From: Brienomyrus brachyistius
Taxonomy: Eukaryota; Chordata; Actinopteri; Osteoglossiformes; Mormyridae
Reading direction: 5' to 3'
Length of the DNA: 64,000 bases
NCBI RefSeq assembly: GCF_023856365.1
Contig: NC_064549.1
Span: 11,301,608-11,365,607 of the forward strand
In this document: positions 1-64,000 of the stretch, one piece after another
Position numbering within the stretch: position 1 is the first letter of the stretch
Layout: every line of letters starts with the position of its first letter
Translations under genes and position numbers: made by a program
The notes under the pieces: generated by a model
What the model saw: only the letters and a program-made list of their open reading frames with translations
Told to the model about the DNA's origin: nothing
Database searches by the model: none

Positions 1-620
1 CCGGTCCCACCGGCGTTTCCCGTCCCGAACGCGCTGCTTGACATTTTTGAAGGCTGGGAATTAACAGGCCAGCTGGAGCCTCCTTTGAACGGGGAGGGGG
101 GTCCCGGCTTAATCCCACTCCAAGCCTAAATGTCAGGGGAAGTTATCTGGGCGGGATGTTTTTGTTTTCCCCTCCCTACTCAATTATTTGATGCTGTTTG
201 AAATGCAGATAACCTCCAAGCAACTGCATTATTAATCGCGATTATTCTTCTTTTCATAAGCAGAGAAGTGGCAGATTTGTCTGTTTACGAGCTCCCACCT
301 GTGCCTTATTATAACACCGATATCGATGCCAACAGAGGCACTGGGTGACATATTTGATTATTTTAATCCGATTTAAGTCAGGAAACCAAAACAGAACCAA
401 TGTTTTGATTTAAAAAGCTTAGTGAATGAAACTGATGTCCAAAACTTTCTTATGAAAATATACAGATTTGTACACGGTGTTATATACTTTAAAAAAGTAT
501 TAAACTTACAATTAAATCGTGCATTTTTTTTATTAATGATGGCAATATAAAAGAGCTGACATGACTGATAGATATGCAAAAGAATGATATGTATCAAGAA
601 GAGCTTCCACACTAAAATAA

Positions 621-693
621 GACGTCATGTCTCCTCTCTTTTGCCCGCCCCCGAACTGACGTAAAGCTTACAGGACCTTACAGACTGACGTCA
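621..693. promoter_or_regulatory. Cluster of three CRE-like motifs
   Basis: GACGTCAT at 621-628, TGACGTAA at 657-664 and a perfect palindromic TGACGTCA at 686-693 occur within 73 bp. CREB/ATF proteins bind TGACGTCA. The clustering is seen directly; a regulatory role and the target gene are inference. Confidence 0.35.
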
Positions 694-1160
694 CGCTTCC
701 TCGTTTATTTTCCCTTCTCATTTCATCCAGAATTGGAGCACACAAATCCAGGTTAAATATGAGACTAATTTCATGGGCACCAAAGCACTACTACTGCTTA
801 ATTGCACATTGCTTTAAAATAGGCATCTGTCTGGATTATGTCCAGACATCCTTTTTTGCAACCTCTGGATTGTATCGCATCCAAGTTGAGACAAGTCTAT
901 GACCTGGAGAGCAACTGTTCATTAGATAGGCCGACCAACAGCTTGAGTGGGTTTAAAATTAAATAACAACGTGATTAAAAGTTTTGGCTGATATCTACTG
1001 TAATGTAGGGTCATGGTGCAATCATTTAATATTTATGATAATGAAAACCAGCTTACGCTCTCCAAAAATATACTTCATTAAGCAGAAAGTGTTTTAACAT
1101 TAGCAATAAAGGACTGCCTGACATCTCTAAAATACCCCTTTTAACTTTTAAGAAAAAAAG

Positions 1161-1230
1161 ATCCATCCATCCACCCGTCCATCCATCCATCCATCCACCC
1201 ATCCATCCATTTTCTATACCAGCTTGCATG
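1161..1230 (-). repeat. (ATCC)n tract with SINE/LINE 3'-tail
   Basis: About 50 bp of ATCC repeats is followed by TTTTCTATACCAGCTTG. The reverse complement (CAAGCTGGTATAGAAAATGGATGG...) resembles the 3' end of the fish SINE/L2-type tail also seen at 35225-35372, so this is probably the tail of a minus-strand insertion. Confidence 0.55.
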
Positions 1231-2439
1231 AGGGTTCGGTTGTGGATGACAAAATAGGCATAAACTATGAAAATCTCAATAACATTAACGGCCTATTAAC
1301 CAGGACACAATTATTGAAACAAAATATTGATTTAAATTATTATTGCTTGTTAATAAAACCTGTTCGTAAAAAATAAGTAATTGCCTCTTTATTTAGTTTT
1401 GACTGTTACTAGGTTATGGCCATTAATGTACGGTTTGAACCGACATCTTTCATCGTTTCTGAGATTTGCCAAATCCACACAACAAAGCTAATTGCTGACA
1501 TGTTAAGGCGGAACCTTAAGGCTGCAACAGAAGGAGCAGGTCAAGTACATCAGGACAAGCACTGCAATGACTGTCGTGTTCAGGATATTATTCTACACTG
1601 TATGCAAAGATAGAAATATCAGATTATTGCCAGTGAATGAGATCAATTTGAAATGATTTTCCATGTGATGTCAGCTGGGAGAAGAGCAGAAAGACTGAAT
1701 TTAATTAACTTCTTCATTAGCAGATTTCAACCTCGGAACCCCTTTATTTTCCCAAAATGAGAACTGTGAAGTGCTTACAGCATTAATCACATTTAATATT
1801 TAACATTTACTGCTCTACTCTAAAGGGACCTAAAGAGACTAATCTGCAACAATAACCCTAAACAGTCAATGAGACCCAAAGTTACAAAGGCCACCTATCT
1901 AGATGCATTGACAACATGATATAGTTACTTAATATAATGCTTTCAGGGAAGCCTTTGAAGAAGCACAAGCATTGTTTTTAAACTAGTGGCCAAAATTGTG
2001 TAAATATGTACCATTTGTGGCATTACATTAGATACTGCATATATGTAATGTTATATAATGTTTATAAGCAATCAAATAAAGCTTACAAATATACATAATA
2101 CAATTAAATAAGTAACTGGAGTAACTGGAATGATGTTCTGCGATCTCGAATAATTGGAAGTGTTTCCACAATTTTGGCTACTGGTACAACTTTTAAATGT
2201 AGGAAGCCTGAAATCAATTGCCTTGGCGTAATCATACCAAAACATCAAGCGATTTTCACGGTGTGGCGTTACAGCACAGTGTGGGAGGCATTTTGAGCAA
2301 AGGGAAATACGTCTTTATTGACGACTACGTGAAACACATAAGCAACAGTGTGGTTCATGTGGTTCATACGGAATGGCAGGGCGTATTAAGTTTCGGACCT
2401 TTTTTTCTAACAATTTAGGCAATAAATATGCATTACAAC

Positions 2440-2765
2440 CATTTAATCAGAGGTGCAGGGACAGGACAGGCAGGGCAGGCAATGGCCTGGGGCCCCCGAG
2501 CTGGAAGGGGGGCCCCAGAGGGCGGCTGATTACACGACAAATCTGCTTTTTTTTGTGCACTCTGTTTTTCACAAAAGTGAAAATAAAGGTCTTGTGTTTA
2601 TTACATTCTCTTTGTTGATGTTATAAATATACACTTCGCAATAAAACAGAAGTAATAAATTTTACCACGCTGGATGGTGGTGGGGGGGGGGGGGGGGCGT
2701 ATTGAAGGGCCCCATGGAGTTTTGTTGCCTAAGGCCCCCACAGTCCCTAGAATCACCTCACCGTT
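2440..2765. repeat. G/C-rich repeat-like stretch
   Basis: Contains CAGG-rich sequence, paired GGGGCCCC-type blocks near both ends (about 2490-2515 and 2705-2745) and an uninterrupted run of 16 G at 2682-2697. It looks like a degraded interspersed element, but no clear terminal repeats or target-site duplication were found. Confidence 0.3.
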
Positions 2766-3731
2766 TAATCCCTAACGAATGAATGCGTTACCGGAAGTGA
2801 CGAGTCCAGCAGCTGTTACATGTAGGTCTACATTAATTTCATGACAGGAATAACTGCATTTCAGTGTGAGTGCAGATACTGTATTACTTAGAACCACATT
2901 CGCAGTCCTACTTACAATCCGAAAAGTTTTTTTCTGAGTTTTCTTTTAGGCTATTATCTTTATTCATTTTTGAGGTAAATCTAAATGTTTAATTTGCATA
3001 ACAAAAAGTGGTTCCTTCTAAAAGCTATATACTTTGTTGTTTGGACTTAAATGTTGTTGCATCGGCTAAGCCTATATAAACTATATAATCTGTTGTTTAA
3101 GCAAAATTAAAACTAGTAATGCAAGTTAATGGCCGACTGGGGAGTGTTTCCTTCCATACAAATTCCTTATGTGGCCGTCATATATCGTGTTGGAAGCATG
3201 CATAAAGAAATATAATCAAAACAGTGGTTCAGTGTCTAGTCATTTCAAATGATTGGCATCTCTTATTCAAATGTGAGTCTTGTGACTGTATTGTACATTG
3301 TTGTCAAAACAAATCCGAGCACCCAACAACGCCTCAATTCAGGAAAATAAAAGCGACGCAACCGCAGCGGAGGAGGAAAGAAGCGAAACGCGACGGGGCG
3401 ACCAAGTAACGGCAACAGCTCATGTCACACGCTCTTCTCGGTTTTTCTTACGCAATCAGATTAAATGAACACAACTGCTGTTTACAGTATCCGCTGCTGC
3501 CGTGCAGGCATGACATGCCTCTTTGCGATATACCGTTTTTCCCCCCAGGAACCTGTAATCTGCAGCAATTGAATTGTGCTGATTTATCTGATTTAAGTGG
3601 CTGAAATAATAAAAGTTGTTGTACTGTAGTCTGACGTGTATCTTAAAATATGTGAACTTTCACACAGACTATAAATGACCATAAGTTATACTTATTGCAA
3701 GAAAATTATTATTGCAACAAACAACACTTTA

Positions 3732-3803
3732 TCAACAACAACAATAATAATAATAACAATATTATTAATAATAATAATAATAATAATAACAATAATAATA
3801 ATA
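3732..3803. repeat. (AAT)n / (AAC)n microsatellite
   Basis: Imperfect trinucleotide tract of AAC then AAT units with a few interruptions. Open frames across it (poly-Leu on the minus strand) are artefacts of the repeat. Confidence 0.9.
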
Positions 3804-4147
3804 CATTTCCAGTAGGTAAACGGTGTCTCTTTCGCTTTAAATGCCTGGTACAATAGGGGGGGCTGACAGCTCCGCCTTTATCCATTCTGCTGAGCTCCCC
3901 CATGCTGTTACACTTCTTACTTTAACCTCTGCGGAGGCAAGGCTGCTAGATCATTGACTCTAATCACACAGAAAGGTGAAACCTTGTGCCGGGACACGCC
4001 GATTTCCCCCCCTTTAGACATTCAAAGAGGATAATGCGAGGGGCGCGACTTGAGTGACCCGCCGGTGCCTTTGCCTCTGTATGTCCTCTGTACAGTGTTC
4101 GCCTGCTTAGCTTACCGTATCGTATCCACCATCCTCGCTGTAATACA

Positions 4148-4268
4148 TTTATAAGAGAGAGAAAGCCGTACATTACTGACGCCTGCGAGCCTAGTATCTC
4201 CCCTGGAAGAAACAGACAGACGAAAGATTTGAGTAACGGGGGGGGGGAAAAAGAACCGTCTGCCAAAG
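4148..4268 (+). promoter_or_regulatory. gdpd5: Candidate promoter and 5' untranslated exon of gdpd5
   Basis: A TATA-like TTTATAAG (4148-4155) lies in a relatively CpG-containing stretch. About 110 bp later comes a strong splice donor, AAAG|GTAAGT, with the exon end at 4268. The first coding exon of gdpd5 at 26034 starts with an acceptor, so at least one upstream untranslated exon is required; this is the best candidate I see. A second GTAAGT donor follows at about 4569. No transcript evidence is available, and the 21.8-kb intron implied is inference. Confidence 0.3.
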
Positions 4269-5286
4269 GTAAGTGTTTTCTGCCTTTTATTGTTTGGTAA
4301 CATAGTTAACAGAGGGTGAGTGTATCGCAATTCACAGGACATCAGATAGTTCCGCTTGCTCTGAAAGACTCCACTTAAAGCTTTAACAGTTCTGCTGATG
4401 GCGAGGGAACGTACTGAACTAACACCTCATTACACGTGGTTCTTTCGTTGCAATTTACATTGTTTAGAAAAATGGGATTGTGCGGGAACTGGGTGTCAGT
4501 GGGGAATGAACTAGACTGTATTTCCTTCTGACCGCTGTGAAATGGATCAGTGTACCTAAAATTCACAGGTAAGTATTCCGCCTTTTTGCTGTTCCAGTTC
4601 AGACTCTTGCTTGACGTCTCGTAAATAAATCATTAATCGCTCTTCCACAGAAACGACGATGTCTCGGAGGCTATTTATGGCGACGGTAGTGATCACAAAG
4701 CGGGGAATTACAGCTCTCTATGGAGCCTTCTGTTTTTCTATAGTAGCATTAACTTCTCCGTCTTTCCCAGCCGTGTCCCCAAGCGTCGCCAAATGTGAAA
4801 AATACCCCCCCCCTCTCCCTTCCGCCTCCTCCTCCTCCCAAAGCAGTGCTGATTTCATTTTATTTCTTTAAAGCAGGGGGAGTAACAGTTTTCATAACCT
4901 CGTTCAAGTAGCTTCTCATATTTAAAATATGAGTATAATAGAAAACATTTCAGTATTATTGGAATAATTAATATTAATATAAAACCATGCATGGCACTAC
5001 TCAGGATGGTAATATAGTATTTGCCACGAGATTAAAGATATTGAAGTGTGTGTGTCTGACTGTCTGTCTTCAACAGTGACAAGCATATAGTGTCCATTTG
5101 TTTTAATACTCTTTTTTTCTTGTGTTCTCACAAGGGTCCTGGCATATAAGTGACTAAGGAATATTGATTAATTTGAGCGAGCTAGGTTCTTACAATCTGT
5201 CTGGATAGAATTTGAATGATTACCTCTAAATAAACGGATATGTATTATTACCGTTGTGGAGGAACTGGTGTCAAAGTCCTATCTTG

Positions 5287-5294
5287 TGACGTCA
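5287..5294. promoter_or_regulatory. Perfect CRE octamer
   Basis: TGACGTCA, identical to the consensus CREB/ATF site. It is isolated, about 1 kb downstream of the candidate first exon; function is unproven. Confidence 0.3.
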
Positions 5295-5848
5295 CTAATG
5301 AAACTTTAAAGGCAGCGTCGCGCTCTGTTTACAATCTCCACAGGTTGTCCGATAACATGTGACAATCCAATGCAAAGTTTATTTACACATGCATCTCCAC
5401 CGCCCCTCGCCGACAAATATACGAATGTCTAAGTTCAGTTTATTTACAGTAGTTTGTGGTTTCTGTAGAAATGGAGAACAAAACGCAAAATAACACTGAC
5501 ATACGAAATAGAATACGCACAATAACTAACGATATAGTACTTAACTACTGACCGTGAAATATGACACTAATTTGCGTGTTAACAGAACGTTGAAACACAG
5601 TTGACAGGAATGAGAGAGAATTCTATTGTACTGTGCATGATGCTGCATGTGACAAATAACAGTTTGATTTTTTTGATACTACTGACTGAACACCAATTGA
5701 TTGTAGGGGCTGTTAATTGGATTGGCCGACTTCCTGTAGGATAATATGGTTGGTTGACAGATGAATGGGAATGGCCAATGGATGTTAAGTAATGATAATA
5801 TTGATTAAAACTTGGAATTAGTCCAGGGGGTTCAGTGTATAGGGGCTG

Positions 5849-6271
5849 TAGGGCTGCAAAATTCTAGGAGTTTTCAAAATTGGAAACTTTCCATGGGAAT
5901 TAATGGGAAAATATGGGAATTAATGGGAGCAAACTGGAAATTTTGCAAAATTGTGGGTAAGCCTGTATCAGGGAACTTAAATGTAGTATGGGGGGGGAAA
6001 CATCTTGACAACAATAATAGTGATATCATTGTGTGACCAAGTGCTCGTGAGTAATTGTGTGCGTGAAAACACTCCAAAATAAGCATCTGCATCAAAAAGC
6101 TCTGCTTTTAAGTCATCTTCTATACTGTATTATTCATGCAGTTTGCTTTCTTTGCCATGTCTAACAGCTCGTGTGGCGTTCCACGGAGTTCAATATTTCC
6201 AAAATTCCCCCACTTCCCATGGAAAGTTTCTGGGAAATTTACCATAAATTTTCAGCTCCTTTGCAACCCTT
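5849..6271. mobile_element. hAT-type MITE, family A, copy 1
   Basis: The ends TAGGGCTGCAAA and TTTGCAACCCTT are inverted and nearly match the perfect pair of the copy at 50064-50444. Subterminal sequences such as TTTCCATGGGAA are also inverted and shared. Flanks AGGGGCTG and CGGGGCTC agree at 6 of 8 positions, as expected of a decayed 8-bp target-site duplication, a hallmark of hAT transposons. It has no transposase, so it is non-autonomous. Confidence 0.75.
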
Positions 6272-6335
6272 CGGGGCTCCCAAAAATACAGAAATTGTAG
6301 AGTATATAAGTTGCTGACCTTTCTAACAGCTGCCC

Positions 6336-7330
6336 TCAACTTTGTAGAGCTTGTGGCGTTCTGTGGTAGTGCTGGAAGTCTGATAAGCCAGGAAACTGGT
6401 CTCGTGCATTTCCTGTCCTTGATCTGCCCTTCCCCATCAGCCCCAAAGATGAGTGCTGTGCCTTTGCCAGTGGGCTGAAGGGCCCATAGAAATTTGTTGT
6501 TATAAAGATGGTATCAGGAATTAATTTTAATTTTTCAACACTTGGAATGGGATGGAATGGTAGGTAGGGGTCAAGCCGCCCCATCAGTCGTGTATTACAG
6601 GTGAGTAGGTCTGCATCTGCCACATCATATGACACTCATCCAAGGGGGGTTGAATTGATTCTGCCTTAAGTGGTTCTCGGAAGCACCTCAATGACAGTCT
6701 GAGCTCCTAAGATGATGTAAGTAGCAGACTTGATGAAGCATCTCTCCCAAGAACTGCCATAATAAGTTCATGCCTTGAGTTCATGCCTTGATCTGATCGC
6801 AGGTCGAAGGGTTGGCCCTTTTGGGAAGTGAAGCACCATCTGCGTCCATCCTGATGTACTACAGCAAAAGTCTGTTGCCTTAGATTAATGATAATTAGTG
6901 CAAAGCAATTCATCCTGGGTGAATAGATGTTGGATGATGTAAACTGGACAGTGGTAATTCAGTTATCGTAGGGTTGACTGGATTTCCTCACCACCTGCAT
7001 CATTGAGTACAACCATGCTATTTACGGGCAGCTTCTCTTTCCTGGAGGTTCCAGAATCTTCCGCGCAATTCTGAGAAGACTCTTTCAAGCTTGGGGTGGC
7101 ACAGTCAACTGTCAGTCTTGGATGAATAATTCCATGACGGGGTGATGGGAATCAAGTACCAGTGAGTGTGGGGCTTCCTGATCTGAGATGGTTGCACTTG
7201 CGCAGCCTCCCTCCTCCGACAGATTCGTCACATTAGTTTGAGCTCAGTTGCTGCGGTTTGTATTCTGCTGCTTGGAGGGACAGGTTCGTCCTCAAGAATA
7301 GGCAGAATTTATGGAATAAATTCAGATATT
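6336..7330 (-). mobile_element. Decayed BEL/Pao retrotransposon, integrase region
   Basis: Minus-strand translation shows BEL/Pao-like integrase pieces in order. Around 7080-6975 a zinc-binding-like stretch reads ELRGRFWNLQEREAARK, then HGCTQ and CRW, interrupted by stops. Around 6840-6780 comes RSDQGMN, resembling the RSDxGTNF catalytic motif. Around 6595-6560 LLTCNTRLMGRLD resembles the LTPNxLLxGR motif near the C-terminus. The reading frame is broken by several stops and frameshifts, so this is dead. The reverse-transcriptase part may continue towards 8.4 kb but I could not recognise it. No LTRs were found. Confidence 0.65.
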
Positions 7331-8842
7331 CCTGAAAGCAGAGTAGCACCACTGATGAAGTGGCTGCTAATATGGGGCCTGGATGGAGATCATTCAGTTT
7401 TTGCTATTGATATACAAAGGAGCAGTTGAAGGCAATTTGATTATTAGCATGATGATTGACCATGCCGGCCCCAGAAGGTCGAATTCCCTTGCAGCAATAC
7501 GGAGAAGCATTATGGGTCAGAACACACCAACTAAAACCGCATGCATCTCTAATTCTCTTTCACTACTATGATGTAGAACTTTCACAATTTTCAATAATGT
7601 ACATGCATGGTCAAGTGATGTCACTGGTTGACTGTCTTTTTTAGCTGACTTTTTTTTTTTGACTGTTGATGGTACGCTTTCATTGCAATCGTGATACTTC
7701 CATGTGTGTCCTACACCTCTGACGTTTGATTTTCGGGTAGCGCTGTGCCTCTTGTTGATCTCGGTCACATCTCCAGCACCTCTTACCTGATCTGATCCAG
7801 TTATCTTTCTGATCTTTAGAATTTGAAATTGGCACATGTATTGAAATAATGTTGAACGCTGCAACAGAAAGTACAGTACCTGCCTTCGGCTTTTGACTTT
7901 AGCGTAAGTGGGTTCATCTTTCTTAAAAGGTGGATCACACCTAAAGGACAGACGCTCAAGTGGATGTCTTTTACTGGACAGAATACCTTTATTTTAGACT
8001 GTCTCATGGTTTTTGGGTTCCTTGTTTTGACAGCAACCAGGAAATGTGATCTGCATTCAAGGTCTGTACAGCCTTGTCTTCAAAGATGGTTGAGGACACC
8101 AACTAATGATCTGACCTTCATAGTGAACAAACAGAATCCTCTGACATTGGTCTTAAAAGCAGGCTGAGACAGTGGTGTGTGGCTGGGCCGGTTTGTGAAG
8201 TTGCCTATAATGTTGTATTAGTTAATTCTCTGCACATATGGAAGTCTGACCAGGAGACTGTTGTGGCAGGAAGGAAGGTTTAGGATCAGCACAACCGCGA
8301 AGGGAGCTCTATCATCACCCTCTAACTTGTCTTCTTGGAATTCGTCTTGTGGCATGAGGGGAACCATTCTAGGGTTTTGGGCAGAAAGCATGCTGTGAAT
8401 GCACTGCAAATCTTGGTTGAGCTGGTTGTCCTCCTTAATTTCTCTAAAGATTAACTATAAGGAGTGGGACCTGCTTCATGAGAACAGGCTCCAAACTGAG
8501 TAGTGTTTATAGGATAACCATCTGGCAGAAGTATACAGATCTACAGCCACTTGCTTGTCTTCTCCTTCATTGGAGTGACTATGGATTTTGTATGATGACA
8601 TTAGATTGTAAGCTTGATTGCCTTGGGAAGTCTCACTACAGAGTCATCAAAATAATATTGTTGATGGACTTTGTGGTGATGGCAAACTCCTATTATGTAA
8701 ATTTCCCAAGATTGGACATCCTTACTATGGAAATTGCAGTTCGGTTTTAGAAAAACTGAAATCTGTGAGTTTGCTGACCTTTGTAAAAGTTACGAACTGC
8801 TGCCTTCATTGCAATCTAAATTACTTAACTTGGGCTGTCATC

Positions 8843-9005
8843 CTCTAAAGCAGCATTTCCCAACCCAGTCCTCGGGGAACCCTGGACAGTCTACGTTTTT
8901 GCTTCCTCTCAGCTCCCAGCGCACCTGTACCAGGTACTCGGTGTTCCTGGAACGTGGACTGTCTGGGATTCCCAGAGGACTGGGTTGGGAATCGCTGCTC
9001 TAAAG
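8843..9005. mobile_element. hAT-type palindromic MITE, family B, copy 1
   Basis: A 147-bp element at 8851-8997 that starts CAGCATTTCCCAACCCAG and ends with its near-perfect inverse. It is flanked on both sides by the identical 8-bp sequence CTCTAAAG (8843-8850 and 8998-9005). CAG...CTG ends and 8-bp duplications are typical of hAT elements. The whole element can fold into a long hairpin. The TSD is intact, so this copy is relatively young or well kept. Confidence 0.85.
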
Positions 9006-9613
9006 GGTCGTCTCCACAACCCACAGGTTATTTTAATCCTGGTGTTTGTCCCGTATCTAGCTTTGCATGGGTATTTACCTGATCGTTTTGGGTGGTGAAA
9101 TTCTCTGGATATGGGTTGGCTGACCTTGTCTTTACTGTTACCCAGATTTTTCATCTTGTTGACAACTTTTGTGGATTTCAGAGTGTGAGCGTGCAGTGAA
9201 GCCACAAGTCTCCAGGGCAGCTTCGGGAAGCTAAGTACAGGCGTGAGCGAAGCTGGAATGCTCCGTGTGCAGTTCGCTCGGATAAAAACCTCGTAGTAGT
9301 CAAATGCTGTACGAATGAGCACTTTGCTTAATACCATGAACAAGAAATCGTGTTCACAGATTTTTGGCTAAACTCGACAGTTATCACTCATACTGCTGTG
9401 AAAGTGATGATGCAGAAACTGTAACACTTTTTTTTTTTTTTTACTTCAAAGTTAGGCTACTATAATAAATTTAATCTAATAATGTATTATAAAGTAACTG
9501 TTTTTCATGTTGTGCTGGCAAGTCATTGATGGTTTTAATAGAATTTGGATACTAACATACTTATTTTCACATTCAGAACAAATGTCAAGCTACCTTATAC
9601 ATTTCATGTGGTA

Positions 9614-9615
<2 letters not shown>

Positions 9616-9659
<44 letters not shown>
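9616..9659. repeat. (GT)22 microsatellite
   Basis: Uninterrupted GT dinucleotide tract. Confidence 0.97.
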
Positions 9660-9662
<3 letters not shown>

Positions 9663-12370
9663 TTTACTAGTTGATATGATTTTAAATTAACCTGTCAGAA
9701 ATCAACATGATTCCAAAGGAGATTTTAAGTCATGATTCATTTCTGTGATTCAGGGCAGTGGTGGTATAGTGTAATAGAATTCTTCAGTTTTGACTTGATT
9801 GATGAAGATTTGGTCAATTTCCTATACCATTTCCCTATACCAATTGCTTATACTCAAGGAATTTCTTAGATTATATGAAGGTATAACTGGATAATTCCAA
9901 AAAAAGGTTGGAGAAACGATTTAGAAATGATGTTTCTTCAGATGAATATGTTCCTCGCATCTCACAGAAAAGATGGAACAATATACTGAGAGTTCTGTGT
10001 GCAAAGAGATTTACTTCTTTTCAAATGTAGGTCCTGTTTCCCTATGAGTCTGTGAATTTCGTCACTTTTACTGAATTAATTGACATTATATTTAATACTT
10101 TTTTTTCTCGTCTTTCGCAGTGTTTGATTAGTCACAGGATGTAAACAAGCTAGTCAAATTATGTAAGAGCTGATTATTAGAGCTTTATATGTTTTGATAT
10201 AGGTCATATTGGAGACTGTGCGTGTGCGTTACTGCTAGACGGAGTGCACCTCCAGTGTGGATTGTCTGTTCGCAGATCTAAAATATTTATCCCTCTTTTG
10301 AACACCGTTAGCCCAAAGCATGGCATGAAGTCTGTCAGAAAGGTCACACTAGTGGAATGGATGTTCACATTGCTGACTCCGAGCAGAATCACACAGTTCA
10401 GAAGAAAACAGGGTGGAAGCAACGTGAGGAGAAAGCATGACCCCTGAAGACCCCTGAAGAGTGTTGTGGTGATGCATATTAATAGAGCACCTGGAACCTT
10501 CTGATCCTCCTAATTGGACTCTGACTTCCATGCAAAAACCCATGAAAACTAGAATGTTCTTCATAGGGAGTGGGTCAGAGCTTGGGGCTCTTGTTGGGGT
10601 TCCTGGGTGGGCTTTGGAGGTACCGTCAGTGCTTTGATGAAAGATTCTGTGTGTTGCGTCCTTGTCCCGGTGTCGATTTGGCCGTCCAGCCGTGGGGCCT
10701 TTGGAGATGCTCTAGGGCGCGATACCTGATCTTGTCAACATCACTCCCAAAGAGGTAAGCAGCAAGTCACCAACGCTAGGATCTGTTTTTAGTACCGTGC
10801 TGAAGGGCGCCGCTGAAATGCCATACTCATAAGACGTATGCCCCTTATCTACAATCCCGCAGAACCCATCCACGTCCGCCTTTGTGTCTTTTTGCTCTGA
10901 CCAGCAGACGACCTTCCAGTGAAATGTTTTCAGTAAGAACTATGGCTACGGCAACCATGTAGCTCCCTTAAAGCGTAAATATCGTAGCTTGATCTTCTAA
11001 TTAGCATGTGCGACAAGCTGATTTGTGAGGAACGACTCTGTTATTACTTTACCGTATCCCAAGGGGAGTCAAACACGCCCCCTCTATCGCGGTCTTCAAG
11101 GAAGACAAGGCATTCCTCCCCCTTGAAGAATTATGAGGAAGTTCAAGTGGCCAAGCCCCACCCCCCGTATTTATTTCTGACCAACAAAGACCTCGGTGGG
11201 TGGCCGGAGCCCTGGGCAGACACAGCCCATTGCTGCATGAAACCCAATAGCAATGCAGGTTATATGGTGGCCCATGTTGTGACCTGCATTGTGCATTATT
11301 GCCTCACTCAACTAGGTAGCCAGTGCAATTTCCCCCAGCATTTTTTATAGCAAGAAGTTGCCCCCCCCATAAACACATACAGTTAGATATATTACCAATG
11401 CTATTTAAGTTCCTCTCTCAAAGACTTAACGGCTAAGACGTTCTTGGAACAGCCCGACTTGCTACTGGATTACACTTTTATTATTGGATATCCACGAAAA
11501 CTGAGCTGATGCTCATCTGTTATGCACATCTACAGGTATCTGTAGTAGTGTGTTACAAAACAAGGTAAAGGGTGTCGTTCCAGACTGTTCTTTTTAAGGC
11601 TAGCTACAGGTGCGGGACATTGCTGAGTCGTCAGTATGCGTCCGCCCATGGCGAGTCTGGGCCCCCTCCCACATCCGGTGTCCAGTGTTTGCTCTGTGGA
11701 ATTTTTTTTCTATTTTTTTGGATCTCCTGATGAGTGAATAAAATGATATAATTAGAAAAGCCACGGGGTCCCAAATCTGTTTGCGGAAGACCTGGAGAGA
11801 GGGGAGGGGCTGGGCACGGTCAGCAGAAGTTGGGCCTGCCACCACGGGGAGACGGGCCGCGGTCCAATGTTCAGGTCGCACCTGGCTACTGCTGTGCTTG
11901 GAGCCTGAGGAATCTGCAGTATGGACGAGTTCCTCCCAGTGCTGCATTCCTTAGATTCAGCTGTTTCCTGTCCAGGCTGTAGCCGTCCTTTAATGGGCCT
12001 GAACCTCGGACTGTTTGCCTTTGGGCTGTCGGGCAGCTAGATGTTAAAGGAGATGGTGCACCGAGTTATTACCGGATAGAGTGCTCAGAAACATGTGGGT
12101 GGGGGGTGTCACTGTCCAGACGAACTGCAGGTTGCTGTAGGATCCTTCTCCGATGGAGAAGAAAAGCACAATGTCAGATTAAAGCGGGCAGTGGTGTTTA
12201 GGGGACTGGACTCTCAGAAGAAAAGAGCATGATTTCCTTTCAAGTTTCTTTAAAAATATATTTTTTTACTTGAGAAGTCTCTCACATTCTGGGCTCCTGG
12301 TAGGAGTGTTTCGGTGTTGCGTCAGACAAGTCCGCCCGAACGAAACTGCTTTTGTCTGGGGGGGAAAAGT

Positions 12371-12389
12371 CCCCCCCCCCCCCCCCCCC
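12371..12389. repeat. Poly-C run
   Basis: Nineteen consecutive C. Similar runs occur at 19097-19110, 34429-34449 and 42675-42703 and G runs at 16054-16066 and 27884-27898. Long G/C homopolymers are a recurrent feature of this genome and also places where the assembly may be length-uncertain. Confidence 0.9.
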
Positions 12390-14235
12390 AGATGACAGTT
12401 GCGTGTTAAGAATTCTGCTCCTTTATTTTTGATGAAACAAGGGAAAACTGTTACCGCTTGTACTCTTAAAAGATTCAAAGAAAGGGGAGTGTCGAGCTGC
12501 CAGCTTGTGAGGAGATGATGGGAATCCCTCCAACACACCCACCGGGATGGAGCCCCTTTGTCGACAGGAAAAGTTAGCCAGCCGAAAGGTGTGATGCAGA
12601 AATGTTTTCTAGGGAGAAGGACGTAGGTAATTGAGAGAAATCGTGAAACCCTGAAACTGACTGGCTGAACCTTACCTGGAAAAAAAGCAGCCTGAGATCG
12701 GTGCAGGATGTCTATCTTGATGTGCAATTTCAGTAGTGAAATAGTTTTTCTCACAGCTGGCGCAGAATCTTATGAGTCTTTATTTTTACTTAGTGCCTCA
12801 AAATATTTAGAGGTTTGTTTATTTATGTTTTTTGGTTGACCAGAGTAAAGCTTAGTCACACATCCCCCTGCAGAGATTCCTCAGGCCTGCGGGTTTGGCA
12901 GTGTCAAGCCGGACTCGGATAGCAGAAGTGTCCGGACCCAGTGTGAGACACTGACGGCATGGCTGTTGGATGTGGAGGCGGCCCAAGGGCAGATTTGAGG
13001 GATGAAACAGAAGCTTGTGGCACTCCAGATGGCCAGGTCCGGATCCTAGAGGAGTGGCAGGCCAAGCGAAGTACGAAGGACCCAGGCTGACAGCCGGACT
13101 TTGTTTTGCCGCAAACTGGGAGCAAAGTTGGCAGGTTGTGCCATATCCTACCTGATCAGCAGCACTGAGAGCCAGGCGGGGATTTGGACGATCAAAGCTG
13201 CTAGTCACAGTAGCTTTGGGCAGATTCACGAAGGAGGACAGACTCCTTAAGATGTCAGGCTTCAGACGAAGGTTTGGATTTCTGCTATTTCTGTGACCGT
13301 GTTTGTAAAAATCTGCATGCCGGAAGCAGGTGAGCAGCAAAGAAATGATGAATCAGGGCTTCCTGAAGGAATAAAGACTGTCCTGAGGCTTTGACGAACA
13401 GCTGCATACCTGCTGACTTACGCTCACAACTGACAAAACCACTGCACAGGTGTGACGAATTGGGAGAAACAGTTTCTGGGATTTTTCATGCGGAATGTTG
13501 CACGTGACAGTTCACATGACATGTAGTCACACTGAAAAACATTGTTTCAATGTACCTCTGTGTGTTTTTTTTCTCTCAGTTTTAAATGGTATATTTTTAC
13601 AGTAGCTTTATGCTCAGTGACTTAACTTTCTACAAATTATCTCTTACTACTTCGGTTTTCTAGGTTCCTGCAGTGGTTCCTTGAAAGTGTGGAGAGAGAG
13701 GAGCTTGACTTACTGTGCTATGCACTTGTGTGGAGAGTATGTGGGTGGAAAACTGATGTCTCCCGTAGCCTGTATTGGTAACGACGCACCCCTCTGCTTT
13801 TAATTATCACTGTTCCACCAGCTACGCGTTGCCCAAAGCCGTCTGTCATCATCTTGTTTACGTTACCATCCCTGTTGTCTCAGCCCTTTTAAATTACAAA
13901 CCTTGTACGTCTGGCGCTAGATTGGCTGCCAGTGAAACAAACGTGTCACATGATTTCCAGCCTACCAGCAGGGCGATGCCCAGTGCGGGATTATTAGGCC
14001 AAGCTGGGGGCAGTCTCTGTTTCAGCCTCGCGTGAAAGGCAGCCCCTGATTTCTTGCATGTTTTATGACTGTTTGTTGACAGTTTAATAGCGGATCTAAT
14101 GGGCATGGAGTAGAAGTGATTGTGTCCGGGGACTGATGAGTTATGAGGCCGGGATTCAAAGAGCCATTGTTCTGCTTGGGAAAACAATACTTTGTGTGTG
14201 TTAATCTGCATGAATCCGTCATCTGGTTGAGTACA

Positions 14236-14240
<5 letters not shown>

Positions 14241-14321
<81 letters not shown>
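14241..14321. repeat. (GT)40 microsatellite
   Basis: Uninterrupted GT tract of about 81 bp directly abutting the inverted-repeat element at 14322-14600. Confidence 0.97.
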
Positions 14322-14325
<4 letters not shown>

Positions 14326-14598
14326 TAGCTATCCTTATGGGGACACAATGTCCCCAAAACGTGATAAATATCCGATTTTTTAATATATTTTTTTTCCCTT
14401 TATGGGGACCGGTTTCCTGCTCCCCATAAGGGAAAACTCTATTTTATAAAAATCAGTGACTGCTATAAAAAAACTAAAAATGCAAAAACTCTTACTTATG
14501 GTTATGGTTAGGGCAGGGTGGGGGTTAAGGTTGTCATAGTTAGCGTTAGCATTTTTCCCATAGAAGTGAATGAGCGGGCCCCATAAGGATAGGTATAC

Positions 14599-14600
<2 letters not shown>
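14322..14600. mobile_element. GT-flanked element with inverted ends, family C, copy 1
   Basis: The ends GTATAGCTATCCTTATGGGG and CCCCATAAGGATAGGTATAC are inverted repeats. The interior contains GTCCCC/GGGGAC pairs, AAGGGAAAACT and a TTAGGG-like stretch. A related copy lies at 15211-15358. Both are bordered by GT tracts, which suggests that the element either targets or carries them. I could not assign a superfamily. Confidence 0.6.
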
Positions 14601-14639
<39 letters not shown>

Positions 14640-14660
14640 ACACACATACATATACACACA
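14601..14660. repeat. (TG)n-(AC)n palindromic microsatellite
   Basis: A TG tract (14601-14638) is followed by ACACACATACATATACACAC, so the two halves can pair with each other as a hairpin. Confidence 0.9.
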
Positions 14661-15152
14661 TTCCTAAGTACATGACACTGCGTGGAGTGTTTGCCATGGT
14701 CTTTGGTGCAGGATTGACATTTATGTAATATTAAAAATGTAAATTTATTCTTTTTTTGCACTGGAGATGAGAAACGGAACAGATTGTGGACGGGCAGCAC
14801 CACAGTCGCCTCCATCATCCTCTGATGAACTGCTTAAGAGAAACATTGAAATTACAACTCATGATAGCTGTGTAACACCCAGTAAACCAGTGCATGTTCA
14901 AAAATGAATGTTCATAAATGTGAGCTTTCGATGGCCCGCATTGCATGTTAACATAGACCATAAATGTGTGCGTCTCCCCCCGACACGCTGTTTTGTAGTA
15001 CCATTCAGAAGTGTACTTAACATCTGGAAAACCTCCCACTCAGTCAATAGGTAAATATTACCAGATACTATAGCATATTTTGTGAAAATACAGTTACTCA
15101 TTTCACAATATTCATGACAAATGTTCTAGCAAAATGTGTCTCTTGTACCACC

Positions 15153-15154
<2 letters not shown>

Positions 15155-15204
<50 letters not shown>
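15155..15204. repeat. (GT)25 microsatellite
   Basis: GT tract preceding the second family C element. Confidence 0.95.
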
Positions 15205-15210
<6 letters not shown>

Positions 15211-15213
<3 letters not shown>

Positions 15214-15358
15214 TCACATTGTTGGGACCAAATGTCCCCACAATGTGAAAGTTGTGGAGACCAATTTTTCAGTCTGCATAAGGGAAAACTCAGTTTTATA
15301 AATATTGGTTGGGATTAGGGTTTTGCTCACAGAAATGAGTGGACGGTCCCCATGAGCT
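15211..15358. mobile_element. GT-flanked element, family C, copy 2 (shortened)
   Basis: Shares GTCCCC blocks, AAGGGAAAACT, the following TTTTATAAA and a GGATTAGGGTT stretch with 14322-14600, in the same order but with internal deletions. It again lies between GT tracts (15155-15204 and 15358-15368). Confidence 0.55.
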
Positions 15359-16120
15359 GTGTGTGTGTCTGTATACAACAACATTCCCTACTTCTGCGTT
15401 TCCAGACTTTGTGTAAATTTTCTTTTGCCGGCCTGTTGTCTTCCTGTCTTTACCTGCGTGCCCCAACACGTCCTTAATCGTCATGTTTATATGAACCATA
15501 CATACTTAAGTTTGTACGTGTTGTGCCGAAAATGGAGCCACTTCCTGGTGCTTTACCTTCTAATGTGCTTGGTACCGTGGAAGGCACTGGCTTGACTGAC
15601 ATGTCTTCAGGAAGCGTACAGAAAGGTCAACCAAAGGAAGCTGTCTCCAGTTCCCTGGTCACTCATGACTGAGACAGTTGTGAAGCATCGTCTGATGGGT
15701 AGGACAAGACGCTTTCTCCACCAAAGCTGCGAGATCTTTACCCTTGAGAAGGACTTGCAGAATAACCAAACTCTCAGTGTGAGAGATGTCTTCATGACTC
15801 GGGTATCAGGTGATACCATCACTAACAAGTTTTTATTTTTCATTTTTTTTAACCTTCAGTCATCACTGTGCTGATTCATCAGAAAGTAATCCTAAAATAA
15901 TCCAACACTTCTATTTCCATTGCCTCTTCCATAGATCATACGTATTTGCACATTTGTAGACCCTAGACATTACTCATTAACAACCTAGTTAATTTATCAT
16001 GTCATGAATAAGATATGTGTTGAATTTTTCATTTTCAAGAAATATTTCTGATGGGGGGGGGGGGGGTGGACAGTGGTTTGGCTGGAAAGATTCAGCATTG
16101 AGGTTAATGGAAGTGTTGGG

Positions 16121-16294
16121 GGGGCAGTGTGCGACTCAGTGGGTTAGGGTGCTATGACCATCAACAGAAGGTCACCAGCTCCAATCCCCAGGTCAGCAGA
16201 CCCTCAATCAAGACCCTTAACACCCAGCTGCTTAAAGGATCGTCTGATCCCTGCTTTTTCAGTTGTGACTTAAATAAATCTGCTAACTTAAATG
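16121..16294 (+). mobile_element. tRNA-derived SINE
   Basis: Begins GGGGCAGTGTGCGACTCAGT with an A-box-like region and a degenerate B box (AGCTCCAATCCC). It continues with AAGACCCTTAACACCCAGCTGC and ends in the TCTGCTAACTTAAATG tail typical of fish tRNA-derived SINEs. It is diverged, with no clear flanking duplication. Confidence 0.75.
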
Positions 16295-16567
16295 TTATGA
16301 TTGTTGTAATCTTTGGCCTAAGAAGTGTGGGATGCTGGACAGACTAAACGACCTCTGTATGGCTACATCTATATTTATCTATTGTCTTTCCGTCAGTCAT
16401 CCTGGGGTCAGCCTCCAAACGGATATGCGAGTGTCTCTGCAGCGACCGGCTGACTCAGGTGTTCCTCCGCTGAGAATGAAGCTCAATCCTTTCAGCCTCC
16501 TGACCCACTTATACCCTCCATCCTGACTGCCGGCGTGTCATCCTTCATCCCACACGTTTGCCTGGCC

Positions 16568-16616
16568 CTCTCTCTCTCTCTCTCTCTCTATCTATCTCTC
16601 TCTCTCTCTCTATCTC
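16568..16616. repeat. (CT)n microsatellite
   Basis: CT tract with three TATC interruptions. Confidence 0.95.
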
Positions 16617-19600
16617 ATGGCCTCCTGTTCTGCTTTTTTTTTGAGACGCGCGATTCTGCGAAACCCTTCTGCGTCGTCTCAGCTCGGTCTGTCACCACAG
16701 GATTCGATGAGATGGCCCGATTTTTATTATTTTTTTATTCATTTTCTTTTTAGAGACCGAGGTACGGGCTCAATCCCTTTTACGATGACTCTGCAGCATT
16801 CTCTAATTGCGAATCGCAGCCCCGGCAGTACCCAGCAGAATAATTCGCATCTCTCTCCCCAACGCCGGAGCACTATCGTTTGGGCAGAGGCACACCAGGT
16901 GCATCGCTCACACCCATCCTAGCAGGCCGCCGAGTCAGAGACTTATAACTGGTTAAAAAAAAAATAATAATAATTCCATGAAAACGATTCTCCTCATCTA
17001 AGAATTCGCAGTCTCCCAAACGTGAGAGACCACCATCGTTTGATACTTGTATTCTGTCTTCAAAACCGCTTTTGTGGGATAAATGCAGAGAAAAGGTAAA
17101 ATATCCAATGGATCCAGTTGTTTCATAAGCACTCATCAGTGTTCCGGCTTCTTGGGCTGCACCTGGATTTACGATGGATTTATAATTAGGACTTACGCCT
17201 TCAGTACGGTGCAGCGCGTACGCTGTGGTGCATGTGGTGCATGCGTGTTTACTGACTGCGCGCGGCCTGCGCAAAAGTGTCAGTCACATTATTATATTTC
17301 CATGCATCCAAAGGCGACGACCATATCGCTCGTCCTTTTGAGTATTGTGTCACATTTTGCAAAGCTCTGGCTCCAGTTTGAGCCCAGAGAACGATTCATG
17401 CAGGTCCCTAAGGAAAAATGTTCTTTAAAGCAAGTTGGCAGCCCTCGTCTCGGAGTGACCGCACCCTGTGGTCGAAAGCAAATAGTGCCTTTTAAATTTC
17501 TGGAGGCAGCTTCCTGTTTGTCAGCAATTCTAGGTAATGCTGCAAATATTTTCAGTTTTGAGTTTAATCTCAGCTGGGAGTGGAAGAGCTTTACATATTA
17601 ACCGTTTTTAAATAGCATGTTATTTGAGATGATGACTTTTCTTTGCATCGCACTCAGAAACTAAATTGCAATTTAATCCTAAGCTACACAACATCAAAGA
17701 AGATAATTTTCATAAACGCTATGAGAAATGAAGGATAATTTCTATTATACGTAATTGTGCAATATCCCGGGCTTATTTAATATAAATAAATGGATTTTTT
17801 TTCTCTCTTTTTCAGGGAACCCCCTCATTTTGAGTAAACCAGATGACTGCTGCAAAATACTATATTCAGAATGTATAGCTTTCAATATACTGTATGTATA
17901 TACACTATGTGTGTGTGATAACTAATTTTTCTGTGGCATTTAAATTTCTCATTTGGCAGAGTTTGATACAGCTAAATAGTTTAATTACAAATGTTTATGG
18001 GGGGGGCAAATGAAGCCAAATTAAATATTGGGAGGTGCACATCCCTGGTTCCTTTGCCCCCGGCTGGTAATTCATTTAATTCTTTCCTACACGTCTGTGT
18101 TTTTTTTTTTTCTCTCCCACGAGTATCAGTGTTTACTAGTTTCTTCGTCGTTCTCGCCGTCGAGATCAGAAGAACATGCACTGATAGCCTGTGTGTACAT
18201 GTCTGCATGTGCCTTGGGGAGCGAGCAAGCTGATTGGCTGGTAAACTCAGCCCATGCTGTGGCCTTGCTATCTCGACTCGTCTTGCTTGTTCTTAGCCCA
18301 GCAGGCCTCTTTTCCCAGGACCTGGGCTGGATCCGCTTCATCTCCCGCTAACCCCAAAGAGATGGTAACATAGGCCCAGCTTCTTGGCTTTCTCTGGTGT
18401 CGTCCTTCCAAGCAGCAGGTACCAAGACGACGTGCCAGCAGAATGTCACCATCTTGTGATTGAGATGGTCCCTCTTCAGATGTGCGTTTTATATGTGATT
18501 GGGTATTTTTACACATTGCCTCCCTGAGGAATATCTCGCCCGCTGGTCATCGATCCTGTGTTTTTTTTTTTTTTTAAAACAAGATTATTTTCACACAGTA
18601 TTGATGAGCAAGCAGCAAACTTTGCCCCCTGATGGTGGCTATGCACGGCGTGTGCATGCTAATATCTTTGCCCAGCGTATTATGTAATCTTTTCACAGTC
18701 CTCTTGGCCTCGGGGCCGGCAAAAACATTTTTTTCAGACCCTTCGCTGCACATTTGAATCAATGGAAATATAAAGGCAGTGCTGAGATCTCGACTGCTTT
18801 GTTCGATTTTCATGCTTTTGAGTGTCTATTCGATGTTATGAAATAACCTCAATCTCAGTGCCTCGGAATGCTGAAGGCCAGTGTGTGAAGATGTAGTCAG
18901 TTCATCTTCTCTCAGTGCTGGAGCAATGCAAATGGCAAATTTTAGCCATCTCTTATCCTCTGCTAACTAAATGTCCAGTCCCAATGAACATCCTCAGATT
19001 CTTTGAGTTTCTCCAGAAGACCCTCGTGAGGGATAAATTTGTGGTTGAGGACTTAAACGGCTGTAGAATGTTAACAATGTCTGGCCCTGTTAAGCCCCCC
19101 CCCCCCCCCCTCCCCCGTGACTGCTTTGTAATTCACCATGTAATCTTAGGAGTGTGACCTCTTTGCAGCAAGGGCCTGAGGAATATGCTTGCAGGTCACT
19201 GTGACTTTTTTGCAACTTTGTCCTTCCTCTACAGAACGCCTGTGCTTGGGAACCGGTGCACTGTCAGTCCCTGAACCTCATTATGCGGAATCAAAACGAG
19301 ATGATTGCTGTGATAGTTTTACGTGATTCTGGCGTTTTCTGTCATTGAGAGGGGCAGGAGTCTCCGTGGTGTCTACCATGGACTAGGCTAGCTGTAAATG
19401 GTGGCTGTCAAACCTGTCGTGAATGTGACCTTAAAGTAGTAGCTTCGAGTTTGAAAGTTTAGGGAGGAAAGCGATTCGGACTCATCTTAGGTTTATGAGG
19501 CTGGAGATGCCGAGAATGAAAGCCCGAATTTGCCATGGAAACCGGAGAGCAGGCAGCCAACGAAAACACGGCTGACCCTGTCATGCGTCTCCAAACTTGC

Positions 19601-20139
19601 AAGGTTGGTGCTGCTTAGCTTTGCTTCCACTTGGACTGACGGCTCGGAGATATGCAGCAGCCGGCATTTAATGACATTTTCTCAGCAATACCTTCTGGAG
19701 CGATAGGTGGTTGAGGTGGGCGATCCAGTCCCCCCCCCCAGGCCCATCTTGCCTCTTCCTCTGAACCGCCTCATCGGATAATGGCTGCCTTTCCCCTCAT
19801 CTAGACCACTCACGCCTGGAATTAGAAAGCACTCTGTAGCAGATCGGTCTCCAAATGTAGCCAGAAGATGGATGAGATGGCGGTCAGCAGTCTGACCCGC
19901 GTGACTAATGGTGTGTGTGTTGGCCGCCTATCAGGCTGGCGAGGTGAGGACCTCTCCGCGTGGATGCGTGAACCATAATGCTGAGACATCTCTCTTTGTG
20001 GGCCTTATACACTCCTAGCCTATTGGGCAGTGTCTTTTCACATCACGTCGGTGTTGATTACTTATGGTAGGGTTTTGTGACAAGACCCAGCACTGGAGCC
20101 CAGTACAGGCCTGAAACGCAAACCTGAGCCCAGCCTAGT

Positions 20140-20302
20140 GGCCTGTACTACAAAGCAGGGCGACTGGCTTATCGGGGTAACTTGTCGGATTTAAAGTCAG
20201 TTTAAATGGACTTCATATTCGTTCACTTACATTTTGCCCAGAATACCTTAAATACGACAAGTTTCCCCGATTAAGCCAGTAACCCCGCTTCGTAGTACAG
20301 GC
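20140..20302. mobile_element. Palindromic MITE, about 163 bp
   Basis: Starts GGCCTGTACTACAAAGCAGG and ends with the inverse CCGCTTCGTAGTACAGGCC. Inner arms GGCTTATCGGGGTAACTTGTCG and its counterpart (CGACAAGTTTCCCCGATTAAGCC region) are also inverted. It is a fold-back, non-autonomous DNA transposon with no coding capacity. Flanks CCTAGT and CCTGGT hint at a decayed duplication. Confidence 0.75.
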
Positions 20303-23300
20303 CCCTGGTCCATGGCATTCAGGCTTGACTCGTATCCCGAATGTTAATGGATTTTCTAAACCTGAGCTTGACTTGAACCAGGCACCAACTTTTACGACAC
20401 GATGGTGTGTAAGGTTCAACCACGCAAACCCACATACAGGCATTCCGATAGATGGGCTAACTTTTAGCCTGCTATTACCATACGCTGACACTTGTATGAA
20501 ATGCATTCCATTCTTACCTGTATTTATCTGTTAGGTTGTCTGCCTACAAAACACGGTTCTGATGCTACAACAAACCCAACCTAAACCCGGCGGATGCATG
20601 GGGAAAAAAACTGACAATCTGCCAGTGAATTCGGGCCCCTTCGTGCTTGCAGGCGTATACACTGAAAACTACGAGGGGGGGTTATCTGCAGGCATGCCCC
20701 TCTGACTTTTCTGTTCCTGTTAATTTATGAGTTCAGCTATAGCAGAACAAGTTTAAGGTGTGGTTTCCATAGGCTAATTGTTCTCCCAGACGCATGTACT
20801 AGTCCTGTTTTTAGGTATTTTGTCACATTGCTACCCATAAGATTTATGTATATCTATTGCCTTGTTTAGTGAAAAACTATACTGCACTAGCATTTTGTGA
20901 GCCAAGCATTTTGTTAGTTCCAAATAAACTAAACAAAGGTATTTGAAAAGCCATACATGTTTGAAGTCAATATTTGTATCTTCTCAAATTATTTAACTGG
21001 TCACCTACCAGAATATCTTGCTGAAGTTCAGTAACAAATTATCTTAGTTTTATCTATTACAGTTGAACTACTGTTGTGTACCGCTAACATGACCTGAGAT
21101 TTTTCGTTTGGTGCCATCTACTAAGCGGAGTAGGAAATAAGTCTGTTTTGTTCATTAACAGATTGTCCTGAGTGATTTCTGATCCTTATCTTTATACTCA
21201 GTGAGGCTTAACTGTGCCAGAAATTAGCAACATAATACCTTTTGCATGTCTTTTTATCTGATGTTCTTGCCTAACTTCGAATGAATTAATTTCATTCTCT
21301 GCTGACGTACCGAGTCTGTCCAAAACGACGCATTCTGTACCTGTGCACAGAATTTATGCAACAAAAGGAGAATTAGCATTAAAAATGACTGCTGAGACCA
21401 TTTTATTCCATGACCAGCATTTCAGAACCGACGGGTAAATCCCAGTTCATAAAGACAGTACTTAACATGAGATTTGCATTTTTAATGTTGCGAGTCAATT
21501 TTGCTATTTTTCATAGCCTTTGCAAGTTCTCCTGGAGTAACAGAAATAATGTTGCTTTTTCATTTTACTTTGCATCCTGGATGAGTTTTTTTTTTCCTTC
21601 TTATTGGACCATTACCTTGATTGCATTTGATGATAAAAGCTGATGCATTTCTCAGTCCTGACACTCATTTAAAAGGAAATGGAACTTTTCCTCCCACACA
21701 GGGTGATAAAATGAAAACGGTCCATGAATGTGTGTATATATTTACGGTTTTGACGTGCCTCCATCTCTGAAGTCCAGTTCAAGGTGTCACCTCTGAGTCA
21801 GTCGAAAGGCAGTCGAGCAAAGAGTCGCTGCTTAGCTATTTAAAATGCTGTATGCTATTTGAACTGTGCACAGGTAGATGTTCTGTTTTTAATCAAACGT
21901 GAGCCACAGTGAGTGGAATAACTCTGACAGAGGTCAGTCATTCAAATAAAACTCTGCACATGGTAATTATTTTTCCCGGTTCAATTTTTGCTTATATATT
22001 TTTTTCTTTTAGATTTATATTTTCATTGTTTACCATCACAAAAAAATCTTTTTTTTTTGCAGAGCTTAATCATAAAACTTGGAGAAGCTCTTCTAGAATA
22101 TTCTGTTTGTGTTAGCATGCCTGACTTCACCTGACAAAAATCCAGAGAGAGATACTCGGGAGCTTGCCAGAAAAGCAGGAGTTCAGTGTCCAGGGGGTGG
22201 GCAGGGGGGGGGACTGGCATACAGGCTATGCGCCTACCTGGAGACGTACCAGTGGTGGCGCACCGATTTTTGTTTGGCCAGTCCCGGGACTTATGCAAGG
22301 ACTTGGAATCAGGCTTGCAGTACAAAGCGGAGGTTTGTGGAGAGAAATTGCTGAACTATTTCCTCCCTTAACCCATGGCCTCTCACTGCCTCTTTGACAG
22401 AAGGAAATGAGGCTGCGGAATTGGGGCACTGTCCATCAGGAGCTGAGAGATTTGTTAATGGGAAGCCATGAGGAACCTGTATGAACCGAAGCATTTCCCC
22501 CAGGGCTCCCGGTATTCCAGCAGGTTTGAGGCAGATGGTTTTGTTCCATCGATATTGGGCTTTGTTTACCAGCCCCAATTCTGCTGCTGCCAAAGGTCAA
22601 GATGGGGGACATTACAGCACTAGCCAGCATAGTGTCAAGGTTCACTGGAAGCAGCTGACATTCGGAAGCATCTGTTTATCCATCTTGCACATACTTTCCC
22701 TAAGCATGGTCAGCAGAGGGCTTGGATTGGGCTGGTCGTGAGGTTTAGAGGCATCCTGAATGGTATGGTATTCCAGCCCATTACATGGGCACACTTTCAC
22801 AATACAGGCAACTCTGATGCCAGCTCACCTAATTAATCCATTGGTTTCCTCCTGCAGTCCAAGTACAATGGGTGACAAGGGTGCCTGTAGGAAACCCGTG
22901 TAACACAAGGAGGTCACGCATACTCGACTTTGTAAAGCCGTTGTGTAATTCTCGTCCACCGTGATGTGCTGCCCTGCGCAATATACTATTCATCAGATAA
23001 TGGGCAGGATACAGCTGCTCTTCACTGATCAGTAGTTCTTCAAGGCATCCTGATAGGGGTGGAGAAACCCTTAGGTCATCTCGATTGTTAGCTAGGAAAA
23101 CGTTTCTTCTGGCGATCAGGACGAGCGGATCCTTGATGGGAGAAGCGTTTTGACGTGCTGAGGCATCATTGGCAGCAGCAGAGTGTTCTGGCTGTTCCTC
23201 TCGCATGTCCTAATGCCCTCAGGTCCTACCTGTAATGGGCTGCTCTATGCGACTAAAGCTCGACCTTCTGCTCATAAACTGAGTAAGTGGAGAAGCAGCC

Positions 23301-24380
23301 TCGTCTCATTACATATGTTTTTATCTGCAGCTGCTTAAAGCTGATTTAAAGACGGCGCCGGTTAATCGATAATCCCATTAATACTGTACTGTACCTCCAG
23401 GAGATGTTAGGCTGCAATGAATTATGAAATCTGTCCTTGCCTTCTTAGATTACGAAGAAGAACTTTATTTTGCCTTTATGAAATTCTTGTCCCCGTATGA
23501 AAGCTTGGCCGAGTAATGGGCGAACGTCCCCACTTTGTCGTTATTCTGAATGCCGTTTCGCGCCCCTGCTCTGCTGATTCTGCTCTGCAGATAGGCACCA
23601 GGCTGTCCCGTTGCTGTGGTGATACACTTGGTTTGACATTGTGCCCTTTGTTGGGGGGTATGAATGACGACTTTGCGTTCTGCCGGTTGTCAAGCGCAGG
23701 CCAGTGTTCAGTTGCATGACTTCAGATTAGCTATGTCTGTTATTTTCGTAAAACTTACTCATTAAGTTACATTAGGCATTCCTGATGCTGCATTCATCAA
23801 CACTACAAAATATGCTACAATACCAAAAAATTGATTGATTTTCTTTAAAAATCAGGGCTTGTTTTAGTGCACTTTACCTTTTTCTACTGAATCATTAAGT
23901 AAATGCATCATTTTACTATAAACACAAGCCAAATTCCCTTTTGGGTGTAATTTAGAAAATTTAATACAGCTTTTAACAACTGTGGTGTCAGGTGTTAGGC
24001 CAATATGTTTTTGAAAGAGTTTTAAAAGTGTATAATTTGTATTGTAAAGCCTGTTCTGCACAGAGACCCATTATCATCAATTTTTAATGTGGGTTTCTCA
24101 TACAATTTCTGACTCTATTAGAAGGAAATCATGCACCTTTAAGCTTCAAACGCCAACATGCCATGACACATTTCCCACTTGGCCCAGTCCGTCTGGCACA
24201 GCCTCACATTTATACATTTGCAGAAAGGAAGAAGCACCCTTGTGGAATTCGGAAATCACACGTGGTTTTTCTGAAGTCGGTCTTCCCCTTTGATATCAAC
24301 GCTGTGCTTGTGCCTTAAATGGCGGTGATTTAATGCTAGTGGTCTCCTCTTTGCTCAGCATCCATAGCGGTGCCCTAAGC

Positions 24381-24510
24381 CAGTGTTTCCGAAACCGGTC
24401 CTCGGCGGCACCAAGACGTGTGTTTGCGCTCTCCCAGTTCCCGGAGAGTTGGGGGGTCAAACAAAGTGAAGCATCCTAGGGGTCCCTAAGAACCGCTTAG
24501 AAAAACATTG
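24381..24510. mobile_element. hAT-type MITE, family B, copy 2 (diverged)
   Basis: CAGTGTTTCCGAAACCGGTC at the left and AAAAACATTG at the right correspond to the ends of the element at 8851-8997, with the same internal GTCCTCGG and GGTCCCTAAG blocks. Flanks CCCTAAGC and TTCTAAAC share 5 of 8 bases. Confidence 0.65.
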
Positions 24511-26033
24511 TTCTAAACAGAATTCCCATTTAAGATTTATCAGATGTATAAAACGGTCCTTTGTAGTCGTTGCTATTTTTGCCTAAATTGGTGGTGATTT
24601 TGCAGCGTTGTGGTGATAAAGTAAAGCCGGTTTCCTGCTTTTTCCCCAAACTAGGCCGTATTTGCGCCCCGGGTCCCGCAGACTCCCTCCCTGCCTGACT
24701 CCAGCTCGCTGCAGGCTGGTATCTCAGTGCCAGCGTGCTCCGAGCAGAGCAGGGTGTGACTCCCTTTCCGTTCCTCGCACTAATTGCAGGAAGTGCAGCC
24801 CCCTTAAAGATGCAAATTAGTGCTTGCAGTGGGCCAATGACAGCCCGCTGGCAGCCGGCTGATGGTGGTAATTAACGCTGGATGCCTGGTCGCAGTGACG
24901 TGCAGCCTTTCTCAGCCAGGAGTGCACTCTCTCGCACTGCTACACCCCCCCCCCCCAGCCCCGAACGCAGCGCCAGTCTTCATAGTCGATGCCACCTTGA
25001 AACGGCGTTTCACATCCAGCTGTGTGTGGTTTCCTCAAAACCCAATTTAATCTAACAAAATCGCGATTCACTAAATCCATAAACAATGTGAATGAATGTT
25101 TATTAAAAACTTGCCAGTTTTTCTTACATGTTGCTCTCATACGAAATAAGCTCTCAGACATTATGGCCCATTAGTGGCGGGAAGTATCTCGGTTCTGTTC
25201 TTTCTGCCGCACGTTTTAATTTAGCCCGAGTTTTGCACAGCCCCTGCCAAATCCACGCCCTTCCCAAAGGGACCCGTGAGAAACGGGAAGGAGCGATGGC
25301 ATTGCTGCAGCTTAGCGTTTAGCGGTGGCTAACACCAGTGGCCCAGCTTGAATCCAAACGGTCCTTTACGCTTCTTTGTGTCTGACCCCAAACAACTTTC
25401 TGTTCCTGGCTTTGTTGTGGAGCCTTACGCTGGATTTGAAGTTGGAGCTGCAATTAAGGGCGTATGTTAACTAACTACCGGTAGTCAAATGATGTATGCA
25501 CATGAATTATTACTAATTCCGCGCCACTTGTAGGAATACTATGAATAAAGGTGATATTTCTGTATGCAGACAGGTAGCAAGTCACTTAATGGGGAAAAGG
25601 CTGATTTTATTGCACACATCTAAAAACAAATATCTTTTGAGAATTGAATAGTTAAAATCAGATCAAAATTCTGCAAATCTGGCTTGGGAATTAAGTTAGC
25701 AAAAAATGTTACTGTAAACTGAGCTGTAAGGGTTACTACTGAGGAAGCTGGTGTCATATTTGACTACAAATGCTAATATTGACATTGTATTTTCCATTTT
25801 ACTATTATGACGTTTTAGAATAGCTTTTGCAGAGGTACACTGCTGCATTCTGTACTATAGACACATTCAAATATCATTCTGAAGTGATTCTGCATATGAC
25901 GTTTTAAAATAGTGTTTTATATCACTTAGAATTTGGGGAGGGTGATTCAGTTCAGTTTTAACCCTGTAATGTACCAGTTCCGTTTTAATTTTAATTGCAT
26001 TTAACCTATTTTTTTCCCCCTTCTCTTCTCTAG

Positions 26034-26208
26034 GGTCCCGTGTTCTCACTGGGATGCTAGTGGACTGGCGTGGTGCTGAGACTATTGGAGTATGGTGAAA
26101 CACCAACCCTTGCAGGTCTACGAGAGGCAGCTGTGTTTGTCGTGCCTGACTGGGATTTATGGGTGCCGCTGGAAGCGGTACCAGCGGTCACATGATGACA
26201 CGACCAAG
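26034..26208 (+). CDS. gdpd5: gdpd5 coding exon 1 (with 58 nt of 5' UTR)
   Basis: The acceptor (TTCTCTTCTCTAG) ends at 26033. The start ATG at 26092 has A at -3 and G at +4, and the exon encodes residues 1-39, ending K39 in phase 0 at a GTGAGT donor. It holds Cys15, Cys18 and Cys25. A 15-codon uORF (26054-26098) overlaps the start codon in another frame. Confidence 0.95.
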
Positions 26209-29200
26209 GTGAGTCTGCTTGTATTGCGATGGCTATACATCATGGCAGTATGTAGCCCAGGATATAAGTCGTACTCAACCTACATTAACGTTTAATTAAC
26301 CGTGAGTATTTACATGTTGTTTTTTTTTTTTTTGCGAACAGATGGATATTGAGGGGGCTGTTCATATTCATGTTCTCGTTTGATGTTCATTGGATATCAG
26401 ATATAGTTTGTGATTTGGCACGGTTATACGACGTATGTATGCATAATCCATGTGAAATTCAGAGAGTTACCAGTTGTGGGTCACGTCGGCAGTCGACGTA
26501 CGTATGCTGGGCAGTATTGCAAATTGAATACATGCCTTTTTATTTTAATCCGGAAACTTCTTAGTGGGAGTTGATTTTAGTAATTTGGCTAATTAAGCTT
26601 TTGTTGAGGTTTGTCCAATAAAAATTTGGAACTCTTCTTTAGGTTTAATGGTACTCGTAATCAACTGCACGTAGAATTAGCATGCATAAATATTTATAGC
26701 CTCTGAAATTTTGATTGCAGATACAACAAAAATGTACTGTGACCTTTCTTAACCTGCTAGATGAGGTATTTGTATTTTGCAACGGTAATAAGTACCTCCC
26801 AATGACGCTGGGGACGGCAGGCAAAGACTAGGAGCCCCACGGGTTAAATCCATGTTATGGTAAAGGCTAAATGTAATGAAAGATGGCGGACAGGAGCAGG
26901 TTTCTGCCGTGAGAAACGCAGACTGACCCGTGTTACCGTGGGCTGGCTAGTTGGCTGGGTGTAGGATTACACATCACTACAACCACTTATACGGGGGGGT
27001 AATTAAAGGGGAGCTAATTATGCTTCCCTCTGCATCGTGACCAAGGTTAGTCTTATTCTGGACCTTTTGGAGGCGGGGGCGCATGTTCTTCAAATGTTCT
27101 CAATTTAAATTTACACCAATGTAAATTTGGGCTAGCTGTTATTTGGGTGCCTGGCTAGGTGGTATCCGGTTCTGGAAATGTCCGTCTCTGCTGTCACCTG
27201 GCCGTTTGAGTGATGGCCTGGATTATATGATCATCTGGCAAACCTCTTTGGGTCGGGCGCGGAAACTCTGCAGAAACGGCTGACTCTGGATTTTAAAAGA
27301 AACCCCCTTTTTTTAAGTTGGGGGGGCCTTAATCTTGGGGATGCAGAGACCTGCATAGCTGTAGTTCCCTGCTGAGGCTCTGAGTTTTTTTTTTTAAGTC
27401 TTGAATATTTGTCATGTTTTTGTAAGGAAAAAAAAAGGAAATCAAGTGCTGAATATGTGGTTTTATAAGTGTTTTTGTTTATGCAGCATTGGGATTCAAG
27501 TACTTTTACCTACATAATATTTCCTGTTTCAGACGCGAGGCAGCAACCTGAAAAAGTCAATACAGAGAATTTGGTTTTGATGAATTATGGGATAGTGGAT
27601 GTAAAAATATATCATCATATAAATTTTTAAAAAATAAAAAGGGAAATTGCATGGAGAGGGTTAGATCCTGTTGCTGGAGCTGTTTACCTGGGGATTTCTT
27701 GACGTCAGTGTGTATTTCTGTATGGCTGCGGCCTGTGATTTTCCGTCTCGTTGACCCAGTTGTGAAGATTTGCAGTCGGATCTTCCTGACTGCGTCGAGC
27801 GCCGGACCTCATCGGAACCGGCCGCTTCTAGCTTCCCCACGCGTGTCTCGGGTTTAACGAAATGAAGTCGGTGAACTTGCAGGGGGGGGGGGGGGGGGGT
27901 GCACCAACCAGACCTGAACCGAATGTAACGAGAGACGTCTGCAGAAAAGTGACACCCCCTAGCCGCTTACAAAAGGAGCCCGCTTCAAGTGAATTATTTA
28001 GTCTTTATTTATTTTTTAGTTTACATGTTTTGTCTTTTTGTTTTGCTATCAGCAGCTCAGAAACCCCAGCAAATGTAGCTGCAGTTGTTTACGCCAATGG
28101 AGCCCAGTAGATGTATCAAATATCTGAACTATGACTTCATCGTATTAATCCATTCTGTTTGTGTATATATATTAGTCACTCTTTCAGATTAGGCTCAGTT
28201 TTACAGTAGCTGGTGTGAAACCCTTGTGTCCATAGGGTCACCTTTTAAACTACTCAATGGATCAGTACAGTTCCACAATACCGCTGAACCCCATCCACCG
28301 ATTGGCCTGTTAGATAATTCATCAAGTGATTCCCAGAAAGCAAGAAGTACTGAGCGTTTCCTGTCTTGCTGGTTAAAAATGAAGTGTTTTTGTTTAATGT
28401 TTTTTTTTGTGTTTTCTTCATGCAAATTTTATATATTTTATTTATATATAACACCTTTGGAAACCAGTTTGCGGATAACCGATATAACTTAGTAACTTCA
28501 CGCCTACGTTCATTATGCTTAGCTTAGTGTCAGAAGAATGCCAGTGCTGGAGGTAGCTGGCTTATGCGAAAAAAAAAAAGATTACGCGACACAGACCGCC
28601 ACCAGCGTAGCTGGTAGCTGACATAAGGTGAGGTCCTTGTTCACCCAGACCTATCGGCTCGCATCTGCCAACTCCGAAATGTGTTCATCTCTACATCAGA
28701 GTGTGATTTTTGCAGGAAGATTTCCAGATGGCCTTCTAGGGTAAAACTGCATGGTGGTCAAAAGTCCTTATCTACATCCTCTCCTGCTGCTGTCAGCAAG
28801 AGGTCCTGAAAATATTGAGCAGCAGGTTTTGTTTTTCGAGAAGCTGAACCACAGCTAAAACCTGAGGGTTTTTTGGATGGCAAGTTTGGGCTTAAATTGG
28901 CCAAATAATTAGTGCTAAGTGGTCTGTTCTCTGTGGTTTGACCATTCAGATACCTGAGATCTCTGCTTCTGGTCTTCTTAAAATTTAGCTCCCTTGCTTT
29001 TCGTGACGTCCGTCTGGCAGTAAATGGATTGTTTCCCGCCTATGCGGAGCCGAAATGAATGGACCGCTCTTCTCCCATTGTACCAAAATAACTGTTGCGT
29101 GCTCTGGCGAGCAGCTTGGGCGGGGGGTATTTGCTCCGAAAGCGGATCCCACCTCACTAATAATTGAAGTTTTCTCTGCTCCACGTGCTGTGCTATCCCC

Positions 29201-32200
29201 TGACGCATGACAGCACAAAAGCGGGCCCAGACGGCCTTTTATGGGCCAGGGAACACCGATAAAAGGCGGCCCAATGACAGCTTTACTTCATGCCCCTCCT
29301 CTTTGTCTATTTAATTAGCTTTAAAGGCATGAGCTAAATCAAAAACCCATTTTAGTAATTAGTATATTGAGGTGTCTTATTTATTATGCAAGAGTCTTTT
29401 CCAATAGCAGCTTCCAGATTTAGAAAGCATCCCCCTAGTAATAACTTTCGGTGGCAGCACCCTTTTAGCTACCCAGATCAGTGCTAGCCGCTCTCCAGCT
29501 AGCGGCCGGCCGCTAGCCGCTCTCCAGCATCTAGGAGCCGCTCTCCTGCTAGCTACGTAGCAGCCCCATGTTACATTTGTCACCTGTGACACCTTCCCCG
29601 TTGGCTTTTCTTAAGGGGAACCAAAGGCCCGAGATGGCTAGAATAATATGGCTCTAAGTGTCTCACTGTATTACTGAAATTTCTGCTTTATTGTTGGGGT
29701 TTGTTATACAGCCACCCTCTCTGCATTGAACTCGTATTTGGACTCCATAGTTTGCAAGCTTGTGGTCACTCCCTTCGATTTAATGATTAACCTCCTTTAA
29801 CATTTAAGTGGCCGCATGCATAATATAATATTTCACAAGGGCACTTTTGGTATCACAAAGGTATGTGTATAAAATGGACTTTTTTGTTTTAGTAACAGAG
29901 GCTTGTTAACATTTCCTGGACACATACAGATTACGTTTTTAATTCTAATCAAGACCCTCTGTCTAAAGGCAACAAACTGTGTTTTTACTCATTTATGGAA
30001 CCGTGTATTTACTGAGGTACTTTACCTGAAGTATTGTCTTTAGGGTGGTTGAACTATTTGTATTCCTACAATTTAAATCTGTGGCCTTAAATTCAGTCTA
30101 TTAACGATCACGCCTCCTGCTGGTTTCTGATCTTCCTGGCATATATCTGCTCCACTCAGGCTGTTCCAAAAAAGAGATACTGTACTGTAGTGCTGTTTAC
30201 AGGCGGTAATTCCCTACTGTCCAAATAGTTATCCTGTCAAGGCCTGTTATTAAAGTTGTCTTTATGCATTCAAAAATCACTAAAGTCGTCACGTTTATTT
30301 ATAAAGCACTTTAAAAACAACAATAACAGCTGACCGAAGTGCTGGACAAGGAAGGAAATACGACCTGATAGACAAACGGAAAGGACAACATACACTTCTG
30401 GTTTCATGTTTGAATTTTCTAGAAGCGAATGGCAAGAGACTAGCTTGGCATTACAAGGCTGAAGTCTTGGCTGTCAACAAAAAGCTGCGAAAGCCCACTT
30501 TGATTATACGGGGAAAAATTAATTTTTTATTTCCTTTCAATTTTAAATGAAAGCATCTGAGTTCACATAATATGATGTTTACAGAAATAAACATGCCAAG
30601 AAGTAGAGTGCTGCTTTACCTGTTGGGCGTCTGTAATGAATGTGAGGTTTTGTAAATGAGGGTTTGTGTTGCTGTGGTCTTCAGGTGCCAGCCTGCCCTG
30701 CTCTGTTCTGCGTAGCCTTCACGTCATTTTCGAGAGGTTTGTTTTGTCTTCAGGTCATGTGACTTTTGTTTCACGCCAAGGCCATCAGTCAAACGGTTAC
30801 TGCAGAGGGGTGCGGTTCATAGACTTGTCCAAGCTGTCCAGAAGGGCCACTCAGTCCGACGTGATGTGGTTGGAGCGCAGTAACTATAATGCGATGACGG
30901 CAAGACCAGAAGCTTGGGGAGCAGAACTGAGGAAGCTGACAACACAACATCGCAGCATCCTCTCTGATCCCCACATCGGACGACCCCCCGATGAGCTACA
31001 TACAGAGGAATATCTGCTGTCATCTCTGCCCATGAAACAAAGCAGCCAACTCCCGCAGGTCCATGAAAGTTCAGCTCTGATTTATGGCGGGTGCCAGTTA
31101 CGGTTGGGTTGACTGCTGTTGGCCTGGCTGTTATTATCATCGCTGACTTGAACCTAGACCAGGACACCAAGGGCTGTGTACAAGCGAAACGACTTGCGGC
31201 AATCCCCGAGCTGTACTTTCATGCGCTATTGATCTTCCATGATTTCTCAGATTTATTCAAGGGGACTTAATGCGTAACACAACTGCAGAGCTAGGCAAGA
31301 TGGCCCTAATCAGCAACCTCATCAGGAGTAAAACCAAATGTTTATACAAGCTAATATGAGTGCAAAAGACTGTTGCGCCTGTTTTAAGCCAAACCCGATG
31401 TATTTCATTTATATAGTATAAATGTATACAATATTATTAGTTGTTGCTCACTGCTGATGTAAAGTGTTCCTTCACACATTCTTAGGTTCACGTACAGGTC
31501 AGTGTCATATGGTGGTTGCATCTGTATCATGTGAGGAAAGAGGAGAAAGTTCTGACCTGGATGAGGAAAGGGGAGAAGAGCAGTTGGAGGATATTTTGGA
31601 CAGGAGTGGCTGGAAATGCACTGCCTGGGGCTTTGATCCTGCAATCTGTCATCGACTTTGTTTTGTCTGCAGTTCAGCCCCCTGTAGCAGTAGGTGGGTA
31701 AATCAGGTCTGTCCATCACTGTTCAGCAGTACGGCCTTGTGACCCAGGTTGCAGTACGATGTTGAAACTCAGACCCAGTGCTGGTCAAATGTTTAACCGT
31801 AAACTTTCCGAATGAGCAACAGCAACTGCATTTTGAGTTTGCAAATGCTAACAAGTAGAGGCAGGAATGTTTGTGTTTCGCCACCTGATGCTAGAGGGAA
31901 TTGTGAATATAAAGCACGCTTGTGTGTGTGTGTGTGTGTGTGTGTGTGGGGGGGGGGGGGGGTGTTTTGTGGATATGACTATGAGGTGCTCGTATCTGTG
32001 AAGGTGGTTCCCTCGTTTGTCTACTTTCCAGCAAACGCGGCTGGTAGCTTGAAAATGGCAATGAATCCGGCGCATGTTCCACCTCATTCAGCACTGATCA
32101 CATTAAACCTACGCTGCATTTAGTTAGAGCAACACACTTCTGTGACTGATTATAATTGCCCATAATTAAACAAGCCCACATATGTGAAATCTTTAAGTGA

Positions 32201-35200
32201 ATTAAAATAAAGCTCTTTTGGAACGGTGATTCTCGGTCCTTGGGGGCCCCCCAAACAGTCCATGTTTTTGCTCCCTCCCAGCTTTCTGTCATTTTTTTGC
32301 TCCCTCAAAAACTGGGAGGTCTGGGGGTCCCTAAGTACTGGGCTGGGAAACACTGCTCTGGTGTAAACCTAGACCCTGATACGCAGCAACACACCTGGGC
32401 TGAATCCATTTGCTTTCTGTACCGCTTACGCTGATGCTTTCGTTTCCTCCTAGTTGCTTTGGTTGATACTCTCTCCGCTCCATTGTGCCCAAATTAAGTC
32501 TCTATCCCTTTATCCCATCCCACTCCTGCGATGCCCGGGACCACTGCCACTGTCCTACGGTCACTCTGGTGTGCCTGACTGACTGTCGGCCGCATCCAGG
32601 CCGAGTAGCGCCCGAGCGGATCGGGGCAGGTGGATTAGCAGTAAGCTGCTCAGGGAAATGAACAGATTTTTGTGGCACCCAGTGGCCTGAGAGTGGTGTG
32701 GCTGACCGTCACCAGGGAAACTCCCACAGTGGCCCCCCGCACCATGGGAACTGCCATTTTTGGATAACTGGAGGAGCCTCAATCTAGGAGTAGCATAGAT
32801 GTACAGGCTCTGTGTTACACATACATAAATGACTAGAGCTGCTATGCCCTGTGACCCTTTAAGAAAAGGTACCTTCGTGACCTCAGAGTTCCAGGATTGA
32901 GGGCTTTCATTCTCCAGTCCTGCACTGGTTTTCCCCCCAGCTGTTCCAAAGCTCAGGTGAGATTTAGGTGAATTGCCCACAGTGGGATCAGGGCCCCATG
33001 AAAACGTATCAGAGCCCCAAACCCAGACCAATACAATTATTTTGCTTCCCATTACGGCACCCCTTAGTGTGATTGTGTGCCCCGCAGTGGACTGGAATCC
33101 AGTCCTGGGCGTCCTGTGTCTCATGCCCTGCGATTACTGGGATAGGCAGCATTCTCCACATGACTTTATATTAGATAAGCAGCTATGGAACGTGGATAAA
33201 AGGGTGCAAAAAAAAAACAGCACTGCGTGGAAATGATTGTTTGTTCACGTCAGATTTAGCAGAGAATGTGCAGTGATGTGGGCTTTTCCCACAATGCCTT
33301 TCTGTTTCCATTTATAGTCTTGCGACGGTCAGTGAAACACAGCGTGTAATGTACTACTCCTGTGCTCGCTGTCTTCCTGTCACTGAGCGCAGTTCATGTG
33401 GCGTGTGCAGGGGTCGGGGGGGTTGCTTATTTCTGCTTCCGTTTCGCTCATCCTTGTTCAGCGGTTCGATTTTTATGACATTCAAGCTAACCTCTTTCTA
33501 GTTGATGGGTCTTCATGCTCTCAGTGTGCTGTTTTTATTTTTAATGTTGCTATCTTTACTGTTGAGGGAACTGTGTGCTCTTCATCCTCATGATTTCGCA
33601 TAAAAAAAAGAGATATGTTAAGGCTTTATAAAGTTTGTTTTTTAATTGCAGGGAAAAACTCTTGCAGGGTGTTCAGCCTGTTGGCTTTTTTTTATTATTT
33701 ACAGAAACTGAATCCTTGTACATGAAATTTACAGGAGTTATTGAAATCTCATACCTTAATAATACTCCATAAATCCTGTAAGGGTAAATAGCTAATTATA
33801 ATTTTTGATGTAATCAAATATCACCCAAGCAGTGTCCCTCTTCAGCCAAGGGCTGTGTCCTGTGAGGCTTGACGCTGTTTGGCGTCGGTTGAGTCTGTCT
33901 GGTGGCCTCCAGTGCTGTGAAACGTTATGCAGGACGGTTATTAATAAAGTTAATTTAGGATTAACCTCGGGGGAGCGTCTCTGCAAAGGCTGCACTGCCT
34001 TAGTTCTGCAGGCAGCCATGCAGCGTCAGCAAAAACCAAAGGAACGATGTATTGGTTCAGATGTTCCTTGTTCTTTCAAATGTGATTAATTTCAGCAACG
34101 AGTGCAACAAATTTAGCAACCTCTTTTTGAGAAGATGCCTTTAATCCCTTTGGGGCCTGATTTTATTTTTTATTTTTATTTCCTGGCTTCTAGCCGGTGC
34201 TTTTATTTAAGGAAACGGCACGATTTTGCTTCCTTCTGCAGGTGGATAATTTTAAGCGTGCGGCCTTGCGGATTCATCAGAAGCGCTCCTCCTGTGACTG
34301 ACAGGTTGAAACCCCGCCCATATTCTGGGGCGTGACAAACGCCGCCTGCCATTTGACATGGCTTCCTTGCTGATGTCAGTCAAGCTCCGCCCACTGACAT
34401 GTGGATTCATAGCCATTAATGTGTCACCCCCCCCCCCCCCCCCCCCCCAACACACACACACCTTCAGTATAGCCAAAGATCGTTCCCATCTCACCTAAAT
34501 GGTGCAGAGACACTGGATCCACTTCCACGTCTATCACAGGCCTAAGACTCTGGAATGCAAAGTAAATTTAGAATGCACATTACGTCTTCATATAAAGTCG
34601 GGTTGTTGCCACAGTGAAAGCTAATTAAACTTAAGTATGTTGTCATCTTACTAACACAGTGCTTATAAAAAAACAGTGTATTGTTGTGTTGCCAAAATAG
34701 GTTTAATTTTGATGGCTGTTCTTAAGCCAGCTTCCATGGGGGAAAAAAAACCATGAGGGGGTGTCAGATATATTCCGCTGTTGCTGTATCTGCACTCTTT
34801 ATAAGAGAGGATAGTTTATTCAACAGTGTCGGTTCTGTTCTGTTAATATGAACAATCAAATTAATTTCCTCTAAGCAAGTGGTGTCTTAATGTGGGTGAG
34901 GAAGCTGAATGTCTGAGGAAGTTTCCTTTTAAAGATTGAAAGCATGAAGAAAGGTCACTTTTGAGGACTTCATTCATGCTGTGATTTTTATTTATTTTTT
35001 CTTCCATTTTGATAGGGGAGGGATGCTTGTATCTTAGCAATGAACTGCAGCAAGTGTCTGTACAGAATGAACCTTCATATTTTATATGAATAATATTCAT
35101 ATATTATCTTATCCTGTAATTGTGAGTTACATTCGTTTTCCTAACAGTATTATTGTATTAGCATTCATTTATACTACTGTTAAAAAAAAATTGCGAGGCT

Positions 35201-38200
35201 ATTTAACGCACCGAGTGTTGGTGGAGGGCTCTATGCGAGTGAGTGGTGTGTGTGAACGTGCCCTGTGATGGGCTGGTACCCCGTCCTGGATTGTTCCCTG
35301 CCTTGTGCCCATGGGCTCTGGACCCCCTGCGACCCTTAATAGGACAAGCGGTTACAGAAGATGGATGGATATATGTATATAAAATAAAAATATTGTGTGT
35401 GTGTGTGTGCGCGCTTGCACGGATACCTTTTTTTAACAGAAGTTAATCTTTTGACATATGTGCAGCTACCTTCCCATGGCACTCGTTTTCATCAGCGGTA
35501 TCGGAAGTGGACAATGGACCATAGAGCGGTGTTGGAGGAAGGGGCTGATTGTTTCTTCCGTAAGCATCACTCAATACGGAGTCCTATATGGAGTACAGAA
35601 GCCATATGAATGATTCCAAGAGGGAAATATGACAGATACTTACAAACAAATATAGCAGCAGAGACGGTGTCGGCTATCAATCGATCTTCTGATCACTTAT
35701 CCTGGATGGGGGGCTCGTCCATCACTATGCACATATACACACAGTCATACTCAATGGGAAATTTAGCTACACCAACTAGCATAATGGTACATTCCATTTA
35801 CCTCGGGGTTCGGAAATTGGAGCTAGAAATGACATTACGCCTGAGTTAACCACGTTGCAGTACAACAAGTTGGAAAGCCATTTCACAGTAGTAATTCTAG
35901 CCAGGTTTGTTAGCCATTGTTAGCAATACCACTTGAGAACAACACATTGCACGGTGTTTTGCACATACAAACAGCATAGCATAATTTCCACAGGTAGCGG
36001 TTGGACAGTACTGAGTCTATGACCAATTTTAACGAGTCACAAAAAAGACGCAAGTGCAAACGATACGAACAACTACAGCGTTCTGTTGACGAAGGGTGCA
36101 GCCATCTTGAATTTTGAGGCCGGCATCGTAAAGGTTTCCACGACTTTGGTGGGCATTTCCATTGAAATTTCCGACTGGGACCTTGACGGTTCCGACTTAC
36201 TGGTTCAAGTGGGACACAGCACTAATGCTGGTCCTTGGATTGTGGGAGAAACCCAGAGGTAACCCATGAAAATTCCATGCAGACAATGCGGGGGCAGAAT
36301 TTGAGCTGCCAACCTTGGGGGTGTGAAGCAATAGTGCTACTCACTGAGCCACTGTGTCACCCCCAGTGTCAGCCAATAAGTCTGAAATAGCCCTAAGCTA
36401 GACTGGATTCGCATAGCGAGAACGAGGGGCTATTCCTGACAGCCGCTAGCAGATTCCTCCGTAGCTGAAGGCTTTATTGCCTACGGATTTTTTTTAGTAT
36501 AAGAATCTCCAGAAAACCTGCACGTTCTGACTATAAGGTGTGAAGCAGCTTGTACATGTTAATGAGCTCGAGTAAAATTAGTGAGGTCCCAGATATCTTA
36601 GAGCCTTATGTGCAAGAAGGACTGTGCTGAATTTAATTGCAACTCAAGGAGAGACATTGGGTAAAAAAAATGACAAATATTTAATGTAGCCTATAATTTA
36701 GTTCTTACTGTGATATTTGTTTGTAGTGTTTTTGAATTTCATGAGTCGTATAGTCGCTTATAGATAGCATTGCTTTTGTGGTAGTAAATAAATATGTAAT
36801 ATCTTTGAGCTTCAATAACTAGTTTGGAAAAGAACGAAAGGAAAAACTTGTGTGAAATGTGATGCCAATATTAAGGGTTGATAATGCTATAATCTCATTC
36901 ACGTTTTTAATTCTCATTATTAAAAAAGGTTTGCAAACTTAGTTGAAGCAGTTTCTTGGGGTCAGGATAGGTCGTCATTTTTTCTTATTTGTAAACTGTT
37001 TCCCTTAAGAATGAAGGCTTGTTCTGCTTTTGCGTGATCTTTTCCAGTGCTAATATTTCAGAATAATATTGGTCCCAGTGTCAGACCCTGATGAACTTAA
37101 TCAATAAATTTAATCAGATGCTGATGTTTGCAGTGGTTAACCCAGTGCGTCTGTCCTTCATTAACATGTGGAAGGCAGTGGGTCTCGGAGAGCTGCGTTT
37201 GCAGGCCTTTCTTAATAATGCGAGTTAATAATGTTATACCCATTGTGTCGGTCCATGGGGTGACCTGTGTGCCTTTCCGTTTCTCAGTGGGAGTGCGTGT
37301 GGTTCCTCATCCTTATTGGCACCTTCTCCCTGCTTCTTGTCTGGCTCTACTTCTGGGTGGAGGCACGCAATGACTACAACGAGTTCAACTGGTGAGTGTG
37401 GACCTGTCCGTGGGGTCGATTGGGTGGAGGGTAAAATGGGGCGGGGCCTGGAAGACCAAGGTCATTGGGGTGCCGCACACCAATAAGATCGCCTGATGTC
37501 ATTTTTGCAGGGGTGTATACAGGGGCGGGGCCACAGGGACACTGACCCCAGCTGAAAGCTGATTGGTCCTGGGAGTGCCTCATCCCCTCCATTACTCTCC
37601 AATTTTAAACGTATCATTGGCTAATGATAAGGTTGCCCACCATTTGTGAACTATGGTCTTAAGCCATAAAAAAATCCTAGACTTGCCCCTGTGTTTTTAC
37701 AAGTTGTATAGCTAAACAAAAATCAAATATCAGTTCCTATGCCATCATTAGTCATTGATCATGTTCATTTTCTAGTTTAGAGGTTTTCGCACGTGTACAT
37801 GCAATGAAATTCTCGCTTGATTCAGACTATAGTGCCTATATATTGTATATAGAGCAATGAGAACAATAATGAACAGCCTGAAACCTGTCACACAAGGTAG
37901 GTGACATCCTGGGGGAGGGGCTTGTTAAACAGGAATAACTCCATAGACATGCACTCAGTGCATACATGTACACAGCACACACTGTATGTCGAAATGGGAA
38001 ATCATGTTTGATATTGGCATGGATAACAAAGGCTACCAATTTTCTGTTAGTTATCCATCCGCTTACCTGACACTTCTACAACACAGTTTACTTCCCTTTT
38101 GCATCCTGCTTTTTCTTTCTGTGGCAGAGATTCCCACGAGTGGCTCATCCGGCCGGATACAAGCTTGTTACGTGGAACCTGCTTGTTAGGTTTTAAATCT

Positions 38201-41200
38201 GCTTCTCCTCTGATGCCTTCAGTGTTGCTGCCAGTGTTCTTGGCTGTATACGCTTTGGATAGACCCAGCTGCCAGCACAAACCGACGCAGAACGGGGAAG
38301 AGCAGAGTCATTTCTGCTCACCAGCATCTGAAAAATGCTGGCTAGAGGAAACACTCTCAGGCATCTTTCTTTCACATTTACTGCACCGTTTAATTGAGTT
38401 TAGCAAGATTCACAAGGGCTCCCTCTCCATTTTCATTAGAGCTTTCGGTTCTCTGCTGTCACTGGCTACCATATTCCCTCAGATTTATGCGGCCATGTTT
38501 TTGCTGTGCAGTAGTACACCTGGTGTAAGATTCTTAATCAGTGCTGAATAGTTTTCCTTACCAAGTTGTCTTGTAACTAGTTTTCTCATATTTGATCCTT
38601 AGTCATGGGACCATCAAAGCAGCTCTCTTCAGGAATGGAAAGATCAGACTCAAATGTTTTTTTTTTTGTATATTTTGACATGTGCTGTGTAGGTTGTCTC
38701 AGAAATAATGTAGCAGTAATAATAATTAAAATGTCTTCGCCTGCCAAAGTTCTGACACATTTACTTTTATTTTTTAAGATTTTTTTTGTGGTTCTGCTGT
38801 TTATGGATTTTCCATTCGCTCCAGTCTTCCTGCTCTTTATATAGATTTATCAGAATGTCTCCTGAAAACGTCAGTGTGAGCTTCCTTGTTAGTTATTTAT
38901 TAAGCTTTTGAAACCTGACAGCATGCAGCCTAATGCTCCCTGTCCCGCCCACGTCCGATTTTAATATCCCAGCCAGTGGCCTATTGCTGCTATAACCGAA
39001 ACACGAGCAGAATTTGGGAAGGTCCCCTTTGGACCAGCATCTGTAAAAGACACACTAACCCAGTTAGAAGACATTTCGTGGTCCTTGCTCCCGTCCTGGT
39101 CTCTCCTTTCATTAAAATCTCTTGACCTGTTCCTTTAATCGCCCTTCATTAGATCATGCCAATTACTCAGGTGTCACCTAGACGCGTGTGCAACAATGCA
39201 TGTGTCTGTCTCACCTGCATCGGCCTCCCCAGCAAGGTGGTGCTCGCAGACGTTTCCGAAACTCTCCCTCATTCATCTACAGCTCTGGTCGTGATGGTAG
39301 CGAAAGGATCCTGGGCTGACTAGGTTATTTGAAACTCTTTGTATCTCTGTGTACTTTCAAAAGAGCATAAGAAGAACAAGAAATTTACAAATGAGCTAAA
39401 TTTGGCCCATCAAGCTCCTTTGGGAAGAACTTAATAGCTCAGAGTTGTTAATTTTATCTAGCTCTGATTTAAAGGAAGCCAGGGTTTTAGCTTGCAATAC
39501 ACTAACAGGAAGACTATTCCATACTCTAACTACACGCTGTGTAAAGAAGTGCTTTCTCAAATTCACTTTAAAATGTTCTCCCGCTAATTCCCACCTATGG
39601 CCACGAGTTCTAATATTTAAACTAATATTGAAGCAGCCATTTCCTCTCCTTGTGGCCTATGGACTTTCTGAACCTAGCAGAACATCTGTGACGGCATGTG
39701 GTTCCTTGTCATACATTGTCTCTGCCTCTATGGATCTTGTCACCTAGTGCCAATTGTGGACCATTCGGGTCACGCAGGTCTCCAGGGGGCAGTGACTTCT
39801 TCAATCCTGGGGATGTAAACTGACAGTACTAATAAACCCTCCTGCCCCCCTCCATCCACTGGTCTAAGCCACTGCTTCGCACATTTATAACTCAAGTATA
39901 ATGACTTAACCGAAATTAATGTCTCCCGAGGGTATGAATATCGGATCAGTGTGGTATTATTAGCAGCGGCGTGGTACAGGCGGTGGATGTGGAGGTGCTG
40001 ATGTCTTCCCTGCTTGTTAAGGTCTCTATACAACAAATCGGGGGAGTGGAACGACGGCACCATCACCGTCCTGACGATGACGGCGGCGGGCTTTACCTAC
40101 ACTGCGTTTTTAATGGTGAGTCGTCACCCAATCAGGCGCACAAAGCCAGCCGCTCCTGACAGAAATCTGGTCCACTACCAAAATGGCGGAGTGACTTATC
40201 ACAGACAACCTCGCCGAACTAAAGGGGGGGGGGGGGGACTCTGAGCTGCACAAAGACTGTGCCCCTGAAAAATGCTACCAAATGGCCTGCCTTTTTCAAC
40301 CCAAGCTACTGTTATCCATGATCACATACTCATGGGCGCCCCCTAGTGTCTGGGTCCCCTTTCTCCCCCCTTACAGGTGGCCCTGAGTGTTCATTTTATA
40401 CAAATGATTTGTACTGGTAGATATGGGGGTGGGGTCTATTTCACTACTGAGGATTATCATTGTCTTCTCTCTCTTAGGTTCTCGCCCTCGGTCACATAGC
40501 TCTGGGACAGCAGCTGAACCTTCACTGGATGCACAAGGTGTCCACATGATGTTCTGCTGGCTCTCGGGCCTTCATGGGCCTGGACGTGGGAAGCTCTGGA
40601 TGGTTACCAGCCTAATTAGCTCTTAGGCATTCGCGTGTGTGTGGGTGTGTCTGGCTTCTGATGGGTTGTTTTTGAGGGGGTGTAGTTATTCACAATGCAT
40701 CACCCCCTCCCCCCCCACAGATCGGCGTCACCGCAGCTCTGCTCACCACCGTCGTTGGGATGATCTCAGTCGGCCAGACGTGGGGAGAGGAATGGGATAT
40801 CATTGCCATCTCTCTCCAGGTACAGGCCCCGCCCAAAATCATGAATGCAGATCTGCCAGCATCCATCAATTATTCAAGGCTGGTTCATACTGCCGAGTGG
40901 CTGAAGCGGTGACCTCGACTACTGACTGCTTTTAAAGGAACCGAGAGCTAGCTGGGAGTCCATAGGAAGCCTGCATTTTAAAGGCATTTTATATCAGTGC
41001 TTGCTAAAAATACAGCCTGTTTCCATCGCATGGAAGTCAAGTCATAACTCAGACCATTGCATAGTGAATCATGGCATCGTTTCCTATAGAGACAGTGTTA
41101 TAAATGAGGATTGTGTTCCTGGATTTGGTAAAGTATGGCCAGAGATATGAGATTTAGTCACCTGAAAGCTCGAACGGACCAGTATTGACATGAAACATTA

Positions 41201-43804
41201 TTGAACCCTACCACTTAAAGCCTTAATAAGATATCAACACAGTTATTTTCTATTAGTTATTGTAGTCAAATATACTGCCCAACAAGGGCAAACACAATAA
41301 CTGAATATATTATTAAAATGGAATCTCTCTTATCTTGTAACAAAATATCTTGTTTCAGCTTATGCTCGGTTTTGAAGAAACCAGTGTAAAATTTACAGAA
41401 ACCACTAAATCCACTCTAAAAGCAAGGCAAAACATCACTTTTACGTTTCAGTGTCCGCATAATTATTGTGTTGTTTTTGTAGGGCAGTATAATGGTTGAT
41501 TACATTCTGCATCCCATGAACTGTTTTATGAGCTGCTCTGATCCATGACTGTTAGGGAAATTGTATCGTCACTTCGAGGCTGTAAGAAGGAGAGGAATCC
41601 AGGTGTTTGTGTCTTTTTCCAGGCCACAGGTCCCTTTCTTCACATCGGAGCCGTGATCGCCGTCACGGCTCTGGCGTGGCTGATTGCAGGCCAGGTGGCC
41701 CGCGCCGAGAGAATGTGTAAGCCCCTCCCTTTCCGCACACCGGCGGCAGACTACACGCTACCTAGCGGGGTTCCGGCTATGATTCATTTTGTGGACTCCA
41801 GCCCTAGTCGCACCGGGGTGGCGATGGCGGCCGCGGCCTGTCACGAGAGATGCTGCCGCTGTGCGCTCTCTCGCACGCTCACGTGCCGGTACGGTGGGTT
41901 AGATTTGTGCGTCACCGCTCGGCCCGGCTGTCAGCGAGCCCAGCCAAGCGACGCCAGATGATTCAATGCTCTCCCCCAGTCTGACGCCTCCAGGTTGGCG
42001 TCATGCGCATGCAACTTCTACCCCACATGACAAAATGTTTCATCATTGTCTGTGTCTCTCATGCCCACCATCGGAGGCTGTTCCCCACCAGAAATCCACT
42101 TCCCTTGTCCAGAGGGCTAACGTGATCCGAGCTGAAATGCAGGGGTTTGTTAAACAGTGACATTTCGTAAGAACGCCAATGAAACACCAGTGGTGAATTT
42201 TCCCACCTCTTACACCTGTAACTAGAGCCCTTCTGGAACATTCCAGTCTTGCATTGACCCCCAGTCTTGACCCGATATGTCCCCTTTGCTCATGTGACCA
42301 CCTCCTGTGCGGCGAAATGGATAAGCCAGGAGAATCCTTAGGACCCCGCTTAGCGATTGGCGTTGACGTTGCGTAACCTTGGTGATGGGAAAAGAATCTG
42401 CGGCAAATATGTTGCCTTTTTTTTCTTCGTTTTTTTTCCCCTCTGAAGTTGAGAGAGACGCTGGACGCTGCTACGGTTTTTGTTTTGTCTTGCCTATTTA
42501 TCAGAGCGTAAATTTTTTTGTCATTTATCTCTGCACTGTTTATATGCTGATATATTGCGTTACGTACCTTGCTTACAGGTATGACTGACCCAAAAACATG
42601 CAGAGTGCTTTTTAATATCCTTGCTCTGTCCACTGTCCAGTTGATGCCTTTGCAGACATCTGGCACTGCTGTAAGGTGTCCCCCCTCCCCCCCCCCCCCC
42701 CCCAGGGTTCCAAGCGGCCCTCCTGCTGTTCTATGCAGGCACCCTGCTGACGCTCTACCTGGTGCCACTTGGCATCAAGTCGCCGTGCATCATGAACCGA
42801 GGCGATCTCAAGACAAGGCCCGCCATCATTGGACACCAGGGGGCGCCAATGGTGAGTTGGCCTGGCGGGACCCTGCTACGCGCAGGAAAGCGCGTTACGC
42901 TGCCCGCCCTCTGTGGCGTCTTCGCCACCGCTCTCAGGACGTGTTCTAAACAGTGTCGCGCGATGCTACCCTTTTGCGAGACTTCTCAGCTTCCCACCCA
43001 GAGATGCCCGCTACCCAGGGCCGGATTAAGAGTGTTAAGTGCTGGAACACGGCTTGCGTGATGTCACATCAGAAAGAAGAGAAGCTGATTGGTGGCTCAC
43101 AAAATTAAAAAATGGATGAAACGCAGAGAAAAGAAGGATATACAATCGCAGTCATTTTATTCGTGAGTGGGATGGGGGGGGGGGCCTTATGGAGGATTGT
43201 CCTGCTTGGTGCCCCGCCGCCCCCCCCCCCCCCAGACGCAGTGCCCCACATGCCAAAATGCCCATATGGTTAATCGGGGCCAGTCACTGGGCTGCGGGCA
43301 TCTCATGGCTGATCAGCACCTGAAGGACACCTAGACTAAACATTCTGGAAGTCCAAGACAGTCCACGACAGTTTTCATTTTAGTGCCGTCTTGGCTACAG
43401 TGTATATATTGACATTTTTATGCCACAAGATGATATAAAGCTATCTGTGCTAATATACTAATGAAAGCTCTCTCCATTTTCCCTGTCAGCTGGCTCCGGA
43501 GAACACAATGATGGCCTTCCAGAAAGCTATTCAGCTGAAGGTCAGCGGCCTGGAGACCGACGTGACTATCAGGTAGCCCAACCAGTATAAACCAGTCAGT
43601 CCAGTAGAAACCTGAGGCCCCTGCTTGCTCCCACTGGGCCTCTTGGGCAGGAAAGTAAACTGAACATTCAGTCATGAGAGATTAAGCACTCTTAGGCCTC
43701 CAATCACAATTCTTTAGTTTGTAAGCAGACCACACTTAGTTTTGATGCGATGTGCAATATTAATGCAGAGCTGTGCATTGACCAAAGGGCATTTTTTTTC
43801 AGTG

Positions 43805-43874
<70 letters not shown>

Positions 43875-46800
43875 TTGGAATAATAATAATAATAATAATA
43901 AACCAATGTTACTTAAATCCCTCAAGACAACAGATATGTAGCTGAAGCAGTGAGGAACAACAGTATGAATCTAAGCAGGTTCTGTGTTACGGGCAAATGC
44001 ACATTCTTCCCGGTTTGGTTGAATTCAGTCTTTGTTAAAATCTGGGGTGCTGCTGGCTTCCGAAATGACACCCTGGCTCCCGGGGGTCTTGGGGACGAGC
44101 CGTCAGACTGGAACCTGCTAGAGGGATTTGCCCCCCGCCCCGAGCAGCATTAATGACCCCTGACGACAGGCAGGTCTGACGGAGCCATCCCAGAGGCTAC
44201 GCTGAATAATTAAACAAGACGACAGACGCGGCCTGGCCGAGGTCCGGGCACGCGGGGCACCTGCACACTGGGCTATTTAGGCTACTTTTTTAATAGTCAC
44301 ATGACCTGCACATTCTAGAAATTTCTTAACATACTTTCCAGCACTATGACTTTAAAATACTGAGCCGCGAATGACATTCTTTTGCTTTTGTAGAGCTTCA
44401 TAGGGTTACTTGGCTATTTCTCATCCCTAATGCTCTCATCCAAACATTTTCTGCAATCTTTTTTGTACCTTTGGATGCTTATATGGAGCAGGTCAATTTA
44501 GCTACTGTTCTTAAATATAATACACGAGGGCATCTCCTTGAACTTGGGCCTGTAACCTTTAGTTGACAAGTCTGTGTTCTTAATCACTATGCTACCTGCT
44601 GCCCCCCCCTGCAGTGAGCCAGAATGGGCAGGCATGTCTGGAATCAGAAATCAGAACAGTTGGGGGGGCTAACGGCCCCCCTCCCTAGGGGTTATATTAA
44701 GCGTCACACTGTGTAAAAACCAGAAATAATGTTTCACTACACAGCGTGGATGGGGTCCCCTTCCTTTTGCGTGATCGCACCTTGAGAAGGACAACCGACG
44801 TGAAGCAGGTCTTCCCCGACAGGCAGTTTGATGCTGCTTCTATGTTCAACTGGACCGACCTGCAGGCTCTCAATGCAGGACAGTGGTTTATCAAGGTATC
44901 CCCCCATCCAACAATCATCATTCCTGTTTTTTGTTCTTGATTATCCTAATCTAGTTGTCTTTTTCATCACTTGGTTCCTCAAGCAGAGACAATTTTTTTT
45001 GTGTGTTTTTTTAATGGCATAACAGGCACTTCATTAAGTTGAGTCAAATTGATGATTTGATTATTCAACTTGAATGGATTAAGGTCTGCCACAACCAAGT
45101 GCAACGCACAGAGATGAAGGCTGTGTCCAAATTGAGGGGCTGCATCCTTTGAAGGACGTTGTCTACGTAGCCTTTATAGGCTGCGTCCTTCAAAAGTCCA
45201 CGTGATGAATCTTGGGAAATGTTGGGCTGCTATCAGGTGGATCCTTCACGACTTGGCAACAGGACGCATTCCTAGACCACATCTGAGATTTTGAAATGGG
45301 ACGGGCTTGTCGGGTGGCTGTGTTGCACTCGGTCTTTGAATGCAGCCTTTGAAGGATGAATCGCCTGAATTTGGACACATCCCAAGAGGAGTGCATCCAT
45401 AGATCCAATGAGATGCATACAAGTATAGCTGCTGGGATATCATTGGTCATTGACTTCCTGTATGAGGCTGCTGATTGGCCACCTTACTTTGGCAAGTTGT
45501 GATCTGTCATTCTGCTGGCCTCTTGTCCCACCCGCCCTCAATCCCGGCCTACAGGATAACCCCTTCTGGACAGTGGGGTCCCTGTCCAAAACAGACTTGG
45601 TGCAGGCTGAGAACCAGTCCCTGTGCAGCCTGGAGGACTTCCTGGAGCTGGCAGCTGGCTTCAACTGCTCGGTGGTCTTCCGACTGCAGCGGCCCCCACC
45701 CGGCCACCCCCACCACATGAGCTGGATAAACGACACCCTGGAGACAGTGCTGAGTTCGGGGATCCAGCAGGAGCTGGTGAGGAGTTCCCTCCAGCGACGT
45801 TAAAGCAAGAGGATGATGCATCTTATATAACCAGATCCTGTCGTACTGATAAAGACAGGAGCCGTTGCCAGGAGAAATCGAGTCTGCAGTAGAACGAAAT
45901 ATAGACTGGAATCACAAAGACCAGTTTTACGCTGGAGGCACCTTAAAATATATCTGATATTAGGGGAAGCTAATCAATTCTGTGCGTAAAGTAGATATAT
46001 TCACAGGTTTATGTGCTTATGCATGTACAGGCTACTAGCAGATGTCTGTCTTTCTAAGCTAGCTTGAGTATGTATAGAATATCAAATCAAGTGGGGCTTC
46101 ATTGTGGCACCAGCCATGTATAGTCACACAGTATACAGTGACACAGAATGGCGTTCTGCCATGCTGCACCTGTGCTAAATGCTAACTGCTAACTGCTTCA
46201 CCTTTATGCAAAAAAAGTCATGACATTGACGTACAATGTAAATATAACGTTACGATGTTTAGAATGTTGGAAGCAGTAGGGTTGCATGTAAATAGCATGA
46301 GTGAGTCAATAAATATCAGAGCAATAAGTAAGAAATAACGTGACACTTGGATGCTGGAGTTCTGCCCACCTCAGTGGCCGCTACGCTGGGTGCCCCCTCC
46401 AGGTGATGTGGACCCCAGACAAGGACAGGAAGTTGGTGCGGAAGGTGGCCCCGGGATTCCAGCAGACCTCCACGCAAAAACAGTCCCCGGCCGCTGCGAA
46501 CCAGGGGGGCATCTCCAGGCTCCTCTTGCGCTACAACTGGGCAAGCGCTCGGGACGTCCGGTACGTGTCCGGCAAGTTCCGCCGGGCTGCGCAGAAGCAA
46601 AATTTCTCACTCGTGACTCTGTTTACGCCTTGTAGCGGGGGAACTCGGCGTCGAGGGCGAGCATGCAGAAAATGAAACGGAGCAGTTTTTCTTGTTGGAA
46701 GGAAGAATACTTTTTTTGCAGTATTGTATTCAGCTGCTGCATATAGTATTGTTTGGTGTGGGTGAGTGATGCGTGTGTCTGCATGGCCTACAGGGTGCTC

Positions 46801-49800
46801 TTCGCGCACAACGTGAGCCTCACCCTCTACACTGTGAATAAGCCATGGCTGTACTCCGTACTCTGGTGCAGTGGGGTGCCTTCAGTGTCCTCTGATGCCC
46901 CCCATATCCTGAATAAGGTGCCTTACCCCATCTGGCTCATGGTAAGCCTTCCCAGTAAACCCACCCACCCCCCAACACCCTGTTTCCAGCTGCGAAACCA
47001 TATGTACTGGGAAGAGAGCTTAGCCTTCACCTGGCACCGCCCATCTGTCCTTCTATTTTGACCTTCACTTACCCCCCCCACCCCCCCCCCCCCCAGCAGG
47101 GGCCTAACAGGAAGCAGGAAAATCGCCCCTTCCTTTGTTTTTGTTTACAGTTTATATAACTGCCCTTGAGTCAGTTTTTGTTCATGTGTGAAACAGGAAG
47201 TTCTTGTACGCAATAAAAATTGCTTCAGAATTACTGATGAGATTCGTGATTGTTTTAGATGCCTAAAGATCTGAGTCGTCGTTCCCATTCCCTCTAATTT
47301 TGGGGGATTGTTTATGCTATTAAACTATTGAAAGAAAATCTCATGAATGATTGCTGGAAATTGTGGCTGGGAGCGGAACTAAATTAGCTGTTGTTTAGTG
47401 CCCTCTAGAGGTTCATCTTGCATCAGCAGTTTGTGTTTCTTTTCAGACTCCAGATGAATACTGCATAAGCTGGGTCATAACGGATCTCGTCTCCATCATA
47501 ACAGTAGTAGGAATTTTTGTATTCCAGAAGTAAGTACTGCCCTCGAACCTTGCCGCGTTCATCAGCTCACGTCACTCCACAGGAAGTGGTTACGCAGTGA
47601 AGTCCTTCAGTGATCGGTCACCCATTCTATCAGTGTCTCCGGGGTTTTATATTTCGTGTTTTGCTCCATCTCATTAGCTACCGTGTGTTTCTAAAAACAC
47701 TGATGTCAAGATTCATTAAAGATGAAATGTTCAGTCTTGTGTGGAGCACATGCTACATTACTGTCTTACTCTACTGTACTCTCATAAATCTATTTTTTAT
47801 GACACATAATTTGAAAATATGGGTAATTGGACCAAGCTCTGCTGTAAATGGTTCTGTAAAATATGATGCAAGGGTTCTGACCACAGTTACAGTGGCTGAA
47901 CCAGCACATTATAAATCTCATGTTTCACACCCGGAATCGCATCGGTGTCGGGGTTACCTCAAATGATACTGAGCTCCCCCTGCTTTCCCAGCTGTGCCCC
48001 CCCGCCAACCTCCCCCCGCCAACCTCCCCCCAGCGCTTGAGCTTTTGGCTGTGCATTTGTTTTTTGAAGGACCGGCGGCCGCTGCCCAAATCATCCAGTA
48101 CCAGTACTGCTCCCCAAGCCCCGCCCCCAAGCCTCACCAACAAGCCCCGCCCCCAAATCCCACTCCCAAACTCCACCCCCAAGCCCCACCCACAGCAGCA
48201 GCCATGCCAGTCGCTCTTATTGCCAATAGCCTACATTAGCATCTCGCTAATCCTTAATTACAGCCATTGCCATCACGCTGTCTACCTCTCCCACAGACCT
48301 TCCCGTGTGACTCTCAGAAATGTCACCCTCCTCATCAATAAATAGGCATGAATATTAAAAAGAAATCCCTCAATATGATTCTGTTTACTGGAGCGATTCA
48401 AGAGTGAAACGTTCCTTGACCTTTGCGGTTGACCTTTGGCGTCAACCTTTTCTGAGCGTGGTTCTATGTGATTCCGGTGCGATCACTCCCTGCTGCCCCC
48501 TTTTGAGTCCTCAGCAACGTGAATGATGGGCCTGTGGTCAATAATGCTTATTATTCACGCTGACATGACATCAAATATCCCCCGACCCTGCGAATGGATG
48601 AATGGGTGTCGTCCTGTATTCAGACGCGAGGCCGGTGCAGTGGCCCATAAACCGATCTCGCATCTCCCGCCTCACTCCATTGTCAGCAGAAAGACCGGGA
48701 ACTTGTGAGGTCTTGACACCGATAAGTAGGGCTTATCATTTATCGGCAGATAGAGGTTGGGGCCACTCTTTGCTTTGTGTGGGAACTGTGCCGCTAATGG
48801 GCTCCCCCTCCCTATGTATGCTTGGCTCACAAATGTCATGTCCTACCGCCCCCTTACGGCAGTAAGAACCTGATATCTGGCACTAGGTGTACCCCCTGCT
48901 CTTGAGGTGCTGCATTTGAAGCTCACTTGTCCCTATTTAATGTGTTATTGAAGGGAACGCCTTCCACTGGCACCCCACACCCCCCATCCCCCAATGAGGT
49001 GCGGGGTGGGGGTGGGGGGGGCGATGTGGGACTCCTCACTCCCAAACTGACCTCTTGATTCTCTTTCCTCTTGCTGTTTCTCCCCTTCCTTTCCCTCTCC
49101 ACTCTGCCTGACGCGTAAACCCTTCCTCTCTGCTGCATTCTGGCATCTCTCAGCTATCACATGATCAGGTAACTGGGACGACCCTCCAGACACATGGTCC
49201 CCCCCCCCCCCCCATCCTCCGATTGGCTCTTACTCCTCACTAATACTTACTGTCATATTTGCATCTTTTCTACGCATCTGCTCTTCTTTGTCAATCCATA
49301 AATACCTTTACCCACTCGTCCCACTCTTCGTACATGTCTTTAGCATCAGCTCAGTCTGTCCATCTATTAATATCTGATCATTCTAGCTGTCAGTTTGATC
49401 TATCAGTGCCCTCCCGCCCCCCCCCCCCATACTAATCACCTCTTTGCTGTTTTGTTCTATTTTTATGCCTCTTACCTCCAGCCCCGCAGCTTCCTGTCTG
49501 TTGTCCTGCTTGCAAAAAAAACAACAAAACAAATGCTTCTCTCTGTACAGCAATCAGAAGTCGAACGTCTTAGAAGCACCACTTTGGTATCTCACCACAG
49601 CTCGCTCTGTAAAGTAAAGCTGGATGTCAGTCGCACTTGTGAATGGAGTCATTGTGGGTCTTATGTCTGAGGCGCCATGCCGAGCGGGCAGGACCCGGAA
49701 TGTCATCCTTGCTCGCGGTGCTGGGTCTGTGGGCTGACGCTCACCTAGGCCCCCGCCCCGGACCCCACCTGCGAGGAGGATCAAGGGAACCCAGATAGGG

Positions 49801-51830
49801 GGAATTCTGCCCCACGTTCTGGGGCTGATAAGAAAGTGACTCAGACAAGCGAAAGGTCTTTGCAACGTGGCAACCAAGACGAGCTGGAGTCTGGGGCTTA
49901 AGGGGTGGGGCCACAAGCCCCAGCTGAAAGCTGATAGGCCCTCGAAAAATATGACTAATGATTCGGTTGGCCCCACTTAAGCGCCCCACTGTAAAAGCAT
50001 CTTAGAATCATCCCAGGTTAGAGCTGACTTCCTGTCATGGTAATTCGAGTCCTCGTTCACTGTTAGGGTTGCAAAGGGATGGAAAATGTTCAGAAACTTT
50101 CCATGGGAAGTTAAGCTGGGGAGGTTTGGGAATCTTGAACTCAAGCTGTCAGATGCAGCTATGAAAGCAAGCCATGAATAATGCAACATAGAATGCGACT
50201 TATGCGCAGGTCGTTTTCATGCAGATGCTTGTTTTGCGGTGTTTTTCCACACATACACACCCTTCCTACCAAGCACTTGGTCACACAGTGATATCACTAT
50301 TAGCGCTGTCAAGATGCCCCCCCCCCTACCAACTACATTTAAATTCCCTGTTACAGGCTTAACCTACAATTTAGTCCCATATTTTCCCATTAATTCCCAT
50401 GGAAAGTTTCCAACTTTGAAAACTCCAATAATTTTGCAACCCTATTCACTGTGTTGTGGGTAAAATTAAGGCTTTTATAGTTCATTTATATTACATTTGA
50501 CCTACTTAGCAGAGGCTTTTTACAAAACAGTCTATATATAATATCTGTGATCGCTGGGTCAGACAGTCCCCGGATTCCCTGAACATTTCTCTGCTTCTTT
50601 GTTACATAATCTATATGTATACACACACATCTATATGTATAAACCATTTACATCATGTTTGTTATATTGTAGCAAGAGAAATAGGTGGGAATACTGGTCT
50701 GAGCATGCTTTACAAAAGTCTCACATGGGATAAATGAAAAATGTATTTCCGTTATGTTGGTATAATACAGCAGAATGAATGCTGTTAAACCATTCAGTGA
50801 AGGATAATATAAAATTTATAAAGCGTTTCATGGGTTGTAATTCACTATATATACATTATTAGAAGATGTTATATTAATATAAGGTTTGCTAAAGCGCCCC
50901 CTTGTGGCTTTCCAGATGGCGCATGAGCGGGATCCGCAGCTACAACCCGGAGCAGATCATGCTGAGCGCGGCTGTCCGGCGGAGCAGCCGGGACGTCAAC
51001 ATCATGAAGGAGAAGCTCATCTTCTCAGGTGACGAGATTAGGGGGCACTGCGGACCCCGGAACCGGCGGGGGTTGAGCCCGCTGCCTGTCGCCTGTGTGC
51101 GCGTCTGCGTGTGTGTGTGTGTGTGAGTGTAAGCCCCGCATGCGTTCTGAGTGTTTGTACATCTCCCAAAGGTTCCCAGACTTCGCCGCCAGAAGCCCTT
51201 GCCACATTCCAGTGCTTGAAGTCCCCCCATCCCATTCCATCAACCCCGTCCCATCCAACTGTTTAACTACCCGTTGCTACCATTCCTATGCACCTCCCCA
51301 CCCCCTCCCCGCACCCTTCTGCCCGCTGGAGACTTGCATGGCCATTCATAGAGCTCACACTTGTGGTTTGCCCACCACTAATGGCAGCCAATAAGAGGTG
51401 AGTTCAGAGTGCTGAGGTTTCCCTGTCAGTGTCCCATTCTTATGTGTTCCATATCCTTAATGCATTTGTCTACTGTTAGCAATAACATGGTGGCTAGCAA
51501 AATTTAAAAATAGAACGGGTTTAATGGGAAGACTGTCCAAATTTAACATGCTAAAACCGTATGTGTTTAATGCATAGATGACAATGAGGAAAATGTAACT
51601 AATAATTAGAATAAATCGTAAATAATTAGCTGTTATCGGATTGCAACATGCAAAATGCACGGTTTTTTGCATTAATTATTATTGTAAATTATGCTTGCGT
51701 GTCTCATGCTATGCCGTCATCCCCTGAAACTCCCCGCCACACAGAGTTGAGCAACGGAGTGGGCAGCACGGAGGAGCTGTATGCGGGGAACGGGTACGAT
51801 CGCTACACCAACGACGGCGTGGCCCACTGA
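26034..51830 (+). CDS. gdpd5: Glycerophosphodiester phosphodiesterase domain-containing 5 (GDE2-like), 15 coding exons
   Basis: Six-pass membrane protein with an extracellular GDPD domain. In other vertebrates GDE2 cleaves the GPI anchors of proteins such as RECK and promotes neuronal differentiation. The join 26092-26208, 37288-37391, 40022-40115, 40478-40537, 40721-40819, 41623-41716, 42706-42851, 43490-43572, 44745-44895, 45555-45776, 46403-46560, 46794-46941, 47447-47529, 50916-51028, 51745-51830 gives 585 residues, near the roughly 600 usual for the family. All junctions are GT/AG and keep frame. The N-terminus MVKHQPLQVYERQLC and the CLSCLTGIYGCRWKRY motif are diagnostic. Membrane segments are near residues 40-62, 88-112, 126-145, 163-183, 190-211 and 497-518; the GDPD domain is about 228-480. 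H233, E242, E260 and D262 are present, but position 275 is Arg instead of catalytic His and 234 is Gln instead of Arg. The tail lacks cysteine. gdpd5a versus gdpd5b cannot be decided. Confidence 0.95.
29483..29540. repeat. 17-bp direct repeats around a 20-bp perfect palindrome
   Basis: GCTAGCCGCTCTCCAGC occurs at 29483-29499 and again at 29512-29528, with a partial third copy after it. Between and overlapping them is GCTAGCGGCCGGCCGCTAGC (29498-29517), a perfect palindrome. It is G/C-rich against AT-rich surroundings. Confidence 0.85.
30293..30352 (-). mobile_element. LINE 3'-end fragment (L2-like), probable
   Basis: TTTATTTATAAAGCACTTTAAAAAC ... GAAGTGCTGGACAAGG resembles the start of the L2-like block at 58561 (TTTATTTATAAAGCACACTTAAA ... 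AAGTGCTGAATAA). This suggests another 5'-truncated minus-strand copy of the same family. Confidence 0.45.
31921..31962. repeat. (TG)13 followed by G15
   Basis: Dinucleotide tract running directly into a G homopolymer. Confidence 0.95.
32224..32355. mobile_element. hAT-type MITE, family B, copy 3 (diverged)
   Basis: CGGTGATTCTCGGTCCTTGG ... CAGTCCATGTTTTTGCTCCC at the left and TACTGGGCTGGGAAACACTG at the right match the ends and interior of 8851-8997. The flanking duplication is no longer convincing. Confidence 0.65.
33070..33200 (+). mobile_element. Diverged SINE/L2-type tail
   Basis: GTGCCCCGCAGTGGACTGGAATCCAGTCC ... CATGCCCTGCGATTACTGGGATAGGC ... TAGATAAGCAG follows the order of the L2-related 3' half of the SINEs at 35225 and 59800, with many changes. 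Confidence 0.5.
34429..34449. repeat. Poly-C run followed by (AC)n
   Basis: About 21 C residues followed by AACACACACACACC. Confidence 0.9.
35225..35372 (+). mobile_element. SINE/L2-type 3' end
   Basis: Contains GTGCCCTGTGATGGGCTGGTACCCCGTCC ... TTGTTCCCTGCCTTGTGCCC ... GGACCCCCTGCGACCC ... AGGACAAGCGGTTACAGAAGATGGATGGATA, the characteristic 3' end of fish SINEs that share a tail with L2 LINEs, ending in ATGG repeats. The tRNA-derived head is missing. Confidence 0.8.
36225..36365 (-). mobile_element. tRNA-derived SINE head and body
   Basis: The reverse complement begins GGGGGTGACACAGTGGCTCAGTGAGTAGCACTATTGCTTCACACC. It continues with GCAGCTCAAATTCTG (B box-like) and TGCATGGAATTTTCATGGGTTACCTCTGGGTTTCTCCCACAATCC. 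It is a minus-strand member of the SINE family at 59474, lacking the tail. Confidence 0.8.
37288..37391 (+). CDS. gdpd5: gdpd5 coding exon 2
   Basis: Residues 40-73 plus two bases of W74. It encodes the first membrane segment, starting WECVWFLILIGTF, and the DYNEFNW loop typical of GDE2/GDE3. Confidence 0.95.
37392..40021 (+). other. gdpd5 intron 2
   Basis: 2.6 kb, no exon recognised. It includes an unclassified dispersed repeat at 39361-39735. Confidence 0.8.
39361..39735. repeat. Unclassified dispersed repeat-like sequence
   Basis: The stretch from about GAGCATAAGAAGAACAAG through TTTGGCCCATCAAGCTCC, GAAGACTATTCCATACTC and AAATGTTCTCCCGCTAATTC reads like a dispersed element seen in several ray-finned fish lineages. 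I am relying on recall of its style, and cannot name the family or define its ends. Confidence 0.4.
40022..40115 (+). CDS. gdpd5: gdpd5 coding exon 3
   Basis: Completes W74 and encodes residues 75-105 (SLYNKSGEWNDG, then the second membrane segment); phase 0 end at GTGAGT. Confidence 0.93.
40478..40537 (+). CDS. gdpd5: gdpd5 coding exon 4
   Basis: Exactly 60 nt, residues 106-125, VLALGHIALGQQLNLHWMHK, a strongly conserved family stretch. The donor GTGTCC is weak. Confidence 0.93.
40721..40819 (+). CDS. gdpd5: gdpd5 coding exon 5
   Basis: 99 nt, residues 126-158, third membrane segment and the QTWGEEWD loop; donor GTACAG. Confidence 0.93.
41623..41716 (+). CDS. gdpd5: gdpd5 coding exon 6
   Basis: Residues 159-189 plus one base of W190: ATGPFLHIGAV, fourth membrane segment and the conserved QVARAER; donor GTAAGC. 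Confidence 0.95.
42675..42703. repeat. Poly-C splice acceptor tract
   Basis: A run broken by a single T that forms the pyrimidine tract of the exon 7 acceptor (AG at 42704-42705). Confidence 0.9.
42706..42851 (+). CDS. gdpd5: gdpd5 coding exon 7 (start of catalytic domain)
   Basis: Completes W190 and encodes residues 191-238: fifth membrane segment, conserved SPCIMNRGDL, and the first catalytic motif GHQGAPM. H233 is CAC at 42834-42836. The next codon is CAG (Q234, 42837-42839) where the family has Arg. Confidence 0.95.
43490..43572 (+). CDS. gdpd5: gdpd5 coding exon 8
   Basis: Residues 239-265 plus two bases of S266: APENT (E242) and LETDV (E260, D262), the metal-binding acidic residues of the GDPD fold. 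Confidence 0.95.
43807..43902. repeat. Compound (GT)n(AT)n(AAT)n microsatellite
   Basis: GT to 43836, AT to 43873, then AAT units at 43879-43902, within gdpd5 intron 8. Confidence 0.97.
44447..44606 (-). mobile_element. tRNA-derived SINE
   Basis: The reverse complement starts GGGGCAGCAGGTAGCATAGTGATTAAGAACAC, a tRNA-like head, followed by an AAAGGTTACAGGCCCAAGTTC box. It ends in a GATGAGAGC-type tail at the low-coordinate side. Confidence 0.7.
44745..44895 (+). CDS. gdpd5: gdpd5 coding exon 9 (altered catalytic motif)
   Basis: Completes S266 and encodes residues 267-316: VDGVPFLLRDRTLRRTTD, then WTDLQALNAGQWFIK. The second catalytic motif, normally H-D, reads R275-D276; the codon at 44770-44772 is CGT. 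Confidence 0.95.
45119..45382. mobile_element. MITE with inverted ends
   Basis: GGCTGTGTCCAAATTGAGG at the left and CCTGAATTTGGACACATCC at the right are inverted. CATCCTTTGAAGGA and CCTTTGAAGGATG internal blocks are also mirrored. It is about 264 bp, non-coding, with no clear target duplication. Confidence 0.65.
45555..45776 (+). CDS. gdpd5: gdpd5 coding exon 10
   Basis: 222 nt, residues 317-390, starting DNPFWTVGSLS and containing NQSLCSLEDFLELA, middle of the GDPD domain. Confidence 0.95.
46403..46560 (+). CDS. gdpd5: gdpd5 coding exon 11
   Basis: Residues 391-442 plus two bases of R443, including LVRKVAPGFQQTS, a stretch shared closely with mammalian GDPD5; donor GTACGT. Confidence 0.94.
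46794..46941 (+). CDS. gdpd5: gdpd5 coding exon 12
   Basis: Completes R443 and encodes residues 444-492: LYTVNKPWLYSVLWCSGVPS, the end of the catalytic barrel, then PYPIWLM. Confidence 0.95.
47447..47529 (+). CDS. gdpd5: gdpd5 coding exon 13
   Basis: Residues 493-519 plus two bases of codon 520: PDEYCISWVITDL and the last membrane segment; donor GTAAGT. Confidence 0.95.
48106..48195. repeat. C-rich degenerate tandem repeat
   Basis: Degenerate units of the type CCCCAAGCCCCGCC repeat about five times in gdpd5 intron 13. Confidence 0.7.
49154..49168 (+). CDS. gdpd5: Candidate 15-nt gdpd5 microexon
   Basis: CTATCACATGATCAG is bounded by CATCTCTCAG and GTAACT splice sites, preceded by a long pyrimidine tract. 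It is in frame: inserted between exons 13 and 14 it changes K520-W into NYHMIR-W, adding five residues just after the last membrane segment. I recall a similar NYHLIRW form in some vertebrate GDE2 isoforms. TGC motifs lie 12-25 nt upstream of the acceptor. Confidence 0.7.
50056..50452. mobile_element. hAT-type MITE, family A, copy 2, with perfect target duplication
   Basis: Element 50064-50444 has perfect 12-bp inverted ends, TAGGGTTGCAAA and TTTGCAACCCTA. Identical 8-bp flanks TTCACTGT lie at 50056-50063 and 50445-50452. It shares CCATGGGAA-type arms and internal sequence with 5849-6271, in the opposite orientation internally. No transposase is present. Confidence 0.88.
50916..51028 (+). CDS. 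gdpd5: gdpd5 coding exon 14
   Basis: Completes codon 520 and encodes residues 521-557 plus one base: SGIRSYNPEQIMLSAAVRR then MKEKLIFS, the highly conserved cytoplasmic tail start; donor GTGACG. Confidence 0.95.
51745..51830 (+). CDS. gdpd5: gdpd5 coding exon 15 (C-terminus and stop)
   Basis: Completes E558 and encodes residues 559-585, ending NDGVAH and TGA. The tail has no cysteine and is shorter than the mammalian tail. Confidence 0.9.
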
Positions 51831-54025
51831 CCCGGGCTTGCTTGCCAGGATCACCTCCCCATGACGGACTGTCAACTGAGCGGGCGGGTAAAAAAAATAA
51901 ATAAAATAAAATTTAAAAAGGGACGCACAAAGGAAACGTGGAGAGTAATTCTTTTTAAAATTTTATTATTTTTGTTCCACTCGGTGTGCCTGGCGCTACG
52001 GATAGACATACGGCTGTAGTGCCAAAACACACAATGTTCTGTACATGGCTGTCAATGTCACTTTGATTGTCCTTGCTCTCGTCGTAGGGTGGCGTTCAAG
52101 TGGAGCGTGGCAGTTTACATTGCACTTTTTTAAAAAACGGACTGACTTTCAAAGTCTGCGGCCGCCTTTCCGTTTACAGTGTTTGCCGAATAACTAACTC
52201 TTTGCCCTTAGGCAGGCTGTGTATTTGCATGCTGGATTTTATACAGCCATCTTTGTTATTTTAAATATAGTTTTCTATATTTAAGACCGTTCTCCAGTGG
52301 TATTTTTGGATAGTTTGCCGTGAAATTGATCTTCGCGATTCTGCCTCATTTATTTTTAGATCGCGGCATGCTTTTACACGTGTATTTGGCATCTGTGTGT
52401 TCCTCAAAACGAATGTCCCTAAAATGTTTAGAAGTGGTGAATTGGATTTAGTCTTTTAACATTTGAATGGTTGTGCATGCTATAGCTGTTCTGGGAAAAA
52501 GGAGCATTTGAAAGTATGTATTTTGTAATGTGTAGGAATCTAAAATTTGTACCTGGTGGTGTTGCTCTCTTGATCCATATGTTGTGCGCTATGTAGACGC
52601 CGTGATGAGCCTAGTGTTGGAATCAGAGGTCGATACTTGCATACAATAGTGTTGTAATACATGTAGATTAGAGGAAAAAAATACCAAAATGAGGCTCATG
52701 ATGTCCTTGACGTTCTTTTCTTCATCTGGGTAGAATGTCACTCTGACACGGTGGTGTTCAGGATGCATGGATGAGTGGAATGTGCAGCGTGTCCATTAAA
52801 GAAAGGAAGATGAGAATTGCAAATCATAATGCAGTGTAATACTGATCAATTTAAATTCATTGCACATATCTTTGTGTTTTAATGATTATAATACCAAAGC
52901 ATTTTTTTATTAAGCAAGCAGTCATTATTCCCTGCATACATTTCACAATGAAGTGCACGACCTGGCAACCACACAGATTTATTTATTATTTTTTTTGATG
53001 ATGTGAGGATTCCTAGGTCACTTCGAAACCCCAACAGATTTGAATAAATATAGTTTTCTAATAGCTGACAATCGCAGTGTTGCGCATTCGCAGTATGTAA
53101 TTTTCGTGCTTGTAAGCTTTGAGAGGCGCAGTTGATTTTAAAAATCGACGCTCGTTGGGTTAGGCCAGGCCGCAGTGGAGGATTTGAAGCAGTGTTTTGC
53201 CCCCATAGTTTTATTAGCTGCGACGTCCCACGTTACCAGAAAAGCTACTGAATCTGCTGACAACTGGAATACTATGCGATAAACTACTGTAGGTTTGTAT
53301 CCTGATCGTTTAGATGTGCTGGAAACATCAAATCGTTTGCATGTTCTTTTTTTAATGCCATTTTTGATGTGTATATATGAAATCTGCTTCACCCCATGAA
53401 GAAATCTAATTTAATGCTGATCAATTTACCTCCCAATACCCATGTTGTCTCTATATGTTCTTCTGTCTCCGTCACATACGTAAGCATGCATTTTTTTCCA
53501 TTGAATTATTTTATTTTCCTGTCACAAATTGTCATTTGACCGCTAAGCTACAATTATTTGTGAAACTTCGCCACAGTAACAGTATCTGCATTTGTCAGTA
53601 CATTATATTACTGTATAGGAGAGTGCATGCAAGACAGTGTCATACACGGAACCATGGATTAAACAGGCGTTTATCATTTTTAATGGCAGAATCAAATTTC
53701 GAATGACATTTATGTGAAATGACAAAAACTATCTGGACAGAAGTAATCAAAGGCGCTGTCAACAATTTTCACAGCAGACTTTTTTTCCCCTTCCAAGATG
53801 GCACATTGGTACAAAAATGTTCTTTAGTATTAATGCGCAGTGGGAAATAAACTAAAGAAAAAATACTCGGTAATTCTGTCTGGTGAAAAGGCAAAGTAAT
53901 ATGAGCTTCTAATTAATTTGTATGATGAACTGATTTCCTCGGATACTTTTTAAATACATATTTGTACCTTATGCGCTGTTTCGGTTTGTTATTTCATGTG
54001 TGCAATAAAAAGTCTCCGTTTTGAA
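51831..54025 (+). other. gdpd5: Probable gdpd5 3' UTR
   Basis: About 2.2 kb of AT-rich, repeat-poor sequence after the stop. Candidate polyadenylation signals include AATAAA at 54004-54009 and several earlier ones. The true end is not determinable from sequence alone. Confidence 0.45.
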
Positions 54026-54740
54026 AGTGCAATTGTACAAATTTCTTACGCCTGTGCCGTTTGTGTTCATGCACTTTTACCAGTTGGCCACAAGAGGGAG
54101 CCAAAAGATTTATATGGAAACCAAACAGGAGGGTCACCGGCAACCGTGAAATCGCAAGGAAAGATTTAGTGAAGGTGCAGATTTGTGTGTGCAAGTTTGC
54201 ACATAAAATAGGTTGGGAATGTACACATCCGTGTATCCATGTACACGCAGAAATGTCATACTGCACCAAGCATTAAGTTCACAGCATAATTTTTCTGAAT
54301 TCGCTTGTAAAATTCATAGATTTATAAATATAACTTATGGAATGCAACAAGTGAATTTTTGTGCAGTATGCAGTAGTATCAGCTTCTATGTTTGCCAACT
54401 GGAAACGCCACTGTAACATTAGCTGATCGGTAACAAGCTAACTTTCGCAATAGCGCAGTCCCTTTTACGCTTTGCGAACGACACAAGAGTTTTATCATCC
54501 AGTGTTCAGTCTTCAGAGCTCATTGTTTAACACACAATGCTTTGTCACAATGTGTTGTGTCGGAGTGGAATTCTTATTTCCCATTTTCAGAGGAGAGTAG
54601 AACGACGCACATCAACTGCATTATACAAGTTCACAGTGAACATGGAACCAACACCAGAGCCATAGGGCACATGCACAGGATTCCCTCTCGTTCACACACA
54701 ATTATAAACTAGAGGAAAATTTGAGACACTTCATCATACC

Positions 54741-54900
54741 CAGGGCTATACAGATCACGGTCTTCAAGGTCCGAGCCCTGCTTATTTTCCAGCCAGGCGG
54801 AAAGCCTCCGCCCAATCAGAATCAGTAAATGTTTAACTGCATGGGAGAACTGAAAACAAGGCCTGGATTTAGAATCGAGGTCAAGATTTGAACAGCCCTG
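54741..54900. mobile_element. Palindromic MITE, family D
   Basis: Begins CAGGGCTATACAGAT and ends ATTTGAACAGCCCTG, inverted repeats; inner ACGGTCTTCAAGGTC and ATCGAGGTCAAG are also mirrored. The flanks ATCATACC and ATCTGAAC agree at 5 of 8 bases. It lies between the convergent gdpd5 and hspa13 genes. Confidence 0.65.
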
Positions 54901-55736
54901 ATCTGAACCGCATGGGTTGTGGATTATCCAGATTATTCTTATACAAGCGTGGAGACTCCAGACAAACTCAAAATGCAGAAAGTCAAGGGCAGAAGAAGAA
55001 CGCAAAGCCCTGGAGGTGAGAACCATCGGAGCTAACAGCCAGGGCCACCAAAGTGCCTTTCAGCGGCTGCACCGTGTGCCGCAATGACACCGTTAAATGA
55101 TCCTATCGGAAGATAAGGTGACAACTGTATGTCAGCCATGGCTGCACAACAGCAGCTTTCGTAAAAGGCACGGGGACGAGGAAACAAGCGACTAAAAAAC
55201 ATCCCAAATGAGCTGTGACTACAGACGCAGCCACTTTCACACCATATGTCATCCTGCACCCAGACATCAATTCATATAAATGGACAATAAATAAATAAAT
55301 AACACACAGCGGATATTATGCTCTCAATTCCGAAATAGAAAACAGTGCCACTTATGGCACTTTGCAAGGGTCTTTCCAAAAGCTTTCGTACCTCTGTGAA
55401 CTCGGGCAAGCCGTACGTGCTGTGAGACGATGCTTTTTGCAAAGGTCCCCATTGAGGCTGTTCATTGTCTCCTCATGTATAATTATAATATGTGTGTGTG
55501 TACAGAGACACTCGATATTGTCTGACTCCCTTCAGCAAAGGGAGTCTAAGTTTTAAATGGGGTAAGAAAAATATATATTCCTCTACGTTTACTTAAGTAA
55601 CTTCAGGCTGACTGCAAGGTTCTGGCTCACCTATTTTATGAGAGGTACCAGAGATGTGGGACATCATTTGATAACTCGGTCATGTGGCCCAGCGATCAGA
55701 TGAAAACCATCTCATTCATTTGAAGGGGGGGGGAAA

Positions 55737-56302
55737 TCAGCTAAAGTTCGTCTTGCGCAGGTGTTTGTTCGGGACCTCAATGGCGCTGACTTGCAAAGGC
55801 CAGGAGCCTCCCATGATTCCTGCCTGGATGGCCACACCTGTGACCACGGCCAAGTCTGGGTCCACCGAGGTATTGGGGTCCTTGCTGAAGTACTCGCTGA
55901 TGAGCTGCCGGACACGGGGGATGCGGGTCGAGCCTCCAACTAGCACTATCTCATCCACCTCCTCCTTGTGGAGATGACCCTCTGCCAACACTCTCTCCAC
56001 TGGCACAAGTATCTTCTGGAAAAGGTCGGCGTTGAGTTCCTCGAAAAGATCCCTGGTAATCAGCTCCTCAAATACCACCGGTGTACTGAGTTCTGGGTCC
56101 TCCCCGGTCTCCAGGTGCAACGGGATCCTCAGCACGACGCTTGGCTGGAAGGTGAGGTTGAGCTTGGCAGCCTCCACGGCTTGCCGCAGGCGGTGGATGT
56201 CCTCTTTTCTCGTGGGTGGAGTGCCGTGTTCCTGCTGGATCCTCTCCATGGTATGTCGCAACAGCCTTTGACTGAAGTCCTGTCCCCCAAGCTTGTTGTT
56301 CC
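55737..56302 (-). CDS. hspa13: hspa13 exon 5
   Basis: Completes G250 and encodes residues 251-437, [15 protein letters not shown] to the stop TGA (plus-strand TCA at 55737-55739). Contains [11 protein letters not shown]. Confidence 0.97.
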
Positions 56303-57790
56303 CTTGGCAAACACAAACAAAAGCATTAATGGTTCCTCTTATCACCATATGATCATATTGTGACAAGTGGCCTCTCGAACCTACCTGCCATGGCCCTGGT
56401 GAGAAACATCCCCCCTTGCTTGTTCAGCAAAGACACATCCAGCGTCCCTCCCCCCAGGTCCACCACCAGCACGTTAGACACGTCCACCTTGTGCAGCCCG
56501 TACGCCATGGCTGCTGCAGTCGGCTCATTGATCACCCGCAGGATCTCCAGCCCTGGATTTGACCAGGGAAAGGTGACGTACGCAGATTAAAACATAAACA
56601 ATTCACAAAGACTGCAGTAAACCCAACTGTCTGAAAGCCGAGCCGGACCAGCCGGCAACTGAGAGACGTACCAGCCAAACGGGCAGCCTTGATGGTATAG
56701 TTCCTTTGCCGCTCGTCAAACTCTGCTGGCACAGAGATGACCGCCTTTTCGACTACCACACCTAGGTGTTTCTCAGCCATCTTCTTCATCTTCCGCAAGA
56801 GCTGGAAACTAATGAATTCTGGGCTCACTGTGAATGTGCGATTGGTCGAAACTAAAAATTCTGCACTTCCGTTGTTGTACAACACCTGGGGCGTGGGGGA
56901 TAAAACAGTAACTTTATTACTGACTGACCTGTTAACATTTACTTGTGGGAGTTTTACATCTCATTAGATATCTGATTGGTTGCTTGGACCCATCTCCTCT
57001 ACAATCTGATTGGTTATCTATCTGAATAAATCTTTTTTTTCCCTTCTGCCCTCAGAAATCTTTTGTATAAGTAAAACATAATTATTTGTACATAGAAGTT
57101 TTGCATAATTAATACACTTTTACAGACTTTCCAGTTAACTACCTTGAATTGATAACGGGAACTTTCTTCTTCCAAGCCCTCGGGCTCAAAAATTTTCCCA
57201 ATGAACCGCTTGGCATCATAAATGGTGTTGTGGGGATTGTTGTCCGCTAGCTCCTGCCCCTCGTAGCCTGCGTGAATGTCCGTGGCGGTGAACGATACCA
57301 CACTGGGAATGCTCTTCCGGCCCTCCTGGTCGCCGATGACCTCCACGTCGCCGGTCCCTGCGTGGAAAACTCCCACGGAGCAGAACGTGGTCCCCAAGTC
57401 CAAACCGATCACCTTAGGCTTTGGGGGAGGCAGGTACTGCTGACCAAGGTAACCGGCGAGGAGAAGCGCTAGAATAGCTGATCCTGTTGGTTATTTAGAA
57501 CGAAGTGTTACATGTCTGTATAATGTTTCCACGGAGGAAAACCCATCATGTTCTACTGTATTAGTTAACCAGTCGCCCCACGGTCTACTGAATCAGAACC
57601 AACAATTAGTAGACATTACAAGACAGAAATAGCAATTTACCTAACTGATACATTAATATGCTTATTACAGTCACAAATCCGTGTTGACTAGCTAGACAGG
57701 CAAGGCACACTATCTCACGATTTTCTTAGTATTTCTTTAATTGCCTACAAGAAGTTGAAATTTACCCAGTATTGACATTTCTCCAGCCAT
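55737..57790 (-). CDS. hspa13: Heat shock protein 70 family member 13 (Stch), 5 exons
   Basis: ER/microsome-associated HSP70-type ATPase consisting of the nucleotide-binding domain without the C-terminal substrate-binding domain. Minus-strand join: 57790-57766, 57483-57143, 56885-56672, 56552-56385, 56302-55737, giving 437 residues. It starts [20 protein letters not shown], an N-terminal hydrophobic signal segment (about 6-22). DLGTT is at 37-41, [12 protein letters not shown] at 202-213, DLGGGT at 225-230 and GGSTRIPR at about 372-379, the phosphate and adenosine motifs of the actin-like ATPase fold. The end [11 protein letters not shown] matches the family C-terminus. All introns are GT/AG. 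The human protein is about 471 residues; the difference is a shorter loop in exon 5. A first Met further in (MIGLDLG) is not the real start because exon 1 fits. Confidence 0.97.
56385..56552 (-). CDS. hspa13: hspa13 exon 4
   Basis: Residues 195-249 with split glycines at both ends: [18 protein letters not shown] and [14 protein letters not shown]; donor GTAGGT. Confidence 0.97.
56672..56885 (-). CDS. hspa13: hspa13 exon 3
   Basis: Residues 123-193, [14 protein letters not shown] to KAARLA, including [14 protein letters not shown]; donor GTACGT. Confidence 0.97.
57143..57483 (-). CDS. hspa13: hspa13 exon 2
   Basis: Completes G9 and encodes residues 10-122: the hydrophobic segment, [16 protein letters not shown] and AKRFIGKIF, ending FK in phase 0; donor GTAGTT. 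Confidence 0.97.
57766..57790 (-). CDS. hspa13: hspa13 exon 1 (start)
   Basis: 25 coding nt encoding MAGEMSIL plus one base of G9, matching the vertebrate N-terminus; donor GTAAAT. Confidence 0.93.
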
Positions 57791-58554
57791 CCCGAATGTC
57801 TGATACAGCTGTACACTTACGAACCATGAGATGTGGCGAAAAATCTACAAAAATAATTCACAGATAACAGGCGAACAGTTACCGGTAACTTGTAGCGATA
57901 CCGAAATTGTAAACCACACGTCAGCTTTACAGTGGTTGAACGTATTGCTGGATAATGTAGTGCTTCTAGTGACCATCTTCATAGTATTATATGTTTGATT
58001 TTCATTTATGAACACAGTTTCCCATAATTCTTTGCAGGCAAACACGTAATGATTGAACCAGGAAAAGCTAAGAGAACACGTGATCACTGAGAAAGGCGAA
58101 GTTCTGGTCCTTGTGATGTATTATCGACATTTTGCCGAAACCTGAGTTTTTCAGGCGGCGTGTTGCTTCGAAACTAATAGATGTAGCCAGGTAACTGCTA
58201 GTTTGGCTATTAGGATGTTTTTAAAATAAATTAACGAAAAACCCCAAAGTACCTCTAGCAATAGATGTTTTTTTTCTTTCTCTTTTTACAAATGGTCTAT
58301 CATTATAGTATGATTCAGGGAACGATCTGTGGACAAATTTAAATAACTAATAAGGACTGATTCATGCTTAGTAATTCTGTTTATAATATGCACATATCAA
58401 GCCGTAGATTGTGCGAATGTGTTAATCGAATGAATTAAATTATTAATTTAAAAAAATAAAATTTGTCCATCGTGGTTGTTCAGTTCAAAATAATATGTTC
58501 TATTTGTTTTCTCTATAAAAGTTACTGAATGTGCCTAGAAGATATTTTATTTTA
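57791..58554. other. hspa13 upstream region
   Basis: Probable 5' UTR and promoter of hspa13 on the minus strand. No TATA box or heat-shock element was convincing. A perfect 12-bp palindrome GTTACCGGTAAC is at 57878-57889. Confidence 0.4.
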
Positions 58555-58560
58555 AAACTC

Positions 58561-59453
58561 AAGTTAAAGTTTATTTATAAAGCACACTTAAAGCAACCCA
58601 AAGTGCTGAATAATATGATTTGTGAGTCACATACGTGTAAACAAGATACAAATAAATGAAACGTGTGGACATACAGCCACAGCACCAAGAGTAATTAACT
58701 CTTGGGGTCTAAGACAGGCCAAATAAAATGGGCCGAGACAAACAAAATAGAACATTAAAACAGGAGAGAGGAATAAATAGTTAATAACAGCTAAATTTGT
58801 AATTGAACATACAGGGCTCTCAGATTAAGTTAAAAGCGAAGGAATAAAACCATGTTTCGAGCTGTGATTAAAAAATGACAACGCAGATGCCTGTCTAACA
58901 GAGTGGAGTAATTCATTCCAAAGCTTGGGGGCTGTGATTGCAAACGCCCTACCATCTCTTTGCGTTAATCTAGATTTCAGAACTGCTGGGAGCAGGTGGT
59001 CGACTGATCTCAGTGGCCTGCATGGATGAAAAGGTTGCAAAGCTTGAGCATTCAGTGATTAAAAAAATAATAACGTTTTAAAATTGATCCTGAATGGCAC
59101 AGGGAGCCAGTGAAGGGAGGCCAGTACAGGAGTAATGTGCTCACGTTTACGTGTGACTGTTAGAAGGCATGCAGCAACATCCTGGACATCTGCAGGCGTG
59201 AAAGCGAAGCATGCCTGACCTGCAGGAAGGGCATTACAATAACCCAGACGAGATTCAATTAATCCACATGTAACCTTCTCCAGATCAGTGAAAGATAAAA
59301 AGGGTTTAACCTTAGCTAGAGGCCTCAATTTGAAAAAGATTCTGTAGTTAAAGTTAGCTATCTGTATGTCCAACTTAAGATACCTATCCATTATTGCACC
59401 TAAGAGTCTAATCATGGGTTTCAAAAAGCCCTTCATTGTTAGATTATCAGAAT
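58561..59453 (-). mobile_element. L2-type LINE, 5'-truncated, inactive
   Basis: The minus strand encodes fragments of the C-terminal end of a CR1/L2-clade ORF2: LGAIMDRYLKLD, ESRLGYCNALPAG, TPVLASLHWLPVPFRINFKTL, then LRSVDHLLPAVLKSRL and AFAITAPKLWNELLHSV. Frameshifts and stops separate them. The low-coordinate 260 bp is 3'-UTR-like, ending TTTATTTATAAAGCAC on the plus strand. Confidence 0.8.
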
Positions 59454-59473
59454 TTAATCTTTTCTTTTGTCCA

Positions 59474-59910
59474 CAGTGGCTCAGTAGGTAGCACTGTTGC
59501 CTTACACCTCTAATGCTAGTAGTTCGAATCCCAGTACTAGTGTAGGTTGGAGGCCGCTATTGAAATGGAAACAGCAACCTTTAGATTCCTCCAAAAATCA
59601 GTGATGTTTAGCAAACTAGTACGACTTTAAATAAAAACAAAATGGGTGTAATATCATTTTTATGAAAATGAAAAAATGTAACAGTTGTCCCCCGGTCTCC
59701 TTGTTGTGTATGGAATTGCTATGTTCTCCTTGCATTGCATCCCACAGATCAAAAATGTGTCCTTAGCTGAACTTGTTGCGTCAAATTCCCCATGACGTGT
59801 GAGTGTGTGTCCTCTGATGGACTGGTGTCCCACCCAGGGTGCCCTCAGCCTTGTGTCCTGTGTTTCCTGCCATGGACTCTGGCCTCCCTGTGACCTGGAA
59901 CTAGTTACAT
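59474..59910 (+). mobile_element. Near full-length tRNA-derived SINE with L2-like tail
   Basis: Head CAGTGGCTCAGTAGGTAGCACTGTTGCC and B-box AGTTCGAATCCC at 59474-59540. The body is TCTCCTTGTTGTG ... CTATGTTCTCCTTGCAT, and the tail GTCCTCTGATGGACTGGTGTCCC ... GACTCTGGCCTCCCTGTGACC. About 130 bp between about 59565 and 59695 does not fit the family and may be an insertion. Confidence 0.7.
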
Positions 59911-60964
59911 AGTTCTGGAAGACACAAACCTTTCCGTTTGGTTTGTTCTAATTTTCTATCCTTTTATTAATTAGAAATATGCAAACGAAAAATGTACGAA
60001 GAGTTAAAAAATATAGAGTGAAAACGGAAAATAACACCTCGTAGCTTTATACCAGGAAGTGGTATAAAATGGTATACCAGGAAGACATTTCTTTGAAGCT
60101 CTCTCAGTCGTTTAGTTTCCAAAACAGATCGATATCGAGTGTGGTCGTCTTTTTAATAACCCTCACATATTTGGTTTTTGATGATGACTATCTGTGTAAA
60201 ATCAAATCAGTGGAATGAAGCGTCCTGTTTTTGTTTATGAAAATACTGTTATAATACTCAGTATAAATTTAAATTGATTTAAATATATTTAAATCACAAT
60301 GCATGGTACTGGAAAAAGGATCAGTACATAACGGTTAGAATACTTTATTTAAAAAACAATGTATATGTAATTTCAGTAGAAATGCGCGAAAACTTCTTGG
60401 ATAAAGTATACAAGATTACGTATAAAGAATATTAATAAATAATTTTCAATTTTTTGTTTAATTTCTGGCTTAACAAGCCCTTAACTGCTACAGTAAATGT
60501 AATACTGGTTTTGAAATATACGTACAACAGCATACCCTGTCACTGGGATTTAAATAAAAATTCAGCATGCACCCTAATTCTTTTATAAGCAATTTTATGT
60601 TAAAGTGTCCCGCAAACGCTAATATTTTAACTTAAAATATGTACAATATCTTCCTTTTTACAGTTATAAATGAGGGAAAAAATGCAACACAACACAAGGA
60701 AAAATACACAAGACAAAGACACTGAGATATTATGATATCAAATGCTGAAAGTATGCAAGTCTAATGGTCCTGGCCGTAAAGAGTGATTGATACGAAGTAC
60801 TATGAAAAGACAAATTAAAAGATATACACTGATATATGAATTTAATGAATAAATAAAGGCGAAGTACACATGACAAAGACACTGGAAGCTCTGTACAGTC
60901 AAACACAGACGGACATGGTTTTCGGAGTCAGCAGGGAGAGGGTTAAGTGTCATATGGCGGCCTG

Positions 60965-61022
60965 TATCATGACTCATATCATGACTCATATCATGAGTCA
61001 TTTCATGACTCGTATCATGATT
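60965..61022. repeat. 12-bp tandem repeat carrying AP-1-like sites
   Basis: Units of ATCATGACTCAT type repeat with an exact 12-bp step. The AP-1 core TGACTCA is at 60970 and 60982, TGAGTCA at 60994 and TGACTCG at 61006. It lies just past the samsn1 stop, in its probable 3' UTR. Confidence 0.85.
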
Positions 61023-61032
61023 GCTGGCTGTC

Positions 61033-63567
<2,535 letters not shown>

Positions 63568-64000
63568 CTAAGTAGAAGCAAAAAAGTCCATTATTAGAAC
63601 TAGAATAGAATTACAATAGAATAGCTCTTTTTATTGTCGACGTTTTCTAAAAAACAGCAAAAGACCATTTAGCGGCTCTGGGATCGTAAGCATAGAAAAT
63701 GCCGTAAAAGATGTAAACTTAAACGTGAACAGACATGAATAACATAACGCAGTGAGATAGTATGTACCGATACTGCAAACTGATGATAACGTAAAGTGCA
63801 AATGAAAAATAAGAGTGACAGGGAGTAATGAGTTTCCAGTTCTGTGGGGTGGGGGGTTCATTACATCTCAGTCAAGATGGTGGCGCGCTCACACACAGCG
63901 GCCTGGGGGCTTTTCAAGGTTTGGCAGCTATTTTACAATTACATCACTGCTCTTATCCTAGTACACGATGATGCTTGTCAAAGCAGGAAATCAAAGTCTT
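63568..64000. other. samsn1 intron, 3' part
   Basis: No further samsn1 exon is recognisable to the window edge; the preceding SH3 exon must lie beyond it. Confidence 0.6.

Follow-up and report, generated by a model that had tools for sequence, protein, structure and literature searches.

The window, a stretch of 64,000 nucleotides from Brienomyrus brachyistius, carries an intact gdpd5 gene on its + strand, assembled here as 15 coding exons from 26092 to 51830 with a 585-residue open frame and 14 introns, all of which (14/14) start with GT and end with AG. Coding exon 1 (26092..26208; + strand, as are all the others) holds the start codon, most of the N-terminal cytosolic tail and Cys25 (codon 26164-26166), and is followed by exons 2 (37288..37391), 3 (40022..40115), 4 (40478..40537), 5 (40721..40819) and 6 (41623..41716). 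The GDPD ectodomain starts in exon 7 (42706..42851), where His233 is kept (CAC, 42834-42836), and continues through exon 8 (43490..43572) with the metal-site acids E260 (43553-43555) and D262 (43559-43561), exon 9 (44745..44895) with an FLLRD motif, exon 10 (45555..45776) with Cys340 and Arg359, exon 11 (46403..46560) and exon 12 (46794..46941), in which the domain ends and Cys468 lies. The last predicted long helix falls in exon 13 (47447..47529), the cytosolic tail with its MKEKLIF motif (residues 550-556) in exon 14 (50916..51028), and Tyr570 (51780-51782), in the LSxC region that carries the redox-switch Cys in non-teleosts, in exon 15 together with the stop codon (51745..51830). The Pfam GDPD profile PF03009, which is matched by 47/47 members of set A2, matches residues 233-466 of the window protein at 72.9 bits against a cut-off of 23.6, and the GDPD barrel fold was found for this protein.

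In the protein search, the predicted GDPD5 of Brienomyrus brachyistius (P0001) is 100% identical to the window protein over its full length; as this record probably derives from the same assembly, it provides no check on the CGT codon discussed below. The Paramormyrops protein shows 94% identity over 95% of the length. Downstream of gdpd5, a stretch at positions 52997-53090 resembles the alternative C-terminal end of Paramormyrops isoform P0002; its two parts lie in different frames, with stops. Further along, on the − strand, are three pieces of an HSP70-family gene (PF00012, 55740-57490), which we take to resemble hspa13, and a SAM-domain exon (PF07647, 62864-63193), presumably similar to samsn1.

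Within exon 9, GTCCCCTTCCTTTTGCGTGATCGC translates as V-P-F-L-L-R-D-R, and the CGT within it (44770..44772) is residue 275 exactly by the count of the gene model. The identical count places His at 275 in gorilla, bird, coelacanth and bichir GDPD5, so the numbering given in an earlier, sequence-only reading of this DNA holds, and its residue, codon and position for this arginine are borne out. That reading also identified the site correctly as the second catalytic histidine of the GDPD motif HR..EN..EXD..HD, for which PMC4926365 gives His17 and His59 of a Pyrococcus GDPD the base/acid role. It did not include a second active-site change: next to His233, codon 42837..42839 (CAG) encodes Gln234 in place of the motif's Arg (HRG to HQG), and Asp276 is kept. 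Five alignments with bacterial and archaeal GDPD/GlpQ proteins (e.g., 2pz0, 5t9c, and 4oec) show H-R-G and H-D where the window protein has H-Q-G and R-D; the window protein also lacks a Glu where the third metal-site acid is presumed to lie.

The distribution of these residues was followed through three protein searches: one with the window protein as query (best 120 of 1341 matches, the window's own protein and isoforms included), a second that returned tetrapods and one coelacanth (best 120 of 1849 matches), and a third that used a tarpon tail sequence as query (best 120 of 236 matches), which yielded, among the matches listed, the teleost gdpd5a clade, bichir, sawfish and a second Paramormyrops copy. 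From 298 fetched proteins, 132 were hand-picked for the main tree, approximately one per species and copy, with isoforms and near-duplicates omitted; counts are based on 128 rows, after removal of four partial or mispredicted ones (P0294, P0244, P0241, and P0253, with R, S, R, and R at 275). Two further trees contain 72 and 68 hand-picked rows, the latter built without six key columns. Assignment to gdpd5a or gdpd5b follows tree position and a few source names, in trees without GDPD4 or GDPD2 rows. The window protein sits with source-named 5b rows in the 132-row and 72-row trees and clusters with Paramormyrops and Scleropages (SH-aLRT 95 in the 72-row tree and 96 in the 68-row tree). Several deep forks are not resolved, including gar plus bowfin and the fork uniting the main teleost groups, and in the 68-row tree also that of osteoglossomorphs with the other 5b rows. 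The gene of this mormyrid electric fish is an intact orthologue of gdpd5b.

Among the best 120 of 1341 matches, Arg is the commonest letter at residue 275 (70 proteins), ahead of His (47), Lys (2) and Gly (1); at residue 234, 101 proteins have Gln and 15 have Arg, and at residue 233, 110 have His. Since these are the top 120 matches and the first query itself carries R275 and Q234, the counts describe the sample and not all fishes. The tetrapod table (118 of the best 120 of 1849 matches, with two proteins above 720 aa removed and isoforms and one coelacanth included) shows His275 in 117/118 rows and His233 in 115/115 rows with a letter. The single Arg275 belongs to the GDPD5 of a gecko, Eublepharis (P0236), which has Gln234 as well. 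In the 128-row set, both histidines are present in 22/23 tetrapods, 35/82 gdpd5b, 0/17 gdpd5a and 3/6 other rows. The fish gdpd5a/gdpd5b alignment that the sequence-only reading proposed as a check gives Arg275 in 42/82 gdpd5b rows (His in 38, Lys in 2) and in 16/17 gdpd5a rows; residue 233 is His in 74/82 gdpd5b rows, with Gln234 in 69/82, and in gdpd5a it is Arg in 13, His in 3 and Gln in 1. The gdpd5b rows with both histidines are nearly all percomorphs, and, counted by eye on the tree, percomorphs account for 36 of the 38 His275 gdpd5b rows, the rest being Centroberyx and one tarpon copy. The full H233-R234-E260-D262-H275 set is found in only 4/128 rows (Pungitius, one tarpon copy, and two frogs).

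Outside the teleosts, residues 233-234 / 260-262 / 275 read H-Q / E-D / R in Amia, R-R / E-D / R in a gar-like protein, H-R / Q-D / H in bichir and H-Q / Y-D / H in a further protein that the tree places with the ray-finned rows outside the teleosts. Because Arg275 is shared by Amia, the gar-like protein and the majority of the early teleost branches, an old neopterygian Arg275 with His regained in percomorphs is the simplest history. The same distribution is seen on the 68-row tree built without the key columns, where residue 275 must have changed at least 12 times, residue 233 at least 11 times and residue 234 at least 10 times. Arg275 is, in all probability, an inherited state of neopterygian GDPD5 and not a local defect. 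A pseudoenzyme as a property of this copy, as first proposed, does not survive the comparison, given Arg275 in bowfin, the gar-like protein and 58/99 teleost rows; likewise, the single step from CAT to CGT suggested for the codon is possible, but the change is an old one that cannot be assigned to the Brienomyrus lineage. We found no prior recognition of GDPD5 active-site erosion in neopterygian fishes in the open-licence literature searched.

We found no point in support of a single-base assembly error, which relatives with His would have pointed to, or of a private decayed Brienomyrus copy. Paramormyrops protein P0002 has FLLRD and HQG just as the window protein does, as independent support for the Brienomyrus residues, Arg is found in most fetched non-percomorph fishes, and the open frame and splice sites are intact. 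We consider both extremely improbable and reject them, in view of Arg275 in Paramormyrops, bowfin, the gar-like protein and the gdpd5b rows counted above.

The proposal that the protein keeps its metal-binding acids holds for E260 and D262 but not for the third metal position: residue 359, matched to that Glu position by inspection only, is Arg in the window protein, and Glu is absent from the commonest six letters at this column in every group of the 128 rows. In the tetrapod table, a metal-site acid is changed in the reported enzyme itself, with Gln260 in 113/118 rows; with no Glu listed at 359, the metal site is therefore unusual across the whole of GDPD5. Mammalian GDE2 reportedly cleaves GPI anchors with Gln260 and without Glu at 359, so activity in this family is poorly predicted by the textbook signature.

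This leaves room for teleost GDPD5, or at least gdpd5b, to be still enzymatic through non-standard chemistry in which His275 and a full metal site are dispensable and D262 (or some other residue) is enough together with His233. The tetrapod departures just described are in its favor, as is the retention of His233 in most gdpd5b rows, and a zebrafish study by van Veen from 2018 is reported to have described cleavage of a GPI-anchored protein by one of the two zebrafish copies. Also in its favor, the human protein brings back insulin expression in zebrafish embryos depleted of GDE2, which was taken as functional conservation (PMC7033719). On the other side, His233 is lost in 14/17 gdpd5a rows, and an H233A mutant is reported as catalytically dead (PMC7033719) or as less active (PMC11040351). 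The authors of a review could detect no PLC activity of GDE2, yet accept its GPI-anchor cleavage (PMC11314389). Arg also makes a poor general acid at neutral pH. Weighing these points, we regard continued catalysis in the teleost proteins as unlikely. No experimental test of H275 in GDE2 was found in the open-licence literature searched.

Site rates were estimated inside the GDPD domain (residues 227-489). In the tetrapod set (72 rows, made up of proteins of 590-612 aa from the second search, isoforms and one coelacanth included, and three later picks, with Eublepharis omitted), sites 233 and 275 each rank at the 7th percentile of rate, and His233 and His275 are present in 72/72 rows, mostly with Gln260, whereas the window protein has Arg275, Gln234 and Glu260. 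In gdpd5b (82 rows), site 233 is at the 55th and site 275 at the 76th percentile, and sites 235, 242-244, 276 and 281-283 are at or under the 21st; in gdpd5a (17 rows), site 233 ranks at the 58th percentile and site 275 at the 41st. With 233 and 275 average or fast in gdpd5b and the neighboring motif sites slow, it is the catalytic residues that are loosened and not the whole motif.

Plain relaxation would explain this differently: the pocket would be functionless in fishes, the protein would be kept for its membrane part and tails, and the exchanges between H and R at 275 and between R and Q at 234 would come from CpG mutation pressure (CGT<->CAT and CGG<->CAG). The window codons CGT and CAG are compatible with such transitions, and the changes on the 128 tips (12 at 233, 16 at 234, and 17 at 275) equal or exceed the domain median of 12. 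The gdpd5b tails are also the slowest part of the protein and the GDPD domain the fastest (the N-terminal tail has a mean rate of 0.11, residues 527-557 of 0.36 and the domain of 1.30), but the tetrapod order is much alike (0.31, 0.28, and 1.26), so rapid change in this domain is not peculiar to fishes and proves nothing there. Against relaxation, G235, E242, N243, T244, D276, R281, T282 and T283 are fixed in 82/82 gdpd5b rows and R234, E260 and D262 in 17/17 gdpd5a rows. Furthermore, residue 275 is Arg, His or Lys in 98/99 teleost rows and Cys in none, although C-to-T decay of a CpG would yield Cys as readily as His if the codons in the other rows are CGY, as in the window gene. This constancy suggests that a positive charge is wanted at 275, for example to hold a phosphate. 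Relaxation on its own is therefore doubtful, and we think it quite unlikely to be the full account. For gdpd5a, the predicted structure is of low confidence, with a pLDDT below 50 in the 233-241 loop, so a well-formed double-Arg pocket is unsupported there.

With respect to the regions outside the pocket, the window protein is orthologous to tetrapod GDPD5/GDE2, a six-transmembrane GPI-anchor-cleaving phosphodiesterase, is of similar length and shares MKEKLIF, Cys25, Cys340 and Cys468 with it. The MKEKLIF motif is invariant in the 70 rows of A1, part of which came from the tail search, and the MKEKLI motif is reported to have a role in endocytosis and recycling (PMC7033719). Nearly every row retains the ectodomain cysteines 340 and 468, which match or adjoin the C340 and C467 named in PMC4432624. 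A Cys25-Cys576 disulfide is described as keeping GDE2 inactive until it is reduced by Prdx1 (PMC6616918). Cys25 is kept in 82/82 gdpd5b rows and in the window protein; unlike tetrapod GDE2, the latter has no Cys at the tail switch column, a regulatory feature that does not define orthology. Cys is found at this column in 6/6 non-teleost fishes, 20/23 tetrapods, 1/82 gdpd5b rows (6 gaps) and 0/17 gdpd5a rows; Tyr is usual in teleosts, with Cys in 1/99 teleost rows. A tail Cys at any position, the switch column included, is present in 8/82 gdpd5b and 1/17 gdpd5a rows. Both the tail conservation and the missing Cys of gdpd5a are biased, because gdpd5a was fetched with a Tyr-bearing tail query, and only the gdpd5b switch-Cys count is free of this bias. 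Loss of the switch and of the acid/base pair would be expected together if little activity remains to be gated.

Taken together, the general acid/base pair is broken in much of neopterygian GDPD5, through R275 and, in most gdpd5a, R233 too, with Q234 next to His233 in most gdpd5b, and despite this the protein, its GDPD profile, the other motif residues and the cytosolic tails are conserved. Standard GDPD hydrolysis is stated to rely on a general base together with a general acid (PMC4926365), and loss of standard catalysis, as the sequence-only reading had it, would be a fair expectation from Arg at the second catalytic histidine. Hydrolysis of this kind by the Arg275 proteins would be weak or absent. 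We lean, with moderate confidence, towards neopterygian GDPD5 with Arg275 being a conserved pseudo-phosphodiesterase that binds and does not cleave. Its pocket, basic at 275 and with D276, R281, T282 and T283 kept, would hold a phosphodiester or GPI head group uncut, and the membrane protein would act by binding GPI-anchored partners and trafficking them through its conserved tails. Such a binding role is favored because 275 stays basic and no Cys is seen despite CpG decay (if the codons are CGY). A non-catalytic precedent for GDPD5 is the reported competitive binding of CD55 (PMC13187013). PRG-1 (LPR4) offers an analogy only: it belongs to another family, as an inactive relative of lipid phosphate phosphatases, and is described as a membrane protein that lost catalysis by point mutations and kept lipid handling (PMC11314389). 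The counterweights are real, namely, the frequent His pair of percomorph gdpd5b, a mammalian GDE2 reported as active despite its non-standard site and the zebrafish rescue; with both histidines in 35/82 gdpd5b rows, the pseudoenzyme state is not uniform. The case is one of GDPD5 active-site erosion across neopterygian fishes, best classed as a pseudoenzyme-like variant of a known family.

GDE2/GDPD5 is reported as a neuronal GPI-anchor-cleaving enzyme whose loss in mouse leads to neurodegeneration and for which zebrafish is used as a model (PMC7033719). Should the acid/base pair be missing from the fish proteins, fish rescue experiments might probe something different from standard cleavage, and fishes would be natural 'active-site mutants' that separate enzymatic from binding roles.

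The sawfish protein (Pristis, P0285; the one cartilaginous fish in the trees) reads N-R / N-N / H, i.e., with Asn at 233, 260 and 262 and His275 kept, which appears to be a separate and different active-site departure. Such repeated departures from the GDPD signature (Gln260 in coelacanth, bichir and the majority of tetrapods, Asn in sawfish, Arg275 in neopterygians, and Arg233 with Arg275 in most gdpd5a) are behind a more far-reaching reading, in which cleavage would not be the ancestral shared job of vertebrate GDPD5, both teleost ohnologues would be arginine-lined receptors for phosphate or GPI head groups without the Prdx1 switch, and GPI release by mammalian GDE2 would be a lineage-specific elaboration or partly indirect. 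We hold this reading as tentative, possible but rather less than probable.

The second Paramormyrops copy (P0249), which is gdpd5a-like and has R233, R275 and A276, forms the longest end branch in the 72- and 68-row trees, suggesting fast change in mormyrids.
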